64,000 nt of DNA from positions 134,001 to 198,000 of the forward strand of contig NZ_KE148312.1 in NCBI RefSeq assembly GCF_000238055.2, given 5' to 3'. Position 1 is the stretch's first letter; each line of letters opens with the position of its first letter. The notes under the pieces are model-generated. The model ran no database searches, was not told the DNA's origin, and saw only the letters and a list, made by a program, of their open reading frames with translations. The stretch comes from Oribacterium parvum ACB1. GTDB taxonomy: Bacteria; Bacillota; Clostridia; Lachnospirales; Lachnospiraceae. A program made the translations under genes and the position numbers. Positions 1 through 64,000 of this stretch are shown here, piece by piece.

Positions 1-162
1 ATTTTATCGGTGGTTCTTGTATATTTTTTGATTCGCTTTATGCCTATCTTTGTTCCGGTATTTTTTATTTTGGGATTTCCATTGTTAGCATGGATGAACT
101 CCGTATTTTTTAGAAAAATATTTATGCAGTACGAGAAAAGGAAGAAAGAAAATACCCCATAA
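1..162 (+). CDS. C-terminal end of a membrane protein, possibly YesL/DUF624-like (partial)
   Basis: Frame 1 is open from the window edge to the TAA at 160-162 and gives 53 residues. It has one long hydrophobic stretch (many Val, Phe, Ile), then a short tail rich in Lys and Glu that ends KKENTP. A membrane segment followed by Leu-Ala-Trp-Met-Asn and a charged tail resembles the end of YesL (DUF624) membrane proteins, but this is weak and only the tail is visible. The true start lies outside the window. Confidence 0.5.
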   Translation: MLSVVLVYFLIRFMPIFVPVFFILGFPLLAWMNSVFFRKIFMQYEKRKKENTP

Positions 163-171
163 AAGGGAGGA

Positions 172-201
172 GGCAGGAGCAACCGTGAGGATGCTCCTGC
201 C
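172..201. terminator. 10-bp perfect inverted repeat, possible terminator
   Basis: GGCAGGAGCA (172-181) pairs perfectly with TGCTCCTGCC (192-201) across a 10-nt loop, just after the stop of the partial membrane gene. No T-tract follows, so intrinsic termination is uncertain. The rest of 202-381 holds no gene. It has a short ATAACG/CGTTAT inverted repeat at 231-249 and probably the promoter of the next gene. Confidence 0.4.
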
Positions 202-381
202 GAGTATTATGAAAAAAATCTATTAAATGAATAACGTTTATCTCGTTATCTGGAAGTAAGTATAAAAAAGAAGCATGAATAAACTATGTTTATGCTGTAA
301 ACAATGTGATAACAAAATATGAATGAACCATGAACCAAAGAAAGGGAAAACGATGAGAATTCCCTGAAAAGGAGTATAGGG

Positions 382-1161
382 ATGTTGTATAAAGAAGAAA
401 TGATAGAAGAAAAGGATCCTTTTTCAGATTGGCCGAGGGCATTTTATGAGGAAAGAGACCCGAAAAAAAGAGAAGCCCTTGTATTGGAAAAAATAAAAAG
501 CCTGGAGCGAGAGGAGAAAAATGCGGAAAATACTTTAGAGGAAAAGCGAATCGAAGAATACAGGCTTTTGCTCCTTCGAAATAGGCATCCTCTCCTCGAA
601 GAGAAAAGGGAAGAAAGCGGTGGATTTTTCAGAAATGATAATCCTTGTTTGGATAAGTATATGTTTGCTTGGATGAGCATCTTAATTAGTGGACGTACAG
701 GTATTTACTTTTGGAACAAAAAGTCGAAAAAGAAAGAACTGAAGGAATTACTGGAGATCTTTGATTTTCCGGAAGAAAAAAAGCGATATGAGAATCAAAT
801 AGAGCAGAAAGAGGAAGTAAAGTATACCGGAGAAACGGATCGAAATGCGCAGACCACGGAGAAGGAGAGCTTGCAGGATTTTTGCAAGGTGGCGGAGTGG
901 AAAGCTTTTGCCTCCTTTTGGATAGAAACCTGTGTAGAGGATAAGAGTTATTCCTCTACGGTTTTCGGACTGCTTCGGATGAAGGATGAATCTTTGGCAA
1001 AGAAAATGGCACAGGACATTGCCGATGCCTTATATTTCATTCCGAGGTCTTTGGAGCTTTTGGAAGTGGCGGAACCGCTTAGAAAGGTATTGGTAGACTG
1101 CTATTGCAAGAGCATTTTCCAAGGGGAAAAGTACTGGAAAGAAATTGTTGGAGAAGAGTAG
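382..1161 (+). CDS. Conserved charged protein of unknown function (possibly DUF6553)
   Basis: A soluble 259-residue protein without signal peptide or membrane helix. The first third is very rich in Glu, Lys and Arg, with Arg-x-x-Leu-Leu repeats and coiled-coil-like helices. A central segment reads Asp-Lys-Tyr-Met-Phe-Ala-Trp-Met near residue 92, and a second Lys/Glu-rich linker lies around 125-160. The C-terminal 90 residues look helical. The central D-x-x-x-x-x-W-M pattern is reminiscent of DUF6553 proteins of Lachnospiraceae, but I am not certain. The start follows AAAGGAGTATAGGG at good spacing. The next gene's ribosome site overlaps the stop codon, so the two genes probably share a transcript. 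Confidence 0.6.
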   Translation: MLYKEEMIEEKDPFSDWPRAFYEERDPKKREALVLEKIKSLEREEKNAENTLEEKRIEEYRLLLLRNRHPLLEEKREESGGFFRNDNPCLDKYMFAWMSILISGRTGIYFWNKKSKKKELKELLEIFDFPEEKKRYENQIEQKEEVKYTGETDRNAQTTEKESLQDFCKVAEWKAFASFWIETCVEDKSYSSTVFGLLRMKDESLAKKMAQDIADALYFIPRSLELLEVAEPLRKVLVDCYCKSIFQGEKYWKEIVGEE

Positions 1162-1180
1162 GGAGGGAAAGAGAAAGAGA

Positions 1181-1843
1181 ATGAGTATAGAGGCAGTGAT
1201 TTTTGATGTGGACGGTACAATATGGGATGCTGTACAAGAGGTGGCAGAGTCTTGGACGGAGGCATTTTCCCGTTTTCCGGAGACAAAGGATAAGGTAGTC
1301 CATGCCTCTGATCTGGAAAGCTATATGGGGCTTACTATGGAGCAGATTGGAGAGGGACTTCTTCCGGATTTATCCAAAGAAAAGCGGGAAGAAATTATGT
1401 GTTATGCCATGGACTATGAAAATGTCTATCTGGCAGAGCATCCGGGAAAGTTTTATCCTGATTTTTTTACCTGCCTTAAGAACTTACAGGAGAATGGAAA
1501 AAAACTGTATATTGTTTCAAACTGTCAGTCCGGTTATATAGAGGCAATGCTTAGTGCAGCTAAGCTATCTTTGGGAGCGGGAAAGGACATTCAGGATATA
1601 GAGTGCTTTGGAAATACCGGAAAATCCAAGGCGGAAAATATCTCTTTGCTTATGGAACGAAATAAGCTTTCTAAGGAAAAAACCGTTTACCTAGGGGATA
1701 CGGAACTGGATAGAGAATCATCAGAAAAGGCCGGGATTGCCTTTATCTTTGCCGGCTACGGCTTTGGAAGTCCGAAACAGTATGCAGCTAAGATTCAAGG
1801 TTTATCCGAACTTCCGAAACTCTTGAAAGAGTTCAAGGGATAG
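1181..1843 (+). CDS. HAD-superfamily hydrolase (phosphoglycolate-phosphatase-like)
   Basis: A 220-residue phosphatase of the haloacid dehalogenase superfamily. Motif I is Asp9-x-Asp11-Gly-Thr near the N-terminus, motif II is the Ser in VSNCQ, and motif IV is GDTELD followed by Glu-Ser-Ser near residue 177. The region between motifs I and II is a helical C1 cap as in Gph/PgmB-type enzymes. The substrate cannot be read from the sequence; a small phosphorylated metabolite is likely. I chose the ATG at 1181 because the family begins a few residues before the DxD motif; an upstream TTG at 1145 lies inside the previous gene. GGGAGGG at 1161-1167 serves as the ribosome site. Confidence 0.85.
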   Translation: MSIEAVIFDVDGTIWDAVQEVAESWTEAFSRFPETKDKVVHASDLESYMGLTMEQIGEGLLPDLSKEKREEIMCYAMDYENVYLAEHPGKFYPDFFTCLKNLQENGKKLYIVSNCQSGYIEAMLSAAKLSLGAGKDIQDIECFGNTGKSKAENISLLMERNKLSKEKTVYLGDTELDRESSEKAGIAFIFAGYGFGSPKQYAAKIQGLSELPKLLKEFKG

Positions 1844-1864
1844 AGGTCTTAAGAACTTATTTTC

Positions 1865-1893
1865 TTGCACTTTTTCTTAAAAGGCACTATAAT
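1865..1893 (+). promoter_or_regulatory. Sigma-A promoter for murA
   Basis: TTGCAC (1865-1870), a 17-bp spacer and TATAAT (1888-1893) make a near-consensus vegetative promoter. The predicted start is near 1900, about 100 nt upstream of the murA start codon. Confidence 0.75.
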
Positions 1894-1897
1894 CATG

Positions 1898-1928
1898 GGA
1901 CATTCTACAGAAGGGATGTCCTTTTTTG
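1898..1928 (+). terminator. Hairpin plus T-tract at the 5' end of the murA leader
   Basis: GGACAT (1898-1903) pairs with ATGTCC (1916-1921) and is followed directly by TTTTTT. It may end transcription of the HAD gene. Because it starts right at the predicted +1 of the murA promoter, it would also form at the 5' end of the murA mRNA. Confidence 0.5.
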
Positions 1929-1999
1929 TTGTAAAAAAAGAGTAGAAAAGGGAAGATGCTTTAAAGTGTCTTGGAATATCAAATAAGTTGAGGTCTATC

Positions 2000-3298
2000 A
2001 TGAATGAAGTTTTCATCATGAGAGGGGGCAATCCCCTTCGTGGAGAGGTTACTATAGGAGGAGCAAAGAATGCGGCACTGGGAATCATTGCCGGTGCCTT
2101 GCTGACTGAAGATAAAGTTACCATCGAGAATTTGCCGGATGTTCGGGATGTCAATGTTATGCTGGAGGCCCTAAAAGAGGTAGGAGCGAAGGTGGATCGC
2201 GTGGATGCTCATACAGCGGTAATTGAGGCAAAAAATATCAGCATGCACAGTATTGACGATGAATACATTCGAAGGATTCGTGCGTCTTATTATTTTATCG
2301 GTGCATTGCTTGGAAAATACCATGAGGCTACAGTACCGCTTCCCGGCGGATGTGCCATCGGGCAGCGTCCAATCGACCAGCACTTAAAGGGGTTTCGTGC
2401 CTTGGGAACACAGGCAGAGGTGGAAAACGGCTACTTGGTAGCAAAGGCGGAAGAAGGGCTCTTTGGAAGTCATATTTATTTGGATGTTGTTTCCGTAGGA
2501 GCCACCATCAATATTATGCTGGCATCTGCATTGGCGGAAGGCCTGACTATCGTGGAAAATGTTGCGAAAGAACCGCATATCGTAGATGTGGCCAATTTTT
2601 TAAACAGTATGGGAGCCAATATTCGCGGAGCAGGAACCGATACCATCCGTATTCGAGGAGTGAAGCGTCTTCACGGCACGACCTATGCCGTCATCCCCGA
2701 CCAGATTGAAGCGGGAACCTTTATGTGTGCTGCAGCAGTTACAAGAGGTGATGTCCTCATCAAGAATGTCATTCCGAAGCATATGGAGTCTATCTCTGCA
2801 AAGCTTCTTGAGATGGGGAATACCATCATAGAGTACGATGAGAGCATTCGAGTTATCGGAAAGCTTGAGCAGCAGTCTACAGATGTAAAGACATTGCCTT
2901 ACCCGGGATTCCCTACAGATATGCAACCGCAGATTTCCGTTACCCTGGCTTTAGCCTCCGGAAACTCTGTAGTGACCGAGTCTATTTTTGAAAATCGTTT
3001 CAAATATGTGGATGAACTTACCCGCATGGGCGCAAAAATAAAGGTAGAAGGAAATGTATCCGTGATAGAGGGTCAGAAGAGCCTTGGAGGAGCTTCCGTG
3101 AATGCACTGGATCTTCGTGCCGGAGCCGCTTTGGTGCTTGCAGGCCTTGCGGCAGAGGGGATCACGGTGGTTCATGAAATCGGTTATATTCAAAGAGGTT
3201 ATGAGCATTTTGAAGCGAAGCTCCGTGGCTTGGGTGCGGATATTTCCTTAGCGGAAAATGAAAAAGAACAAAAAAAGTTTCGCATGAAAGCGGTATAA
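2000..3298 (+). CDS. murA: UDP-N-acetylglucosamine 1-carboxyvinyltransferase
   Basis: MurA transfers enolpyruvate from PEP to UDP-GlcNAc, the first committed cytoplasmic step of peptidoglycan synthesis. The product is 432 residues, slightly longer than the usual 415-425. Visible landmarks are the N-terminal GGAKNAAL motif with the paired Lys-Asn, the catalytic Cys118 in GGCAIGQRP (Cys, so the fosfomycin-sensitive form), and the IPDQIEAGTF and PGFPTDMQPQ motifs of the EPSP-synthase-like fold. A TTG at 1988 is in frame, but I prefer the ATG at 2000, because GAGG at 1990-1993 is then the ribosome site. The C-terminal tail is rich in Lys and Glu. A clear promoter precedes the gene, and rpiB follows on the same strand. 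Confidence 0.97.
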   Translation: MNEVFIMRGGNPLRGEVTIGGAKNAALGIIAGALLTEDKVTIENLPDVRDVNVMLEALKEVGAKVDRVDAHTAVIEAKNISMHSIDDEYIRRIRASYYFIGALLGKYHEATVPLPGGCAIGQRPIDQHLKGFRALGTQAEVENGYLVAKAEEGLFGSHIYLDVVSVGATINIMLASALAEGLTIVENVAKEPHIVDVANFLNSMGANIRGAGTDTIRIRGVKRLHGTTYAVIPDQIEAGTFMCAAAVTRGDVLIKNVIPKHMESISAKLLEMGNTIIEYDESIRVIGKLEQQSTDVKTLPYPGFPTDMQPQISVTLALASGNSVVTESIFENRFKYVDELTRMGAKIKVEGNVSVIEGQKSLGGASVNALDLRAGAALVLAGLAAEGITVVHEIGYIQRGYEHFEAKLRGLGADISLAENEKEQKKFRMKAV

Positions 3299-3394
3299 GA
3301 GCTCATTTCTCTTGCTTTCGTAGGATATAGAATGAATAGAGCGTTTACGATTTAGCAGGAAATGAGTAGAAGTGACAAAAAAGGAGAAAAAATC

Positions 3395-3862
3395 ATGAAG
3401 ATAGCCATGGGAAATGACCATGCCGCAGTAGAAATGAAGCTGGAGCTGAAAGAGTATCTGGAGGAGCAGGGGATAGAAATCATTAACGTAGGAACGGATA
3501 GTTCGGAACGATATGATTATCCGCTTGCCGGCTTTCAAGTGGCAAGCCTTGTTGCCGAAGGGAAGGCGGATTTCGGCATTGCTATCTGCGGAACGGGAAT
3601 CGGCATATCTCTATCCTGCAATAAAGTAGAGGGAATTCGTGCATTTCCCTGCACAGAACCCTATTCCGCAATGATGGCGAGAAGACATAATGATGCCAAT
3701 GTACTTTGCCTCGGTGCACGAGTGATCGGTATTGAACTGGCTAAAATGATCGTAGACAGTTTCCTTCTTGCTGAATTTGAGGGGGGAAGACATGCTGAGC
3801 GCGTGGCTCTAATTTCAGAGATTGAAGAGAATGCGGAAGCATTCCGGAAGAAGCATTTTTAA
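3395..3862 (+). CDS. rpiB: Ribose-5-phosphate isomerase B
   Basis: RpiB interconverts ribose 5-phosphate and ribulose 5-phosphate in the non-oxidative pentose phosphate pathway. The 155-residue product has the LacAB/RpiB signature: GNDHAAVEMK at the N-terminus, the active-site Cys65 in the CGTGIG anion-hole loop, and the conserved RRHNDANVLCLG segment. The ATG at 3395 has AAGGAG eight bases upstream; an in-frame ATG at 3362 would add eleven unconserved residues. A LacA/LacB-type isomerase or a different sugar phosphate substrate is possible, but there are no tagatose-pathway genes nearby. Confidence 0.93.
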   Translation: MKIAMGNDHAAVEMKLELKEYLEEQGIEIINVGTDSSERYDYPLAGFQVASLVAEGKADFGIAICGTGIGISLSCNKVEGIRAFPCTEPYSAMMARRHNDANVLCLGARVIGIELAKMIVDSFLLAEFEGGRHAERVALISEIEENAEAFRKKHF

Positions 3863-3867
3863 GCAAA

Positions 3868-4079
3868 AAAGGGGCTGTAAAGATCAAAATAATTTTCTAA
3901 GCAATATAGGTCTGAATTTGGGGCACGCTCTCGCTAGCTTCGCCACGTAACGGATACTAAGCGAAAAACTGCGTTTCTCTTGTTTTTCGCAAGTACCGAC
4001 GGGCTCAGACTACCCCCGCATTCAGACCTATATTGCAAAGAATTCCTTTATTATTTCGATTTTTTACAGCCCCTTTTTG
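3868..4079. repeat. About 210-bp imperfect inverted repeat between convergent genes
   Basis: The outer arms AAAAAGGGGCTGTAAA and TTTACAGCCCCTTTTT are perfect complements. Inside them GCAATATAGGTCTGAAT pairs perfectly with ATTCAGACCTATATTGC. The AT-rich parts between the two blocks pair imperfectly, and a small GCGAAAAA/TTTTTCGC hairpin (3961-3990) sits in the centre. The outer ends carry T-runs on both strands, so the element can work as a bidirectional terminator for rpiB and the PHP gene. Its size and structure resemble a MITE or a large REP-type repeat; no coding potential was seen. Confidence 0.75.
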
Positions 4080-4874
4080 TTATAAACCTGCCATTTTCAT
4101 GGCACTTAGGAAGCTTTCCTTTGACCTTGTTGCGATTAGTTCCTCAGGGAAATGAATCTCCGCAAGCATTTTATTTACCTTGTCAAACTTACCGATTGCC
4201 GTGGCAAAGTGGGCATCGCTGGAAACGGAGATGGGGACCGAAAGCTCTGCGCATCGCTTGAGGATCTGTCTGCAACGTTCTCCGCAGTGATTACGGACAT
4301 CTAAGGAATGCTCGTTGATTTCAATCAATTTATGGAGATCCCTTGCGGCAAGGAGGACGGGGTCAATTTCAAAGGGAAGACCGGATCGACCGATATGCCC
4401 CAAGATAAGTACCTTTTTATTTTGTAGGGCATTGCAATATAGCTCTGTGCATTCCGCCGGTGTTGCAGCATCTGCAAAGCTGTGACGATGTACAGAGGCA
4501 ATCACATAGTCCATTTTCTTGGTGACTCTTTCATATAAAGAAAGAGTCTTTTTATCTGTGTAAAAATCGCCGTCTATATTCTTTGCAATGGGAATGTCAT
4601 AGCCGAAAAGATTTCCTGCGAGGTCCACAATATCCACCTCACAGCCCTGCAAAAGTCGTACGCCATCGATTTCCTTTGGCCAGGTATGACTGACACAGAG
4701 ATACTGATAGTGGCGAATATTTTCATAATCAGGATAAAGCATAGAGGAAAAATGGTCCGTAGATCCTAAAAGGCTAAGCCCTGCCTCCTTTGCGGCACGT
4801 ACATTTTCCAAAATGGTGGCATAGGCATGCCGGGAGTATATCGTATGGGTATGAACATCACATTGTAATTGCAT
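4080..4874 (-). CDS. PHP-domain phosphoesterase (YcdX-like)
   Basis: A 264-residue metal-dependent phosphoesterase of the PHP superfamily. The metal ligands are visible in order: HTHT (His8, His10) after the first strand, GSTDH, the Glu in GCEVD, SVHRH, LGHIGR and SSDAH near the C-terminus. The arrangement and length fit the YcdX/histidinol-phosphatase-like group of trinuclear-zinc phosphatases; the substrate is unknown. The ATG at 4874 follows a GAGAGG site. It lies 14 bp downstream of the exonuclease III gene on the same strand and is probably co-transcribed with it. The stop sits exactly at the edge of the inverted-repeat element. Confidence 0.85.
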   Translation of the reverse strand: MQLQCDVHTHTIYSRHAYATILENVRAAKEAGLSLLGSTDHFSSMLYPDYENIRHYQYLCVSHTWPKEIDGVRLLQGCEVDIVDLAGNLFGYDIPIAKNIDGDFYTDKKTLSLYERVTKKMDYVIASVHRHSFADAATPAECTELYCNALQNKKVLILGHIGRSGLPFEIDPVLLAARDLHKLIEINEHSLDVRNHCGERCRQILKRCAELSVPISVSSDAHFATAIGKFDKVNKMLAEIHFPEELIATRSKESFLSAMKMAGL

Positions 4875-4888
4875 AAAAACCTCTCATT

Positions 4889-5647
4889 CTATATATCCAA
4901 GGTAATCTCTACCGGACAGTGGTCGGATCCCATCACTTCCTGATGGATGGACGCGGACAGGAGCTTATCCTTCAGTTTTACGGAAACTACGAAATAATCG
5001 ATTCTCCAACCTACGTTCCGATCTCTGGCTTTGGTGCGGTAGCTCCACCAACTGTATTCTTCTTCCTTATCCGGGTAAAAATAGCGGAATGAGTCGAGGT
5101 AACCGCTTGAGAGTACCCTTGAAAACTTCGCCCTTTCCTCATCGGAGAAACCGGCATTTAAGTGGTTGGTATCCGGGTTTTTCAGGTCGATTTCTTCGTG
5201 GGCGACATTTAAATCACCACAATAAATCACGGGTTTCTTCTTTTCCAGATTTAAAATAAAGTTTAGGAAAGCGTCTTCAAATTCCATACGATAGGGAAGA
5301 CGCTTTAATTCATTTTGGGAATTCGGTACATAGACGGTAATCAAATAATAGTCTTTAAATTCCAAAGTAATGACGCGTCCTTCTTGATCATGCTCCGTGA
5401 TTCCGATTCCATATTGCACGGATAGAGGTTCTTCTTTTGTGAAAATGGCAGTGCCGGAATAGCCCTTTTTTATCGCATAATTCCAGTATTGAAAATAACC
5501 GGGTAAATCAAGATGGATTTGTCCTTCCTGTAACTTCGTTTCCTGTAAGCAGAAAATATCCGCATTCAGTTTTTGAAAATCCTCCATAAAGTTCTTGCCC
5601 AGCACGGCTCTCAGCCCGTTGACATTCCAAGAGATTAATTTTTTCAT
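4889..5647 (-). CDS. exoA: Exodeoxyribonuclease III / AP endonuclease (ExoIII family)
   Basis: A DNA repair nuclease that cuts at abasic sites and trims 3' ends. The 252-residue protein carries the whole EEP catalytic set: SWNVNGLR at the start, the metal-binding Glu in LQETKL, YVPNSQ, the GDLNVAHEEIDL loop with catalytic Asp and Asn, WRIDYF, and the terminal GSDHCPVEI with the catalytic His. Length and motifs fit Gram-positive ExoA better than E. coli XthA. It starts an operon that continues into the PHP phosphoesterase. Confidence 0.95.
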   Translation of the reverse strand: MKKLISWNVNGLRAVLGKNFMEDFQKLNADIFCLQETKLQEGQIHLDLPGYFQYWNYAIKKGYSGTAIFTKEEPLSVQYGIGITEHDQEGRVITLEFKDYYLITVYVPNSQNELKRLPYRMEFEDAFLNFILNLEKKKPVIYCGDLNVAHEEIDLKNPDTNHLNAGFSDEERAKFSRVLSSGYLDSFRYFYPDKEEEYSWWSYRTKARDRNVGWRIDYFVVSVKLKDKLLSASIHQEVMGSDHCPVEITLDI

Positions 5648-6074
5648 AAAAGTCCTTTCTATCTATCAGGTAATATCAATGCAATTCCGATTTAAGTTAT
5701 CATTCAGCTTGTTTTCCTAAACAAAGAACAGCACGCATTCTTTCATGAGATGATTCTTATTTAAGAAAAGCCTAGTTTTTGTCGAAAGGATAGTGTAGAA
5801 GCAGAAATAATCCTTTCTTAGCTTTTGGCTTATCTTATATCGAAACAGGGGATTAGGCAAGAAAGTTCTCCGGGCTTATCTCTATTCAAAAAGAAAAATG
5901 CAGGCTATACTATAAAAAACGGAGAAGAGAACGAAAAAACAGAAAACAAAGAATCTGCCATAGCAGAATATACAATTGTGCTTAGTATCAGGCTGAGAGA
6001 AAAAGAATTTCAAAAAGACGGAACAGGGTAGAGATAAGGAGCAGATTCTGTATGAAGAAAAGAGGGAAGAAAAT
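5648..6074. other. Intergenic region without a supported gene
   Basis: A divergent promoter region between exoA (minus) and the coiled-coil gene (plus). It contains a weak hairpin with GAAAGGAT (5784-5791) and ATCCTTTC (5810-5817), and an AT-rich stretch with TATACT at 5906-5911 that could be a -10 box. A 68-codon frame at 5825-6031 lacks a ribosome site and family features, so I do not call it a gene. Confidence 0.5.
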
Positions 6075-6383
6075 ATGGCATCAAAAACTTTGGAAGAAGT
6101 AGCAGAGTATATGAAGAAAATGCATTTTCGAAAGGGACTCTTCGGAATCCAGCCTGCCTCCATGTGGAAGAAACTGGAAGACTTGGACAGTGAATACCGT
6201 TCTGTATTCTATGCACAGGAACTTTCCTACGAAGCAAGGCTTAAGGAGAGGGACGAGAAGATTGCAGAGTTGGAAAAGAAACTTTCACTTATGAAAAACC
6301 GTCTTTCGGATAGGACAGGAGACGGTGGGAGAAATGATATTTCCGGAATAGCGACATACAAAGGAGAAGGCGTGAATGGCTAA
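6075..6383 (+). CDS. Small coiled-coil protein of unknown function
   Basis: A 102-residue soluble protein. Residues 1-45 contain the motif FRKGLFG followed by LEDLDSEYRSVF, and residues 45-80 form a heptad-rich coiled coil (Arg/Glu/Lys with regular Leu). The tail is polar. The pattern is loosely reminiscent of DivIVA-like N-terminal segments (a short conserved F-x-x-x-x-x-G motif followed by a coiled coil), but I would not assign it there. The ATG at 6075 follows an AGAGGGAAG site. Its last eight bases overlap the start of the signal-peptidase-like gene, which points to translational coupling and a shared job. Confidence 0.6.
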   Translation: MASKTLEEVAEYMKKMHFRKGLFGIQPASMWKKLEDLDSEYRSVFYAQELSYEARLKERDEKIAELEKKLSLMKNRLSDRTGDGGRNDISGIATYKGEGVNG

Positions 6384-6942
6384 GACAAGGAAAGAAAGGA
6401 AAGCTCTGCTTCCACTGGATGTAATCCGGAAAAAGAGAGCCTTTTATCGACAGATGTCGGATGTACGTTCTTTTATATCCCATCTTATATTGATGGCAGG
6501 CTTGATTTATGTCATGTTTTTTATCATCTTTGGGATTTCACCGGTGAAAAACGATGATATGAAACCGAAGCTCAGTGCAGGAGATCTTATGCTTTATTAT
6601 CGTTTAGAGGACAAAATACTGCCTTCCGATGTTTTGGTTTATCAAAAGGATGGAAAGCAATTTGTAGGACGAGTTATCGGTCAGCCGGGTGATGTCATTA
6701 ATATTCCGGACGAAGGCGGACTTATGATTAACGGCAATTTACAGATTGAAGACGGTATTTTTTATGATACGAGACCTTATGATACGGAGGCGGTAAGATA
6801 TCCGATTACACTAAAGGACGACGAATACTTTATTATGGCGGATATGCGTTCCGGAGCAAAGGATAGTCGTCTTTTCGGAGCTGTAAATAAAAAAGAAATT
6901 AAGGGGAAGGTCATTACTATACTTAGACGTTCATCACTTTAG
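6376..6942 (+). CDS. Signal peptidase I-like protein lacking the Ser/Lys dyad (SipA-like)
   Basis: A 188-residue membrane protein of the S26 signal peptidase fold: a basic N-terminus, one transmembrane helix at about residues 34-55, then an extracellular domain. The boxes align as NDDMKPKLSAGD (normally S-M-x-P-T-L-x-x-G-D), FVGRVIGQPGD (normally K-R-V-I-G-x-P-G-D), and YFIMADMRSGAKDSRLFG (normally GDN-x-x-S-D-SR-x-F/W-G). The nucleophilic Ser position is Asp61 and the general-base Lys position is Gly98, so it should not be a Ser/Lys peptidase. As I recall, Streptococcus pyogenes SipA, needed for pilus assembly, has the same Asp/Gly replacement. No pilin or sortase gene is in view. It overlaps the upstream coiled-coil gene by eight bases, and a strong terminator follows. 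Confidence 0.8.
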   Translation: MAKTRKERKALLPLDVIRKKRAFYRQMSDVRSFISHLILMAGLIYVMFFIIFGISPVKNDDMKPKLSAGDLMLYYRLEDKILPSDVLVYQKDGKQFVGRVIGQPGDVINIPDEGGLMINGNLQIEDGIFYDTRPYDTEAVRYPITLKDDEYFIMADMRSGAKDSRLFGAVNKKEIKGKVITILRRSSL

Positions 6943-6946
6943 AAGA

Positions 6947-6989
6947 AAATACGGGAAAGAAGAATAAAACTTCTTTTTCGTATTTTTTT
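6947..6989 (+). terminator. Intrinsic terminator after the SipA-like gene
   Basis: AAATACG plus a G/A-rich arm ending GAAG (6947-6962) pairs with CTTC through CGTATTT (6970 onward), allowing G-T pairs. The loop is AATAAAA, and a seven-T run follows. Confidence 0.8.
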
Positions 6990-7096
6990 GTACAAAAACA
7001 TGCTTATTTTATTGGAAAATATTGCGATATACCATTTATTATTTAATTTTTCTTGAAATAGATTTCAAAGAGGGAGATAGGGGGAGGAAAAAGGTT

Positions 7097-7282
7097 ATGA
7101 AACTGAAATATATTGGAGACAGTTTTTTTGAAGGATTAACAGATGGGCAGTTTTATGAAGGAAAAGACGTAAATATCTTTTGCGTAGCACTCATAGACGA
7201 TACAGGAAAAGAAAAGATTTATTCCAGACTAACCCCCGGGCCGTTTGCGGGAAGAAGCTTGGGGCGTTTCGAAATAGCATAA
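7097..7282 (+). CDS. Small conserved protein of 61 residues, unknown function
   Basis: The product starts Met-Lys-Leu-Lys-Tyr-Ile-Gly and reads as a small beta barrel: the YIGDSFFEGLTDGQFYEG and ALIDDTG motifs match a widespread family of short Firmicute proteins of the type KYIG-x-x-F-x-x-L-T-x-G-K-x-Y with I-DDTGE. No function is known to me. The ATG at 7097 has GGGGGAGG about eight bases upstream, so the frame open from 7022 is not needed. Between this gene and the next (7283-7425) is a 39-codon frame beginning LPDVQEIDLI at 7320, without a good start; it may be a gene remnant. Confidence 0.6.
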   Translation: MKLKYIGDSFFEGLTDGQFYEGKDVNIFCVALIDDTGKEKIYSRLTPGPFAGRSLGRFEIA

Positions 7283-7425
7283 ATGGAGAAAGTGGAACTG
7301 TAAGCAGAAGGGGTTAAAATTGCCGGATGTACAAGAGATAGATTTGATAAGGAATGGAGAAAAAAGTGATATTAATTATTTAATGGAAATAATCAAAAAT
7401 AAGAAAGTGAATTTACATTTCTTCC

Positions 7426-7454
7426 TTGAAGAAAGATAGTATTCTAGGTATACT
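7426..7454 (+). promoter_or_regulatory. Sigma-A promoter for the SH3b protein gene
   Basis: TTGAAG (7426-7431), a 17-bp spacer and TATACT (7449-7454). The start codon at 7486 lies about 25 nt after the predicted +1. Confidence 0.65.
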
Positions 7455-7485
7455 ACTCATGAATCTTAGGGCACAAGGAGGAAGT

Positions 7486-8673
7486 ATGGCTGAAAGAGAA
7501 AACAGTGTTTGGGGGAAGATCCGAGTACAGCTTTCGGATGTGCAGAATTATTTATTAAACGGAAAGTATAGAGAAGCTGTTATTTTAGATAAAGAAATTT
7601 TGGCACTTTTGGTTCGCATGCAGATAGATCAGGCTTTGATGGTATCCAGTAATTTGGAAGGGGATATCAATCAGCTTTATGACGGACGAGTTATTTCTGC
7701 ACAGGCAAGAGATGCTTATCATGGCATTCGGGCATTCGGAGAACTTGCGGAGATGGGAAACAATACTTCTGCACAGGATGCGAATGACTCATTTTCTATG
7801 CTTCGAGACGCTCTTTCTTCCTATATGGATGAGAATCAGGAAGGAAGAGAAAGGAAAATGGAAAGTACTGTAACGAAAGTGCATGCAGATTCTTATGGAA
7901 GTGAGGCACCAAGACTTAGGACAGAAGGATATCCGGAAAGAAAAACCGTGTCTGTCCCTGTTAAAGAGGAAGATGACGGAGCGCTGGGAATTCCTATTCG
8001 GAGAAGTAATGAAAAGTCGGGTAGAACGGACAGGGGTTCTGCTACACAGACGAGGCGTGTAAAACCGGGGCAGAAAAGCGTTCCTGCCAGAAAAAGAGCT
8101 GTAACAAGACAGGGCGGCAATCCGAGAAAGAGTAAGAGACCGACCAGGCAGGAACCGGATTTATACAATATTTTACGGATTGCTTTACCGGTAGCGATTC
8201 TTTTGGTAGTGATTCTTCTGATAAGACTTTTTGTCTTTAAGGGAAGACAGGCAGTGGTGGAAACAACTGCTGCAGTAACCACTGTACAGGAAACCAAGGA
8301 AAGCACGGAAGCGGAAAGCACGGTGGAAGAAACTACAGAAGCGGCGAAGCGCTATTTCGTAACCACCGGAGTTCGTGTAAGAACAAAGCCGAGCACGACG
8401 GATTCGGAGGTTCTTACCGTTTTGGATGCAGGCACGGAGATTCAGTATAAGGCGGACTACGACAATGAGTGGGTAATGGTTAACTATAACGGACAGGACG
8501 CCTACATTTCCAAGCAGTATGTTCGAAGTGAAGAAGTGCAGACCACTGTGTCTTCAACAAACTCTGCTGCAGCAGGTCCTGGACAAAACTTGAGCAGCAA
8601 TTCTGTAACGAGTACTGAATCAGGCTCAAGCTCAAGCAGCAACGGCTCTACAACTTTAACGGTTGCGCCGTAA
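7486..8673 (+). CDS. Single-pass membrane protein with extracellular SH3b domain
   Basis: The 395-residue product has four parts. A helical cytoplasmic domain (about 1-115) begins with a WGKIRVQLSDVQNYLL helix. A long basic, disordered linker rich in Arg, Lys and Pro follows, then a transmembrane helix (about 228-252), then a Thr/Glu-rich stalk with a bacterial SH3 domain (about 292-350: VRVRTKPS, LDAGTEIQY, WVMVNYNGQDAYISKQYV). A Ser-rich tail ends it. This topology suggests a sensor or anchor that binds peptidoglycan outside while its N-terminal domain acts inside; that role is inferred. The ATG at 7486 follows AAGGAGG; an in-frame ATG at 7426 would overlap the promoter. Confidence 0.75.
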   Translation: MAERENSVWGKIRVQLSDVQNYLLNGKYREAVILDKEILALLVRMQIDQALMVSSNLEGDINQLYDGRVISAQARDAYHGIRAFGELAEMGNNTSAQDANDSFSMLRDALSSYMDENQEGRERKMESTVTKVHADSYGSEAPRLRTEGYPERKTVSVPVKEEDDGALGIPIRRSNEKSGRTDRGSATQTRRVKPGQKSVPARKRAVTRQGGNPRKSKRPTRQEPDLYNILRIALPVAILLVVILLIRLFVFKGRQAVVETTAAVTTVQETKESTEAESTVEETTEAAKRYFVTTGVRVRTKPSTTDSEVLTVLDAGTEIQYKADYDNEWVMVNYNGQDAYISKQYVRSEEVQTTVSSTNSAAAGPGQNLSSNSVTSTESGSSSSSNGSTTLTVAP

Positions 8674-8728
8674 AGGAAACATCTGAGATGACATTATAAG
8701 TTCAGCATACTTTTTTCTAAACGAGGAA

Positions 8729-8792
8729 AGAAGTTGTGAAGAAGAGATTCACTTTTGGATTTGAATTTTCTGTTATTCACAACTTCTTTTTT
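8729..8792 (+). terminator. Terminator after the SH3b gene
   Basis: AGAAGTTGTGAA (8729-8740) is perfectly complementary to TTCACAACTTCT (8776-8787), and a T-run follows to 8792. The loop is long (35 nt), but the 12-bp stem is strong. Confidence 0.7.
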
Positions 8793-8866
8793 ACTAGGAT
8801 GGACAGAGAGAAGGATGCTTCTGATTTCATTTTTTTCGGAAGAGAGATTATTTTCTCTAAAAAAAC

Positions 8867-8894
8867 TTGCAATACAAAATAGTGGGAATATAAT
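8867..8894 (+). promoter_or_regulatory. Promoter of the ATP synthase operon
   Basis: TTGCAA (8867-8872), a 16-bp spacer and TATAAT (8889-8894), about 50 nt upstream of atpB and directly after the preceding terminator. Confidence 0.75.
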
Positions 8895-8949
8895 GCTAAA
8901 CGTGCATTAAATAGAAATTAAAGCTTTAGAGACAGGAAGGGGGAAGGAA

Positions 8950-9636
8950 ATGGAAAAACTTGCTCGGTCCCTATTGGAAGAGTTAAATGTAGAGACTGCC
9001 TTTACGATACCGGTTTTCGGAGGCATTCCTATTTCGGAATCGGTATTTGTGACATGGATTGTCATGGCGGTCTTGATTCTTGCAGCTTTTCTTTTAGGAA
9101 GGAACTTACGTGTTCGAAATCCGGGGAAGAGGCAACAGATTGCGGAGCTGATTGTGGTAAAACTGGACGCTTTTACGAAAGGAACTCTCGGAGAGGAAGC
9201 GGCTGGGTACAGCACTTATATGGCATCGGTACTCCTTTTTATCGGGTTTGTGAATTTGACCGGTATTTTCGGCATGAAACCGCCGACAAAGGATTTAAAT
9301 ATTCCGGCAGCCCTTGCCGTAATGAGCATTGTTTTGGTGGAAGCGGCAGGAATCCGAGCGTTTGGGCTTGGAGGATGGATGAAACGCTTTACAAAGCCTA
9401 TGGCAATCCTTACCCCCATTAATATCTTGGAGATATTTATCAGACCACTTTCTCTATGTATGCGTCTTTTTGGAAATGTTCTTGGCGCATTCGTTATCAT
9501 GGAACTGGTGACCTTAGTGGTTCCGGTAGGGGTACCGGCCATATTATCCCTATACTTTGATGTTTTTGACGGTCTCATCCAGGCTTATGTCTTTGTCTTT
9601 TTGACCTCGCTCTATATTGCGGAGGCAGTGGAGTAA
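8950..9636 (+). CDS. atpB: ATP synthase Fo subunit a
   Basis: The stationary ion-channel subunit of the F1Fo ATP synthase in the cytoplasmic membrane. The 228-residue protein has five or six hydrophobic helices and the signature RPLSLCMRLFGN, in which Arg172 is the essential stator arginine facing the c-ring carboxylate; the C-terminal helix with DVFDGLIQAYVFVFLT is also typical. There is no atpI in front. It is the first gene of a run of seven (a, c, b, delta-alpha, gamma, beta, epsilon). An unusual 208-bp gap with a short tandem repeat separates it from atpE. Confidence 0.95.
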   Translation: MEKLARSLLEELNVETAFTIPVFGGIPISESVFVTWIVMAVLILAAFLLGRNLRVRNPGKRQQIAELIVVKLDAFTKGTLGEEAAGYSTYMASVLLFIGFVNLTGIFGMKPPTKDLNIPAALAVMSIVLVEAAGIRAFGLGGWMKRFTKPMAILTPINILEIFIRPLSLCMRLFGNVLGAFVIMELVTLVVPVGVPAILSLYFDVFDGLIQAYVFVFLTSLYIAEAVE

Positions 9637-9755
9637 GCACTGAAAGAGAAAACCGGAAAAGTGCCGAGAACTGGGGCACTAAGGGTAAACAGTAAAAGAC
9701 GGAAAAAGAAGCACGATTTGAAATTGAAACATAGTAAGAAATGCCGGAGAACAGC

Positions 9756-9801
9756 AATCTATAAATAGAAAAAACAGTAATCTATAAATAGAAAAAACAG
9801 T
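9756..9801 (+). repeat. 23-bp tandem duplication in the atpB-atpE gap
   Basis: Two exact, adjacent copies of a 23-bp unit beginning AATCTATAAATAG and ending AACAGT (9756-9778, 9779-9801), with a partial third copy of the end (AAACAG). It is not a recognisable terminator. Confidence 0.85.
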
Positions 9802-9844
9802 AAACAGAGCAGGTCGCAAAAGCGACAGAATAGGAGTGTGAATT

Positions 9845-10060
9845 ATGACAGCAATAGGAGCAGCAATAGCAGCATTGGCATGTATTGGAGCAGGTTTATC
9901 CATTGGTCTTGCAACCGGAAAGGCCACAGAGGCGGTAGCAAGACAGCCTGAGGCCAGTTCCAAGATTATGACTATTTTACTTTTAGGATGTGCCCTCGCG
10001 GAGGCAACCGCAATCTACGGATTCGTTATCGGCTTAATGATTATTCTCTTCTTAAAGTAA
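9845..10060 (+). CDS. atpE: ATP synthase Fo subunit c
   Basis: The rotor-ring subunit. The 71-residue hairpin has two glycine/alanine-rich helices joined by the ARQPE loop. The ion-binding carboxylate is Glu53 in [12 protein letters not shown]. Sodium-type rings such as Ilyobacter carry Ser right after this Glu; here it is Ala, so proton coupling is more likely, although the Gln of ARQPE and the following Thr are kept. AGGAGTGTGAATT precedes the ATG. Confidence 0.95.
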
Positions 10061-10096
10061 ACTTAAGAGACGATTGTTAAGCTAAGGAGGAAGAGG

Positions 10097-10585
10097 ATGC
10101 TAAGCCTTGATTTAAGAACTTTTATTTTTACCGTGATTAACGTTCTTGTGCTGGTGTTTTTTCTGTACCGCTTTTTGTTTAAGCCGGTTCGGGAAATTCT
10201 TGTAGCTAGACAGAATGAGTTGGATAACTCCTATAGAGAAGCGGAAGAAGCAAATCAGAAGGCCAACGCCTTAAAGAAGCAGTATGAAGATACCATGGCG
10301 CAGGTTGACGCGGAACGCCAGGAAAAGCTCGAGAAGACCAGATTGCAGGCAACGAGCGAGTATGATGAAATTATAGGAAATGCCAGAGAAAAGGCGACGA
10401 AGATTATTGCCGATGCAAAGATAGAGGCTGAGAGGCAGGCAGAGCAAAAGCAACACGAGATGGAAGAGGAAGTGGCTATGCTTGTGGCAAAGGCTGCCTA
10501 TAAGATTGCGGCAAGCAAGGATTCCGTGGAGAATAACCAGAAGCTTTACGACACTTTCCTAGAGGATGCAGAGAAGAAAGGGTAA
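10097..10585 (+). CDS. atpF: ATP synthase Fo subunit b
   Basis: The peripheral-stalk subunit. The 162-residue protein has an N-terminal membrane helix (about residues 9-28), then a long charged dimerising helix with the conserved KPVREILVARQNEL junction and the NAREKATKIIADAKIEAERQ segment. Subunit delta normally sits on its C-terminus; here the next gene, six bases downstream, encodes delta fused to alpha, so the stalk top is tied covalently to the F1 head. The start follows TAAGGAGGAAGAGG. Confidence 0.95.
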   Translation: MLSLDLRTFIFTVINVLVLVFFLYRFLFKPVREILVARQNELDNSYREAEEANQKANALKKQYEDTMAQVDAERQEKLEKTRLQATSEYDEIIGNAREKATKIIADAKIEAERQAEQKQHEMEEEVAMLVAKAAYKIAASKDSVENNQKLYDTFLEDAEKKG

Positions 10586-10591
10586 AGGATT

Positions 10592-12613
10592 ATGCTGCAA
10601 AAAGTCAGTGATTATGCACAACAGCTTTATAAAATGCATGTTCCCAACAGTGAAATCGAGGAAACCAGTCGCATTTTTGAAGTTTTACCGGAAACAGCGT
10701 CTCAGTTGTCTGACCCTACTGTTCCCTTGGAAAATAGACTGGCCATAATCGACAGTATTTTTCCTACAGAAGTAAGGGATATTTTAAAGGTTTTATGTCA
10801 GAATGGCTTGCTAGGCTCCTGGATGGATATTGCCGATGAATACCGAAGGGTTTCCGAAGAGGAGTCCACAAAGTTAAGTGTGCGCCTTCGTTATGTAACA
10901 AAACCGGAGGAAGAGCAGTTAAAGCGAATCCGGACTTTTGTCTATAATAAATACCATACACGCAATATTGAAATGAGACTCGAAGAGGATGCTTCCTTAG
11001 GCGGAGGCTTTATTCTTGAGGTGGGCAATGACCAGTATGACTGGAGTACCAAGGGCAGAAGACAACAGTTTCTCGATGAAGTAATGAGTAAGCGTCTCGG
11101 TGGAAGCAGTCAGGATATCGTGAGTATCCTGCAAAGTTCGGTAGACGATTTCGACCTGAAAGCGGAGAAGAAGGAAATCGGTTTTGTCAGTTCCGTAGGA
11201 GACGGCATTGTGGTTATCAACGGACTGGACCACGCCATGTATGGAGAGGTGGTTGTATTTGATAACGGTGTCCGCGGTATGGTGCAAAATATTGAAAGAA
11301 ATCGTATCGGCGTCATCCTCTTTGGAGAGGAAGAGGGAATCGTGGAAGGCAGTCGTGCCGTTCGTACCAATAAAATGGCGGGTATTCCCGTGGGAGATGC
11401 CTTCCTTGGAAGAGTTGTGGATGCCCTCGGAAATCCGATTGACGGCGAGGGAGAAATTGTTACTCGGGATTATCGCCCGATTGAGCAGCCTGCACCCGGA
11501 ATTATTGATAGAAAAACGGTCAATGTTCCTTTGCAGACCGGTATTTTGGCGATTGATTCCATGTTCCCCATCGGTAGAGGACAGAGAGAGTTAATTATTG
11601 GGGACAGACAGACCGGAAAAACATCCATTGCAATGGATACCATTTTGAATCAAAAAGGGAAGAACTGCCTTTGTATTTATGTGGCAATCGGACAGAAGGA
11701 GTCCACCATTGCGGCACTTGTCGAGAACTTAAAGAAGCATGATGCCATGAGCTATACCTGCGTCCTTGCGGCGACAGCGGCTGATCCGGCACCGATTCAG
11801 TATATCGCGCCCTATGCGGCAACCTCCCTTGCGGAGTACTTTATGTACGAGGGGAAGGATGTGCTCATTGTTTATGACGACTTAAGCAAGCATGCAGTAG
11901 CCTACCGTGCACTTTCTCTTCTTTTGGGAAGAGCTCCCGGTCGTGAAGCCTATCCCGGAGATGTATTCTACCTGCATTCTCGCCTCTTAGAGCGCTCCTG
12001 CCGTCTTTCTGATGAGCTTGGCGGAGGAAGTATCACCGCTTTACCGATTATTGAGACCCAGGACGGTGATGTTTCCGCTTATATTCCGACGAATGTCATT
12101 TCCATTACAGACGGACAGATTTTCCTGGAGAGTAATCTCTTTTTTGAGGGGCAGCGTCCTGCAGTTAATGTAGGACTTTCCGTTTCCCGTGTAGGCGGTG
12201 CGGCACAGACGAAAGCCATGAAGAAGGCAGCCGGATCTCTTCGTATCGACCTTGCACAATATAGAGAAATGGCGGTATTTACCCAGTTCTCCTCCGACCT
12301 CGATGAGAGCACAAAAACCCAGCTTACGCAGGGGGCGATTCTTATGGAGCTTTTAAAGCAGCCTCTGGGAAGACCGCTTTCCTTAGGAGAACAGGTGGTG
12401 ACCCTTGTTCTGGCTCTTCATAAAGAATTTTTGGACGTAGATAAGAAAGAGGTCAAGAGCTTGCAGAATCGAGTTCTTCAATATTTTGAAGAGAAAGAGC
12501 CGGATGTATTACGCAATATCGAGATTTCCGGAATGCTTGCAGACGACCTTGTAGAGCAGATTATTTCCGTTTACCATGACTTCCGGAAGAAAGAGGCGGA
12601 AGAACAATCATAA
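10592..12613 (+). CDS. atpA: Fused ATP synthase delta-alpha subunit
   Basis: A single open frame of 673 residues encodes two normally separate F1 subunits. Residues 1 to about 170 are subunit delta (OSCP/AtpH): the helical N-terminal bundle, then the C-terminal domain with the typical LGGGFILEVGN and STKGRRQQFLDEV segments. Alpha starts around residue 180 (SILQSSVDDFDLKAE, then GFVSSVGDGIVVINGL) without its usual free N-terminal Met. The P-loop GDRQTGKT is at 337-344, followed by IYVAIGQKEST, the DDLSKHAVAYR region, and the VGLSVSRVGGAAQ arginine-finger region. There is no stop, frameshift or internal start with a ribosome site at the junction. It is a genuine fusion if the assembly is right. 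Confidence 0.93.
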   Translation: MLQKVSDYAQQLYKMHVPNSEIEETSRIFEVLPETASQLSDPTVPLENRLAIIDSIFPTEVRDILKVLCQNGLLGSWMDIADEYRRVSEEESTKLSVRLRYVTKPEEEQLKRIRTFVYNKYHTRNIEMRLEEDASLGGGFILEVGNDQYDWSTKGRRQQFLDEVMSKRLGGSSQDIVSILQSSVDDFDLKAEKKEIGFVSSVGDGIVVINGLDHAMYGEVVVFDNGVRGMVQNIERNRIGVILFGEEEGIVEGSRAVRTNKMAGIPVGDAFLGRVVDALGNPIDGEGEIVTRDYRPIEQPAPGIIDRKTVNVPLQTGILAIDSMFPIGRGQRELIIGDRQTGKTSIAMDTILNQKGKNCLCIYVAIGQKESTIAALVENLKKHDAMSYTCVLAATAADPAPIQYIAPYAATSLAEYFMYEGKDVLIVYDDLSKHAVAYRALSLLLGRAPGREAYPGDVFYLHSRLLERSCRLSDELGGGSITALPIIETQDGDVSAYIPTNVISITDGQIFLESNLFFEGQRPAVNVGLSVSRVGGAAQTKAMKKAAGSLRIDLAQYREMAVFTQFSSDLDESTKTQLTQGAILMELLKQPLGRPLSLGEQVVTLVLALHKEFLDVDKKEVKSLQNRVLQYFEEKEPDVLRNIEISGMLADDLVEQIISVYHDFRKKEAEEQS

Positions 12614-12625
12614 AGGAGGCATATT

Positions 12626-13531
12626 TTGCCTACAACAAGAGAACTAAGAGATCGAATCGGCAGCATTGATAATACGATGAAGATTACCAATGCGATGTAT
12701 CTGATATCCAGTACGAAGATGCGTAAGGCGAAGGCGGAGCTGGCCCAGACAGAGCCGTATTTTTACACCCTGCAGTCTATGATTGCGCGTGTTATGCGAC
12801 ATTTGCCCGAAGAGTATACACACCCCTTTCTGGATTCAAGAGAGGGAACAGCCGAGGGAGAAGGTAAGGTTGCCATCATCTGCGTTACGGCGGATAAGGG
12901 ACTTGCCGGCGCCTATAATCACAATGTTATTAAAGAGACGGAGGAGCTTTTAAAGCAATATAAAAACAGCCGACTTTTCGTAGTAGGTGAGATGGGGCGA
13001 AGTTATTTTCATACAAGGCGGATTCCGATTGATGAAACCTTTCGCTACACGGCGCAGAATCCGACACTCCATAGAGCGAGAGTTATTACCAGAAAGATGC
13101 TGGAGCTTTTTCAGAATAGAGAAATTGATGAGCTCCATATTGCTTATACCAGGATGAAGAGCTCTTTAGAGATGGAAAGCTTGGGGGAGCAGCTTTTACC
13201 TTTAGATAAGTTGCACCCCGTCTTTGTGAAAGTGCCGATAACGGCGAATTACGAAGCTTTTAATATTTTCCCGAGTCCGGATGCCTTGATGGAAAATGTT
13301 ATTCCGGACTACTTAAACGGCTATATCTACAGTGCTCTCGTAGAGTCGTTTTGTGCGGAGCAACATGCCAGAATGACCGCGATGGATTCGGCGAATCGAA
13401 ACGGAAATGAACTGAAGCAGAAGCTTCGCATTCAGTACAATCGTGTGCGTCAGGCACAGATTACACAGGAAATCACGGAAATTGCTGCCGGAGCCAAGGC
13501 ACAAAGGGCTGCAAAGGCGAAGAAAAAATAG
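12626..13531 (+). CDS. atpG: ATP synthase F1 subunit gamma
   Basis: The rotating central shaft. The 301-residue protein has the conserved N-terminal helix TRELRDRIGSIDNTMKITNAMYLIS, the Rossmann-like middle with VTADKGLAGAYN, and the C-terminal helix with ARMTAMDSANRNG, the QYNRVRQAQITQEI signature and an Ala/Lys-rich tail. It initiates at TTG (12626), with AAAGGAGG about seven bases upstream; no ATG fits. The TTG start may tune gamma to one copy per complex. Confidence 0.94.
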   Translation: MPTTRELRDRIGSIDNTMKITNAMYLISSTKMRKAKAELAQTEPYFYTLQSMIARVMRHLPEEYTHPFLDSREGTAEGEGKVAIICVTADKGLAGAYNHNVIKETEELLKQYKNSRLFVVGEMGRSYFHTRRIPIDETFRYTAQNPTLHRARVITRKMLELFQNREIDELHIAYTRMKSSLEMESLGEQLLPLDKLHPVFVKVPITANYEAFNIFPSPDALMENVIPDYLNGYIYSALVESFCAEQHARMTAMDSANRNGNELKQKLRIQYNRVRQAQITQEITEIAAGAKAQRAAKAKKK

Positions 13532-13550
13532 GAAGAGAGGAGAAGGGTAG

Positions 13551-14942
<1,392 letters not shown>

Positions 14943-14953
14943 AGGAGTTCCTT

Positions 14954-15379
14954 ATGATGCGAGGAAATGAAGGCCTGTTCAGTGCAAAGGTTATCGCAAC
15001 GAACAAGGTCTACTATGATGATAAACTTCGGTATCTGAATGTTCGAACATTGGATGGACAGATTGGCTTTATGGCGCACCATGCTCCCATCGTCGTTGCG
15101 GTGGAAATTGGTGTACTGGATGCCCAGAAGCCGGACGGCTCTTGGGTACATGTTGAGGTCGGGAAGGGCATTTTACAATTTGCCAATAACCGTCTGACGC
15201 TTCTTGTAGACACTTTGGAGACAAAGGAAGAGATGGATATTCGAAGAGCCGAGGAAGCGAAGGAGAGAGCCGAAGAGGAGCTTCGACAGAAGCAAAGCTA
15301 TATGGAATATAAGAAATCGCAGGCTGCGCTGGCAAGAGCCTTGGGAAGACTGGAATTTTATAAGAAGACCTATTTATAA
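14954..15379 (+). CDS. atpC: ATP synthase F1 subunit epsilon
   Basis: The regulatory shaft subunit, 141 residues. The N-terminal beta-sandwich contains LNVRTLDGQIGFMAHHAPIVVAVEIG, and the C-terminal helical hairpin (RRAEEAKERAEEELRQKQ) is the part that can inhibit ATP hydrolysis. Two ATG codons stand side by side at 14954 and 14957; AAAGGAG precedes both. It closes the ATP synthase operon. Confidence 0.92.
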   Translation: MMRGNEGLFSAKVIATNKVYYDDKLRYLNVRTLDGQIGFMAHHAPIVVAVEIGVLDAQKPDGSWVHVEVGKGILQFANNRLTLLVDTLETKEEMDIRRAEEAKERAEEELRQKQSYMEYKKSQAALARALGRLEFYKKTYL

Positions 15380-15441
15380 AGTCTGAAAAGCATGTTATTC
15401 TTATAGCTCATATCGGAATGCTTTAAGGGAAAGGAGTATTT

Positions 15442-15549
15442 ATGCTTAGTCCAAAACAAAAAAAGTCGATTACCGCTGTGATTGTTCTTGTGTTAGCAGC
15501 TCTCATGGTTTTGGGAATGGTTTTGACACCGCTTCTCAGCAGAATGTAA
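15442..15549 (+). CDS. 35-residue single-pass membrane protein
   Basis: A short frame with an excellent ribosome site (AAAGGAG, start seven bases later). It starts MLSPKQKKS, then runs as one transmembrane helix of about 22 residues (Val, Leu, Ala, Met-rich) ending TPLLSRM. The layout (basic head, one helix, short outside tail) matches small membrane proteins that often follow core genes in Clostridia. It lies 62 bp after atpC and may share the ATP synthase transcript. The function is unknown. The following 160 bp to the next gene hold nothing recognisable. Confidence 0.55.
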   Translation: MLSPKQKKSITAVIVLVLAALMVLGMVLTPLLSRM

Positions 15550-15710
15550 TTGTGTAGTAAAAACACAGTGTCAGTAATGTAAAACAATGTAATAAAACAG
15601 TATTAATAAGGGAAACGGCATACGATAGTAGGCGGAAAAACTGTATATAGCTTGCGGAATCAAAACGAAAAGAACATTAATCATAGAAAAAGTAAAAAGC
15701 GGAATAAAGG

Positions 15711-16421
15711 ATGAATAAAGAAGAATCTGAGAAAAAGATAGAGGATCTGGTTTTACTGGGCTACCCGGGCATCTCGGGTAGCCGCTTTTTATGGGAAAAA
15801 GGAAATGCACTTCCCTTTTCCGCACGTTACCAAAAAGAAGAGAGACAGCGAATAGAGGACTTGCCCCGCCTTTTTTGGAAGGAGAAAACGCTTTCTTTTT
15901 CCGCGGAAAATATCTATCTTTTTACAGATAAGGAGAGAAACGGAGAAGCTACCCCTCTTTATGAGAAGGATATCCGGGCAAAGGAAAATGCAGGAGAAAT
16001 TAAAAGAGGAAAGATAGAGGATTTGTTTCCCGGCTTTGCAAGTGATTTTTCTCTAAGCGAAGTTTTACCTCTTGGGAAGGGAGGAATTCTTGCCGGCTTA
16101 GGAGAGATTGGAGGGGGAGGACTTTCCTTCTCCTACAGTAAGATTTCTTTCTTGCAAAGTACCATCGAGCTTTGCGAGCATTTTCAGCTTTCCCCTTATG
16201 CACTTCACTCGAAAGGCGCCTTTCTTCTTCGCCTTGAAAGGGGAGAGGACTTTGCAGGTCTTGCAAGAGAAAAGGGAATAGAGGCGAGCTGCATCGGGCG
16301 CTTTCATGAAGAAAAAAAGCGGATTCGGAAGGATGAGTACGGAGAGTCTTATCTCTATAAACAGGAAAGGGACAGCTTGGAGGAGATTTTCACAAAAGAG
16401 GAAACAGGGATACTTACATAA
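15711..16421 (+). CDS. AIR synthase-related protein (HypE/PurM C-domain-like), N-terminus degenerate
   Basis: A 236-residue protein. Its C-terminal half (about 115-215) has the pattern GGILAGLGEIGGGG, then IELCEHFQLSPYALHSKGAFLLRL and AREKGIEASCIGRF. This is the AIR-synthase C-terminal fold used by HypE, PurM and the so-called hydrogenase maturation factors of Lachnospiraceae. The N-terminal ATP-binding half of that superfamily is much shortened and highly charged here, and no catalytic cysteine tail of HypE is present. I would call it a divergent member with unknown substrate. No hydrogenase genes are nearby. A terminator follows. Confidence 0.55.
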   Translation: MNKEESEKKIEDLVLLGYPGISGSRFLWEKGNALPFSARYQKEERQRIEDLPRLFWKEKTLSFSAENIYLFTDKERNGEATPLYEKDIRAKENAGEIKRGKIEDLFPGFASDFSLSEVLPLGKGGILAGLGEIGGGGLSFSYSKISFLQSTIELCEHFQLSPYALHSKGAFLLRLERGEDFAGLAREKGIEASCIGRFHEEKKRIRKDEYGESYLYKQERDSLEEIFTKEETGILT

Positions 16422-16446
16422 AGAAGAGAGAAACTTACATAAAGAA
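16412..16446 (+). repeat. Short direct repeat over the stop codon
   Basis: ACTTACATAAAGAA occurs at 16412-16425 and again at 16433-16446 (period 21). The first copy contains the stop codon of the AIR-synthase-like gene. Confidence 0.8.
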
Positions 16447-16461
16447 AAAACAGAGATGCTT

Positions 16462-16497
16462 GGATAGGAATTCTTTCCGATTTCCTATCCTTTTTTT
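16462..16497 (+). terminator. Intrinsic terminator
   Basis: GGATAGGAA (16462-16470) and TTCCTATCC (16482-16490) form a perfect 9-bp stem, followed by seven T residues. Confidence 0.85.
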
Positions 16498-16531
16498 ACA
16501 TTCCGGCTTTTTATCTTTTTATTCCGCGGGC

Positions 16532-16560
16532 TTGCTAGCGATTGGTATATTGGGTAAAAT
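16532..16560 (+). promoter_or_regulatory. Promoter of the Lrp-aminotransferase pair
   Basis: TTGCTA (16532-16537), a 17-bp spacer and TAAAAT (16555-16560). The leader of about 140 nt (16567-16706) contains several short inverted repeats, for example TTCCC/GGGAA and GAAGA/TCTTC. It matches no riboswitch or T-box that I recognise. Confidence 0.55.
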
Positions 16561-16706
16561 AGATGGAATAAGAGTTCCCTGTTTTGGGAAATATAGAATT
16601 TTATAGGACGGAGAATTCTATTTAGGAGACTATTGATTCCCGAAGAGAAAGGCTTTGTCTTCTTAATGGGATAATAAAAGAAAGTGACGGAAGAATAGGA
16701 AGCGGT

Positions 16707-17189
16707 ATGAGAGAAAAAATATTAAGTATTATAGAGAAGAATGCAAAGCTTAGTATGGAGGACCTGGCAGCTCTTTTGGGAGAAGATAAGGAGAGTGTGG
16801 CAAGAGAAGTAGAGGCTATGGAGAAGGAAGGGATAATCTGTGGCTATCACACCCTCATTAATTGGGATAATACGAAAGATGAACGGGTGGACGCTCTCAT
16901 TGAAGTTAAGGTTACTCCGCAAAGGGGAATGGGCTTTGACAATATTGCAGAGCGTATTTACCAGTATGAAGAAGTGGATGCACTCTATCTTATGAGTGGG
17001 GGCTATGACTTTACGGTGATGATTAAGGGTAGAACCATGAAGGAAGTGGCAAATTTTGTGTCTATGAAATTAGGACCGATGGAGGCGGTGCTTTCCACGG
17101 CAACGCACTTTGTCTTGAAGCGCTATAAGGATCATGGAACAAGGCTCAATGTCGCTAAATCCGATGAAAGAATGCAGGTATCCCCATGA
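16707..17189 (+). CDS. Lrp/AsnC family transcriptional regulator
   Basis: A 160-residue DNA-binding protein. The winged-helix HTH (residues about 5-55) is followed by the linker GIICGYHTLINW and a RAM/AsnC effector-binding domain (about 65-150; VDALIEVKVTPQRGMGFDNIAERI, VDALYLMSGGYDFTVMIKG). Such regulators sense amino acids and form octamers. The stop codon overlaps the next start in an ATGA arrangement, so this regulator and the aminotransferase are translated as a pair; control of that amino acid pathway and autoregulation are likely. Confidence 0.88.
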   Translation: MREKILSIIEKNAKLSMEDLAALLGEDKESVAREVEAMEKEGIICGYHTLINWDNTKDERVDALIEVKVTPQRGMGFDNIAERIYQYEEVDALYLMSGGYDFTVMIKGRTMKEVANFVSMKLGPMEAVLSTATHFVLKRYKDHGTRLNVAKSDERMQVSP

Positions 17190-18355
17190 TGAAAGACTTA
17201 AATCCGGAGGTTCTTTCGATTAAGCCGAGTGGAATAAGAAAGTTTTTTGATCTGGTCTCGGAAATGAAGGATGCAATCTCCCTTGGTGTCGGTGAGCCGG
17301 ACTTTGATACCCCTTGGCATATTCGGGAAGAGGGCATTCATTCTTTGGAAAAGGGCAGAACCTTTTATTCCTCGAATGCCGGACTCTTGGAGCTTCGTGA
17401 GGAAATCAGCCGTAAGGTAGAGAGTATGCATGGTATTTCCTACAGTCCGAAGGATGAAGTGATGATTACTGTGGGCGGATCGGAGGCGATTGACCTTGCC
17501 ATGCGTGTGATCCTGACCCCGGGAGATGAGGTTTTAATTCCGGAGCCTTGTTATGTTTCCTATCTTCCTTGCGCAAAGATGGCCTACGGTGTACCTGTGC
17601 CGATTCCTCTGGAAGAAAAGGACGAGTTTCGCTTAACACCGGAAAAGCTGGAAGAAGCGATTACGGAAAAATCTAAAATTTTAGTGCTTCCCTTTCCGAA
17701 CAATCCAACGGGAAGCATCATGGAAAAAGAGGATTTGGAGGCGATAGTGCCCCTTATTTTAAAGCATAATCTCTATGTTTTAACGGATGAGATTTACGCT
17801 GCCTTAAGCTACAAAGGAAAGCATCACTCGATTATTGAGTTTCCGGGTATGCGGGAAAGAACAGTTTATATCAACGGTTTTTCCAAGGCTTATGCAATGA
17901 CCGGTTGGAGACTCGGGTATGCCTGCGCGGACGAGCGGATTTTAAAGCAGATGCTGAAGCTCCATCAGTTTGCGATTATGTGCGCACCGACCACCTCCCA
18001 GTATTCCGCGATAGAGGCCTTACGAAACGGAGACGCAGATGTAGAAAGAATGCGTGAAGCCTATGATGAAAGGCGGCGCTTCCTTTTATACCATTTTAGA
18101 AAAATGGGCTTGGACTGCTTTGAACCGTTTGGAGCTTTCTATGTCTTTCCTTCTATAAAGAAATTTGGCCTTTCCAGTAGTGAATTTGCAGAGAGATTAC
18201 TGAAGGAAGAAAAGGTTGCGGTAGTTCCCGGAACAGCTTTTGGAGATTCCGGAGAGGGATTTATCCGTATTTCCTATGCCTACTCCCTGGAGAACTTAAA
18301 GATTGCCATGGAGAGGATTGGAGAGTTTGTGAAACGGCTGGAAGTGAAAGAATAA
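17186..18355 (+). CDS. PLP-dependent aminotransferase class I/II (aspartate/aromatic type)
   Basis: A 389-residue fold-type I aminotransferase. Landmarks are GVGEPDFDTPWHIREE at the N-terminus, the LPFPNNPTGSIM motif, the TDEIY phosphate/pyridine-binding Asp, the Schiff-base Lys234 in NGFSKAYAMTGWRLGY, and the C-terminal FIRISYAYS with the substrate-carboxylate Arg. This subgroup includes PatA/aspartate and aromatic aminotransferases; the donor and acceptor cannot be set from sequence. ATG codons stand at 17186 and 17189. It is coupled to the Lrp-type gene by the ATGA overlap. Confidence 0.9.
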   Translation: MMKDLNPEVLSIKPSGIRKFFDLVSEMKDAISLGVGEPDFDTPWHIREEGIHSLEKGRTFYSSNAGLLELREEISRKVESMHGISYSPKDEVMITVGGSEAIDLAMRVILTPGDEVLIPEPCYVSYLPCAKMAYGVPVPIPLEEKDEFRLTPEKLEEAITEKSKILVLPFPNNPTGSIMEKEDLEAIVPLILKHNLYVLTDEIYAALSYKGKHHSIIEFPGMRERTVYINGFSKAYAMTGWRLGYACADERILKQMLKLHQFAIMCAPTTSQYSAIEALRNGDADVERMREAYDERRRFLLYHFRKMGLDCFEPFGAFYVFPSIKKFGLSSSEFAERLLKEEKVAVVPGTAFGDSGEGFIRISYAYSLENLKIAMERIGEFVKRLEVKE

Positions 18356-18423
18356 AGTTTAAGAAGATATCGTAAAAAAAATCAGTAAAAGAAATATTGG
18401 AGATAGCATAGAGGAGCGAGCAG

Positions 18424-19734
18424 ATGGCTTGGTACGATGGTGCGATATTTTACCATATTCTCCCCGGAGGAATGTTCGGGGAAGAGGGAGACGGAGAAAA
18501 GTCTCCTTTATCTCGCTTGGAAGGATATTTATCGTATCTCAAGGTTTTGGGTGTGGATGCGGTAATCCTTGGTCCTCTTTTTTCCGGAGATCCCTTGCAT
18601 TACGGAATGAAGAGCTTTAGTGAAATGAATCCGAAGCTTGGAACCGAGGAAGAGCTCAGCCGCTATATCAATCGAGCACATAGTATGGGAATCCGTGTAC
18701 TTTTTGATGAAGCGGTGGTATTTAGTTGCAGGGAATTTTTTATCTTCCGGGATATCCTCGAAAAGGGAGACAAATCCCCCTATAAAACATGGTATAAGAA
18801 TGTGGATTTTCAAGGAGATTCCTCCTTTCACGATGGATTTTCCTATGCTTCCTGGAAGAGAAAGGAGCAGTACCCGCTCTTTAATTTTGATGATGAAGAC
18901 CTTCGAATCTATATTATTGACCAAATAAAGGAATGGATTAAGCGATTTGACATTGACGGCATCCGAATTGCCAACTGCACGAGCCTGGACATCCATTTTC
19001 AAAAATCCTTACGTTACTTTACAGGACAAATGAAACCGGAATTCTTCCTTTTGGGAGACTTACGGAAGGGGGAACCGCTACGGTATGTGAATTCGGAAAC
19101 GCTCCAGTCTCTTTGCCACTATGATTTTTACCAGGCTTTGGTAAAGGCCTTTAACGAAAAAAATTTTTACGATCTGGCATATACGATGGGAAAGAATCAT
19201 GAGGTTCTTTTGCAAATGAACAGCTTTTTAGAGAGTCCTCGAACGGACAGAATCAGTTCGGTTTTGACGGATAGAGCGAACTTGTACGGAATATATATGG
19301 CGCTCTTTACTCTGCCGGGAAGGCCCTCTCTATACTATGGCGCAGAGTATGCATTACCCGGAAAACGGGAAAGAAAGGAAGAAGCACTGCTTTCCAATCC
19401 TTTTATCCCGGAGGATCATAAGCCGGATGCTTTTACGAATTATCTGGCGAAGCTTTCGGAGATTCATGGGAAGAATTCGGAATTGCAAATAGGCGCTTAC
19501 AAGGAACTTTATCTTGACCATCGCCTTTATGCCTTTATTCGAACGGACGGAAACAGCGGAGTGCTGGTGCTCTTAAACAACGACTCGATGGACCAATATA
19601 TTCGGCTGAAATTGCCGATTCCCGCAACGCTTGCCTTTGATCTGATAAAGCAGGAAGAAGTGGAAATGGATGAGTACGGGCAAATCAAAGTTTTCTGTGC
19701 TGCACACAGCGGAAGAATGATTAAGGTGAAATAA
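18424..19734 (+). CDS. GH13-fold protein with all catalytic residues replaced
   Basis: A 436-residue protein with the (beta/alpha)8 architecture of alpha-amylase family GH13, closest to the maltodextrin-type group that starts with a W-x-x-x-A-x-F-Y-H-I-x-P motif. Order and spacing of the conserved regions are intact but the chemistry is gone. Region I, normally D-G-V-F-N-H, reads FDEAVVFS. Region II, normally G-I-R-I-D, reads GIRIAN with the nucleophile position at Ala183. Region III, normally G-E, reads LGDLRKG with Asp212. Region IV, normally N-H-D, reads ESPRTD with Pro-Arg (272-273). I infer a pseudoenzyme, perhaps glucan-binding. It lies directly upstream of the branching enzyme gene glgB. 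Confidence 0.8.
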   Translation: MAWYDGAIFYHILPGGMFGEEGDGEKSPLSRLEGYLSYLKVLGVDAVILGPLFSGDPLHYGMKSFSEMNPKLGTEEELSRYINRAHSMGIRVLFDEAVVFSCREFFIFRDILEKGDKSPYKTWYKNVDFQGDSSFHDGFSYASWKRKEQYPLFNFDDEDLRIYIIDQIKEWIKRFDIDGIRIANCTSLDIHFQKSLRYFTGQMKPEFFLLGDLRKGEPLRYVNSETLQSLCHYDFYQALVKAFNEKNFYDLAYTMGKNHEVLLQMNSFLESPRTDRISSVLTDRANLYGIYMALFTLPGRPSLYYGAEYALPGKRERKEEALLSNPFIPEDHKPDAFTNYLAKLSEIHGKNSELQIGAYKELYLDHRLYAFIRTDGNSGVLVLLNNDSMDQYIRLKLPIPATLAFDLIKQEEVEMDEYGQIKVFCAAHSGRMIKVK

Positions 19735-19781
19735 GACAGAACTATGAAATAAGACAGAACTATGAAATAAGACAGAACTAG
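19728..19781 (+). repeat. Triplicated 18-bp unit over a stop codon
   Basis: GAAATAAGACAGAACTAT is present three times without spacing (19728-19745, 19746-19763, 19764-19781, the last ending TAG). The first copy includes the stop codon of the GH13-like gene. The remaining gap up to glgB is a purine-rich stretch with no other feature. Confidence 0.85.
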
Positions 19782-19902
19782 TATTATAGGACAGGAAAAG
19801 CGGAAATAACAGGCATTATAAGAGAGAAAAGAGCAAAAGAAGAGTAAGTAATATAAGAGGTAAAAGAGTAAAACAAGAGCTACAACGCATAGGGGGAGGA
19901 TT

Positions 19903-21987
19903 ATGGACAGATTTTTTTCGGAATTGGATCGCTATCTTTTCGGAGTAGGAAGACATTATCAGATTTATGAGAAAATGGGAGCACACCCCTGTACTTATGA
20001 AGGAAAGAAGGGAGTTCACTTCGCGGTCTGGGCACCCCATGCGAAGGCGGTATCCCTGGTCTGTGACAGAAATGGCTGGAATCCGGAAGGAAATGCCATG
20101 ATTAATGTGGCGGACTCCGGTGTTTTTGAGTGCTTTATTCCTGAGATGGGAGAAAATGAGCTCTATAAGTATGCTATTTTGACACAAAAGGACGAGTGGA
20201 TTTATAAGGCAGACCCCTATGCCTTTTCCAGCGAGTTCCGTCCCGGAAATGCTTCCGTTACGGCAAATATAGAAAAATTCCCTTGGACCGATAAGGAATG
20301 GATGAAGAGCCGGAAAAAGACAAACTGGGAAGAAAGTCCCATGGCTATCTATGAAGTGCATATCGGCTCTTGGAAGCGCGAGGGAAATCCAGAAAGAAAC
20401 GGCTTCATCAGCTATCAGAAGGCGGGGAGAGATCTTGCGGAATACTGCAACTATATGGGCTACACCCATGTGGAGCTCATGGGTATTGCGGAGCACCCCT
20501 TTGACGGCTCCTGGGGCTATCAGGTTACGGGCTACTTTGCACCGACTTCGCGCCACGGCAGTCCGAAGGACTTTATGGAAATGGTGGATATCCTGCACAA
20601 TGCCGGAATCGGTGTGATTTTGGACTGGGTGCCTGCACATTTTCCAAAAGATGCCCATGGCCTTGCCGATTTCGACGGCGAAGCATGCTACGAGCACCCG
20701 GATTCTCGTCTCGGAGAGCATCCGGACTGGGGAACGAAGATTTTTAATTACGGAAAGACCGAGGTGGAGAACTTCCTGATAGGAAATGCACTCTACTGGT
20801 ATGATATGTATCATATTGACGGACTAAGAGTCGATGCCGTGGCATCTATGCTTTACTTGGATTACGGCAGAAAAGACGGACAGTGGCTACCGAATCGCTT
20901 CGGCGGAAACGGCAATCTGGAGGCGATTGAGTTCTTTAAGCATCTGAACTCCCTTATTCGAAAAAGAGAAGACGGAGCGATTATTATTGCGGAGGAATCA
21001 ACTGCCTGGCCGGATATCACAAAGGCTCCGGAGGACGGAGGTCTAGGCTTCCATTTCAAGTGGAATATGGGCTGGATGCATGACTTCCTAAGCTATATGG
21101 AGGAGAATCCGCTTTACCGTTGCTATCACCATAACAAAATGACCTTCGGGATGAGCTATGCTTACTCAGAGAAGTTCATCTTGGTGCTTTCCCATGATGA
21201 GGTAGTGCATCTGAAGCGCTCCATGATTGAAAAGATGCCGGGTACGGATGAGGAACGCTTTAAAAACTTGAAGGCCGGATACTTCTTTATGCTGGGGCAT
21301 GCCGGAAAGAAACTTCTCTTTATGGGACAGGACTTCGGGCAGTACAGTGAGTGGAGTGAAGCACGTTCCATAGACTGGTATCTTTTAGAGCAGGAGGAGA
21401 ATCGTTCCCTCCATAATTTCCTGCGCGATTTACTGCATCTTTATCAGGAGTATCCGGCGTTCTACGAGGCGGACTACGAGTATGAGGGCTTTTCCTGGGT
21501 AAATGCGGATGACAGCTCCCGCTCGATTTATAGCTTTATCCGAAATTGCAAAAACCATATGGGTAAAGATAAGAAAGTAGGAAAGGGAATAGAGACAGAG
21601 AAGGGAGCTTTCACAAGCGGAAAAACTAAGCGGAAGGAAAGTCTTCTCTTTGTCGTGAATATGACAGGGGTAGATAGGGATAATTATTGGGTTGGACTTC
21701 CGAAAACGAAGAAGGTGAAGCTCCTTCTTACAGAGGAAGGCTTGGTGAAGGAGGATAAATATTTCCCGGTAGTAAAGGGAGAGTGTGACGGAAGGGATTA
21801 CCACATTGCTTATCCCTTAAAGGGTTACGGGATTGCTTTATTTTCCTTCATTGAAGAAGAGGAAGATCGTGTTGCCAACGCAAAACCCTGCCCGGATAAA
21901 AAGTCGGAGCTGAAAAAGGGAGAGAATGAAAAGGAAGAGAAAGAGCAGCAAGGGGAACTGGTGGCAAAGAATTCTCGGACAGCATAG
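19903..21987 (+). CDS. glgB: 1,4-alpha-glucan branching enzyme
   Basis: Introduces alpha-1,6 branches into glycogen. The 694-residue protein has the N-terminal CBM48 domain (GVHFAVWAPHAKAVSLVCDRNGW), the catalytic barrel with YEVHIGSWKR and WGYQVTGYFAPTSRHG, the nucleophile Asp311 in DGLRVDAVASM, the acid/base Glu364 in IIAEEST, and LSHDEVVHLK with the third Asp. The C-terminal domain is interrupted by a Lys/Glu/Gly-rich insertion (about 549-580), and the protein ends in an unconserved charged tail. The last 62 bases overlap the following gene in another frame. Context with the GH13-like protein suggests glycogen storage; glgA, glgC and glgP are not in the window. Confidence 0.95.
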   Translation: MDRFFSELDRYLFGVGRHYQIYEKMGAHPCTYEGKKGVHFAVWAPHAKAVSLVCDRNGWNPEGNAMINVADSGVFECFIPEMGENELYKYAILTQKDEWIYKADPYAFSSEFRPGNASVTANIEKFPWTDKEWMKSRKKTNWEESPMAIYEVHIGSWKREGNPERNGFISYQKAGRDLAEYCNYMGYTHVELMGIAEHPFDGSWGYQVTGYFAPTSRHGSPKDFMEMVDILHNAGIGVILDWVPAHFPKDAHGLADFDGEACYEHPDSRLGEHPDWGTKIFNYGKTEVENFLIGNALYWYDMYHIDGLRVDAVASMLYLDYGRKDGQWLPNRFGGNGNLEAIEFFKHLNSLIRKREDGAIIIAEESTAWPDITKAPEDGGLGFHFKWNMGWMHDFLSYMEENPLYRCYHHNKMTFGMSYAYSEKFILVLSHDEVVHLKRSMIEKMPGTDEERFKNLKAGYFFMLGHAGKKLLFMGQDFGQYSEWSEARSIDWYLLEQEENRSLHNFLRDLLHLYQEYPAFYEADYEYEGFSWVNADDSSRSIYSFIRNCKNHMGKDKKVGKGIETEKGAFTSGKTKRKESLLFVVNMTGVDRDNYWVGLPKTKKVKLLLTEEGLVKEDKYFPVVKGECDGRDYHIAYPLKGYGIALFSFIEEEEDRVANAKPCPDKKSELKKGENEKEEKEQQGELVAKNSRTA

Positions 21988-22972
21988 GAAAAACTCGCAG
22001 AAGGGGAGCTTCTTTCATTCTGCGCTTCTTGTTTTCCTTGTTTTCTTTGGCTTTGCTCTTTTTCTACTGCTGTATCAAAAGAATAGTAGCTATCGTTGGC
22101 ATTTTCCGAAAAGCGTACTTATGCATAGGGAGATGCTGGAGCAGGTAGCCAAGGAAAAAGACTTGAGTGCCGATCTCGAAGTACTTTACGCGATTATGAA
22201 TGTAGAGTCCGGGGGAAGACTTAAGGATGTTATGCAGTCCAGCGAATCTAAGGGACTGCCCGTAAATACTTTAGATACGGAAGAGTCCATTGAACAGGGA
22301 CTAAGCTATTATAAAGAGTTAAAAACGAAGGCGAGAGAGCTTTCTCTGGATGAAAAGTCGGTTTGGCAGGCCTACAACTACGGAATCGGCTTTCTCTATT
22401 ATGTGAAGGAGCATGGCGGTCTGTATCAGGACAGTCTTGCGGAGAGCTTTGCGAAGGAAATGTCCGGAGGGAAGACGGTCCCCTACCGAAATAAGATTGC
22501 TGTCGAAGAAAATGGCGGCTATCGCTACCAATACGGCAACATGTTCTATGCCAGACTGATAGAAGAAAACATTCTGCGAAACAGGGAGAAAAATAAGATG
22601 GAATTCAGTATCGTAAATAAGATGCTTATGAGCGGCAGTGCGGTACTCTTTTTGTATATCATGCTGCTGGAAACCTTTATGACGGACAGTGAGAGCACCG
22701 CCCGCGTATTCAAAATGAGTGTGAAGGACTTGAAAGGGAAAAAACTGAATACACTCTTTAAAAATCAGGGTATCTATAACGGTTTATTGGGAATCGCCCT
22801 TCTTTACAGTACTTACAGGCCGGGAGGCGGAAACATGGAGCTTTCCGTTGTGATTTTAAGCATCATGTTTTTAGTTGCGGTGTATGGAGGACTCAGCTCG
22901 GATAAGACAATCATCTTGAAGCAAGGGGCGCTCCCTTTTTTGAGCCTTGTGAGTTTGTTTTTGCGTTGGTAG
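21926..22972 (+). CDS. Fusion of a CwlT-type lysozyme-like domain and a DUF1304 membrane domain
   Basis: A 348-residue protein in two parts. The first (1 to about 215) is a signal-anchored lysozyme-like domain: a basic head, a transmembrane helix at 31-51, then LYAIMNVESGG with the catalytic-type Glu, and KSVWQAYNYGIGFLYYVKEHGG as in CwlT/pfam13702 muramidases. The second (225-348) is a four-helix membrane domain like DUF1304: FLYIMLLETFMT, RVFKMS, and NQGIYNGLLGIALLYS. An ATG at 22598 with GGGAGA eight bases before it marks the junction, so the second domain may once have been, or still be, translated on its own. The start overlaps the end of glgB. Confidence 0.75.
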   Translation: MKRKRKSSKGNWWQRILGQHRKNSQKGSFFHSALLVFLVFFGFALFLLLYQKNSSYRWHFPKSVLMHREMLEQVAKEKDLSADLEVLYAIMNVESGGRLKDVMQSSESKGLPVNTLDTEESIEQGLSYYKELKTKARELSLDEKSVWQAYNYGIGFLYYVKEHGGLYQDSLAESFAKEMSGGKTVPYRNKIAVEENGGYRYQYGNMFYARLIEENILRNREKNKMEFSIVNKMLMSGSAVLFLYIMLLETFMTDSESTARVFKMSVKDLKGKKLNTLFKNQGIYNGLLGIALLYSTYRPGGGNMELSVVILSIMFLVAVYGGLSSDKTIILKQGALPFLSLVSLFLRW

Positions 22973-23090
22973 CCCATAGTTATAGGAGGAGAAGTCCGGA
23001 ACCGGATAAATGGAGAAAGGTTGAAGTACGAAAGCTTGAATAGCTGAGGGTGAAGAATTTGCTTTTAAAGCAGTAAGGTTGAAGAGGTCT

Positions 23091-24893
23091 ATGCAGAAAA
23101 TAGGAAAAGAGAGTAATCGGGAAAGCAATCAGGAAAGCAATCAGGAAGAAAGCTTACAGTCGAAGGAAAGAGTGCAAAATACGAAAAGCTATAAAAAGAA
23201 TGAGCTTATCATTTTAGAAATTACGGACTTAACGGAAGAAGGCCAGGGCGTCGGAAAAAGCGACGGCTTGGTTTTTTTCGTGAAGGACAGTGTGATGGGA
23301 GATCTGGTAGAGGCTAGAATCCTAAAGGTGAAGAAAAATTATGCCTATGCCAAGGTGGAAAAGCTACTAAAGCCTTCCCCGTATCGCATTACACCCCTTT
23401 GCCCTGTCGCGGGAAAATGCGGAGGCTGTCAGTTGCAACATTTGTCCTATGAAAAAGAGCTTGCATGGAAGGAAGATAGAATCGCCCAAAGCCTCATTCG
23501 GATTGCAGGCATTCCGGAAGAGGAAGTGCGTAAGAGAGGAGAGGGAATCCTCGGGGGAAAGACTGTGCGCTATCGGAATAAAGCCCAGTATCCGGTGCAG
23601 AACGGGAAAGAATTGCATGTTGAAACAGAGCAGATAGGAGAAAATTCTGCTCTTGATAGGAAAAAGAAAACGGCAAAAAATTGCATTGTGGACGGGAAAA
23701 GAGAAGGAAATATAAATTCCATGTCCGTAGTGAGAAAAGAGCTTTCGGGCTTAAAGATGGGCTTCTACGGCTTTCATAGCCACCGCATTATCGAAACCGA
23801 GGACTGCCTGATTAACAGTGAAGAGAATCCCTTGATTTTAAACTGCATCAAAGAATGGGCAAGGGAATATCAAATTTCCGGCTATGAGGAGGAAACAGGG
23901 AAGGGTCTACTTCGCCATATTTTCTTAAGAAAGGGCTTTTCTACCGGAGAAATCTTGCTTTGCCTTGTGCTAAACGGAAAGAGCCTGCCCCATGGAAAAG
24001 AGCTATGGGAGCGGTTGCAGGGGTTATCGCTAAGTGCTGAGGAAGGCGATTTACAAAGAGAAGCGGATATTCCCTGTGGAATGGATGTACAAAGCGGAGT
24101 AGATGTGCGCTGTGGGGTGGATGTACACTGCGGAACAGATATTCCTTATGGAATGGATGTACAAAGCAAAGTCAATGATCATTGTTGGAAAAATGGGACA
24201 GTTCAAGGAAGGATTGTCGGTCTTTGCGTGAATATTAACGAAGGTAGAGACAATGCCATTTTGGGAAGAGAAACCCGCTGCCTTTACGGAAAAGACAGCA
24301 TAGAGGATAAAATCGGGGAGCTTAGCTTCTCTATTTCCGTACCTTCATTTTATCAGGTAAATCCTGCCCAGACCGAGAAAATCTATGGGAAAGCTCTTGA
24401 ATATGCAGCCCTTACAGGAGAAGAAACCGTTTGGGACTGTTACTGCGGAATCGGCACCATTTCCTTATTTCTTGCCCAAAAGGCTAAGCAGGTTTACGGG
24501 CTGGAAATCGTTCCGGAAGCCATAGAGAATGCCAAGAAAAATGCGGAAAAGAACGGCCTCCATAATACAGAATTCTATGTGGGAGCGGCAGAGGAAGTCC
24601 TTCCCAAGTGGGTAGAAGAACAGAAGAGAGAAGGCAAGGACGTGGGACATCTGGTGGATGTGGTTTCCTTGGATCCCCCCAGAAAAGGATGTGACGAAGC
24701 TTGCCTTTCCGCAGTATTGGAACTTAGCCCCAAGAGAATTGTCTATGTAAGTTGTGATCCGGGAAGCCTAGCAAGAGATATGAAGTATCTAAGAGAAAGT
24801 GGATATGTGCTGGAGAAGTGGGTGGGTATTGATAATTTCTCGAGAAGCGGCCATGTGGAGACTATAGCGTTACTACAAAAAGAGGAATCGTGA
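23091..24893 (+). CDS. rlmD: 23S rRNA (uracil-5-)-methyltransferase, RlmD/RumA family
   Basis: A SAM-dependent RNA methyltransferase. A low-complexity Glu/Ser/Asn head with two GAAAGCAATCAG repeats comes first, then a TRAM domain (about 40-95). The iron-sulfur cysteines are C104, C110 and C113 (PVAGKCGGCQLQHLSY), with a fourth in ETEDCLIN. A repetitive insertion around residues 320-366 alternates Asp-Val/Ile with Cys-Gly. The catalytic domain has [23 protein letters not shown] and the catalytic [12 protein letters not shown]; it ends GHVETIALLQKEES. A TTG at 23079 is an alternative start. The enzyme may equally methylate U747 (RlmC/RlmCD). Its 3' end exists a second time, damaged, at 53,403-53,927. 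Confidence 0.88.
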   Translation: MQKIGKESNRESNQESNQEESLQSKERVQNTKSYKKNELIILEITDLTEEGQGVGKSDGLVFFVKDSVMGDLVEARILKVKKNYAYAKVEKLLKPSPYRITPLCPVAGKCGGCQLQHLSYEKELAWKEDRIAQSLIRIAGIPEEEVRKRGEGILGGKTVRYRNKAQYPVQNGKELHVETEQIGENSALDRKKKTAKNCIVDGKREGNINSMSVVRKELSGLKMGFYGFHSHRIIETEDCLINSEENPLILNCIKEWAREYQISGYEEETGKGLLRHIFLRKGFSTGEILLCLVLNGKSLPHGKELWERLQGLSLSAEEGDLQREADIPCGMDVQSGVDVRCGVDVHCGTDIPYGMDVQSKVNDHCWKNGTVQGRIVGLCVNINEGRDNAILGRETRCLYGKDSIEDKIGELSFSISVPSFYQVNPAQTEKIYGKALEYAALTGEETVWDCYCGIGTISLFLAQKAKQVYGLEIVPEAIENAKKNAEKNGLHNTEFYVGAAEEVLPKWVEEQKREGKDVGHLVDVVSLDPPRKGCDEACLSAVLELSPKRIVYVSCDPGSLARDMKYLRESGYVLEKWVGIDNFSRSGHVETIALLQKEES

Positions 24894-25048
24894 AAATCCT
24901 CCATTTTAGGCAGTTTTACAAGCATTTTGTGTCTGTAGAAGATTTCGATGGAGGAAGAAAAAAGATCCTAAAAAATCATGCTGATGTGAATGTTTGTATT
25001 GATATGGTGTGTGGAGACACAAAGACTGATTTTGAAAGAGAGGACTAA
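24890..25048 (+). CDS. Possible 52-residue protein at the left edge of the island
   Basis: A GTG-started frame overlaps the rlmD stop (TCGTGA) with AGAGG four bases upstream, and ends four bases before the next start. The product begins VKILHFRQFYKHFVS and ends in a charged tail; no family was recognised. It could be a real small gene in the transfer module with the next gene, or a fragment fused at the integration boundary. Confidence 0.3.
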   Translation: MKILHFRQFYKHFVSVEDFDGGRKKILKNHADVNVCIDMVCGDTKTDFERED

Positions 25049-25051
25049 GTA

Positions 25052-25336
25052 ATGTTAAGATGGATCATCAAGATACTTTTGTTTCCAATCAGCCTGCTAT
25101 TAAGTATCCTAATAGCTTTTATGGCTTTTTTGCTTGGCATAGGTACGGTATTGCTATACTTTCTCATGATAATATGCGTGGTAGGAGCGATAGCTTCCTT
25201 TATCCAAAATAAAACTATACTGGGCATAGAAGCATTGTTTTTAGGATTTTTGTTTAGTCCTTATGGCATTCCGATGCTTGGTGCAAGTATTATTGCGTTT
25301 CTCCATGTGGTCAACAAAGGGGTAAAATCAATCTAA
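25052..25336 (+). CDS. Small membrane protein of ICE type (CD1845-like)
   Basis: A 94-residue protein of three or four hydrophobic helices with very few charges, starting MLRWIIKILLFPISLLL. It resembles the CD1845-family membrane proteins that occur in Tn916/CTn-type conjugative elements next to replication and mobilisation genes. A GAGAGG site precedes the ATG. The RepA_N remnant directly downstream supports an ICE origin. No function is known. Confidence 0.5.
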   Translation: MLRWIIKILLFPISLLLSILIAFMAFLLGIGTVLLYFLMIICVVGAIASFIQNKTILGIEALFLGFLFSPYGIPMLGASIIAFLHVVNKGVKSI

Positions 25337-25347
25337 AAATTTCATTA

Positions 25348-25578
25348 GTGGTGGCAAAAGACGATGGTAACAACTGTCGTCTTTTTTCTTTGCGAATTTT
25401 AGATAAAAAGAATGGAATAGGACTGATAGAAAGAGTCAGAGTTGGTCTTGGAAAGCCCAACATTATCTATGTGAAAGACTTCTTAAGCATGCTGCAAGAA
25501 AAATCAGTAGTACAGAAGTTCAAAGATTTAACTTCTGAAGTAAAAAATATTGCCTTTCATCAGCACTTTTTTGAATAA
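25348..25578 (+). pseudogene. Fragment of a RepA_N-type replication initiator
   Basis: This 76-codon frame contains KKNGIGLIERVRVGLGKPNIIYVKDFLS, the hallmark of the winged-helix domain of RepA_N/DUF6017 replication initiators of Firmicute plasmids and ICEs. The preceding part of that domain and the whole remaining protein (normally about 250-300 residues) are missing. At its 3' end the frame runs into antisense relaxase sequence (from 25,552), so it is a deletion junction. Confidence 0.6.
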
Positions 25579-25633
25579 ATTCGTCAAGCTGCTGAACGGA
25601 TTTAATCCCATGTTCTCTGATGAAAATAACGCT
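25552..25633 (-). pseudogene. Relaxase remnant, copy 1
   Basis: About 80 bp that recur almost identically at 31,066-31,145. Read on the minus strand it gives FIREHGIKSVQQLDEFIQK, typical of the helical region after the nuclease domain in MobA-type relaxases. It is flanked by unrelated sequence and cannot be functional. Confidence 0.55.
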
Positions 25634-25814
25634 GAAGAAAATGCCAAGATACTTTCTATCATTCATAAAAACTTTGACACCGCTACGGTCATAATGGAAT
25701 GTATTGCAAAGATGTGGGTAAAACGAGAAGGGGTTGAAAAATCCATTCAGCAAACCACAGTTTGCATAACTAACAATTTAATAAAAACTAACACAGAACA
25801 GTAAATCAAAAATG

Positions 25815-25842
25815 ATATGTACCCAGAATTCTGGACACATAT
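25815..25842. repeat. 28-bp near-perfect palindrome
   Basis: Centred on CCAGAATTCTGG (25823-25834), with ATATGT and ACATAT on the outside and two mismatches. It resembles joined insertion-sequence ends, but no transposase is near. The rest of 25,634-25,960 holds no gene. Confidence 0.6.
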
Positions 25843-25960
25843 TTATGAGCTAGGCTGAACACATGGAAGAGAAAAAAGAGAGCCTTTATTAAGGTTTAGG
25901 TTAATGCACAAAATTATTTACAGATCCTTTTAAAGAGTTGAAATGGTGTAATGACATTAA

Positions 25961-26587
25961 TTAAAGAGGCTCTTTGAAGAGATAGTTATACAACATTTCC
26001 GCAAATTCATTAATTACTTTTTCTTTGTTTTGTGTTTCATCAGGATAAAAAGCTAGTTCATGAACTATACTTTCCACAGTTGTATGAATTATAAATGATG
26101 CTGTGGAAAGGTCTTTTATCTTGAGATTTGGACTATAAAATTCAAGCAATGAGAGAATTTTATTTGTAGCAAATATGCGATAAGGCTTTTCAAGTTCACG
26201 AAAATCATCGCTTTGATAAGAAAGAGCCGTAATTTTCTTTTGAAACAATGTTAGATAACTGTGACTATCTAAGATAAATATAATATATTTTTTAATTATT
26301 TCAAAGAATGAAAATTGTGATAAATCTTCCGGAATGATTTTTTCTAAGATATTTGAATAAAGATCTTTTACGAGCTCATCATAAATTGCTTTTTTATTTG
26401 GATAGTAGCTATAAAGCGAACCAATGGATACGCCCGCAGTTTTTGCAATTTCATTTGTACTTACATTTGCATAATCTTTCTCTGAAAAAAGGAGAAGAGC
26501 AGTATTTTTTATGAGTTTTTTTCTTTCGATACTTCTTTTTTGTTTCGGTATTCTAGTATTCTTTTGTTTTGATTCTTTACTTTTCAT
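25961..26587 (-). CDS. TetR family transcriptional regulator
   Basis: A 208-residue repressor-type protein. A Lys-rich N-terminal arm precedes the HTH (about 20-65): IKNTALLLFSEKDYANVSTNEIAKTAGVSIGSLYSYYPNKKAIYDEL is textbook TetR. The C-terminal ligand-binding domain is helical. The ATG at 26587 has GGAG seven bases upstream; an upstream start at 26647 adds unconserved residues. It is divergent from a MacB-type ABC exporter, and a 38-bp palindrome sits over the exporter promoter, so it most likely represses that exporter until a toxic ligand binds. Confidence 0.88.
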   Translation of the reverse strand: MKSKESKQKNTRIPKQKRSIERKKLIKNTALLLFSEKDYANVSTNEIAKTAGVSIGSLYSYYPNKKAIYDELVKDLYSNILEKIIPEDLSQFSFFEIIKKYIIFILDSHSYLTLFQKKITALSYQSDDFRELEKPYRIFATNKILSLLEFYSPNLKIKDLSTASFIIHTTVESIVHELAFYPDETQNKEKVINEFAEMLYNYLFKEPL

Positions 26588-26769
26588 AACATCTCCAATA
26601 CGCAACAGTGGGTGTTGAATTTTTTGTAATAACGATGAGTCTCTCAATTAAAATCTTGTACAAATCTAGATTTTACAGACAAATTAATTAAACAAAAGTT
26701 TTCCAATATAAGTGTATCATGTTCATTAAAAAAATCAAGAACATAATACGAGCAACTACTCATATTATA

Positions 26770-26830
26770 TTGACAAAGCAGCAAAAAAAGAAGTATTATT
26801 AACATGAGCTATAGCTCACATTAATAATAC
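26770..26830 (+). promoter_or_regulatory. Promoter with overlapping TetR-type palindrome
   Basis: TTGACA (26770-26775), an 18-bp spacer and TATTAT (26794-26799). A 38-bp palindrome spans 26793-26830, centred on GAGCTATAGCTC, with outer arms GTATTATTAA and TTAATAATAC and one mismatched pair of positions. It covers the -10 box and start site, as expected for a repressor operator. The remaining divergent region (26,588-26,939) has no gene. Confidence 0.75.
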
Positions 26831-26939
26831 GCTTTAATAAGCCATATACTTGCAATAACAGGTATCTGACGTGATTAAGAGCAATGGGAAAACCCAATAT
26901 ATAGTTTAAAAATTATGTTATGCAGAAAGGAGAAAAAAG

Positions 26940-27641
26940 ATGAGTTTTATTCGTTTTCAAAATGTAACAAGAGAATATCATGTTGGAAGTAATGTAATAA
27001 AGGCTCTGAATAATGTGAATTTAGAAATTAGACAAGGTGATTTTACAGTGATTTTAGGACCTTCCGGTTCAGGAAAATCTACTTTTTTAAATCTTCTTGG
27101 AGGTATGGATTATGTTACGAGAGGAGAGATTTATGTAGGAGAGAACAATATATCAAAATTTACCAATAAGGAACGCACTCTTTATCGTCGCAAAGATATT
27201 GGTTTTGTTTTTCAATTTTATAATCTTATACCGACTCTTACAGCTTATGAAAATGTAGATATGGTATCCAAATTATCTGATGTTTCCATTTCGGCTGATG
27301 AAGCATTAGAAATGGTAGGATTGAAAGACAGAGCAGAAAATTTGCCGTCTCGCTTATCGGGAGGAGAGCTTCAGAGAGTATCCATAGCAAGAGCTCTTTG
27401 CAAGAATCCTAAGCTGCTTCTTTGTGATGAACCTACAGCGGCTCTTGACAGCGAAACCGGGAAAAAAGTTTTAATTACGCTTTCTTCCATGGCAAAAGAT
27501 TATGGCCATACAGTAGTTTTGGTAACTCACAATGCTGCAGTGGCACCTGCGGCAGATAGACTTATCAGACTTAGAGATGGTGAAGTCAGTGAAATTATGG
27601 ATCAGAAAAATCCTATTTCTATGGAGGAGGTTTTCTGGTAA
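26940..27641 (+). CDS. ABC transporter ATP-binding protein, MacB/LolD type
   Basis: A 233-residue ATPase. It has the Walker A GPSGSGKST, the MacB/LolD-typical KDIGFVFQFYNLIPTLTAYENV after the Q-loop, the signature LSGGELQRVSIARAL, the Walker B LLLCDEPTAALD and the switch His in VLVTHN. It pairs with the FtsX-type permease whose ATG overlaps its stop by one base. Such pairs handle antimicrobial peptides or lipid-like substrates by mechanotransmission. Confidence 0.9.
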   Translation: MSFIRFQNVTREYHVGSNVIKALNNVNLEIRQGDFTVILGPSGSGKSTFLNLLGGMDYVTRGEIYVGENNISKFTNKERTLYRRKDIGFVFQFYNLIPTLTAYENVDMVSKLSDVSISADEALEMVGLKDRAENLPSRLSGGELQRVSIARALCKNPKLLLCDEPTAALDSETGKKVLITLSSMAKDYGHTVVLVTHNAAVAPAADRLIRLRDGEVSEIMDQKNPISMEEVFW

Positions 27642-29935
27642 TGAAATATTTAAATAAAAAATTTATTAGAGATATAATGCAACAGTGGAAACAGTTTGTG
27701 TCGGTACTTATTATGGCTCTTATCTCGGTTTCGATTTACTGTGGAATGAGTTCAGTGTGGACTGGGATGGATGAATCATATACTGATTACAAAGAAAAAA
27801 CTAACTTAGCAGATGCTTATATCGATGGGGTAAATATAAGCGATGAAGATATCTCAAATATAAAAAAATTGCCTTATGTAAATCAGGCTGAAGGATCAAT
27901 GTTTGTTAAGTTTAATACGAAAATTGATAATGAAGATTCAGAGCTTTATATTAATTCATTTACAAGCAGCACTAAAAAACTCATGAATCCGCTCCTTAGA
28001 AGCGGGCACCCCCTAAAAGATGATGAAGAAGGTATATGGATTGACGAAGATTACGCCAAGATACACAATCTGAAAGAGGGTGATAAGATTGTACTTGAGT
28101 TTAAGGGGATTAAGAAGAAAGTAAAGATTTTGGGGACTGTTCTTGATGCAGAAAATATATATTTTATTACTTCTTATGCAGAAACAGTTCCGGATCATAA
28201 ACGACACGGTTATGCTTATATAAGTGAAAAATATATAAATAAAATTTTGGGAATAGTATCTTATAATCAAGTGAGACTTGATTTACTGGAAAAACCGGTT
28301 TCCAAGTCAAAGCTGGAAAAAGATATTAAACGGATAATGGGAGATTCTTTTTCATCAGTAGTCATGAAGGAGAATAAAATTTCTATCACTCAGGTTGATG
28401 AGGAAATAAATCAAATTCACAAAATGGCGATGCTGTTTTCAATTGTATTTATCTTGTTATCAATTTTATCAATTTATACTACGATGAGCCGTCTTATAAG
28501 TAATCAGATGGTTCAGATTGGCACACTTAAATCTTTAGGATTTTACGACAGACAAATTTATTTTCACTATGGAGCATATGGATTTTTGGTGGCTATCATA
28601 GGAAGCCTTGTTGGGGTGATTTTCGGATATACAGTGGTGGCAAATCTTGTTATGAATATAAAAAAGGCGACACTAACGCTTCCTATATGGAAAAAATCCT
28701 TTGGCATAGATAGTATGATCTTGATTGTACTGATTCTTACGGTTTGTACCTTGGCTGCGATTATTACTACAAGGAAGGTGGTTAAAAACAATCCTTCTTT
28801 TACAATTAAAGGTATGCTCGATAAGAAGTCAGGTGGTCCCGGAATATACAAAAAATCAAGATTGTCATATGATTGGCTTTGGACGCTCAGGAGCATTCGC
28901 ATTCATCCAATCAGAACATTCATGAGTATAACTGCAATCGTGGGGAGCATTGTATTGATGGTTGCCGGTCTTGGTGTGTGGGATTCTCTTTATAGTTCAT
29001 ATCAAGATGTTTATAATAATGAATTCTGTTATAAGTATATTGGACAGGTATACGGAGAATCTTATAATAATTTAAGTCACAAATTTAATTCTTTTGATGT
29101 TCAGTTTGCACAGAGTGAAACGGCTGATTTTTCTTTCCACGGAATTGAAAAATCGGGTTCTCTTTTAGTGCTTGATTCGGGTGACAAAATTAGAATTTTT
29201 GACGCAAAATCAAAAAAGAAAATCAGGATAGAAAAAGATGAGGTAGCAATTGCTTCTCAGTTGGCAGAACAACTTGATGTTAAAGTTGGAGATAAGATTG
29301 CATATAAGACTAAGAGTTCATTAAACGAGCATAGGGTTACTGTTACGGCAATCGTGGATGCAAAGATCCCTCAAGGTATTTTTATATACAAAGATAAGGT
29401 AAAAAACTTTGAACCTAACACAATTTATATAGGAGATAGTGAAGCTTATGAACAAGCAAAAAAAGAAGAATCAATAAGCAATATAATATCTATAAAAAAG
29501 CAACAGGACAACATGAAGGAGATGATGGATAGCGTTCATTCAATTATGTATATATTGATTGTGGCAGCATTTGTATTAAGTGTCGTTATTCTATATGATC
29601 TTGGTATCTTGTCATATCTTGAACGTTATCGTGAATATGCCACAATGAAGGTCATAGGATTTAAACATAGTGAAATTATGGGAATGGTATTTAAGGAGAG
29701 TGTTCTAAATCTTTTGACTGGATTTGTTATAGGAATTCCTTTGAGCAAGCAGTTTTTGAAGTTATATATAAGAGTTGTTTCCATGGATAGTATGGAATGG
29801 ACTCCTATTATTGCTAAAGACCATTTTTTGATAGTTATATTCTGTGTTATAGGATTTTCTGTTTTAGTCAATTTGGTTGTTTCTATGAGAATAAGAAAAA
29901 TTGACATGGTTGAAGCGTTAAAATCTATTGAATAA
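27641..29935 (+). CDS. ABC transporter permease with two FtsX domains
   Basis: A 764-residue permease. A transmembrane helix at about 14-34 is followed by a large extracellular domain (35-260), then three helices of a first FtsX domain (about 262-385). A further helix (about 428-450) leads into a second extracellular domain and three C-terminal helices (about 635-755) ending RIRKIDMVEALKSIE, the usual FtsX ending. The architecture matches putative ABC permeases of the lipoprotein/antimicrobial-peptide type. Translation is coupled to the ATPase gene. Confidence 0.88.
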   Translation: MKYLNKKFIRDIMQQWKQFVSVLIMALISVSIYCGMSSVWTGMDESYTDYKEKTNLADAYIDGVNISDEDISNIKKLPYVNQAEGSMFVKFNTKIDNEDSELYINSFTSSTKKLMNPLLRSGHPLKDDEEGIWIDEDYAKIHNLKEGDKIVLEFKGIKKKVKILGTVLDAENIYFITSYAETVPDHKRHGYAYISEKYINKILGIVSYNQVRLDLLEKPVSKSKLEKDIKRIMGDSFSSVVMKENKISITQVDEEINQIHKMAMLFSIVFILLSILSIYTTMSRLISNQMVQIGTLKSLGFYDRQIYFHYGAYGFLVAIIGSLVGVIFGYTVVANLVMNIKKATLTLPIWKKSFGIDSMILIVLILTVCTLAAIITTRKVVKNNPSFTIKGMLDKKSGGPGIYKKSRLSYDWLWTLRSIRIHPIRTFMSITAIVGSIVLMVAGLGVWDSLYSSYQDVYNNEFCYKYIGQVYGESYNNLSHKFNSFDVQFAQSETADFSFHGIEKSGSLLVLDSGDKIRIFDAKSKKKIRIEKDEVAIASQLAEQLDVKVGDKIAYKTKSSLNEHRVTVTAIVDAKIPQGIFIYKDKVKNFEPNTIYIGDSEAYEQAKKEESISNIISIKKQQDNMKEMMDSVHSIMYILIVAAFVLSVVILYDLGILSYLERYREYATMKVIGFKHSEIMGMVFKESVLNLLTGFVIGIPLSKQFLKLYIRVVSMDSMEWTPIIAKDHFLIVIFCVIGFSVLVNLVVSMRIRKIDMVEALKSIE

Positions 29936-30012
29936 GGGAGACGGTGAATATAGGGGTATTGTATTAGAAAATAATTAAATTTTTTCTAAATTAAATAAGT
30001 TATTTAGTATTT

Positions 30013-30045
30013 AGGTAATAGAAATAAATCCTATTGCCTATTTTA
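30013..30045 (+). terminator. Probable terminator of the ABC exporter operon
   Basis: AGGTAATAG (30013-30021) pairs with CTATTGCCT (30031-30039) with one G-T pair, followed by ATTTTAT. The T-tract is weak. Confidence 0.5.
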
Positions 30046-30046
30046 T

Positions 30047-30242
30047 GTATGACAGGCATGCCGTCAGTCTGTGGTGAAAGTCCGCAAAGGGCGTAGTTGC
30101 CGACGAACTCCATAGTGACTTGCAAGATTCACATCGTGAGGTGTGGACGAGAAGAAGCAATAGCAAAATCGTAGCCTGACGAACAGAAACCTAATATCAA
30201 GGCTTGCATAACGACAGCAAAGTGGGAAATGGAATTATCTGA
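30047..30242 (+). mobile_element. Fragment of a group II intron (5' part, domain I)
   Basis: The segment starts GTATGACAGG and contains GTCTGTGGTGAAAGTCCGC, a configuration I associate with the 5' region of bacterial group II introns. It continues with paired GC-rich blocks such as TTCACATCGTGAGGTGTGGA. No maturase reading frame and no domain V hairpin follow; the sequence switches into KilA-N coding sequence at about 30,243. I infer an internally deleted intron sitting inside a KilA-N gene. Confidence 0.4.
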
Positions 30243-30905
30243 TATGAGTTTTTAGGTATTTGGGAAGAAATGTATAACACGAATTTTAATTCCCCCGAAT
30301 TCGAGGGAATTAAAAATGAAGCAGGATTTAACCATTTTATATTATCGGTCAAGCAATGGGTGGAAAAAACTAATTCTATCGGTATCGTTGCGAGAGCAGG
30401 AAGATATGGTGGAACTTATGCTCATAAAGATATAGCGTTTGAGTTTGCTTCTTGGGTATCGCCATACTTTAAATTATATTTAATCAAGGAATTTGAACGC
30501 CTAAAGGAAGAAGAACAAAAGAAGTTAGGATGGGATATTAAGAGAAATTTGGCAAAAATCAATTATAGAATTCACACAGATGCCATTAAAAACAAACTTG
30601 TACCGGATAAACTTTCAAAAGAAAAAATCAATTTTATTTATGCAAGTGAAGCGGATATTCTTAATGTTTCTCTATTTGGAATAACAGCTAAGGAGTGGCG
30701 TGATGAAAATCCGGATTTAAAAGGCAATATTAGAGATTATGCGGATATATCACAGCTTGTCTGCCTTTCTAATCTTGAGAATCTTAATGCGGTATTTATA
30801 AATGAAGGCATGAGCCAATCTGAAAGATTGGAAAAATTAAATGCAATAGCTATTGAACAAATGAAGATACTATCTGAAAGTGAATCAATTAAAAAATTGA
30901 AATAG
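30243..30905 (+). pseudogene. KilA-N domain protein, N-terminus missing
   Basis: In-frame similarity to KilA-N proteins begins with YEFLGIWEEMYN right after a stop codon at 30,240 and continues through FNSPEFEGIKNEAGFNHF, GRYGGTYAHKDIAFEFASWVSPYFKLYLIKEFERLKEEE and a long C-terminal helical domain. Intact homologues carry about 55-60 more N-terminal residues with the start of the KilA-N fold, which the intron-like fragment replaces. The first usable ATG is 30,270 but has no good ribosome site. A terminator lies downstream. Function (phage or plasmid DNA-binding) is probably lost. Confidence 0.65.
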
Positions 30906-30931
30906 AGTAATAATATTTGGTATATAGCGAA

Positions 30932-30963
30932 GGTGATTAGAGTAAAATCTAACCGCCTTTTTT
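30932..30963 (+). terminator. Intrinsic terminator
   Basis: GGTGATTAG (30932-30940) pairs with CTAACCGCC (30949-30957) with one mismatch and one G-T pair, followed by a run of T residues. Confidence 0.65.
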
Positions 30964-30988
30964 GTTTGAAAAAAGGAGATATAAAAAC

Positions 30989-31087
30989 ATGGATTACAAA
31001 ACAATAAGGGATAGAATTGAAGATATTTCCTTATCAATAACCTTGATTTTATCCTGTAAATTTTGCCTTTCATCAGCACTTTTTTGA
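30989..31087 (+). pseudogene. Truncated 5' stub of a plasmid/ICE gene
   Basis: A clear AAAGGAG site precedes an ATG whose product starts MDYKTIRDRIEDISLS. After about 20 codons the frame runs into antisense relaxase sequence and stops at 31,085. It looks like the first codons of a small ICE gene cut by a deletion. Confidence 0.4.
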
Positions 31088-31309
31088 ATAAATTCGTCAA
31101 GCTGCTGAACGGATTTAAGCCCATGTTCTCTGATGAAAATAACGGATTCCGCCATCGTATTCAGAGTTGAAGATGATATGATTATGGATATGCTCTTTAT
31201 CTATATGCGTTGATAAGACAAACTCATATTCATCTTTTAGGATTTTTTTACATAACTCAAGACCAATCTGGTGTGCCATTTCAGGCGTTTTTCCTAAGTG
31301 TCCGTACAC
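31066..31309 (-). pseudogene. MobA-type relaxase remnant, copy 2
   Basis: On the minus strand 31,309-31,115 reads YGHLGKTPEMAHQIGLELCKKIL and then FVLSTHIDKEHIHNHIIFNS, the catalytic His triad region (H-x-D-x-x-H-x-H) of MOBP-type relaxases. Immediately after it a frame change leads into FIREHGLKSVQQLDEFIQK. The N-terminal Tyr motif, the stretch between the two segments, and the C-terminus are all gone. The distal 80 bp are a direct repeat of 25,552-25,633. Between this remnant and 31,430 I see no gene. Confidence 0.65.
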
Positions 31310-31430
31310 TTACTGTGCTTGCTACAAAAGAATGATTATGGTAGCAAGCATTAAGCAAGTTTTAAATGTATATCTTATGTTATACCAAATGAGGTAAGTA
31401 ATATCATCAGAATTGAAAAAAAGCTTTTAA

Positions 31431-31464
31431 TATGACAACATATGTCAAGTTAATATGATATAAT
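31431..31464 (+). promoter_or_regulatory. Operator and -10 box in front of the WYL regulator gene
   Basis: TATGACA, five bases, then TGTCAAGT (31431-31450), followed eight bases later by TATAAT (31459-31464). The same arrangement recurs at 32,382-32,416. GACA-N5-TGTC is a palindrome placed where the -35 box should be, and no good -35 hexamer is present, so control by a bound regulator is likely. Confidence 0.7.
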
Positions 31465-31486
31465 AAATATAGGAGATGTTAAGACG

Positions 31487-32386
31487 ATGAAAGATAATAG
31501 GTTATTTAGGATACTATATTATATTTTAGAAAAGGGAAAAGTTACGGCAAGTGAACTTGCAGATAAATTTGAGGTGTCAGTCAGGACAATATATCGAGAT
31601 ATTGACTCTATCAGCAGTGCCGGTATTCCCATCTATGCGTTGCAAGGAAAGGGCGGCGGAATAGAAATTGCTGAAGATTTTGAGCTTAGTAAATCACTAC
31701 TGTCTGAAAATGAGAAACAGCAAATTATGTCAGCTCTTCAAGGATTGGATAATACCGCGATACAACATGAGAATGAGCTTCTAACAAAACTTTCCGCACT
31801 CTTTAAAATGAAAAACACCAGTTGGATAGAGGTTGATTTTAATAATTGGCAAAACAGTAAGCTGTATGAACAAACATTTAATGATATTAAGTCGGCAATT
31901 TTAAGTAAAAACATTATTTCGTTCACATATTTTAGCAGCAATGAAAAAGAAACAAGTAGAAGAGTTAAACCCGTTAAACTACTTTTCAAGAGTCAGGACT
32001 GGTATCTATATGCTTTCTGCTTACTTAGAAATGATTTTAGATATTTCAAATTGTCCCGGATAAAGAATTTAGAAATCCATACTGAAAAGTTTGATGACAA
32101 CTTTGAAGATGCAATACTCAAGAAAGAAATGCCACACGAGAACACAGTGCATATAAAAGTTAAGTTTGATCGTAAAGTTGCTTTTCGAGTATATGATGAG
32201 ATAAACGGAGAAATCATAGAAGACGATGAGGGAAATTTATATGCTGAAATAGAAATACCGAATGACTATAATTTATTCAATTATATTTTTTCTTTCGGAG
32301 ATGGGGCAGAAGTATTAGAGCCAAAAGAGATACGAATGCAGATTAAAGAAATGATAAATAAAATGGCGGGGAAATATATAATATGA
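31487..32386 (+). CDS. WYL-domain transcriptional regulator (YafY/DeoR-like)
   Basis: A 299-residue regulator. The N-terminal HTH_11 domain (FRILYYILEKGKVTASELADKFEVSVRTIYRDIDSISSAGIPIYA) is followed by a WYL domain (about 130-210: ISFTYFSSNEKETSRRVKPVKLLFKSQDWYLYAFCLLRNDFRYFKLSRI) and a WCX-like C-terminal extension. WYL proteins sense small ligands or nucleic acid damage products. Its stop codon (TGA, 32,384-32,386) lies inside the operator of the downstream operon. The shared operator predicts autoregulation plus control of the three genes that follow. Confidence 0.88.
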   Translation: MKDNRLFRILYYILEKGKVTASELADKFEVSVRTIYRDIDSISSAGIPIYALQGKGGGIEIAEDFELSKSLLSENEKQQIMSALQGLDNTAIQHENELLTKLSALFKMKNTSWIEVDFNNWQNSKLYEQTFNDIKSAILSKNIISFTYFSSNEKETSRRVKPVKLLFKSQDWYLYAFCLLRNDFRYFKLSRIKNLEIHTEKFDDNFEDAILKKEMPHENTVHIKVKFDRKVAFRVYDEINGEIIEDDEGNLYAEIEIPNDYNLFNYIFSFGDGAEVLEPKEIRMQIKEMINKMAGKYII

Positions 32387-32416
32387 CAAATGGTGTCAAG
32401 TATCCTCCTGTATAAT
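32382..32416 (+). promoter_or_regulatory. Second copy of the WYL-regulator operator, with -10 box
   Basis: TATGACA, five bases, TGTCAAGT (32382-32401), then nine bases and TATAAT (32411-32416). The spacing matches that at 31,431 to within one base. Confidence 0.7.
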
Positions 32417-32449
32417 AAAATTAACCAAATGTAAAGGGAGGACTGGATA

Positions 32450-33064
32450 ATGAAATATGAATGGAGAAAACAAGAAAAGAATCTTTATGGTGTGAAGCAG
32501 ACACCTATCATTGTAGAAGTGCCAAAGCAAAAATTTATTTTGGTAAAAGGTAAAGGAAATCCGAATGAAGTAGATTTTTCAGATAGAATATCCGCATTAT
32601 ATTCTCTTGCTTATGCCATTAAAATGATGTTTAAAAATGCAACGAAAAATAAAACTGATAACGAGATTGCAGATTTTACGGTATATCCGTTAGAGGGATT
32701 TTGGAAAAAAGTAAATGGAGAAGAGCTTGATAAAAATAAACTGGAATACACATTGATGATTAAACAACCTGATTTTATTACACAAGAGATATTCACAAAG
32801 GCACTTGAGAATATAAAAAAGAAAAAGCCTAACGCATTGTATGATGAGATGAGTTTTAGAGAAATAGAAGAGGGTAAATCTATTCAGATTTTACATGTTG
32901 GAAGTTATGATGAGGAGCCAAAATCATTTGAACAGATGGATGAATTTGCAAGAAAACTTGATCTTACAAGAATAGATGATTTTCATAAAGAAATATACCT
33001 AAGTAATAAAAACAGGACATCAGAAGAAAAGCAAAAAACCATATTAAGATATTCAGTGAAATAG
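32450..33064 (+). CDS. GyrI-like domain protein (possible cyclopropane hydrolase)
   Basis: A 204-residue stand-alone GyrI-like protein. The N-terminal half has IIVEVPKQKFILVKGKGNPNEVDFSDRISALYSLAYAIKMMFKN, then DFTVYPLEGFWKK. The second repeat contains KPNALYDEMSFREIEEGKSIQILHVGSYDEEPKSFEQMDEFA, the usual ligand-pocket face. Members of this group (as I recall, YtkR7 and lin2189) hydrolyse cyclopropane-bearing DNA alkylators such as yatakemycin and CC-1065. Which residues are catalytic here I cannot verify. It starts a three-gene run behind the WYL operator, with GGGAGG before the ATG. Confidence 0.75.
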   Translation: MKYEWRKQEKNLYGVKQTPIIVEVPKQKFILVKGKGNPNEVDFSDRISALYSLAYAIKMMFKNATKNKTDNEIADFTVYPLEGFWKKVNGEELDKNKLEYTLMIKQPDFITQEIFTKALENIKKKKPNALYDEMSFREIEEGKSIQILHVGSYDEEPKSFEQMDEFARKLDLTRIDDFHKEIYLSNKNRTSEEKQKTILRYSVK

Positions 33065-33076
33065 GAGGAATTTGTT

Positions 33077-33619
33077 ATGTCGAGACCGACGACAAAAAAT
33101 GATTTAATGATTGCTGCTAAAGAAAACTATGAAAAGTTAGATTTACTTATTTCAAAGATGACTGAGGAAGAGTTAAATACACCATTTGATTTTTCAAAAG
33201 AGGAAAAGAAAAAAGAAGCCCATTGGAAAAGAGATAAAAACTTAAGAGATGTTTTAATCCATCTCTATGAATGGCATCAGCTTATTTTGAATTGGGTACA
33301 TTCCAATCAAAAGGGCGAAGAAAAACCATTTTTGCCTGAACCATATAACTGGAAAACTTATGGTGATATGAATGTGGAGTTTTGGAAAAAACATCAAAAT
33401 ACTTCTCTTGAAAATGCAACTAAAATGTTTCATAAATCCCATAGCGATGTTTTACAGTTGGCTGAAACCTTTACAAACGAAGAACTTTTTTCAAAAGGTG
33501 TATATAAATGGGTTGGAGGGAGTACGCTGGGTTCCTATTTTGTGAGTACGACTGCAAGTCATTATGATTGGGCAATGAAAAAGCTAAAGGCTCATCAGAA
33601 AAACTGTAAGTCAAAATAG
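33077..33619 (+). CDS. ClbS/DfsB family four-helix bundle protein
   Basis: A 180-residue protein with the DinB-like bundle of the ClbS/DfsB (DUF1706) family: RPTTKNDLMIAAKENYEKLDLLI at the start, NLRDVLIHLYEWHQLILNW with the conserved HxxEWH-like helix, FLPEPYNWKTYGDMN, and the C-terminal YKWVGGSTLGSYFVSTTASHYDWAMKKL. E. coli ClbS opens the cyclopropane ring of colibactin and so protects the producer. This gene starts 12 bp after the GyrI-like gene behind AGGAGG, so both belong to one operon. A different substrate is possible in this distant relative. Confidence 0.82.
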   Translation: MSRPTTKNDLMIAAKENYEKLDLLISKMTEEELNTPFDFSKEEKKKEAHWKRDKNLRDVLIHLYEWHQLILNWVHSNQKGEEKPFLPEPYNWKTYGDMNVEFWKKHQNTSLENATKMFHKSHSDVLQLAETFTNEELFSKGVYKWVGGSTLGSYFVSTTASHYDWAMKKLKAHQKNCKSK

Positions 33620-33637
33620 CCGGAATAGGATAGTAAA

Positions 33638-34516
33638 GTGCATTTTACAAAAGTAAAAGGAATACTTTCTTCAAAGAATGGAATGAATTTGTTTAGAGGT
33701 TGCACTCATGGATGTATTTATTGCGACTCAAGAAGTAAATGCTATCAGATGAATCATAAATTTGAAGATGTAGAAGTAAAAGAAAATGGAATCAGTCTTT
33801 TGGAAGAGAGCCTAAAACGAAAGCGAAAAAAATGCATGATTGGTTTGGGGTCTATGACTGATCCATACATTAAAGAGGAACTTAAACTAAATTATACAAG
33901 ACAGGCACTTGAGATAGTAAATAAATATGGTTTCGGCATAACGCTTATAACAAAGTCCGCTAATGTTTTGAGGGATTTAGATTTGTTTAAGGAAATAAAT
34001 TCAAAAACAAAGTGTGTAATTCAAATGACACTAACAACTTATGATGAAGAACTTTGTAAAAAGATAGAGCCAAATGTTTCAACAACAAAAGAAAGGGTTG
34101 AAGCATTAAAAATATTGCGTGATGAGGGAATACCAACAGTAGTTTGGTTAACTCCGATACTGCCATTTATCAACGATACGGAGGGAAACATTATTGGTAT
34201 TTTAAATTATTGCAAGGAAGCAAAAGTGTTTGGAATAATATGCTTTGGTATGGGAGTTACACTCAGAGAGGGAAATAGAGAGTATTTTTATTCGCAGCTA
34301 GATAAAAAGTTTCCAAAGCTGAAAGAACGATACATGAGAGAATACGGAAACAATTATGTTGCAAACAGCGTAAACAATAAAAAACTAATGGGTGGATTTC
34401 ACGAATTCTGTGAGCGGAACGGTATCGTTCATGATAATGATGCGATATTTAACTATCTCAATTTATTTGAAGGTAAGGATATTTCAAAGCAACTTAGTTT
34501 TTTTGATGAAGTTTGA
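33638..34516 (+). CDS. Radical SAM protein, spore photoproduct lyase-like (SPL family)
   Basis: A 292-residue radical SAM enzyme. The cluster motif is CTHGCIYC near residue 22, inside NLFRGCTHGCIYCDSRS. IGLGSMTDPYIKEE, LITKSANVLRD, LTTYDEELCKKIEPNVSTTKERVEALK and GIPTVVWLTPILPFIND are hallmarks of the SPL/Rv2578c-like group thought to act on DNA lesions. Initiation is at GTG (33,638) with an AGGA site about eight bases upstream. It follows the ClbS-like gene by 18 bp, so a lesion-repair step after alkylator hydrolysis is a plausible role. Confidence 0.8.
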   Translation: MHFTKVKGILSSKNGMNLFRGCTHGCIYCDSRSKCYQMNHKFEDVEVKENGISLLEESLKRKRKKCMIGLGSMTDPYIKEELKLNYTRQALEIVNKYGFGITLITKSANVLRDLDLFKEINSKTKCVIQMTLTTYDEELCKKIEPNVSTTKERVEALKILRDEGIPTVVWLTPILPFINDTEGNIIGILNYCKEAKVFGIICFGMGVTLREGNREYFYSQLDKKFPKLKERYMREYGNNYVANSVNNKKLMGGFHEFCERNGIVHDNDAIFNYLNLFEGKDISKQLSFFDEV

Positions 34517-34558
34517 CTAAGGATATTATCCTCAAAGCTCTTAAAGGCGAAAGAACAG

Positions 34559-34675
34559 ATGAAAGGACAGGAGGAAAAGAAAGAATCCGTCCTTGGAGCT
34601 ATCAAGAAATATCAGGCGGAAGATAAGGAAAAATCTAAAGAAAGTAAAGAAAAGCCAAAAGAAACGGAGAGATAA
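34559..34675 (+). pseudogene. 3' remnant of an ICE gene
   Basis: The product, MKGQEEKKESVLGAIKKYQ followed by a Lys/Glu/Ser-rich tail, looks like the last residues of DUF4316/YodL-type ICE proteins that end in Glu-Ser-Val-Leu-x-x-(Ile/Leu)-(Arg/Lys) and a charged tail. There is no upstream body of such a gene. Confidence 0.35.
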
Positions 34676-34682
34676 ATTTATG

Positions 34683-34720
34683 GTCGGTGCGGTCTTCGGA
34701 TTGCACCGGCTCTTTTTTTT
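34683..34720 (+). terminator. Intrinsic terminator
   Basis: GTCGGTGC (34683-34690) and GCACCGGC (34703-34710) with a GC-rich loop, then TCTTTTTTTT. Confidence 0.8.
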
Positions 34721-34726
34721 AAAATA

Positions 34727-34763
34727 TTGACTTTTGTTCTTATAAATACTATAATTTAAGAAC
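34727..34763 (+). promoter_or_regulatory. Promoter and inverted repeat in front of abiEi
   Basis: TTGACT (34727-34732), a 17-bp spacer and TATAAT (34750-34755). The inverted repeat GTTCTTA (34736-34742) and TAAGAAC (34757-34763) brackets the -10 box, as expected for autorepression by an AbiEi antitoxin. Confidence 0.75.
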
Positions 34764-34781
34764 GAAAAGGCGGTGATAGGA

Positions 34782-35381
34782 ATGAGTAAACGGGAACTGC
34801 TGCTAAAAAAAATAAAAGAAAATAATGGGATTATAACTACCAGAGAAGCCTTAAATCTTGGTATTCATAAGGATATCCTAAAAGAATTAACCATAAAAGA
34901 AGAACTTGAAAAAATAGCCAACGGACTCTATGCACTTCCGGATGAGAATATTGATGAGTATCTTTATTTCTCATACAGAATACCCAAAGGTATTTTTTCT
35001 CACGAAACAGCGGCATATTTACAAGGATTATCAACACGAATGCCCCTTATTTATGTGATGACTGTAAAGGTAGGAGATAATGTCAGCAGAGTTAAGTCGG
35101 CAAGAGATAATATTATTTTTAAGTATGTAAAAAAAGATTATTACGATATTGGGAAAATAACTATAACCAGTCCTTTTGGCAGAGAAATATCAGTGTATGA
35201 CAAAGAAAGAACCATACTTGATATTATCAAAGATAAGGACAGAATAGATGCACAAGTATTTAGCGAAGCAATAAAATCTTACTTTGCAGGTAAGGAGAAA
35301 AATTTATTAAAACTGTCGAAATATGCTATTAAGATGAATATGGAGCAAGCTTTAAAACGATATACGGAGGTGTTATTATGA
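34782..35381 (+). CDS. abiEi: AbiEi-family antitoxin / transcriptional repressor
   Basis: A 199-residue type IV antitoxin. The N-terminal winged helix (LKKIKENNGIITTREALNLGIHKDILKEL, then KIANGLYALPDENIDEY) is followed by the AbiEi_4-type domain with FSHETAAYLQGLSTRMP and the conserved IKYVKKDYYDIG-like and YDKERTILDII motifs. AbiEi represses its own promoter and neutralises the nucleotidyltransferase toxin AbiEii. The toxin gene begins inside its stop codon (ATGA). An in-frame GTG at 34,773 is an alternative start. Confidence 0.88.
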   Translation: MSKRELLLKKIKENNGIITTREALNLGIHKDILKELTIKEELEKIANGLYALPDENIDEYLYFSYRIPKGIFSHETAAYLQGLSTRMPLIYVMTVKVGDNVSRVKSARDNIIFKYVKKDYYDIGKITITSPFGREISVYDKERTILDIIKDKDRIDAQVFSEAIKSYFAGKEKNLLKLSKYAIKMNMEQALKRYTEVLL

Positions 35382-35638
35382 AAACATCGGAACAGATAAA
35401 AGGAGCGATTAGGAACATATCTAAGAAAACGGGAGTTAATCCGAACTCTCTACTTCAGATGTGCTTGTTTGAAGGAATACTTGAAAAACTCTCCAAATCA
35501 AAATATAGTGAGAATTTTATATTAAAAGGAGGACTTCTTATCTCCTCTCTTATCGGTGTTGATATGCGTAGTACGATGGATATGGATACTCAGATGGATT
35601 TGCTTTATGTTCCTTGTAGTATTCTCGATACTTTTTGA
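35378..35638 (+). pseudogene. abiEii: Truncated AbiEii toxin (nucleotidyltransferase)
   Basis: The first ~75 residues match AbiEii/AbiGii: TSEQIKGAIRNISKKTGVNPNSLLQMCLFEGILEKLSKSKYSENFILKGG, then STMDMDT, the G-G...D-x-D nucleotidyltransferase core. After this the frame leaves the family and ends at 35,638; a complete toxin has about 250-300 residues. The C-terminal two thirds are absent downstream, replaced by the promoter of the next tetR gene. The toxin is therefore dead and the antitoxin stands alone. Confidence 0.85.
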
Positions 35639-35670
35639 CATATAAAAGTAAAATAGTACAACTTTTGTTC

Positions 35671-35715
35671 TTGAAATTTGAGATGGCAGGCAGTACAATA
35701 TAACTAAGTTATATT
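35671..35715 (+). promoter_or_regulatory. Promoter and operator of the module-1 tetR gene
   Basis: TTGAAA (35671-35676), a 17-bp spacer and TACAAT (35694-35699). The 19-bp palindrome AATATAACTAAGTTATATT (35697-35715) covers the -10 box and start site. A copy with one mismatch occurs at 36,393-36,411 before the transporter genes. Confidence 0.85.
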
Positions 35716-35736
35716 TGGAGAAAGGAGGAGTAAAAC

Positions 35737-36375
35737 GTGGCTAATGGCGATTACGAAGCAACTCATAAAAAAATATTGGATTGTGGAAAGAATATTTTTA
35801 AAACACAGGGATTTGAAAAAGCTAATTTAAGAGCAATCTGCAAAGCGGCGGGTGTAACTACAGGTGCTTTTTATGGTCATTTTGAAGATAAGGAAGCTCT
35901 TTTCACCGAATTAGTAGAGCCAATCGTGAATCAGATACAAAGCTCTTATGCTATGTATGAAGATAAGAGTTTTGATGTTTATAAAAGAGAAAGTCATATA
36001 AAGAAAGAAACGATTTCCAAGATTTTAGAATCAAAAGCACAAGGTGCTATTAAAATGGTTCTATATTTCTTTGAACATAAAGATGCATTTGAATTACTGG
36101 TCTTTGGTTCTTATGGAACAAAATTTAACAACTTTTTAGACGGAATTATTGAGAAAGAAGATAAAAATCACTTTGAAATTTTAAGTATGATATACGGAGT
36201 GGATCATGTAAATAATGTGATAACTAATAGAGGAATTCATCTAATCAACCATGCGTACTTTTATGCGTTATCGGAAGTAGCAGTTCATTCTAAAAGTAAA
36301 GAAGAAGTGAAATTGAATGCAACTTTGATTTCGGAGTTCTTTAATGAGGGATGGAAAAAGATACGAGGAATATAA
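35737..36375 (+). CDS. TetR family regulator of ECF/ABC module 1
   Basis: A 212-residue TetR-type repressor. The HTH is ILDCGKNIFKTQGFEKANLRAICKAAGVTTGAFYGHFEDKEALFTEL, then a helical ligand domain. It starts at GTG (35,737) with AAAGGAGGAG seven bases upstream. A palindrome lies both over its own promoter and in the gap before the ECF S-component gene, so it very probably represses itself and the five-gene transporter operon downstream. The ligand is unknown; iron, haem or another cofactor is an inference from the transporters. Confidence 0.9.
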   Translation: MANGDYEATHKKILDCGKNIFKTQGFEKANLRAICKAAGVTTGAFYGHFEDKEALFTELVEPIVNQIQSSYAMYEDKSFDVYKRESHIKKETISKILESKAQGAIKMVLYFFEHKDAFELLVFGSYGTKFNNFLDGIIEKEDKNHFEILSMIYGVDHVNNVITNRGIHLINHAYFYALSEVAVHSKSKEEVKLNATLISEFFNEGWKKIRGI

Positions 36376-36392
36376 ACAATTTTTTTGCCCGA

Positions 36393-36411
36393 AACATAAC
36401 TTAGTTATATT
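36393..36411 (+). promoter_or_regulatory. Second copy of the module-1 TetR operator
   Basis: AACATAACTTAGTTATATT differs from the palindrome at 35,697 by one arm base and an inverted TAA/TTA centre. It lies 92 bp upstream of the S-component start codon. A -35/-10 pair for this promoter is not clear. Confidence 0.8.
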
Positions 36412-36502
36412 TCGGAATGTAGAAGAATAAAAATAAAACCGGATATTGTTTCTGTATGAAAATAGAAATATATCGAATTGAAAAAACAAGGAGGACAAAA
36501 TT

Positions 36503-37099
36503 ATGAATTTAAAAGGTATTGTAAAAATAGCAGTATTTTCTGTTATTGGGTTTGTATTAACAATGGGATTAGGTTTTTTGACGGGATCGTTTGGGATGCT
36601 TCCAAGTTTATATTTATCATCAGCCCTGCCAACAATTATTGTAGCACCGGTCTTTGTTATTATGTGTAAGCAGGTCGGGCAAAGAGGTACCGCATTTTTA
36701 TACTTCCTATTGATGGGTGTTTTCTATGTTCTCATGGGAATGTGGCCGGTAATTGCTGTTTGTACGATTGCAGGACTTTTAGCAGAACTTGTAATTGGTA
36801 AAAAGGAAAATTATGAGAATAAGAATAGGAAGATTGGGGCTGCGTTTGGAGCAGGTATGTTTATCTATTCCTTACATGCTATGTATTTTACGTTTGTATT
36901 TGGTGTAGAAGGACTTACAAAGCAATTTCCAAAGATGTTTACAACCGATTACGCAACATTCCTTTCCAATTTTTACACACCTAAAAATATCTTGATTTGT
37001 TTATTGATTGCAATTGTGGCTTCCGTTATAGGCGCCTATTTTGGAACATATATTTACAATAAATTTTTTAGCGATAGGAAGAAGAAAAGTGTTTTGTAG
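36503..37099 (+). CDS. ECF transporter S component, MptD/Trep_Strep family (module 1)
   Basis: The substrate-binding membrane subunit of an energy-coupling factor importer, 198 residues with five or six helices. LPSLYLSSALPTIIVAPVFVIMCKQVGQRGT is typical of the TIGR02185 (Trep_Strep) family. It lies in an operon with the T subunit, a double ATPase and an ABC exporter-type pair. This combination resembles the last part of the Streptococcus pyogenes sia haem locus (siaD-siaH), in which SiaFGH was reported, as I recall, to be an ECF haem transporter. Substrate here is unproven. Confidence 0.85.
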   Translation: MNLKGIVKIAVFSVIGFVLTMGLGFLTGSFGMLPSLYLSSALPTIIVAPVFVIMCKQVGQRGTAFLYFLLMGVFYVLMGMWPVIAVCTIAGLLAELVIGKKENYENKNRKIGAAFGAGMFIYSLHAMYFTFVFGVEGLTKQFPKMFTTDYATFLSNFYTPKNILICLLIAIVASVIGAYFGTYIYNKFFSDRKKKSVL

Positions 37100-37802
37100 A
37101 GATGAAAAAAATAATATAAACAAATACCAACTATCAGACAAAATCAACCCGCTTACTATAGTTGGGTTGATTTTGCTATTTTCTGTTGTTTTAACAATAG
37201 GAGAACAAACCCAATACTTAATTTCCCTTATTTTTGTTTTAGGGCTGTTATTCTTATTTTCAATTAAAAAAGCATTTAGAACGATATGTTCCTTGCTTAT
37301 AGTATGGGGACTTATTTATTTGCTGGAACCTCATTTAGGAAATGTTTTGATTGGTTCTATATATACAATGCTACTTATAGTGTTGAAGTTTGCTCCACTT
37401 TTCATCTTGGGAAGAGTTCTGTCTTCCTATAGCTCTTCACATCTAATTGCTGCATTTAGAAAAATTGGAATGGATGGTGGAATAGGTATAGGAATTACAG
37501 TGTTTTTTCGTTTTATTCCGGAAATCTCTATTCGAATGAAGGAAATAAATAATGGCATGAAAATTAGAGGATTTAAAGCAAGCATTTTCAAACCAATTAA
37601 AACCTTTGAGTTGTATTTTGTTCCTCTTATGTATAAGTGCATAGACATAAGTGACACCTTAACTTGTTCCATCATATCAAAAGGAATGGAATACGATGGG
37701 AAAAAAACAAGTTTTCATGAGGTGAAAATTACATTTGTTGATATCGCAATGATGGTCGGAGGGATGATTTTGTTGGGGGCGAGTTTATGGAAAATATTTT
37801 AG
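37089..37802 (+). CDS. ECF transporter T component, EcfT/CbiQ family (module 1)
   Basis: The transmembrane coupling subunit, about 237 residues with four to five helices. The NNGMKIRGFKAS motif corresponds to the first Ala/Gly-Arg-Gly coupling motif, and TCSIISKGMEYDG to the second, which contact the ATPases. I place the start at GTG 37,089, overlapping the S-component stop; the frame is open upstream but those codons lie inside the S gene. The end overlaps the ATPase gene by 16 bp. Confidence 0.82.
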   Translation: MFCRDEKNNINKYQLSDKINPLTIVGLILLFSVVLTIGEQTQYLISLIFVLGLLFLFSIKKAFRTICSLLIVWGLIYLLEPHLGNVLIGSIYTMLLIVLKFAPLFILGRVLSSYSSSHLIAAFRKIGMDGGIGIGITVFFRFIPEISIRMKEINNGMKIRGFKASIFKPIKTFELYFVPLMYKCIDISDTLTCSIISKGMEYDGKKTSFHEVKITFVDIAMMVGGMILLGASLWKIF

Positions 37803-39256
37803 AGGCAGAAATCAGATCCTTTCATTATGGAGAGGATTTGATATTAAAAGATTTAAAAATGTCTGTAAAAAAAGGCGAAATTGTAGTCTTAACAGGTCTT
37901 TCCGGATGTGGAAAAACGACACTTTTAAGACTGCTAAACGGACTTATTCCATCCTTTTATGACGGTGATTTGGACGGGGAAATTAAGATTTTAGGGAAGG
38001 ATATAACGACATATAAAAAGGGAGAGTTAGCTAAATATATTGGCAATGTATTTCAAAATCCGAAAGATCAATTTTTTTGTGATGTAGTTGAAGATGAAAT
38101 TGCTTTAGTGGGTGAAAATTTGGGATTGGACAGGGATACATTAAAAGAAAAAGTTGAAAAAGCAATGGACTTGTTAGGAATAAGCCATATTAGCAAAAAA
38201 TCTATTTTTGAATTATCAGGAGGCGAAAGGCAAAAGGTAGCTATAGCCGGAACTCTTATCTATGATACGGATATTATTTTTTTTGATGAGCCATCAAGCA
38301 GTCTTGATTACGATAGTATAAAACATTTCAGTGAAATACTTCTCAGATTGAAGGCGATGGGAAAGACAATAATTATAGCGGAACATAGGCTCTATTATTT
38401 AAAAGAGATTTTTAGCAGATTGATTTATATAAAAGACGGTACAATATGTGATATTTTTCCGAATGGGAGTCTTAGGAATGATAAGTGTAAGGAGCTTGAG
38501 TTAAGAACGCTTAATGAAAGAGAATTGATATCAGAAAAAGAACCGATTGTGGCTAAAAGCTACATAAAATTAAATAACGCCTGTATCCATCAAGGGAAAA
38601 GAACCTTGATAGAAAACTTAACCTTTGAGCTTGGAGAGAGCGAAATAATGGGAGTGATTGGGCCTAATGGCATTGGGAAAAGTACCTTAGCAAAAGCATT
38701 GTGTGGATTATCTGAAAAATATTTAGATGTCAGCTATGGACAAAAACAAAGAGAAAGGCTTAGAAACTCATATTGCGTGTTACAAGATGTAGATGCTCAG
38801 ATTTTTTTAGACACCGTAGAAAATGAATTGATATTTTGTAAAGATAAAAACTCGGAAAGTGATTTAGAAAAAATACGAGAATATCTAAAAGATACAGACC
38901 TGTGGCATAAAAAAACCAATCATCCGCAGAAATTATCCGGTGGACAAAAACAACGATTGGCGATTATTACTTCGTTTTTATCCGGTCGTAAGCTGATAAT
39001 TTTGGATGAACCAACATCAGGTCTTGATTATAAAAGTATGAAAATTATGTCCGATTTAATGACAGAAAAAGCAAAGGAGATTCCAATTATAATAATTACT
39101 CATGACTTAGAGCTGTTATTTAAAACCTGTCATTCCGTCTTAATGCTCGGTGATAAGGATTATAAAAAAATATCTGTAAAGGGAAATGAAGCGTTAATCA
39201 TGGATTTTATGGATAAAAAAGGAAATTTATGGAAGGAGAAAAACTATGTTAAATAA
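37787..39256 (+). CDS. ECF double ATPase (EcfA-EcfA' fusion, module 1)
   Basis: A 489-residue protein with two ABC domains in tandem. Domain 1 has the P-loop GLSGCGKT (37-44), LSGGERQKVAIAG and IIFFDEPSSSLD. Domain 2 has GPNGIGKST (292-300), LSGGQKQRLAI and LIILDEPTSGLD with the switch His in IIITHD. Both ATP sites therefore look complete. It drives the S/T pair encoded just upstream. The gene overlaps its neighbours at both ends (16 bp and 11 bp). Confidence 0.92.
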   Translation: MENILEAEIRSFHYGEDLILKDLKMSVKKGEIVVLTGLSGCGKTTLLRLLNGLIPSFYDGDLDGEIKILGKDITTYKKGELAKYIGNVFQNPKDQFFCDVVEDEIALVGENLGLDRDTLKEKVEKAMDLLGISHISKKSIFELSGGERQKVAIAGTLIYDTDIIFFDEPSSSLDYDSIKHFSEILLRLKAMGKTIIIAEHRLYYLKEIFSRLIYIKDGTICDIFPNGSLRNDKCKELELRTLNERELISEKEPIVAKSYIKLNNACIHQGKRTLIENLTFELGESEIMGVIGPNGIGKSTLAKALCGLSEKYLDVSYGQKQRERLRNSYCVLQDVDAQIFLDTVENELIFCKDKNSESDLEKIREYLKDTDLWHKKTNHPQKLSGGQKQRLAIITSFLSGRKLIILDEPTSGLDYKSMKIMSDLMTEKAKEIPIIIITHDLELLFKTCHSVLMLGDKDYKKISVKGNEALIMDFMDKKGNLWKEKNYVK

Positions 39257-41036
39257 GGTTTTTGAATATGCAGGTTCGCATAAAAAATCAATTCACTTAG
39301 CAAGTTTTATTATGCTTATTAGTGTAATTATGGGTGTGCTACCCTTTCTATTTGCCTATCCGATTATCAATCCGCTTATTTTAGGTGAGCAATTAGAATT
39401 GGAAAGACTTGCTCTTTTATTGACAAGCATTTTAGTTTGTTTCGTGTTGCAAGCTGTCTTAGGAGGTTTCGGTCTTAATGTATCCCATAAAGCAGCATAC
39501 AACACGCTGCTTGGACTTCGAACATCCTTACAGAAAAAAATGGAAAATCTGCCATTGGGTGTTGTTGAAGAAAAAGGGACTGGTACAATCAAAAAAATGT
39601 TCGTGGATGATATTGGCAGTTTAGAGGTGCTTTTAGCCCATTCCCTTCCTGAAGGAATAGCGAACCTAATTGTACCTATTATGGTTTATGTTTCCATGTT
39701 TTTTATTGACTGGAGATTAGCGTTAATGTCATTAGCTTCTATTCCGGTTAGCATTCTTGCCATGATGATTATGTACTCTGTAGGTATGAAACAAATGGGA
39801 CCATATTATATGGCAAGTGGAAAAATGAATAATACCATTATTGAGTATGTAAACGGTATGGAAGTTGTAAAAGTATTTAATAAGCAAACAGAGTCTTATG
39901 AGCGCCTTTCTAAAGATATCAGTAATTACAGAGATTATGCACTCGCTTGGTATAAGACGGCATGGCCATGGATGGCGTTATACAGTGCTTTCCTTCCATG
40001 CACGATTATTTTAACATTGCCGCTTGGTGGTTACTTTGTATACATGGGCTATGCAAGTCTTTCTAACTTAATACTGATATTATGCCTTTCTTTAAGTATA
40101 GGATTACCACTACTGAAAGCGCTTGGATTTTTACCAACTATGCCACAGTTAAATTATAAGATTTCTGCTTTAGAACAAGCCTTAAATATGGCTCCTTTAA
40201 AACAGGGAGAAAATGATTTTAAGGGAACAGGGCATACTATTTTATATGACAATGTTACCTTTGGCTATCCGTTAAGCAAGATGGGAGAAAACGGACAGCC
40301 CAAAACCTATATTAAGAATGTTATTCATAATGTAAGTTTTACGGCAAGAGCCGGTGAAAAGACAGCGATTGTTGGCGAATCCGGTTCAGGAAAAAGTACT
40401 TTGGCTAAACTTTTCATTCATTATTATGATGTTTTAGATGGAAGCATAAGTATTGGTGGACAAGACTTACGAGATATAAGATTGGAATCTCTCAATAAGC
40501 AAATTTCTTATGTAGCACAAGACCAGTATCTATTTAATACTTCGCTTTTAGAAAATATTCGCATTGGTAATTTAGCTGCCAGTGATGATGAGGTTATGGA
40601 AGCAGCTAAAAAAGCCCAGTGCATGGAATTCTTAAATAGACTTCCGAATGGTATTTATTCTTTAGCTGGGGATGCCGGAAAGATGCTTTCCGGTGGAGAA
40701 AGGCAAAGAATATCGTTAGCGAGAGCTATTTTAAAGAATGCTCCGATTGTTGTACTTGATGAGGCAACAGCCTACGCAGACCCGGAAAATGAAGAAAAAA
40801 TGGAAGCGGCTATTCGTGAACTTGTAAAAGGGAAAACCTTAATTGTTATTGCACATAAGTTGCCATCTATTGTAGATGCAGATCAGATACTGGTTATGGA
40901 TCATGGTCGTTTAGTTGCAAATGGAAAGCATAAGGACTTATTAGAATCTTCAGCAGAATATCGCAAATTATGGGATGCGACGCTATTTAGTAAAGATTGG
41001 AAAATCAGCAGAAAGGAAGGTGAAAAAAATGTTTAG
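39246..41036 (+). CDS. ABC exporter-fold half-transporter A (module 1)
   Basis: A 596-residue protein with a six-helix type IV (exporter) transmembrane domain (about 15-310) followed by an ATPase domain: GESGSGKST, the Q-loop, LSGGERQRISLARAI, IVVLDEATAYADPENE and VIAHK. The half-transporter acts as a heterodimer with the next gene. The D-loop AYADPENE is unusual but the Walker B Glu is intact. Exporter-fold pairs of this kind (IrtAB, YbtPQ) import metallophores or reduce them at the membrane; a role in metal or haem handling with the ECF importer is an inference. Confidence 0.88.
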   Translation: MLNKVFEYAGSHKKSIHLASFIMLISVIMGVLPFLFAYPIINPLILGEQLELERLALLLTSILVCFVLQAVLGGFGLNVSHKAAYNTLLGLRTSLQKKMENLPLGVVEEKGTGTIKKMFVDDIGSLEVLLAHSLPEGIANLIVPIMVYVSMFFIDWRLALMSLASIPVSILAMMIMYSVGMKQMGPYYMASGKMNNTIIEYVNGMEVVKVFNKQTESYERLSKDISNYRDYALAWYKTAWPWMALYSAFLPCTIILTLPLGGYFVYMGYASLSNLILILCLSLSIGLPLLKALGFLPTMPQLNYKISALEQALNMAPLKQGENDFKGTGHTILYDNVTFGYPLSKMGENGQPKTYIKNVIHNVSFTARAGEKTAIVGESGSGKSTLAKLFIHYYDVLDGSISIGGQDLRDIRLESLNKQISYVAQDQYLFNTSLLENIRIGNLAASDDEVMEAAKKAQCMEFLNRLPNGIYSLAGDAGKMLSGGERQRISLARAILKNAPIVVLDEATAYADPENEEKMEAAIRELVKGKTLIVIAHKLPSIVDADQILVMDHGRLVANGKHKDLLESSAEYRKLWDATLFSKDWKISRKEGEKNV

Positions 41037-42774
41037 ACTAATTTCAAGAATTTTAAATTTATCAGGTAAATACAAAAACAGAATAAGGTCTGCATTTATA
41101 TTTGCCTTTATGGAATCTATATTAAGTAAAATGCCGATATTTATTGCATTTACCGTTTTGATTGGATTTTATGAAAAAACGAATACCTCCAAAACTTTTC
41201 TATATGTAGGGGTGGGGCTTTTTTTAGTGGTTTTATTACAAGCAGTGGTTCACTTCTTAAGTGATAAATTACAAAGTGCAGCCGGCTTTATGATTTTTGC
41301 TGATAAAAGAATGGAGCTTGGAAATCATCTTAGAAAGCTCCCTATGGGATATTTTACAGCAGGAAATTTGGGGAAAATAAATTCCGTTTTAAGTTCGGAT
41401 ATGGCTTTTATTGAAGAAGTTTCCATGAGTACGATTGCCAATATGATGAGCTATGTATTATCAACGCTTGTGCTAACAGTATTCATGTTTGTTTTAGATT
41501 ATAGAATTGGATTGATTGCGGTGTGTGTAACATTGGTTGCAACACTGCTTGCAAATAGTATGAATAAGATGTCTTTATCGGAGTCGGCTATTAGACAAGA
41601 ACAAAGTGAAAAACTAACGGATGCAGTTTTATCATTTGCTGAGGGGATCAGTGTTATTAAAAGTTACAACCTTTTAGGTGAAAATTCGAAATCCCTTACA
41701 GATAATTTTGTATCCTCAAAGGACACATCTATAAAATTTGAAAATAAAATAACGCCATGGACAACCGGTTTAAATATTATTTATGGAATTGGGATTACAT
41801 TTATTTTAGCAGTAGCTCTATATCTTAATTATCAAGGAGTTTTGGGACTTCCGTATATGTTGGGGCTTATTTTGTTTGTATTTGACTTATTCAGCCCTTT
41901 AAAAACACTTTACGGAGAAGCGACAAGGCTTACTGTAATGAACGCCGCTTTGGATCGCATGGAAGAAGTGTTAAATGAAACTGAATTACAAGATGTAGGC
42001 AAAAAACATATTTCAAAATCGGATACCTCAGAACCTGAAATTTCTTTTAATCATGTTAAATTTTCTTATGGCGAAAAAGAGGTTTTACATGATATGAGTT
42101 TTGAGATGAACAAGAATACAATGACGGCTTTCGTGGGACAGTCCGGGGGAGGTAAATCCACAGTAGCAAATCTTTTGGCAAGATTTTGGGATGTGGATTC
42201 CGGTGAAATTTTGATTAGAGGAGTGAATATAAAGGATGTTTCCCTATCTGAATTGATGTCGGAAATCAGTATGGTTTTCCAGAGAGTTTATTTATTTCAA
42301 GATACGATTTTTAACAATATTGCCATGGGGAAAGAAAATGCAACGAAAGAAGAAGTTATAGAAGCAGCCAAGAAAGCAAGATGCTATAATTTTATTATGG
42401 CACTTCCTGATGGATTTGACACAATGATTGGAGAGGGAGGAGCAACTCTATCCGGTGGCGAAAAACAAAGAATTTCTATTGCTCGCTGCATATTAAAAGA
42501 TGCTCCTATTGTAATTCTTGACGAGGCAACAGCAAGTGTTGATGTGGACAATGAAAGCTATATACAGGAAGCAATCAGTGAATTGGTAAAGAATAAAACC
42601 TTATTAGTTATTGCTCACAGATTAAATACGATTAGGGATGCCGACAATATTATTGTAATTAAGGAAGGGAATATTGCAGAACAAGGAACCCATAATGAGC
42701 TAATTGCTTTAAATGGGATTTATAAAAATATGGTAGAGTTGCAAAATAAAAATAATGGCGTAAAAATACTGTAA
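41029..42774 (+). CDS. ABC exporter-fold half-transporter B (module 1)
   Basis: A 581-residue partner of the preceding gene, with which it overlaps by eight bases. It has a six-helix domain (residues about 15-305) and an ATPase domain with GQSGGGKST, LSGGEKQRISIARCI, IVILDEATASVDVDNE and VIAHR. I chose the ATG at 41,029 (AAGGAAGGTG before it); an upstream in-frame start at 40,975 would lie inside the partner gene. Both halves have intact Walker B Glu residues, so two working ATP sites are expected. A decayed MATE gene follows. Confidence 0.88.
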   Translation: MFRLISRILNLSGKYKNRIRSAFIFAFMESILSKMPIFIAFTVLIGFYEKTNTSKTFLYVGVGLFLVVLLQAVVHFLSDKLQSAAGFMIFADKRMELGNHLRKLPMGYFTAGNLGKINSVLSSDMAFIEEVSMSTIANMMSYVLSTLVLTVFMFVLDYRIGLIAVCVTLVATLLANSMNKMSLSESAIRQEQSEKLTDAVLSFAEGISVIKSYNLLGENSKSLTDNFVSSKDTSIKFENKITPWTTGLNIIYGIGITFILAVALYLNYQGVLGLPYMLGLILFVFDLFSPLKTLYGEATRLTVMNAALDRMEEVLNETELQDVGKKHISKSDTSEPEISFNHVKFSYGEKEVLHDMSFEMNKNTMTAFVGQSGGGKSTVANLLARFWDVDSGEILIRGVNIKDVSLSELMSEISMVFQRVYLFQDTIFNNIAMGKENATKEEVIEAAKKARCYNFIMALPDGFDTMIGEGGATLSGGEKQRISIARCILKDAPIVILDEATASVDVDNESYIQEAISELVKNKTLLVIAHRLNTIRDADNIIVIKEGNIAEQGTHNELIALNGIYKNMVELQNKNNGVKIL

Positions 42775-42805
42775 GAATATATTTATTATAAATGGAAGTA
42801 AGTAC

Positions 42806-43153
42806 TTGAAACAGGATATAAAAGAACAACTACTAACCAAAAGACCGATAGACTTACTCTTTTAGCTATCAGTTCCAGCAGTTATAGGAATGATAGTCAT
42901 CGGTCTATATCCCTTGATGGACAGAATATTTGCCGGAAAAATTATAGGACAAACAGTTATGGGTGAATACGCTATTGAAGGTGCTGCCCTTGCAACGATC
43001 ACGGCCCAATTTGTTCAAGCTGCTGTAACACTACATTATTTCTTGAAAAAGAGTAAGGTCGTTAAAATTCATAAGATACAGTCTGATGCGGAAATTAAAA
43101 AAGAAATGTTTTCTGTCGGTTCATCCGCTATGAGAGTAGTCTCCTTTGCATAG
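42806..43153 (+). pseudogene. MATE-family efflux gene remnant
   Basis: From a TTG at 42,806 the frame reads LKQDIKEQLLTKRPIDLLF, stop (TAG), LSVPAVIGMIVIGLYPLMDRIFAG. This is the N-terminus of a MATE transporter with an in-frame stop. It then jumps to IEGAALATITAQFVQAAVTLHYFLKKSK, from further inside the family, and ends at 43,153. About three quarters of a MATE gene is missing. ECF/ABC modules of this type are often followed by a MATE gene, so it probably belonged to module 1. Confidence 0.75.
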
Positions 43154-43239
43154 TTTTTTAGTCGAAACCATTGTGTCAAAGGATTATTGATTACTCTCTT
43201 TTTATTTCTTTATCAACTGACAAAATCTTTACTCTATTC

Positions 43240-43287
43240 TTGACAAATATTGAATTTAAATTTATTATTAAATATAAATTCAATATT
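43240..43287 (+). promoter_or_regulatory. Promoter and operator of the module-2 tetR gene
   Basis: TTGACA (43240-43245), a 17-bp spacer and TATTAT (43263-43268). AATATTGAATTTA (43246-43258) and TAAATTCAATATT (43275-43287) are perfect inverted repeats that flank the -10 box. The same half-site recurs at 43,932-43,955. Confidence 0.85.
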
Positions 43288-43307
43288 AACATAGAAAGAG
43301 GTGTGCT

Positions 43308-43880
43308 ATGGCACAAGTATTAAAAGAAGAAGTTAGAAATAGAATACTGGAAGCAGCAGAAAAAGTATTTTATAAAAAGGATTATAGAGGTGCCAAATTA
43401 ACAGAAATTGCAAAGGAAGCAGATATTCCTGTGGCGCTCATTTATACCTATTTCAAAAATAAGGAAGTTTTGTTTGATGCAGTAGTAAGTTCTGTTTATA
43501 TAAACTTCGAGTCAGCTTTTAATGAGGAAGAATCTTTGGAAAAAGGTTCTGCTTCTGAAAGGTTTGATGAAGTTGGAGAAAATTATATTCATGAACTTTT
43601 AAAAGAGCGTAAGAAGTTAATTATTTTAATGGATAAAAGTTCAGGGACAAAGCATACAGAAGCAAAACAAAAACTCATATCGCAAATGCAGGTTCATATT
43701 GAAGTAAGCTTAAAAAGACAATCAAAAGAGGAATATGATCCGATGCTTGCCCATATTTTAGCCAGTAACTTTACAGAGGGGCTTCTTGAAATAGCAAGGC
43801 ACTATCAAAGTGAAAAGTGGGCAAAAGATATGCTAAAACTTATTGCAAGGTGTTATTACAAGGGAGTGGAATCCCTGTAA
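43308..43880 (+). CDS. TetR family regulator of ECF/ABC module 2
   Basis: A 190-residue TetR-type repressor: ILEAAEKVFYKKDYRGAKLTEIAKEADIPVALIYTYFKNKEVLFDAV is the HTH, then a helical effector domain with a Lys-rich middle. The start follows an AAGAGGTG site. Its sequence differs clearly from the module-1 regulator, and its operator differs too, so each module appears to have its own signal. The five transporter genes follow at once in the same direction. Confidence 0.9.
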   Translation: MAQVLKEEVRNRILEAAEKVFYKKDYRGAKLTEIAKEADIPVALIYTYFKNKEVLFDAVVSSVYINFESAFNEEESLEKGSASERFDEVGENYIHELLKERKKLIILMDKSSGTKHTEAKQKLISQMQVHIEVSLKRQSKEEYDPMLAHILASNFTEGLLEIARHYQSEKWAKDMLKLIARCYYKGVESL

Positions 43881-43931
43881 TCAGCACAAAAATAGACTTT
43901 GCGTAATCAGCAAAGTCTTACTTTAAACCTT

Positions 43932-43955
43932 AATACTGAATTAAAATTCAATATT
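43932..43955 (+). promoter_or_regulatory. Second copy of the module-2 TetR operator
   Basis: AATACTGAATT (43932-43942), two bases, AATTCAATATT (43945-43955): an inverted repeat with one mismatch that ends 26 bp before the first transporter start codon. The half-site AATTCAATATT is identical to that in front of the tetR gene. Confidence 0.82.
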
Positions 43956-43981
43956 ATTCAATTTTGAAAGGAGCGTTGTTC

Positions 43982-45769
43982 ATGCCGGAAAAAGAATTAA
44001 GGAAAAAAGTGATTGGGAAAAATGGCTTATCCAATTCACTTCTTGCTTTAAAAATAGTATGTGATTTGATACCACAAATCTTACTTGTATATTTGATTAG
44101 TTCTTTAATCACAAACAATATTAACGAAGGGAAGTTAAAGTATATATTCTTGGGAATCTTTATATCGTTTGTATTAAAAGGTGTGTTTTATTATTTTGCA
44201 ACAAAGGTTGCCCATGAGAAAGCATACGAAAAATTGACAGAACTTAGGTTAGATATTATTGGTCATTTAAAAAAACTAAGTTTAGGATTTTTCAAAGAAC
44301 ATAATACAGGAGAGCTTACCAATATCGTTCAACATGATGTAGAGCAAGTGGAAGTATACCTTGCCCATGGTCTTCCGGAAATAATGTCAGTTACACTTCT
44401 GCCTACCATTATTTTTGTAGCTATGATTTTTGTGGATTGGCGTCTTGCACTTGGTATGATTGCCGGAGTTCCACTCATGTATTTGGTAAAAGTTCTTTCA
44501 CAGAAAACAATGGATAAAAACTTTGCTATTTACTTTAACCATGAAAACAAGATGAGAGAAGAGCTAATGGAATATGTAAAAAATATTTCTGTTATTAAGG
44601 CTTTTGCTAAAGAAGAGGAGATTAGTGAAAGAACATTAAAAACGGCAAGAGAATATATTTACTGGGTTAAAAAGAGCATGGGAGCAATTACAATTCCAAT
44701 GGGACTCATTGACATATTTATGGAAATTGGAGTGGTAATTGTCATGATTTTGGGAAGTATCTTTCTTTATCAGGGGAATATTACAACGCCTAATTTTATC
44801 CTTGCAATTATTTTATCCTCTGCGTTTACTGCATCTATAAGTAAGACAGCTACATTGCAACATTTCTCTATTGTGTTTAGGGAGGCATTAAAGGCGATTG
44901 GAAAAGTTTTAACCGTTCCACTTCCAAATAAAAAGACAGAACAAGGTTTAGAATTTGGAAACATAGAATTTAAAGATGTGAATTTTGCATACGGAAAAGA
45001 TGGCTTTGAGCTTAAAAATATCAATTTGACTTTTAAGAAAAATAGCTTGAATGCCTTTGTAGGGGCAAGCGGTTGTGGAAAGAGTACGGTATCTAATTTG
45101 CTTATGGGATTTTGGGATGCAGATGAAGGACAAATACTGATAAATGGGAAAGATATAAAAGAATATAGTCAAGAAAACATCTCAATGCTGATTGGCAGTG
45201 TGCAACAAGAAGTTATCCTTTTTGATTTAAGCATTTTTGAAAATATAGCAATCGGAAAACTAAATGCAACAAAAGAAGAAGTCATAGAAGCGGCTAAAAA
45301 AGCAAGATGCCATGAATTTATTTCAGCATTGCCAAATGGATATGAAACACGAGTAGGTGAAATGGGAGTTAAGTTATCTGGTGGAGAAAAACAAAGAATC
45401 TCCATAGCAAGAATGATACTGAAAAATGCACCGATTTTGATATTAGATGAAGCAATGGCAGCTGTTGATAGTGAAAATGAAAGACTAATCGGCGAAGCAA
45501 TTGACGATTTAAGTAAGGATAAAACCATCATTACAATTGCTCATCATCTAAACACGATTAGAGATTCAGACCAAATTATAGTTATGGATAAGGGTGTTGT
45601 TCTTGATGCAGGAAGCCATGAAGAGCTGATGAAAAGATGTGATTTTTATAAGGATATGGTTGAAGCACAGAACAAGGTAGACAGATGGAATTTGAAAGAC
45701 GAAAGTCTTTCACGAGCAGGGAACGGAGTGGATTGCGAGTGTACGGAGGTGGTAACAGAAAATGTTTAG
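43982..45769 (+). CDS. ABC exporter-fold half-transporter A (module 2)
   Basis: A 595-residue protein with a six-helix domain (about 20-310) and an ATPase domain: GASGCGKST, the Q-loop, LSGGEKQRISIARMI, LILDEAMAAVDSENE and TIAHH. Start at ATG 43,982 with AAAGGAG eight bases upstream. The C-terminal tail after the ATPase domain (about 575-595) is extra and rich in Ser, Cys and Glu. Together with the next gene it forms a heterodimer homologous to the module-1 pair, but placed at the front of the operon. Confidence 0.88.
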   Translation: MPEKELRKKVIGKNGLSNSLLALKIVCDLIPQILLVYLISSLITNNINEGKLKYIFLGIFISFVLKGVFYYFATKVAHEKAYEKLTELRLDIIGHLKKLSLGFFKEHNTGELTNIVQHDVEQVEVYLAHGLPEIMSVTLLPTIIFVAMIFVDWRLALGMIAGVPLMYLVKVLSQKTMDKNFAIYFNHENKMREELMEYVKNISVIKAFAKEEEISERTLKTAREYIYWVKKSMGAITIPMGLIDIFMEIGVVIVMILGSIFLYQGNITTPNFILAIILSSAFTASISKTATLQHFSIVFREALKAIGKVLTVPLPNKKTEQGLEFGNIEFKDVNFAYGKDGFELKNINLTFKKNSLNAFVGASGCGKSTVSNLLMGFWDADEGQILINGKDIKEYSQENISMLIGSVQQEVILFDLSIFENIAIGKLNATKEEVIEAAKKARCHEFISALPNGYETRVGEMGVKLSGGEKQRISIARMILKNAPILILDEAMAAVDSENERLIGEAIDDLSKDKTIITIAHHLNTIRDSDQIIVMDKGVVLDAGSHEELMKRCDFYKDMVEAQNKVDRWNLKDESLSRAGNGVDCECTEVVTENV

Positions 45770-47471
45770 AGAAATGTTAAAACTACTTACAAAAACCGGC
45801 AAGAGAGATTTGATTATATCAAGTGTATTCTTTGCCCTTTATGGACTAAGCTCCATAGCCATGATTGTTATCGTATTTTCTATACTGTTCCGAATCTTTG
45901 ATGGAACGAGCTTAGCAAGCCTATATAAATATTTTATTGCGATTGGATTACTTGTAGTCTTCAAAGGTATTTGCAATATGGTTGCGGATATGAAAAAGCA
46001 CAGTGCAGGTTTTGATATTGTTCAGCAAATCAGAGAACGCATGATTATTAAATTGAAAAAATTCAGTTTGGGATTTTATACCAACGAAAGACTGGGTGAG
46101 ATCAATACGATTTTACACAAAGATGTTGATAATATGTCCCTTGTTGTAGGACACATGTGGTCAAGAATGTTTGGTGATTTTTTGATAGCTGCAGTCGTAT
46201 TTATTGGTCTTGCAAATATTGATATGAAGTTGGCACTGATAATGGCAGTATCCGTTCCGATTGCACTTATCTTTTTATATCTGACAATTAAGCAATCAGA
46301 AAGAATTGAAAATCAAAACAACTCAGCACTTCTTGATATGGTTAGTTTATTTGTTGAATATGTTAGAGGAATACCTGTACTAAAGAGTTTTTCAAACAAT
46401 AAGAGCTTGGATAATGAGCTTATGAATAAGACAAAAAAGTTTGGAGAAACAAGCAAAGCAGCTTCAAGATTCAAAGCAAAACAATTATCTATCTTTGGTT
46501 TTTTGCTGGATATGGGATATTTGGTTCTTTTAATTGCAGGAACAATATTTGTTGTAAAGGGAAATCTTGATGTCCTTCATTTTATTATCTTTGCAGTAAT
46601 TTCAAAAGAGTTTTATAAGCCGTTCGCTTCTATGGAACAACACTATATGTACTATATTTCGGCGGTAGATAGTTACGAAAGACTTTCAAGAATTTTATAT
46701 GCAGATGTAATACCGGATATAGTGGATGGAATTATTCCAAAAGATAATGATATAGCTTTTGAAAACATAGATTTCTCCTATGAAAAAGATGAATTTAAAA
46801 TGGAAAATTTGAGCTTTGATATTGCTGAAAAAACAATGACTGCACTGGTTGGTGAGTCGGGAAGTGGCAAGACGACGATAACTAACCTGTTATTAAGATT
46901 TTATGATGTGCATAAAGGAAAAATCACACTCGGAGGAACTGATATAAGGGATATTCCTTATGATGAGCTTTTGAATCGTATCAGCATTGTTATGCAGAAT
47001 GTTCAACTGTTTGATAATACAATTGAGGAAAATATCAGAGTAGGAAAAAAAGAGGCAACAAAAGAAGAAATCATTAAAGCTGCAAAAAAGGCAAGGATAC
47101 ATGATTTCATTATGAGTTTACCAAAAGCTTATGAAACGGATATTGGAGAAAATGGTGGGCTTCTTTCAGGTGGACAAAGACAGAGAATATCCATTGCAAG
47201 AGCGTTTCTGAAAGATGCACCGATTTTAATTCTTGATGAAATGACAAGTAATGTTGATCCTGTAAATGAATCTTTGATACAAGATGCCATTACGGAACTT
47301 GCAAAGAATAGAACTGTACTTGTGGTGGCTCATCATTTAAAAACCATTCAAAAAGCTGAGCAAATTCTTGTGTTTCAAAAAGGAAATTTACTTGAAAAAG
47401 GAAAGCATGGAGAACTTCTTGATAAAAATGGTTACTACACAAAATTATGGAAAGCGCAGTATGAGGTGTAA
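45762..47471 (+). CDS. ABC exporter-fold half-transporter B (module 2)
   Basis: A 569-residue half-transporter that overlaps its partner by eight bases. Transmembrane domain about 15-300; ATPase domain with GESGSGKTT, LSGGQRQRISIARAF, LILDEMTSNVDPVNE and VVAHH. Both partners keep the catalytic Glu after Walker B, although here it reads D-E-M rather than D-E-A. Two bases separate it from the ECF ATPase gene, so the exporter-type pair and the ECF importer are made together. Confidence 0.88.
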   Translation: MFREMLKLLTKTGKRDLIISSVFFALYGLSSIAMIVIVFSILFRIFDGTSLASLYKYFIAIGLLVVFKGICNMVADMKKHSAGFDIVQQIRERMIIKLKKFSLGFYTNERLGEINTILHKDVDNMSLVVGHMWSRMFGDFLIAAVVFIGLANIDMKLALIMAVSVPIALIFLYLTIKQSERIENQNNSALLDMVSLFVEYVRGIPVLKSFSNNKSLDNELMNKTKKFGETSKAASRFKAKQLSIFGFLLDMGYLVLLIAGTIFVVKGNLDVLHFIIFAVISKEFYKPFASMEQHYMYYISAVDSYERLSRILYADVIPDIVDGIIPKDNDIAFENIDFSYEKDEFKMENLSFDIAEKTMTALVGESGSGKTTITNLLLRFYDVHKGKITLGGTDIRDIPYDELLNRISIVMQNVQLFDNTIEENIRVGKKEATKEEIIKAAKKARIHDFIMSLPKAYETDIGENGGLLSGGQRQRISIARAFLKDAPILILDEMTSNVDPVNESLIQDAITELAKNRTVLVVAHHLKTIQKAEQILVFQKGNLLEKGKHGELLDKNGYYTKLWKAQYEV

Positions 47472-47473
47472 CC

Positions 47474-48991
47474 ATGATTTTGTTAAAAGATGTTTCTTAT
47501 GAATGGGAAGATGGACGAACTGCTTTAAAAAATATCAATCTTGAAATTAAAAAAGGGGAATTTGTTTTAATTTCAGGGAAAAGTGGAAGTGGTAAAAGCA
47601 CTCTTGGAAGTGTAATAAATGGTCTTATTCCGCATTATTACAAAGGCAAAATGCAAGGAGAAGCCTTTGTGTCCGGAAAAGATATAAGCAAATTATTACT
47701 TCATGAAATAGGGCATATTGTAGGGACTGTATTTCAAGATCCAAGAAGTCAGTTTTTTACGACAACTACAGATGAAGAAATAGCTTTTGGTCTTCAAACT
47801 ATCTGCAAATCAAGAGAGGAAATCAAACAGAGAGTAGAAGAAGTATATGCAGAGCTGGATATTCCGGAACTGAAAGGAAAATCTGTTTTTGAATTATCAA
47901 GCGGGCAGAAACAAAAGATAGCTATTGCAAGCATCTATGCGATGAATCCGAAAGTTTTAATTTTAGATGAACCTTCAGCAAATTTGGATATGAAAGCAAC
48001 ATTTGACCTGTTTTTCATTTTGGAGAAATTAAAGAAAAAAGGAACAACGGTTGTTCTAATTGAGTATCGTTTGTACTATGTAAAGTCTTTATTTGACCGT
48101 TTTCTTTTGATGAAAGAGGGAGAAATTGCACAGGACTTGAGTCGGGAAGAAGTTATCCATCTTGAAGGGGCGTTTTGGGATGAAAATGGACTAAGAACTC
48201 TTGAATTAGAAGAATACAGGATAAGGGAGAAGAAAGATTTATATCAATTAAATGATGAAAGTATCAGTGGGAAAGGCTTGAAATTTTGTTACCCAAGTAC
48301 AACTAAGGTTGGAAATAAGCAAAAAAAGTACATCTTAAATCATCTTGATTTCAATATGGAGTGCGGAAAAGCCATTGGTCTTATCGGCTTAAATGGTACC
48401 GGGAAAACTACTTTTGCAAGGGTGATTTCAGGACTTGAGAAGATAAAAGAGGGGAAAATATGGGCGGAAAAAGATAAAGAGTTGAATCGTAAAGATTTAA
48501 TGGATATGTTCTATTTTGTCTTTCAAGATTCAGACTATCAGTTATTTTCGGAAAGTGTACTTGATGAAATGCTGCTTGGCATTTCAAGTAAAGATAAAAA
48601 AGAAAATACGCAAAAGGCAAAGTCTATTTTGAATGTACTTGGCTTAGACAAATACATTGATAAGCATCCGTTTGCTTTATCAAGAGGAGAAAAACAAAGA
48701 TTGACAATAGCTTGTGGAATGATGAAACAGGCAAAGATTTTCATCTATGATGAACCAACATCAGGTTGTGATAAAGACTCAATGCTTTCCGTCGCAAAAC
48801 TGATTGAAGAACAATTGAAAAATGGGACAACAGTTTTGGTAATAAGTCATGATTTTGAGTTTTTAGCAAACACAGTGAGTAGGCTCTGGGTAATGGGAGA
48901 TGGAAAAATAAAAAAGGTTCTGAATATGAGTGAAAGTAATAAATTTCTCATATTAGACAAGATGAGAGGAGGTAGGGAGCTTGATGGGTAG
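47474..48991 (+). CDS. ECF double ATPase (EcfA-EcfA' fusion, module 2)
   Basis: A 505-residue tandem ABC protein. The first domain has the P-loop GKSGSGKS (35-42), the signature LSSGQKQKIAIA (Ser instead of the first Gly) and LILDEPSANLD. The second has GLNGTGKTT, LSRGEKQRLTIA (Arg at a signature Gly) and FIYDEPTSGCD. The altered signature residues set it apart from module 1, but the catalytic Glu and Lys are present in both halves. It is overlapped by the EcfT gene at its 3' end. Confidence 0.9.
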   Translation: MILLKDVSYEWEDGRTALKNINLEIKKGEFVLISGKSGSGKSTLGSVINGLIPHYYKGKMQGEAFVSGKDISKLLLHEIGHIVGTVFQDPRSQFFTTTTDEEIAFGLQTICKSREEIKQRVEEVYAELDIPELKGKSVFELSSGQKQKIAIASIYAMNPKVLILDEPSANLDMKATFDLFFILEKLKKKGTTVVLIEYRLYYVKSLFDRFLLMKEGEIAQDLSREEVIHLEGAFWDENGLRTLELEEYRIREKKDLYQLNDESISGKGLKFCYPSTTKVGNKQKKYILNHLDFNMECGKAIGLIGLNGTGKTTFARVISGLEKIKEGKIWAEKDKELNRKDLMDMFYFVFQDSDYQLFSESVLDEMLLGISSKDKKENTQKAKSILNVLGLDKYIDKHPFALSRGEKQRLTIACGMMKQAKIFIYDEPTSGCDKDSMLSVAKLIEEQLKNGTTVLVISHDFEFLANTVSRLWVMGDGKIKKVLNMSESNKFLILDKMRGGRELDG

Positions 48992-49685
48992 AAAAACAGT
49001 CGATCCGAGAATAAAACTTACTCTACTTCCAATTGCTTCCTTTACCAGCTTTTTTATAAGCGATACAATTCTACTTTTCGGACTGATTGTCTTCGCCTTT
49101 TTTCTGTATGTATACAGTGGAATGGGAAAAAGAGCATTACGCTTTATCTTGTTTTTTGCGCTTTTATACTGCATAGAGTTAGGGCTTGGAAAGTTTTGCA
49201 AAGCAAGCATCGTATTTGCAATATATATGTTTATTTACTTTGCATCAAGAATGACCTTAATTGCTATGTTTGGTGGATATATAACAAAGACTACAAGCGT
49301 AAGTGAAATGCTTGAAGCATTAAATAGAATGAAAATACCCAGAAGCATTGGCATACCTTTTAGTGTTTTACTTAGGTTTGTACCAACTATAAAAATAGAA
49401 CTCAAGGCATTAAAAGAAAATATGAAGATCCGAGGAATCGTAAGAAACAGATTTTTCCCGTTGCTACATCCAATTAAATATATGGAATATACGCTTGTTC
49501 CACTTTTAATGAGAATGATTAAGATTTCAGATGAACTGTCAGCTTCAGCACTCATTAGAGGACTTGATAGTGATGAAAACAGGGTTACATTAACAGAATT
49601 GCGGTTTAGAACAACGGATTTATTGATTGGATTATTAGGAGCTTTGATGATTACTCTTGTGATAGTAATACAGAAAATTTATTAG
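48984..49685 (+). CDS. ECF transporter T component, EcfT/CbiQ family (module 2)
   Basis: About 233 residues with four or five transmembrane helices starting at about residue 12. ENMKIRGIVRNR is the first Arg-Gly coupling motif and SASALIRGLDSDENR the second. TTG (48,981) and ATG (48,984) stand next to each other behind GAGGTAGGGAG; I chose the ATG. Translation is coupled to the ATPase gene by overlap. Gene order here is ATPase, T, S, the reverse of module 1. Confidence 0.85.
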   Translation: MGRKTVDPRIKLTLLPIASFTSFFISDTILLFGLIVFAFFLYVYSGMGKRALRFILFFALLYCIELGLGKFCKASIVFAIYMFIYFASRMTLIAMFGGYITKTTSVSEMLEALNRMKIPRSIGIPFSVLLRFVPTIKIELKALKENMKIRGIVRNRFFPLLHPIKYMEYTLVPLLMRMIKISDELSASALIRGLDSDENRVTLTELRFRTTDLLIGLLGALMITLVIVIQKIY

Positions 49686-49695
49686 GAGACCAACG

Positions 49696-50280
49696 ATGAA
49701 AAACAAATTAAATGGTCGTGATTTTATTACAATCGGAATTTTTAATGCAATTGGAATTGTCATATACATGGCAGCCAGCTTTGCTATGGCAACAACAGTT
49801 ATAGGAGGATTTATTGCTTCAGGAGTTAGCTTTATGATAGCTGCTACCGTTTATATTCTTATGGCTGTAAAAGTTAAAAAGAAGGGTGTATTTACAATAT
49901 CAGGAACGCTTCTTGGTTTAATTGCGTTGTCAGGAGGACATTTACCTCATGCAGTCTTTGCTGTAATCGGTGGAATGATATGTGATTTGATTATAGGAAA
50001 TTATGAGAGCAAGGGACGAATGATTATTGGGTATGGGACATTTGCATTGGCAGATTTTTTAGGAACAGTAATTCCTGTAATTTTATTCGGGACAGCTTCT
50101 TTTGTGGAAAGAGCATCAAAATGGAAAATGAGCGAAGCACAAATAAATGAAGCATTATCTTATTTCAAAGTTTCGTGGGCAGTAGGCTTTGGTTTGATAA
50201 CTTTTGTTCTTGCTTGCATAGGAGCATTCGCTGCAACAAGGATACTTAAAAAACATTTTGAAAAAGCAGGAGTGATTTAA
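49696..50280 (+). CDS. ECF transporter S component, MptD/Trep_Strep family (module 2)
   Basis: A 194-residue membrane protein with about six helices. RDFITIGIFNAIGIVIYMAASFAMATTVIGGF and the SGGHLPHAVFAVIGGMICDLIIG segment belong to the TIGR02185 S-component family. Sequence similarity to the module-1 S protein is low by eye, so the two modules may differ in substrate. It is the last gene of the module-2 operon, 10 bp after EcfT. Confidence 0.85.
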   Translation: MKNKLNGRDFITIGIFNAIGIVIYMAASFAMATTVIGGFIASGVSFMIAATVYILMAVKVKKKGVFTISGTLLGLIALSGGHLPHAVFAVIGGMICDLIIGNYESKGRMIIGYGTFALADFLGTVIPVILFGTASFVERASKWKMSEAQINEALSYFKVSWAVGFGLITFVLACIGAFAATRILKKHFEKAGVI

Positions 50281-50316
50281 TCAATCTTTTTTTGTGAGGG
50301 AAAAATGGGTTAAATA

Positions 50317-50460
50317 ATGGAGACGGTGGCATTATTGTCCAAAATTGATGTCGATAAACATATAAATGTTGAAATTTAGCTTGATGAACTTAATTTAACA
50401 AGTGCTGAAGTCAAGGCAAGCTATGCACAAATCATGGAATAAGTATTAGAAAAATTTGCA
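50317..50460 (+). pseudogene. Fragment of the C-terminal extension of an ICE-borne RumA-type methyltransferase
   Basis: The frame reads METVALLSKIDVDKHINVEI, stop, LDELNLTSAEVKASYAQIME, stop, VLEKFALKS. This matches the end of extended Clostridial RumA-like methyltransferases (H-V-E-T-V-x-L-L-S, L-D-E-L-D-L-T-S-A-E-x-K-A-T-Y, V-L-E-K-F-G-L-K). Two in-frame stops show decay. The last part of the same extension reappears at 51,799, beyond the fic gene. Confidence 0.6.
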
Positions 50461-50462
50461 TT

Positions 50463-50533
50463 AAAAAGTTCCCTAAAAAATTCTTGATAATTAGGGAACT
50501 TTTTCGTATGATTCAAACAGAAAAGTTCCCTAA
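50463..50533 (+). promoter_or_regulatory. Leader with three complementary boxes before the fic-like gene
   Basis: AAAAAGTTCCCTAA (50463-50476) pairs perfectly with TTAGGGAACTTTTT (50491-50504). A third box, AGTTCCCTAA (50524-50533), identical to the first, lies 20 nt before the start codon and could pair with the same middle box. The first pairing gives a terminator-like hairpin with a T-run, the second would sequester the region near the ribosome site. Confidence 0.6.
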
Positions 50534-50552
50534 AAAGAAAGGGGTGACAGCA

Positions 50553-51491
50553 ATGGGAGCAAATTATTCAGAAATTCAAGATTTATTACAGCAAAGAGCG
50601 GATATACAGGCGAGAATGAATCTAATGCCATATGATGGAAATCCGGAAATTAAGGTATCGAATGATGCAAGATACTTGTACATGCGAAAACGAGTGGCAG
50701 GAAAACTAACATCTACCTATGTGGACTTGTATTCAGATGAACTGTATCAGTTGCTTTTGCGTAATGCTAAAGAACGAAAAGATTTAAATAAAGCTCTTCG
50801 TAAAATCAATAAAGAGTTAGCGGTGCTTGGTTATGAAGATAAAGAACTTTCGACCAGAGTGTTACAGAACTTGGATTTTGCCAGAGCCAATATGAAAGCC
50901 AATATCTATGATCAGGCAGTCTTAGAAGGTGTTGCAACCACTTTTCCACAGACAGAGGACATTATAGAGAACGGAAAGGTTAGTGGAGTATCGGCTACTG
51001 ACGTGCAAAAAATTCTTAACTTGAAACATGCCTGGGAATTTATTCTGGATAGAGATGTTATTCAAAGCGAAAGTAATTATCACATGCTCTGTCATATTGC
51101 AAAGCTGGTTAATGAAGGTTTCTTCTATGACGGAGGCCGTATTCGTGGTATTCCCGTACAGATTGGAGGAACAAGTTATGTGCCACCGTTGCCTGTTGAA
51201 TCTGCCGTTATCGGGCAAATAGAAGAAATTAAAAGCCGGGACAAAGAACCAATAGAGATAGCGATTGAATTATGTATGTATTGTATGGAAACGCAGGTGT
51301 TCAAAGATGGAAATAAGCGAGCATCAGTTATTTTTGCAAATCATTATTTGATTGCACAAGGTATGGGGTTATTAGTTATACCGGAAAAGGATGTACCGGA
51401 GTTTAAAAAATTATTAGTTCGGTATTATGAAGGTGAGCCACTAGAGCTTATTGGAGCATTCCTAAAAGAGCGTTGTTGGAAGCGCTTTTAG
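50553..51491 (+). CDS. Fic/DOC-fold protein with His-to-Gln change in the catalytic motif
   Basis: A 312-residue Fic-like protein. The N-terminal part is helical (YSEIQDLLQQRADIQARM). YDQAVLEGVATTFPQTEDII matches the segment that carries the inhibitory S/T-x-x-x-E-G motif in Fic proteins, here with Gln in place of Ser/Thr. The catalytic motif, usually H-x-F-x-x-G-N-x-R, reads QVFKDGNKR, so the general-base His is Gln248. AMP transfer is therefore doubtful, although phosphate-binding Gly-Asn-Lys-Arg is kept. The start codon ATG 50,553 follows AAAGGGGTGAC. It interrupts the RumA-like remnant. Confidence 0.78.
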   Translation: MGANYSEIQDLLQQRADIQARMNLMPYDGNPEIKVSNDARYLYMRKRVAGKLTSTYVDLYSDELYQLLLRNAKERKDLNKALRKINKELAVLGYEDKELSTRVLQNLDFARANMKANIYDQAVLEGVATTFPQTEDIIENGKVSGVSATDVQKILNLKHAWEFILDRDVIQSESNYHMLCHIAKLVNEGFFYDGGRIRGIPVQIGGTSYVPPLPVESAVIGQIEEIKSRDKEPIEIAIELCMYCMETQVFKDGNKRASVIFANHYLIAQGMGLLVIPEKDVPEFKKLLVRYYEGEPLELIGAFLKERCWKRF

Positions 51492-51798
51492 GGGTTTAAC
51501 AGCTTTTTCTAAAAATGATCCGTCTTTGTTTTTTAATAGTATGAAGACGGCCAGTGAGATAAGTGCCTTAAAATCCCGTTTGAATATAGCTTATCAGATA
51601 ATTCGCGAAGAGTAATTTTGAAACATGATAGAATAGATACGGATAGCGACGGAATATTTCCGATAGGAATTAAAAATTGGGAGATTGTTCATGCAAAGAA
51701 CCCAATGCTACCAAAAGATAAATACCATAGGACAAACAAGAACTTATCAAAAACAAGACAGTTATATTCAGCAATATATTCAGCGACAAAGGATATGG

Positions 51799-51885
51799 AT
51801 GAAAGTTCCACAGTGTTCAATTGAAAAGGAAGAAGCTATTTTAGATGCGTTGAAGTGTTTTAAGATGATTAAAGACGGTTTTTAG
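51799..51885 (+). pseudogene. Terminal fragment of the RumA-type methyltransferase extension
   Basis: MKVPQCSIEKEEAILDALKCFKMI corresponds to the conserved last helix (V-P-Q-C-x-x-E-K-E-E-A-I-x-x-A-L-x-x-F-x-M-I) of the extended RumA family. Together with 50,317-50,460 it flanks the fic gene, which was therefore inserted into, or recombined within, this gene end. The rest of 51,492-51,798 holds a 24-codon frame at 51,541 (MKTASEISALKSRL) and a frame reading WEIVHAKNPMLPKDKYHR that I could not assign. Confidence 0.5.
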
Positions 51886-51904
51886 TGTATATGGGAGGGT
51901 AGAT

Positions 51905-53332
51905 ATGGATTCTAAAGAGATAAAGCAGCTAATTCAAAATGGAGAGAAGATAGATGTTGAGTTTAAAGAATCCAACAATGCTTTAACCAAAGATGTCTTT
52001 GATACAGTATGCTCTTTCAATAATAGAAATGGTGGACATATTTTACTTGGTGTAAATGATAAAAGAGAGATTGTTGGTGTTAGTAAAGAGAAAGTTGATA
52101 AAGTTATTAAGGAATTTACTACGGCAATCAATAATCCGCAAAAGATGTATCCGCCACTTTATTTGCTTCCTGAAGTCTTTGATATAGATGAGAAAAAAGT
52201 AATTTATATAAAGGTTCCTGAAGGTTATCAGGTGTGCAGACATAATGGAAGAATTTGGGATAGGTCTTATGAGGGAGACATCAATATCACAGATCATTCT
52301 GAACTTGTTTATAAGCTATATGCACGAAAACAAGGAAGCTATTTTGTAAATAAAGTATATCCTAATCTTGATATTGATTTTCTTGATGATTCTGTCATTG
52401 ATAAGGCTAAGAACATGGCTGTTTCCCGAAATAAAAATCATGTTTGGGAAAATATGAGTAATGAAGAACTTCTTAGAAGTGCCAATTTGATTCTGACCGA
52501 TCCGGAAACAAAGCGTGAAGGAATCACATTAGCTGCTATTTTGCTATTTGGAAAAGACAACTCTATTATGTCCGTTCTTCCACAGCACAAAACTGATGCT
52601 ATATTCAGAGTTGAAAACAAGGATAGATATGATGATAGAGATGTTGTCATAACAAATCTGATTGATAGTTATGATAGGCTTATTGAGTTTGGGCAAAAGC
52701 ATTTGAATGATCTATTTGTATTGGACGGAATTGTGAATGTCAATGCAAGAGATAGGATACTTAGAGAGATAGTTTCCAATACACTGGCTCATAGAGATTA
52801 TTCAAGTGGGTATCCTGCAAAGATGATTATTGATGATGAGAAAATTACTGTTGAAAACAGCAACTTGGCTCATGGTGTGGGAGCATTAGACTTGCAGAAA
52901 TTTGAGCCATTTCCTAAAAACCCTGCTATATCAAAGGTGTTCAGAGAAATAGGTCTTGCGGATGAACTTGGTTCAGGAATGAGAAATACCTACAAGTACA
53001 CACAGCTTTATTCAGGACAAAATCCGCTATTTGAGGAAGGAGATATATTCAGAACGATTATTCCTTTGAAGAAGATAGCGACACAAAAGGTTGGTGGAGG
53101 GAATGTCCCTCACGATGTCCCTCACAGTGTCCCTCACGATGTCCCTCAGGGCAGAGATGAACTGATTGAATTTATAAAAGCACAAGTAAGATTAAATAAT
53201 AAAATTACAAGACAGGCTATTGCAGAAGGTGCAGGGGTAAGTGTAAAGACGATACAAAGAACTTTGAAGGAAATAGATAATCTGAAGTATGTAGGAAGTG
53301 GTAATAGCGGACACTGGGAACTGAATGAATAG
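51905..53332 (+). CDS. Schlafen/AlbA_2-type ATP-binding protein with C-terminal HTH
   Basis: A 475-residue protein. The N-terminal AlbA_2 domain (about 8-125) has DVEFKESNNALTKDVFDTVCSFNNRNGGHILLGV. The middle domain resembles GHKL ATPases: ILREIVSNTLAHRDYSSG, VENSNLAHG, NPAISKVFREIGLADELGSGMRN. A linker of four VPHD-type repeats (about 401-415; 12-bp repeats at 53,105-53,152) leads to a C-terminal winged helix (IAEGAGVSVKTIQRTLKEIDNLKYVG). Such proteins occur in defence islands and mobile elements as putative regulators or effectors. GGGAGG precedes the ATG. Confidence 0.82.
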   Translation: MDSKEIKQLIQNGEKIDVEFKESNNALTKDVFDTVCSFNNRNGGHILLGVNDKREIVGVSKEKVDKVIKEFTTAINNPQKMYPPLYLLPEVFDIDEKKVIYIKVPEGYQVCRHNGRIWDRSYEGDINITDHSELVYKLYARKQGSYFVNKVYPNLDIDFLDDSVIDKAKNMAVSRNKNHVWENMSNEELLRSANLILTDPETKREGITLAAILLFGKDNSIMSVLPQHKTDAIFRVENKDRYDDRDVVITNLIDSYDRLIEFGQKHLNDLFVLDGIVNVNARDRILREIVSNTLAHRDYSSGYPAKMIIDDEKITVENSNLAHGVGALDLQKFEPFPKNPAISKVFREIGLADELGSGMRNTYKYTQLYSGQNPLFEEGDIFRTIIPLKKIATQKVGGGNVPHDVPHSVPHDVPQGRDELIEFIKAQVRLNNKITRQAIAEGAGVSVKTIQRTLKEIDNLKYVGSGNSGHWELNE

Positions 53333-53402
53333 AAGTCTTGTATAATAGATGTGGACTATGTAATGCATGGCTCATATAATGGGATACTAACAGTTAATAA
53401 TT

Positions 53403-53927
53403 AGGAAGAGAAACCCGTTGCCTTTACGGGAAAGCTCTTGAATATGCAGCCCTTACAGGAGAAGAAACCGTTTGGGATTGCTACTGCGGAATTGGCACCA
53501 TTTCCCTATTTCTTGCCCAAAAGGCTAAGCAGGTTTACGGATTGGAAATCGTTCCCGAAGCCATTGAGAATGCCAAGAAAAATGCGGAAAAGAACGGTCT
53601 TCATAATGCAGAGTTCTTTGTGGGTGCGGCTGAAGAAGTCCTTCCCAAGTGGGTGGAAGAACAGAAGAGAGAAGGCAAGGACGTGGGAAATCTGGTGGAT
53701 GTGGTCTCCTTAGCCCCCCCAGAAAAGGATGTGACGAAGCCTGTCTTTCCGCAGTATTGGAACTCAGCCCCAAGCGCATTGTCTATGTAAGCTGTGACCC
53801 GGGAAGCCTGGCGAGAGATATGAAGTATTTAAGAGAAGGTGGATATGCGCTGGAGAAGTAGGTGGGAATCGATAATTTTTCGAGAAGTGGGCATGTGGAG
53901 ATGGTAGCATGGATATTAAGGGTGTAG
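53403..53927 (+). pseudogene. Damaged partial copy of the rlmD 3' end
   Basis: This stretch matches 24,264-24,880 of the rlmD gene closely at base level, but a piece of about 98 bp (24,290-24,387) is missing at a GGGAAAG microhomology. One base is lost in the LDPPRKG codons (frameshift into APPEKD), and a TAG replaces TGG near the end. It lies at the right side of the AT-rich island whose left side is the intact rlmD stop codon. There is no start codon or ribosome site. The 130 bp after it hold only the start region of the next gene. Confidence 0.9.
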
Positions 53928-54057
53928 AACTAAAAGCACACAAAAAGGCTTGAAATCAAGGTATTCCAAAGAACTTTCCCGGTTTGGAGAAGTCTAATAA
54001 CAATGGCAATACATTTATGGATTGAATTCTTAATTTACGATTTGGAGAGATATTTTT

Positions 54058-54870
54058 ATGAGAATTTACGAATGGAATATAGGAATGGCTGCAACCATTC
54101 CAAGCAATCACGGATATAATCTTAAAAGTTGCGTTATTGAGGAAATTATTAAAGGCCAGCCAGACGTTATAGTTTTAACGGAATTTGTAGTTTCAAGAGG
54201 AATTGATTATTACTTTGAAGTCTTAGAAAAGAACAATTATCATTGGTTTATTTCCTCATCCACAAAGCAAAATGGCATATTAATTGCATTAAAAGAATCC
54301 GAATTTGGATTTGATGATACTTTTAACTATAGAATTAGCAGCATAAATAATAGTGAAATTCTTAAATGTGATTTTTCGCCGGATTTTTATGAAATACAGG
54401 TTAAATACCGTAGACGAAAATTATCTATAATTGGCGTGAGAATAAGGAAAGATCTATCAAATAATGATTCAAATTATTCTAAACTTCAGTTTAAAGCAAT
54501 AGATACCTATTTATCTTCTTTATCTTCGCTAAATCATGATGTGATTTGTATAGGAGATTTTAATGCATATTGGGGACAGACATGGAATACGACAGAAAAC
54601 AATACGCTACATAAAACAGCGAAAGACTATATTTTGTGCACACCCCCATATCCTCAATGGTATTCATATGTTATGCCAAATGGAAAAAAAGTGCAGCTTG
54701 ATCATTTAGTAACTAATTTAAAAAATATAGATATGAGAGCTGAATATGATTGGAGTTTCATGAATACACTTAGATATAAAAATAGTATTCATGCAGAATC
54801 TAAGAAAAAAATATCCGGATTACCGGATCATGCGATATTAAAAGTTGAAATAGAAATTAGGAGGGATTGA
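54058..54870 (+). CDS. Endonuclease/exonuclease/phosphatase (EEP) family protein
   Basis: A 270-residue DNase I-like fold protein. In order: YEWNIGMAA with the metal-site Asn, DVIVLTEFVV with the metal-binding Glu, GDFNAYWG with catalytic Asp-Asn, QLDHLVTN and GLPDHAILKVEI with the terminal Asp-His. All five EEP landmarks are thus present, so it should be active. It is not a close ExoIII relative (compare the gene at 4,889). GGAG precedes the ATG. The next gene starts two bases after its stop, so the two are co-expressed; this tight pairing suggests a two-component accessory, perhaps defence, system. Confidence 0.82.
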   Translation: MRIYEWNIGMAATIPSNHGYNLKSCVIEEIIKGQPDVIVLTEFVVSRGIDYYFEVLEKNNYHWFISSSTKQNGILIALKESEFGFDDTFNYRISSINNSEILKCDFSPDFYEIQVKYRRRKLSIIGVRIRKDLSNNDSNYSKLQFKAIDTYLSSLSSLNHDVICIGDFNAYWGQTWNTTENNTLHKTAKDYILCTPPYPQWYSYVMPNGKKVQLDHLVTNLKNIDMRAEYDWSFMNTLRYKNSIHAESKKKISGLPDHAILKVEIEIRRD

Positions 54871-54872
54871 AG

Positions 54873-55460
54873 ATGTATGAATTTTCTGCACTTAAAATAT
54901 TACATGAAGATATGAAAGTAAAAAATGAGGAAAGAGCGATATTTCCATTTACATATAACTCTAAAGACTTTAGTTGTATATTTTTAACCGATATTAAACC
55001 CATGAGATTGTATTTATCAACTTTGGGACATAATCCGATTGTTTTTGAAATTGAAATTGATGAAAACTATTGCGCAAAAACTTATATAGAGGATTATAAA
55101 GAACTTATTCTATATTTAGAAATAAAATATGATCCAAACCATACTTTTAAACCGATAGATTTATTTGAAGCATTAAACAATAAAATTCCAAAAAAGTTTC
55201 AGAAAAAACCGAATTATTCAGAAGTAGTAAGTGTAGCATCCAAAAGAAGGAGGGTAGAGGAGGCAGACAAAATCTATTTTTGTGGGTGGAGGAATAATCC
55301 TACAGGATATAATGTTAGTGAAATGAATATAGAAAAAACGAGAATTGCGTTTGGAGATAGGATTGCAGCTATGTGCAAATTAAAAAATGTTAGTTCATGT
55401 TGGACAAATATTTCTAGTGATGAAAATTTGAAAAAAATTAATGACTTATACAGCATGTAA
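54873..55460 (+). CDS. Unknown protein paired with the EEP nuclease
   Basis: A 195-residue protein, mixed alpha/beta. The N-terminal part reads FSALKILHEDMKVKN, then a beta-rich segment (SCIFLTDIKPMRLYLSTLGHNPIVFEIEIDENY). A helix with FEALNNKIPKKF follows, then a basic linker (SKRRRVEEADK) and IYFCGWRNNPTGYNVSEMNIEKTRIAFGDRIAAMCK. The last segment looks like a conserved motif rather than disorder. It could belong to DUF6037; I am not sure. No catalytic motif is evident. GGAGGG lies seven bases before the ATG. Role as partner, inhibitor or sensor of the upstream nuclease is inference from the pairing only. Confidence 0.6.
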   Translation: MYEFSALKILHEDMKVKNEERAIFPFTYNSKDFSCIFLTDIKPMRLYLSTLGHNPIVFEIEIDENYCAKTYIEDYKELILYLEIKYDPNHTFKPIDLFEALNNKIPKKFQKKPNYSEVVSVASKRRRVEEADKIYFCGWRNNPTGYNVSEMNIEKTRIAFGDRIAAMCKLKNVSSCWTNISSDENLKKINDLYSM

Positions 55461-55501
55461 AATAGCCTAATAAAAAATTTATTACTATTGTTCCTTTATC
55501 C

Positions 55502-55795
55502 AAAGTCGCAACAGCTATAGTCGGGCCATCTATAGAATTTGCTTCAAAGGAACAAGATAAGGAACAAGTCAGGGTACAAGATAAGGAACAAGTCACGATA
55601 CAAGATCTTATTCAATTTTGCTCCGTTCCTCGCAACCGGAAAGAAGTGCAAGAATTTATGGGGCTGGCCGGTAGAAGAAACTTTTCAGAAAAATATATTA
55701 AGCCTTTGCTTGAGATGGGAAAAATTAAAATGACGATACCTGATAGGCCAAACAGTAAGAACCAAAAATATCAAAAATTGAATAGTGAAGAATGA
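55502..55795 (+). pseudogene. C-terminal winged-helix remnant of an ATP-binding (AlbA/Fic-type) regulator
   Basis: The frame reads a short QDKEQV repeat linker and then VQDKEQVTIQDLIQFC, EFMGLAGRRNFSEKYIKPLLEMGKIKMTIPD, the C-terminal HTH common to AlbA_2-type ATP-binding regulators. The several hundred residues that should precede it are missing; upstream of 55,502 the frame is meaningless. It is followed by two further fragments of the same kind of genes. Confidence 0.6.
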
Positions 55796-55816
55796 CCATT
55801 TCTCAAGGATGGGTAT

Positions 55817-56089
55817 GTGGAATCCATTTGCTTGACACAGAAGCAAATGGAAGTATTGTCTGACGTTAAGCATGCTACAGTAAGTGAGCACATCAAAAAT
55901 ATTCTTACTTCAGGAGAATTAAATGGGGCTTCTGTCGGTTTTTCCGACAAAAGTTTAAATGGAAGTAACAAAAAGTCTTCGGGAAAATCAAGAGAGTTTA
56001 AACTGTTATTAAAAATAGTGGAAAGGGAAAAGCACTCACAGAAATTGTCGGACTGTCTACGCCCCCCAAGATACCCCCCCAAGACTTGA
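55817..56089 (+). pseudogene. RhuM-type virulence protein fragment
   Basis: The start of this 90-codon frame, ESICLTQKQMEVLSDVKHATVSEHIKNILTSGELN, matches the N-terminal HTH of RhuM family proteins (L-T-Q-K-Q-M-A-x-L-F-x-V...I-x-x-H-I-K-N-I). It loses similarity after about 50 residues and runs into a Pro-rich junction. Full RhuM proteins have about 330 residues. Confidence 0.55.
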
Positions 56090-56295
56090 ATCAAAGGCTG
56101 GCGGAACTAATCGAATTTTGCGGTATGCCGCGTAGTAAGCGTGAGATGCTGGATTACCTTGGTCTTACAGATAGCAAGAATTTTAGAGAAAGATATCTTG
56201 TTCCTTTACTTAATGCAGGAAAAATAGAAATGACGATACCTGATAAGCTAAGTAGTAGGAGGAAGAAATATAAAAAAGTGAACAGTGATGCATGA
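56086..56295 (+). pseudogene. Second C-terminal winged-helix remnant
   Basis: RLAELIEFCGMPRSKREMLDYLGLTDSKNFRERYLVPLLNAGKIEMTIPDKL is the same type of winged-helix end domain as at 55,502, preceded by a Pro-Gln linker in frame (YPPKT/IPPQDL region). It has no start of its own. Two different copies of this domain side by side, with a RhuM fragment between, show repeated recombination among related mobile genes. Confidence 0.55.
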
Positions 56296-56331
56296 AGAAC
56301 TTCCGGCTCCCAAGAAAAAGAAAGGATAGAA

Positions 56332-57321
56332 ATGATTTTAGAAACAGAGAGACTTATCCTCCGCCCGTGGGAAGAAACGGATGCGGAGGAATGCTATAAA
56401 TACGCAAAAGATCCGCGAATAGGTCCGGTTGCAGGGTGGCCGGTACACACAAGTGAAGATGACAGCCGACAGATCATCAGGAATGTGCTGATGGTACCAG
56501 AGACCTACGCCATTGTACTGAAGGAAACAGGATTTCCCATTGGTAGCATCGGCCTTCATCACAATGACCTTGCAGAAAAGGAGGATGAGGCGGAGCTTGG
56601 TTACTGGCTGGGAGTTGATTATTGGGGACAGGGGCTTGTGCCGGAGGCGGCAAGAGAGCTACTGCGTCATGCCTTTGAGGATCTGAAGCTTGCTCGCATC
56701 TGGTGTGGTTATTATGATGGGAACGACAAATCAAAGCGTGTTCAGGAAAAGCTGGGGTTCAAGTATCAATGGACTACCGGAGATGCACCTGTGCCGCAGA
56801 TGGGCGAAACAAGAAAGGGACACATAAGCCTACTAACGAAAGACGAATGGGAAAACCTCATCACGCTATATACACCATCTTTGGAAGATCTTTGGTTTCG
56901 ACAGAAGATGATGGAAGATATGGAAACCATGTCGTATAACCAGGCATGGGGAGGTACAATTCCTTTTCCGAAAGAGGAGTGGCGTGGCTGGTATGATTAC
57001 TGGATTATAAAGCACGAAGGTAAACGTTATTACAGATATTTAAAGGATAACGCCGAGCATTTTATTGGAGAGATTGCCTATCATTACGATAGTGATCGAA
57101 AGCTTTATCTTGCAGATATCATAGTCTATGCTCCATATAGAAAAAAAGGCTATGGCGGTATGGGATTGGATTTATTATGCAATGCCGCTAAACAGAATGG
57201 CGTAAAACTGCTCTATGACAATCTCGCCATAGATAATCCGGCAATCACAATGTTTCTAAAGAATGGATTTATGGAAGAATACAGAACACACGAAATTATC
57301 ATGCTCAAAAAAGAACTGTGA
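56332..57321 (+). CDS. Double GNAT-domain acetyltransferase, copy 1
   Basis: A 329-residue protein with two acetyltransferase domains. Domain 1 (1 to about 172) is RimJ/RimL-like: [54 protein letters not shown] with the acetyl-CoA-binding loop, and [11 protein letters not shown]. Domain 2 (about 190-329) has [33 protein letters not shown] and [12 protein letters not shown]. Targets are unknown; antibiotic, peptide or tRNA-related substrates are possible. I count about 19 amino-acid differences to the copy at 61,815. Codon choice is richer in G and C than in the surrounding accessory genes. AAAGGATAG precedes the ATG. Confidence 0.85.
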
Positions 57322-57392
57322 AGATATTTAATTGAAACAGCGGATATAGCTGGAGTAGTGGCTTGTTTTAAAAGATAGGAGGGTGAGAAAAG

Positions 57393-57482
57393 ATGAAAAA
57401 AGAATATAAAGAAGCTATCTTTGTGCTTGTGGTTTGTGCTGTTGGAGCTATAGCGGTCTATTTTATACCTTCCTTTTTCTGA
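57393..57482 (+). CDS. Possible 29-residue membrane peptide
   Basis: Good ribosome site (AGGAGGGTGAG) and ATG. The product is MKKEYKEAIF followed by one hydrophobic helix ending IPSFF, then TGA. It might be a real small protein or the truncated start of a transporter gene. Confidence 0.3.
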   Translation: MKKEYKEAIFVLVVCAVGAIAVYFIPSFF

Positions 57483-57494
57483 TGATACAGTCAA

Positions 57495-58032
57495 TCATTT
57501 AGGGGGACTTACTCATTTCCATTGGTAAAATCATCATTACACTAGGTGGTTTTTTCTGATCTAATGATCACTTTGAAGTTCTTTCACAAATAGCCGGACC
57601 CATTACGAATAAAATTCTGGATATAGCTTTAATCATTTCTTGCTTTGTAGTCGGATTTGTTATGATTGCCGGAGCCGGTTCAAACCTTAATCAGCAGTTC
57701 GATCTTAGCATTATCATTACTGTTGCAACTTGTATCTTATATGCAAATGTTAAACTTGTTTCTACCCGGTTTTGATTGCTACTGTAGTAATAGGATATGC
57801 ATTATCCTTTATGGGCTTTAGAGAACTGGTATCTATTATGTATCCGATTTTAGGATATATTGGCTTTGTGATGCTACTGATATTGGCTGTTGCGTGGATA
57901 AAAGAAAAATCAAATATCCAAGGAGAGAAATTCTTAAGACGCAAAATGATACGATTAATTACTAAGAAATATGATGATAATCAAGAATATACAATTGGAG
58001 ATAAAGAGGAATTTAACGATGATACAAGATAA
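57495..58032 (+). pseudogene. Decayed YkvI-family membrane transporter gene
   Basis: Pieces of a YkvI-type (amino-acid transporter-like) protein appear in order in different frames: IAGPITNKILDIALIISCFVVGFVMIAGAGSNLNQQF (57,580-57,710), a frame change after TTCTACCCGG, and then GFRELVSIMYPILGYIGFVMLLILAVAWIKEKSNIQGEKFLRRKMIRLI up to the TAA at 58,030. Stops and frameshifts prevent a complete protein. The last part remains open for 86 codons but lacks a good start. Confidence 0.65.
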
Positions 58033-58076
58033 ATAAGAGCGAGTTTTGTAAATGGAGTATGCATAAAGGAGGACTT

Positions 58077-58691
58077 ATGTTTGAACAGGTAAAATTAGAC
58101 TATGCTTTTGATGCTTTGGAGCCCCACATTGATACCTTAACCATGGAGACTCATTACGGGAAGCACCATGCAGCATATACAAAGAACTTTAATGAAGCAG
58201 TGGATAAGGCAGGGCTTAGCGATAAATCTGTAGAAGAAATTCTATCTTCTCTGCCTTCTGTATCTGATGAAGCCTTAAGAAATACTTTGCAGAACAATGG
58301 TGGCGGGTATTACAACCATAATTTATATTTTTCTATTCTGAGCCCGAAGAAAGACACAAAACCCAGTCCGGCCTTGGAAGAAGCTATTAAGAGGGATTTC
58401 GGTTCTCTTGAGAAGCTGATAGAGACTTTGCAGAATCTAGCTTTAGGACAGTTTGGATCAGGCTGGGCATTCCTTTCCGTAGATCAGGAAGGAAAGCTGT
58501 ATGCCACCAAGGCAGCAAATCAGAATAATCCCTTAATGGAAGAGGGAAAGCATACCCCAATCTTAGCTTTAGATGTATGGGAACATGCCTATTATCTAAA
58601 GTATAAGAATTTAAGAGGAGATTATGTAAAGAATTTCTTTGAAGTTTTGGATTGGGAGAAGATAAGCAAGAATTACGAAAATAGTAGATAA
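58077..58691 (+). CDS. sodA: Superoxide dismutase (Fe/Mn family)
   Basis: Converts superoxide to hydrogen peroxide and oxygen in the cytoplasm, notable in a presumed anaerobe. The 204-residue protein has all four metal ligands: the His in THYGKHHAAY, the His in YYNHNLYFS, and Asp and His in LDVWEHAYYLKY. GSGWAF and the NNGGGYYNH stretch are as usual. The metal (Fe, Mn or either) cannot be read with certainty. Start at ATG 58,077, because AAGGAGGA lies five bases upstream; an in-frame start at 58,059 would precede the ribosome site. A terminator follows. Confidence 0.95.
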   Translation: MFEQVKLDYAFDALEPHIDTLTMETHYGKHHAAYTKNFNEAVDKAGLSDKSVEEILSSLPSVSDEALRNTLQNNGGGYYNHNLYFSILSPKKDTKPSPALEEAIKRDFGSLEKLIETLQNLALGQFGSGWAFLSVDQEGKLYATKAANQNNPLMEEGKHTPILALDVWEHAYYLKYKNLRGDYVKNFFEVLDWEKISKNYENSR

Positions 58692-58740
58692 GAGTAAATT
58701 AGTATTCTCATTTAAGATGTCGCTCTAAACCCTTTTTGGA

Positions 58741-58773
58741 AGACGATAAAACTTTAACTCTATCGTCTTTTTT
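58741..58773 (+). terminator. Terminator after sodA
   Basis: AGACGATA (58741-58748) pairs perfectly with TATCGTCT (58761-58768), followed by a run of T residues. Confidence 0.85.
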
Positions 58774-59228
58774 GTAGTCAAAAAAAGAAAATGATAAAGA
58801 AATTCAAACTATGTTTTGGAAAAGTTTGGGTTTAAATTCATATAGCTTGACGATAAAAGGAGAAGAGGATACTATCAAAGAAAAGATTTTCAATAAATTC
58901 ATAACATTACCCGTGAGTTCTCCAAATAAGGTTTTCTTTGCAACTTATAGAACTGAAAGCTTTTAGAAAATTAGCTCTCGTTCTTTCAATTCTGTAGATT
59001 GCAGAGTTTATTTTACCGTTTTGCAAATCTCTGCGGTTTTAACTAAGTTCATTTCTGCTCCCGGGTCTCAGCTTCTCGCAGGGCACGCTGTATGAAGGCG
59101 GTCATATTTTTTTTGGGGGGGGTAGAATCAAAAAATATAAATAATTGAACAAGGAGAGTTGCGTGCTAAGGCATTTGGTACAGTAAATACTGTGGTGTAT
59201 GTAAAAATCTTTCTATGGAGATTTCTGG
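58774..59228. other. Gene-poor stretch with a T8G8 homopolymer tract
   Basis: Contains a 51-codon frame (MFWKSLGLNS...) without ribosome site or family match, an inverted repeat with GCAGAG/CTCTGC, and a locally GC-rich patch (59,059-59,100). Eight T followed by eight G stand at 59,107-59,122. The end carries AAGGAG upstream of a TTG frame that overlaps the next gene. No gene can be supported. Confidence 0.4.
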
Positions 59229-59657
59229 ATGAATATGATATTAATGCCATTCGTGCAAATATTGCTTTGGATATGGTTTCTGGGATGTACGATTACATGG
59301 CGCTTCGGGAAACGAATTCTTGTTGAAGGAATGGGAATTCAGAGCGCAGAGTTTGCCATGCTTTGCCTGTATAGCATAGGACTGATTAGTTATTATTTTT
59401 TTCAGCCTATAGGTAAATGGATTTTGTTCACGATCCTTGTATTGTGGTTAATGATTCAGTTTTTTTGCCATTGGTATTACACTATCTTTGGTGCCTCCGA
59501 AAGAAAACTGAAGGGGTACAATGCTTGCTTTCAAGGCACGCTAAGGATCATTCCTATGAGTGAAAAACGCGTGATACCGGATTTGTATCATATTGTTCTT
59601 CATATATTGATATTGTTAAACGGCATACTTTGCTTGCTATCCCGATATCCCGGTTAA
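59229..59657 (+). CDS. Four-helix membrane protein of unknown function
   Basis: A 142-residue membrane protein with four predicted helices (about 5-23, 42-60, 64-84 and 119-138). The loop after helix 3 reads HWYYTIFGASERKLKGYNACFQGTLRIIPMSEKRVIPDLYHI, which looks conserved (I have the impression of similar proteins next to ABC-2 transporters in Clostridia). Start at ATG with GGAG nine bases upstream. It precedes the ABC genes at 59,936 but is separated from them by about 280 bp of fragments, including an unassigned 67-codon frame at 59,630-59,833. Confidence 0.5.
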   Translation: MNMILMPFVQILLWIWFLGCTITWRFGKRILVEGMGIQSAEFAMLCLYSIGLISYYFFQPIGKWILFTILVLWLMIQFFCHWYYTIFGASERKLKGYNACFQGTLRIIPMSEKRVIPDLYHIVLHILILLNGILCLLSRYPG

Positions 59658-59810
59658 AATTGTTTCAATCTGAACTCCTGCTAACACCAATCAAGGAGGC
59701 GGGATGTCGGTTGCCTTTTAATTATCCGATTCCGTTTATCAGATATATGCTTCAGGTTATTTTGGCTTGGTATACAGAACTTGAAGAGCGCGTCGGATTA
59801 ATGAATGAAA

Positions 59811-59933
59811 ATGGAAATGGCAGCACTATATGACGTTAATGTTCGTACAATCAACGAGCATATTAAGAAAATTTATTCTTATGCAGAGTTTGACCAATTA
59901 CATACTTTGCTCAACAGGAATAGGAGGGATTAA
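59811..59933 (+). pseudogene. RhuM-type HTH fragment
   Basis: MEMAALYDVNVRTINEHIKKIYSYAEFD matches the N-terminal HTH of RhuM family proteins (M-A-x-L-Y-x-V-x-x-R-T-I-N-E-H-I-K-x-I-Y). After 40 codons it ends in TAA, which overlaps the leader of the ABC ATPase gene; its last codons double as that gene's ribosome site (AGGAGGG). A second piece of the family lies at 55,817. Confidence 0.5.
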
Positions 59934-59935
59934 CA

Positions 59936-60835
59936 ATGGCATTGCTGACGCTTAAAGATGTATCCTATTTTTACGAAGGAACGCACAACGGAATTTGTGA
60001 CATTTCTTTTGAGGCAGAGAAAGGAGATTTTATTGCTGTTGTTGGCAAAAATGGAGCCGGAAAAAGCACTTTACTCAATCTATTATCTGGAATATACAGT
60101 CCTCAACACGGAAGTATCACTTGCTCACCCAAGCTTACTTATCATGATTTAGGCATAAGCCCGCAAAAGCAATCCATTGATTGGTATTTAAATGTGCGAG
60201 ATAACATTATGCTTGGAGCTGTATTGACCGGTCTTTCTAAGAAAGAATCACAGGCGGCAACGGATTCTATCTCTGAAATTCTTGATCTTACAGATTTTTA
60301 TACCCGTTCCCCCGATTCACTATCCGGCGGACAACAACAAAGAGTTCAAGTTGCACGTGCTTTAGTTCATAAGCCTGAAATAATGATTTTGGATGAACCA
60401 ACAGCCGGTCTGGATTACCGTTACTCCCATGGACTATTTGAATATTTGAAAGAGAAATGTTTTGGTGAAAAGAAACTGGCTCTTGTTTCATCGCATGATT
60501 TGGGAATGCTGGAAGATTACTGCAATAAAATTCTATTTCTAAACCAAGGTCAGCAGTTTTACTTTGGTAGTATGCGGGATTTTTTAAGCGCTCACCAATT
60601 GACAAGGGAAATCACAATTTCCTTCTCCGGCGAAATGAGCGACGCGCTCAAAGAGGAACTGATTGACCAAGGAGCTAAGCTTGAAGAGCAAACAGTAAGT
60701 TTCATTGAGTCTTCTGTAGACTTGAACTGCATTATTGGAAAGCTTTTAGCCGAAGTATCGATTACAAGTATGGGTAGTGAACGCTTGGGTCTTAAGGAAA
60801 TCATGATGCAAGAGGAGGCAACAGAAAATGCGTAA
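59936..60835 (+). CDS. ABC transporter ATP-binding protein (ABC-2 type)
   Basis: A 299-residue ATPase. P-loop GKNGAGKST, Q-loop GISPQKQ, signature LSGGQQQRVQVARAL, Walker B IMILDEPTAGLD, switch His in SSHD. The C-terminal 75 residues form the extra beta-rich domain found in drug or bacteriocin exporter ATPases. It overlaps the permease gene by eight bases. Substrate unknown; resistance to an antimicrobial is the usual role for such two-gene sets. Confidence 0.9.
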   Translation: MALLTLKDVSYFYEGTHNGICDISFEAEKGDFIAVVGKNGAGKSTLLNLLSGIYSPQHGSITCSPKLTYHDLGISPQKQSIDWYLNVRDNIMLGAVLTGLSKKESQAATDSISEILDLTDFYTRSPDSLSGGQQQRVQVARALVHKPEIMILDEPTAGLDYRYSHGLFEYLKEKCFGEKKLALVSSHDLGMLEDYCNKILFLNQGQQFYFGSMRDFLSAHQLTREITISFSGEMSDALKEELIDQGAKLEEQTVSFIESSVDLNCIIGKLLAEVSITSMGSERLGLKEIMMQEEATENA

Positions 60836-61631
60836 ATTTCAAATGTATATTAAGCGTGGGCATCTTGGGCTAAAGGGTTTACCCATAATGGTCAATAATG
60901 AGCTGAAAGCACTTTGGTCCAACAAACAAATTATCTATAGTAGTTTGATTTCCCCTATTTTATATTTCTTATTTTATTCTGTAGGTATTCAGGCTACATT
61001 TGGAGATATATCCTTCAACGGAACGACTGTAAGTTTTCTGTCCTATTCTTTAATCGGTATTTTTGCCATGTCGTTATTTAAAGAAATGTACCAATGCGTT
61101 TATCGCATGATAACGGACAAGCGTTGGGGACTTTTAAGCTTAAAGATTCTGAACGGCATTCATCCGGCAATTTATATACTCGGAATTGCAACCTTTCCAA
61201 TCGTAGGAGTTGTAATTCAAGCTACCATTTTATATATTCTTTCCTTTTTTGTTGGTGGATCTTTTTCGTTTTATAGATTTTGCATGATCATCGTTTTTTT
61301 AATGATTAGTGTGCTGTTTTGGGCTTCTATCCTGATTTGTGTTGCGTTACTGATAAAAAATTATAAGCAGCGAGACTTTGTGATGGACACCCTGTTGGTG
61401 CCAATTCTTTTTGCCGCACCATTATTTTATTCCTTTGACAATGCGCCATTCATTCTAAAATGTATTTCACGCATTAATCCCTTAACATATCAAGTTGATG
61501 CCATGCGTACAATCGCATTCGGCATTCCGGATTTCACTACAATTTGCATCGTTTTAGTTTTCACAGTTGTGGCATATTTATTCGCTATATTCTGTCTTAG
61601 TAATACCAATTTCAAAAATGATGAACATTAA
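60828..61631 (+). CDS. ABC-2 type permease
   Basis: A 267-residue membrane protein with six helices. NNELKALWSNKQIIYSSLISPILYFLFYS is the typical amphipathic entry helix and first transmembrane helix. SLFKEMYQCVYRMITDKRWGLL is in the coupling loop, and INPLTYQVDAMRTIAFG precedes the last helix, a hallmark of the ABC-2 family. Coupled to the ATPase by an 8-bp overlap. The 180 bp behind it contain a hairpin (TCTTATTTC/GAAATAAGA) and a short coding-like remnant, but no gene. Confidence 0.88.
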   Translation: MRKFQMYIKRGHLGLKGLPIMVNNELKALWSNKQIIYSSLISPILYFLFYSVGIQATFGDISFNGTTVSFLSYSLIGIFAMSLFKEMYQCVYRMITDKRWGLLSLKILNGIHPAIYILGIATFPIVGVVIQATILYILSFFVGGSFSFYRFCMIIVFLMISVLFWASILICVALLIKNYKQRDFVMDTLLVPILFAAPLFYSFDNAPFILKCISRINPLTYQVDAMRTIAFGIPDFTTICIVLVFTVVAYLFAIFCLSNTNFKNDEH

Positions 61632-61814
61632 TCAGAACTCTATATCCGGTGAAAACTTATGCCTTAAATTCTAAAATAGTGAGGTCTTATTTCAAAATGG
61701 AAATAAGAGACTGAGTGATGAAGCATTGGTGGCGATAATATTAATGATTGCGGAGTCGAAGCCGGGAGTGGTGCAGGAAGAAATTCCGGTTCTGAAGAGA
61801 AAGAAGTGAAAAGT

Positions 61815-62804
61815 ATGATTTTAGAAACAGAAAGACTTATCCTCCGTCCGTGGGAAGAAACGGATGCAGAGGAATGCTATAAATATGCGAAAGATCCGCG
61901 AGTAGGCCCGATTGCAGGGTGGCCTGTACACACAAGTGAAGGGGACAGCAGACAGGTTATTAGGAATGTGCTGATGGTACCGGAGACCTACGCTATTGTG
62001 CTAAAGGAAACAGGACTTCCCATTGGCAGCATCGGCCTTCACCACAATGATCTTGCAGAAAAGGAGGATGAGGCAGAGCTTGGCTACTGGCTGGGAGTTG
62101 ATTATTGGGGACAGGGCCTTGTGCCGGAGGCGGCAAGAGAGCTGCTGCGTCATGCCTTTCTTGATCTGAACCTTGTTCGTATCTGGTGTGGTTATTATGA
62201 TGGTAACGATAAATCAAAGCGTGTTCAGGAAAAGCTGGGATTCAAGTATCAATGGACTACCGGAGATGCACCTGTGCCACAGATGGGCGAAACAAGAAAG
62301 GGACACGTAAGCCTACTAACGAAAGAAGAGTGGGGAAAGCTCATTACGCTTTATACCCCATCTTTGGAAGATCTTTGGTTTCTACAAAAGATGATGGCAG
62401 ATATGGAAACCATGTCGTATAACCGGGCATGGGGAGGTACAATTCCTTTTCCGAAAGAGGAATGGCGTGGCTGGTATGATTACTGGATTATAAAGCACGA
62501 AGGCAAACGATATTACAGATATTTAAAGGATAACACCGGTCATTTTATTGGAGAGATTGCCTATCATTACGATAGTGATCGAAAGCTTTATCTCGCAGAT
62601 ATCATAGTCTATGCTCCATACAGAAAAAAAGGCTATGGCGGAATTGGATTGGATTTGCTGTGCAATGCCGCTAAACAGAATGGCGTAAAACTGCTCTATG
62701 ACGATCTCGCCATAGATAATCCGGCAATCACAATGTTTCTAAAGAATGGATTTATGGAAGAATACAGAACACACGAAATAATCATGCTAAAAAAAGAACT
62801 GTGA
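61815..62804 (+). CDS. Double GNAT-domain acetyltransferase, copy 2
   Basis: Same 329-residue two-domain architecture as the gene at 56,332, in the same orientation. Differences cluster lightly (for example FLDLNLV for FEDLKLA, KEEWGKL for KDEWENL) and most look conservative, so both copies are probably functional. I chose the ATG at 61,815, which gives the same length as copy 1; an in-frame GTG at 61,806 is also possible. The direct repeats of about 990 bp enclose the SOD and ABC-2 genes and allow homologous recombination. Confidence 0.85.
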
Positions 62805-62818
62805 AGATAGATTTCTCA

Positions 62819-62977
62819 CTACTTTTTGACACCGAAAAATATTAAAGCAATTCCCAACAGAGCAAGAAGAACTCTCCACACTATACCGGATAGTCCCAGC
62901 ATCATCGGAAGTGGAAGTGTTGCGCTGATTAAAAGAATAATAAATCCGACTATTATCAAAACAGTACCCTTTTTCAT
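62819..62977 (-). CDS. 52-residue membrane protein
   Basis: A minus-strand frame starting MKKGTVLIIVGFIILLIS, with two transmembrane helices separated by PLPMMLGLSGIVW, and ending IFFGVKK. GGAGG lies five bases before the ATG. The overall hydrophobic hairpin with Lys ends is typical of genuine small membrane proteins. Function unknown. It converges on the second GNAT gene, with 14 bp between the stops. Confidence 0.6.
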   Translation of the reverse strand: MKKGTVLIIVGFIILLISATLPLPMMLGLSGIVWRVLLALLGIALIFFGVKK

Positions 62978-63133
62978 AATGCCTCCATTTTTTAGTTAAT
63001 ATTTAAATCAAATCTTTTTCATTGCCCCTTAATGACCATGAACAAAATGATAATATAGGGAAAAGAATTGATGCTTGAAAATCTCGTACAACTATAGGTA
63101 TTCTATCAGAAAAATTCTATAAATTGAATCTTC

Positions 63134-63382
63134 ATGATAAAAAATGATAGTAAACGCAAGAATCCAGCCAAAGACCCGGGAGGAATTTATTATGCCGGAA
63201 TATGGCAGGAACTGGTTCTGAAGGACAATAAAGATTCGGAAAATTGGGCAAAGAGCATGTTTTGATGTGCAAAATTATGCACATTTCTATTACAAAGGAC
63301 AGATTATTTTTGCTCCATGGATGAATGAAAAGTCACAGAGATTACCTTAGCCGGATCACGAGAGCAAAGGAGGCAACTGAAC
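63134..63382 (+). pseudogene. Frameshifted fragment of an unrecognised protein
   Basis: A frame from ATG 63,134 reads KNPAKDPGGIYYAGIWQELVLKDNKDSENWAKSMF, then TGA (63,263). Apparent continuation occurs in other frames (FYYKGQIIFAPWMNEK, then TEITLAGSREQRRQLN), which reads straight into the DUF1848 gene. I do not recognise the family. Frameshifts make a functional product unlikely. Confidence 0.35.
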
Positions 63383-64000
63383 TTGATTATTAACACGGGA
63401 CAGAGGACGGACATTCCCGCCTTCTATGCGGAATGGTTTGCAAACAGGCTGAAAGAGGGCTTTGTTTGTGTACGAAATCCCTATAATCCGAATCAAGTCA
63501 GTCGCTACCGTCTTGATCCTTCCGTGGTGGATGTCATTGGTTTTTGCACGAAAAATCCGGCTCCCATGTTCCCGTTTATGGAGCTTTTAAAGTCGTATGG
63601 ACAATACTGGTTTGTTAGCATTACACCTTATGGAAAAGATATAGAACCGAATGTGCCGGATAAACATTTGCTCATAGAGCATTTCAAGCATCTTTCCATG
63701 CAGCTGGGAGTGAATTCTATCGGGTGGCGATACGACCCGATTTTTCTGTCTGAAAGATATAGCAAAGACTATCATTTGAAAGCATTTGAGCAGATTGCTA
63801 CGGCATTGGAAGGATATACGAAAACCGTTGTTATCAGCTTTGTAGACCTTTACCCAAAGGTGAAGCGGAACTTTCCGGAGCTTCAGGCGCTTGAGAAGGA
63901 AGACAGACTTCTACTGGGAAAGTCTATGATTGAGATTGCTCATGCCCATGGCATGGCCTTGAAGCCCTGTGCGGAGGGAGATGAACTGGCTGAGTATGGG
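63383..64000 (+). CDS. DUF1848 family protein (partial, runs off the window)
   Basis: 206 residues are visible. The start IINTGQRTDIPAFYAEWFANRLKEGFVCVRNPYNPNQVSRYRL, the FCTKNPAPM segment with a conserved Cys, LGVNSIGWRYDPIFLS, and the KTVVISFVDLYPKVKRNF region belong to DUF1848, proteins with a radical-SAM-like look and unknown function. Initiation is at TTG 63,383 with AAAGGAGG nine bases upstream. The cysteine-rich C-terminus expected for the family lies beyond the window. Confidence 0.8.
   Translation, partial: MIINTGQRTDIPAFYAEWFANRLKEGFVCVRNPYNPNQVSRYRLDPSVVDVIGFCTKNPAPMFPFMELLKSYGQYWFVSITPYGKDIEPNVPDKHLLIEHFKHLSMQLGVNSIGWRYDPIFLSERYSKDYHLKAFEQIATALEGYTKTVVISFVDLYPKVKRNFPELQALEKEDRLLLGKSMIEIAHAHGMALKPCAEGDELAEYG

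Follow-up and report, generated by a model that had tools for sequence, protein, structure and literature searches.

How can an ATP synthase whose F1 part holds three alpha subunits and a single delta be assembled when delta and alpha are synthesized as one protein? The locus examined here, carried by a 64,000-nucleotide stretch of the Oribacterium parvum ACB1 genome (hereafter the window), raises this question, and the preliminary description of the window was right to see in it a puzzle of stoichiometry. The gene concerned (10592..12613, plus strand) is a single open reading frame that starts with ATG and encodes 673 residues, delta first and then a complete alpha subunit. The reading frame, Pfam and TIGR00962 agree on this uninterrupted passage from one complete subunit into the other, as had been claimed. 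PF00213 (OSCP) covers residues 9-159, that is positions 13-167 of the 172 in the profile, with 66.4 bits against a cutoff of 22.3; downstream lie the beta-barrel (ATP-synt_ab_N, 194-260), the nucleotide domain (ATP-synt_ab, 317-532) and the C-domain (ATP-synt_ab_C, 539-664) of alpha. The atpA model TIGR00962 matches residues 173-668 with 740.8 bits against a curated cutoff of 484.45. TIGR03324, the model of the N-ATPase alternate alpha, reaches 589.3 bits, below its cutoff of 750.5, and does not place the fusion among the N-ATPases.

The protein can be divided into four parts, all on the plus strand. The delta N-terminal domain (residues 1-88; 10592..10855) and the delta C-terminal domain (residues 89-160; 10856..11071) were delimited with HMMs of the two delta halves, the second also by alignment, and residue 88 was chosen as the boundary for building these models. 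In known enzymes the C-terminal half is the one that binds b; its DWS motif is invariant across 16 aligned fused rows. A linker of about residues 161-172 (11072..11107), variable among aligned relatives, leads into alpha (residues 173-673; 11108..12610), delimited by the TIGR00962 match and by the alignment, in which the alpha N-terminal helix region is preserved downstream of the joint.

The fusion occupies the expected place in an F-type ATP synthase operon with all subunits adjacent, in the order a-c-b-[delta-alpha]-gamma-beta-epsilon on the plus strand. Upstream lie the genes for a (8950..9636, 228 aa, PF00119), c (9845..10060, 71 aa, PF00137) and b (10097..10585, 162 aa, PF00430), and downstream those for gamma (12626..13531, 301 aa, TTG start, PF00231), beta (13551..14942, 463 aa, TIGR01039) and epsilon (14954..15379, 141 aa, PF02823 and PF00401). 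By the Na+ ligand pattern of c subunits, the c subunit is presumably of the H+ type. Directly after the operon, a 236-aa open reading frame (15711-16421) has no Pfam match at E 0.001.

The delta-alpha fusion is genuine, conserved and widespread. No in-frame stop interrupts 11,090-11,140, and the sibling genome G178 also passes through this joint within a single frame (687 aa, 71% identity). The nearest named relative among the best 80 of 578 confirmed relatives, Oribacterium sinus DSM 17245, is 85% identical in the joint region and 90% identical over alpha, beta and gamma. The search of Lachnospiraceae genomes that had been proposed as a check bears this out, since matches to a profile of the joint cross it stop-free in at least 75 of 397 genomes of the family: 27 full fusions, as set by frame length and alignment start with the full fusion as query, 46 that are shorter or lack the N-domain, and two at contig ends. 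In the scan of the class (391 genomes), a hand count finds 20 from outside the family, spread over 12 family codes, that do likewise; the frame of one of them is short, lies close to the end of a contig and is probably cut. At the level of the phylum (398 genomes), G663 and three genomes of family f32 cross the joint outside the family, and G588 is cut at a contig end. Because the same joint is found in frame in so many relatives, a stop or frameshift missed in a single assembly is excluded, in agreement with the initial claim; sequencing or assembly error would have to recur across many independent assemblies, and its probability is practically negligible. Many bacteria of the gut, mouth and rumen make one of their ATP synthases with delta and alpha as a single protein.

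With the full fusion as query, 322 of the 397 family genomes gave a match, and the relatives fall into three frame-length classes among the matches listed. These correspond to three states: separate genes, the full fusion of the window, and a fusion that lacks the delta N-domain (the partial class). Twenty loci aimed at each class were fetched and annotated alongside the window, which gave 61 family loci comprising 19 full fusions, 20 fusions without the N-domain and 22 pairs of separate genes. A second set, the best 80 of the 578 confirmed relatives from the genome scan, holds 55 full fusions, 24 without the N-domain and one separate locus. The two sets overlap through identical rows (L080/L109, L081/L115, L047/L149, L044/L175). 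The classes are sharply split: with delta-half HMMs made from full and separate rows, and scores printed for the named and partial rows, the N-domain of the family and named loci scores at least 73 bits or is absent at E 0.01. It is absent from 20 of the 61 family loci and, leaving aside L131 and L177, from 22 unbroken fusions of the best 80 in the overlapping named set. Full fusions occur in O. sinus DSM 17245, Pseudobutyrivibrio ruminis DSM 9787, Butyrivibrio fibrisolvens 16/4 and Agathobacter ruminis JK623; Catenisphaera adipataccumulans DSM 25799 and the Lachnospiraceae bacteria MA2020, KH1T2 and NK3A20 lack the N-domain. L131 and L177 are N-domain-less fusions with an intact joint whose frames break at different places further inside alpha, for which sequencing error and decay are both possible; at first labelled separate by the script, they were kept out of the trees and of the start-signal count.

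In the mycobacterial b-delta fusion, delta stays at one copy per enzyme. As in the window, delta is there covalently joined to another F-ATPase subunit; the partner, however, is b, whereas in the window b is a separate 162-aa gene and no b-delta protein is encoded. The PDB chains 7jg5_d and 9vkp_d, named b-delta, give weak matches to the delta part of the window protein. The ordinary F-ATPase of Lachnospiraceae resembles that of the window in its orthologous operon, with alpha subunits 68-72% identical, and differs in having two genes, alpha being provided with its own start and Shine-Dalgarno sequence (23/23). The preliminary description named the mycobacterial protein as the known fusion; it leaves out a delta-alpha precedent, both engineered and natural in Acidaminococcus (PMC12229609).

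According to Ueno et al. 2025 (PMC12229609), the single delta of ordinary enzymes is kept central on the alpha-beta ring by its N-domain, and its C-domain is the part that binds the b dimer. These authors deleted the delta N-domain of the Bacillus PS3 enzyme and fused the C-domain to alpha. In their report, stalks and a subunits averaged about two per engineered FoF1, with up to three stalks seen by cryo-electron microscopy; the H+/ATP ratio was 5.8 instead of 3.0, and ATP was synthesized at lower proton motive force. In their argument, an N-domain sitting on the symmetry axis restricts the enzyme to one stalk. The same authors name natural similar fusions without the N-domain, in Acidaminococcus fermentans and under UniProt G4Q3K6 and A0A1I2C5T3. 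The engineered protein is like that of the window in that a short linker connects the delta C-domain in frame to the N-terminus of alpha, and it is present as three fused chains per F1. It differs in being engineered and in having lost both the delta N-domain and, as did its control, the epsilon C-terminal domain (PMC12229609), whereas in the window the delta N-domain is present and epsilon has both of its Pfam domains. On the delta side, it is the N-domain-less relatives of the window that match the design. The Acidaminococcus fusion, compared here by its description, is natural like that of the window, and is reported without the N-domain (PMC12229609) where the delta of the window is full-length. 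The chain 9jc1_I of the PDB is named as a fusion of delta and alpha; its alignment with the window protein runs through the joint, over residues 101-649, and its name and length make it probably the entry of Ueno et al. Of the full-length form and of the repeated loss of its N-domain we found no report in the open-licence literature. Among titles and abstract openings of that literature, nothing relevant to delta-alpha fusions or natural multi-stalk enzymes was found beyond PMC12229609. A comparison of 62 butyrivibrio genomes states that all F0F1 subunits are present, and the part of its text consulted does not contain the word "fused" (PMC4478896).

One way out of the stoichiometric puzzle would be a mixture, in which one fused chain joins two free alphas obtained from internal initiation or from a second operon. 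An in-frame GTG (11120..11122, plus strand) preceded by a four-nucleotide AGGA could serve as an internal start, so that the earlier statement that the junction holds no internal ribosome site is not literally correct; the signal is nonetheless not conserved. Around the alpha start, a start codon with a Shine-Dalgarno sequence of at least five nucleotides is present in all 23 separate-gene loci, against 2/75 full and 2/42 partial fusions, and the combined 4/117 shows no enrichment over control windows inside alpha (90/1053), these counts including identical rows and four cut contigs. A second operon does exist in the genome of the window (2.47 Mb, 99.86% complete), where an ordinary F-ATPase, whose delta (179 aa) and alpha (506 aa) are encoded by two genes, could offer free subunits; the alphas of the two operons are 55% identical. 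This second operon (L009 3291-9867, contig C1 about 1,609,290-1,615,866) lies beside genes that we read as rnf, and its c subunit is presumably of the Na+ type by the same ligand pattern; a search for the V/A-type subunit D family found nothing. In some relatives no such source was found. In G178 (same genus, 99% complete) the fusion is the only OSCP match. No other OSCP match was found in 8 of the 20 N-domain-less genomes (G062, G277, G293, G137, G130, G043, G079 and G249, of which G277 is 82% and G137 81% complete and the other six 97-99%), so that the alpha-linked C-domain is the only delta found there; the remaining 12 have a second, separate delta, as in the second operon. A hand count among the matches listed gave a single alpha at E<=1e-110 in 11 of 27 full-fusion genomes and in 9 of the 20 fetched N-domain-less genomes, some of them incomplete and one, G380, with a second delta. 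Mixed subunits, proposed at the outset as a solution, thus lack general support; in genomes with no delta found besides the fusion, hybrid hexamers are unlikely, and we regard the mixture as very improbable.

Proteolysis after synthesis, the other solution proposed at the outset and likewise without general support, would restore an ordinary alpha and delta, provided that the surplus delta is destroyed. In its favour, the linker, which counted from the DWSxxGR motif spans 15-30 residues across relatives, is variable and may be flexible. The alignment shows no conserved motif or site within it, and a specific protease site seems unlikely because the linker varies in both length and sequence. 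In the relatives without an N-domain, moreover, a released C-domain would lack its clamp and cutting should uncouple the enzyme. Cleavage is accordingly improbable in our estimation, albeit a little less so than a mixture.

We lean towards an uncleaved polypeptide, in which all three alphas carry delta, the covalent tether replaces the clamp, and more than one stalk becomes possible. Each F1 would then contain three alphas, three delta C-domains and three delta N-domains. With a C-domain already tied by the linker to each alpha, the clamp provided by the N-domain would no longer be essential. In the enzyme of the window, one N-domain would most likely occupy the central site and the other two would be displaced or mobile. 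Tethering with three delta C-domains, the clamp being no longer needed and further stator sites opened, is the most economical mechanism. A tether that makes the clamp non-essential would explain the repeated loss of the N-domain in relatives.

The changes of state were counted on several trees. A 154-row phylogeny built from alpha, beta and gamma, the distant f32 group included, requires 21 changes for the N-domain-less state, 16 of them forced by the starred branches. A site-mixture model applied to 79 of these rows, picked by hand, gives 19 changes with 12 forced; 85 hand-picked rows with more outside families give 17 with 16 forced, and 34 rows hand-picked to hold sister pairs give 12 with 11 forced. 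With the last set, a tree that unites the N-domain-less rows in a single clade is rejected, its lnL being 1269 lower (p 1.5e-40). Judged from these phylogenies, the N-domain-less state arose repeatedly, with 11-16 forced changes. The counts are of state changes, of which regain by recombination would lower the share of losses; we take them for losses, since without recombination a homologous domain could not be regained. Of the sister loci L127 (full) and L137 (partial), the second lacks 219 bases within the N-domain, cleanly and in frame; four other pairs are too diverged for a clean gap edge. Relocation of the N-domain within the operon was considered and ruled against by b length, locus scan and genome scan: b keeps its length in N-domain-less operons (medians 161-166 aa) and the HMM finds no other N-domain match in the 20 fetched N-domain-less loci. 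L214, without an alpha match on its cut contig, was dropped before the rows were compared; the cut contigs L110, L123, L154 and L173 were left out of the 154-row tree and the rates and kept in the class and start-signal counts.

Re-splitting of the fused gene, for which the 154-row tree, with a separate-gene clade nested within the fusions, might be invoked, was not retained: a single clade of all fusions among the 79 rows is compatible with the data (AU p 0.101), and the rows added in the 85-row tree mix separate and fused loci further. The f32 loci L211-L213 are distant and probably represent an independent N-domain-less fusion. The c subunit of L211 carries a Q...ES pattern, presumably of the Na+ type. 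These loci may correspond to the Acidaminococcus fusion mentioned by Ueno et al.

In full fusions, the retained N-domain is under constraint. The ratio of N-domain to C-domain identity in full fusions is about equal to that in separate deltas at matched alpha identity. Among 20 close pairs of full fusions, the N-domain had a median dN/dS of 0.092 (15 usable pairs) and alpha one of 0.045 (15); the C-domain gave 0.050 (14) and the linker 0.193 (12). Neither the identity ratios nor dN/dS showed any relaxation of selection on the N-domain. By these sequence comparisons, the N-domain of full fusions is under purifying selection and still does something; over evolutionary time it is dispensable, though selected in full fusions.

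How many stalks an uncleaved enzyme would hold is a further matter. Since a C-domain able to bind b would be present on every alpha, peripheral stalks beyond the first could attach, each with its own a subunit; by analogy with the engineered enzyme, extra stalks would raise the H+/ATP ratio and permit ATP synthesis at low proton motive force. Extended to its full form, this leads to natural multi-stalk synthases in anaerobic Clostridia, with a b2-a stator per alpha and a subsequent deletion of the symmetry-breaking N-domain in many lineages, convergent with the engineered high-H+/ATP design. The Oribacterium enzyme would then be a form still carrying its three N-domains. We put this extension forward tentatively: it is possible, and the conservation and selection of the N-domain in full fusions weigh against it, as an N-domain on the axis allows a single stalk only by the reasoning of Ueno et al. 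The same conservation favours an enzyme with three delta domains and one stalk, where two deltas would be idle and the fusion neutral or helpful to assembly. So do the single a and single b genes of the operon and the ribosome-site energies of b, which are not raised in fused operons. This one-stalk enzyme seems rather unlikely to us all the same. Repeated loss of the N-domain arrives at the very layout of the engineered multi-stalk enzyme, and that construct departs from its control by fusion and N-domain deletion, the sections of the report at hand describing no change in a or b (PMC12229609).

Should more than one stator be present in the fused enzymes, the accepted plan of ATP synthase with one a and one stalk would not hold everywhere, and anaerobes whose life is close to the thermodynamic limit would have increased H+/ATP by adding stators and not by enlarging the c-ring. 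Even with one stalk, the repeated loss of the N-domain constitutes a natural experiment on its role. The occurrence of the full fusion in named species, such as O. sinus DSM 17245, P. ruminis DSM 9787 and B. fibrisolvens 16/4, makes these predictions testable.

The expression signals of the a and b genes were compared with an approximate choice of start codons. The ribosome site of b is not stronger in fused operons, and with the same approximation the site of separate alpha comes out stronger (-13.1) than that of the fused gene in the full class (-8.5) or the partial class (-8.1). On the side of a, an ACG stands as the apparent start after a Shine-Dalgarno-like stretch in 21 of 29 separate rows (L060-L072, L075-L079, L088, L148 and L245) and in 6 of 107 fused rows (L085, L086, L143, L169, L044 and L175). 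The count leaves out the outgroups except L215 and L228, as well as L211-L213, L238, L239 and rows in which the start of a is ambiguous. Most other a orthologs, that of the window included, have ATG, TTG or GTG at this position. All 27 codons are ACG, yet ACG makes up 18.7% of the threonine codons when the alpha, beta and a genes of these loci are counted; in 13 of the 27, no canonical in-frame start lies upstream. ACG may act here as a weak start that keeps a low; a shift lowering a in the separate class would fit more a subunits in the fused one, the rows not being phylogenetically independent. Higher synthesis of a in fused operons was nevertheless not retained as a result, the contrast coming from two independent pairs and being confounded with phylogeny. 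A search of the open-licence literature found nothing relevant on an ACG start of the a gene.

A last observation concerns the Fo part of some relatives. L210, L231-L237 and L240 are N-domain-less fusions of other clostridial families whose F1 falls inside the fused clade of the 85-row tree. Their Fo differs, with a 23-30% and c 36-45% identical to the subunits of the window, and six a subunits compared within this group are 51-61% identical to each other, which looks like a mixing of F1 and Fo modules.
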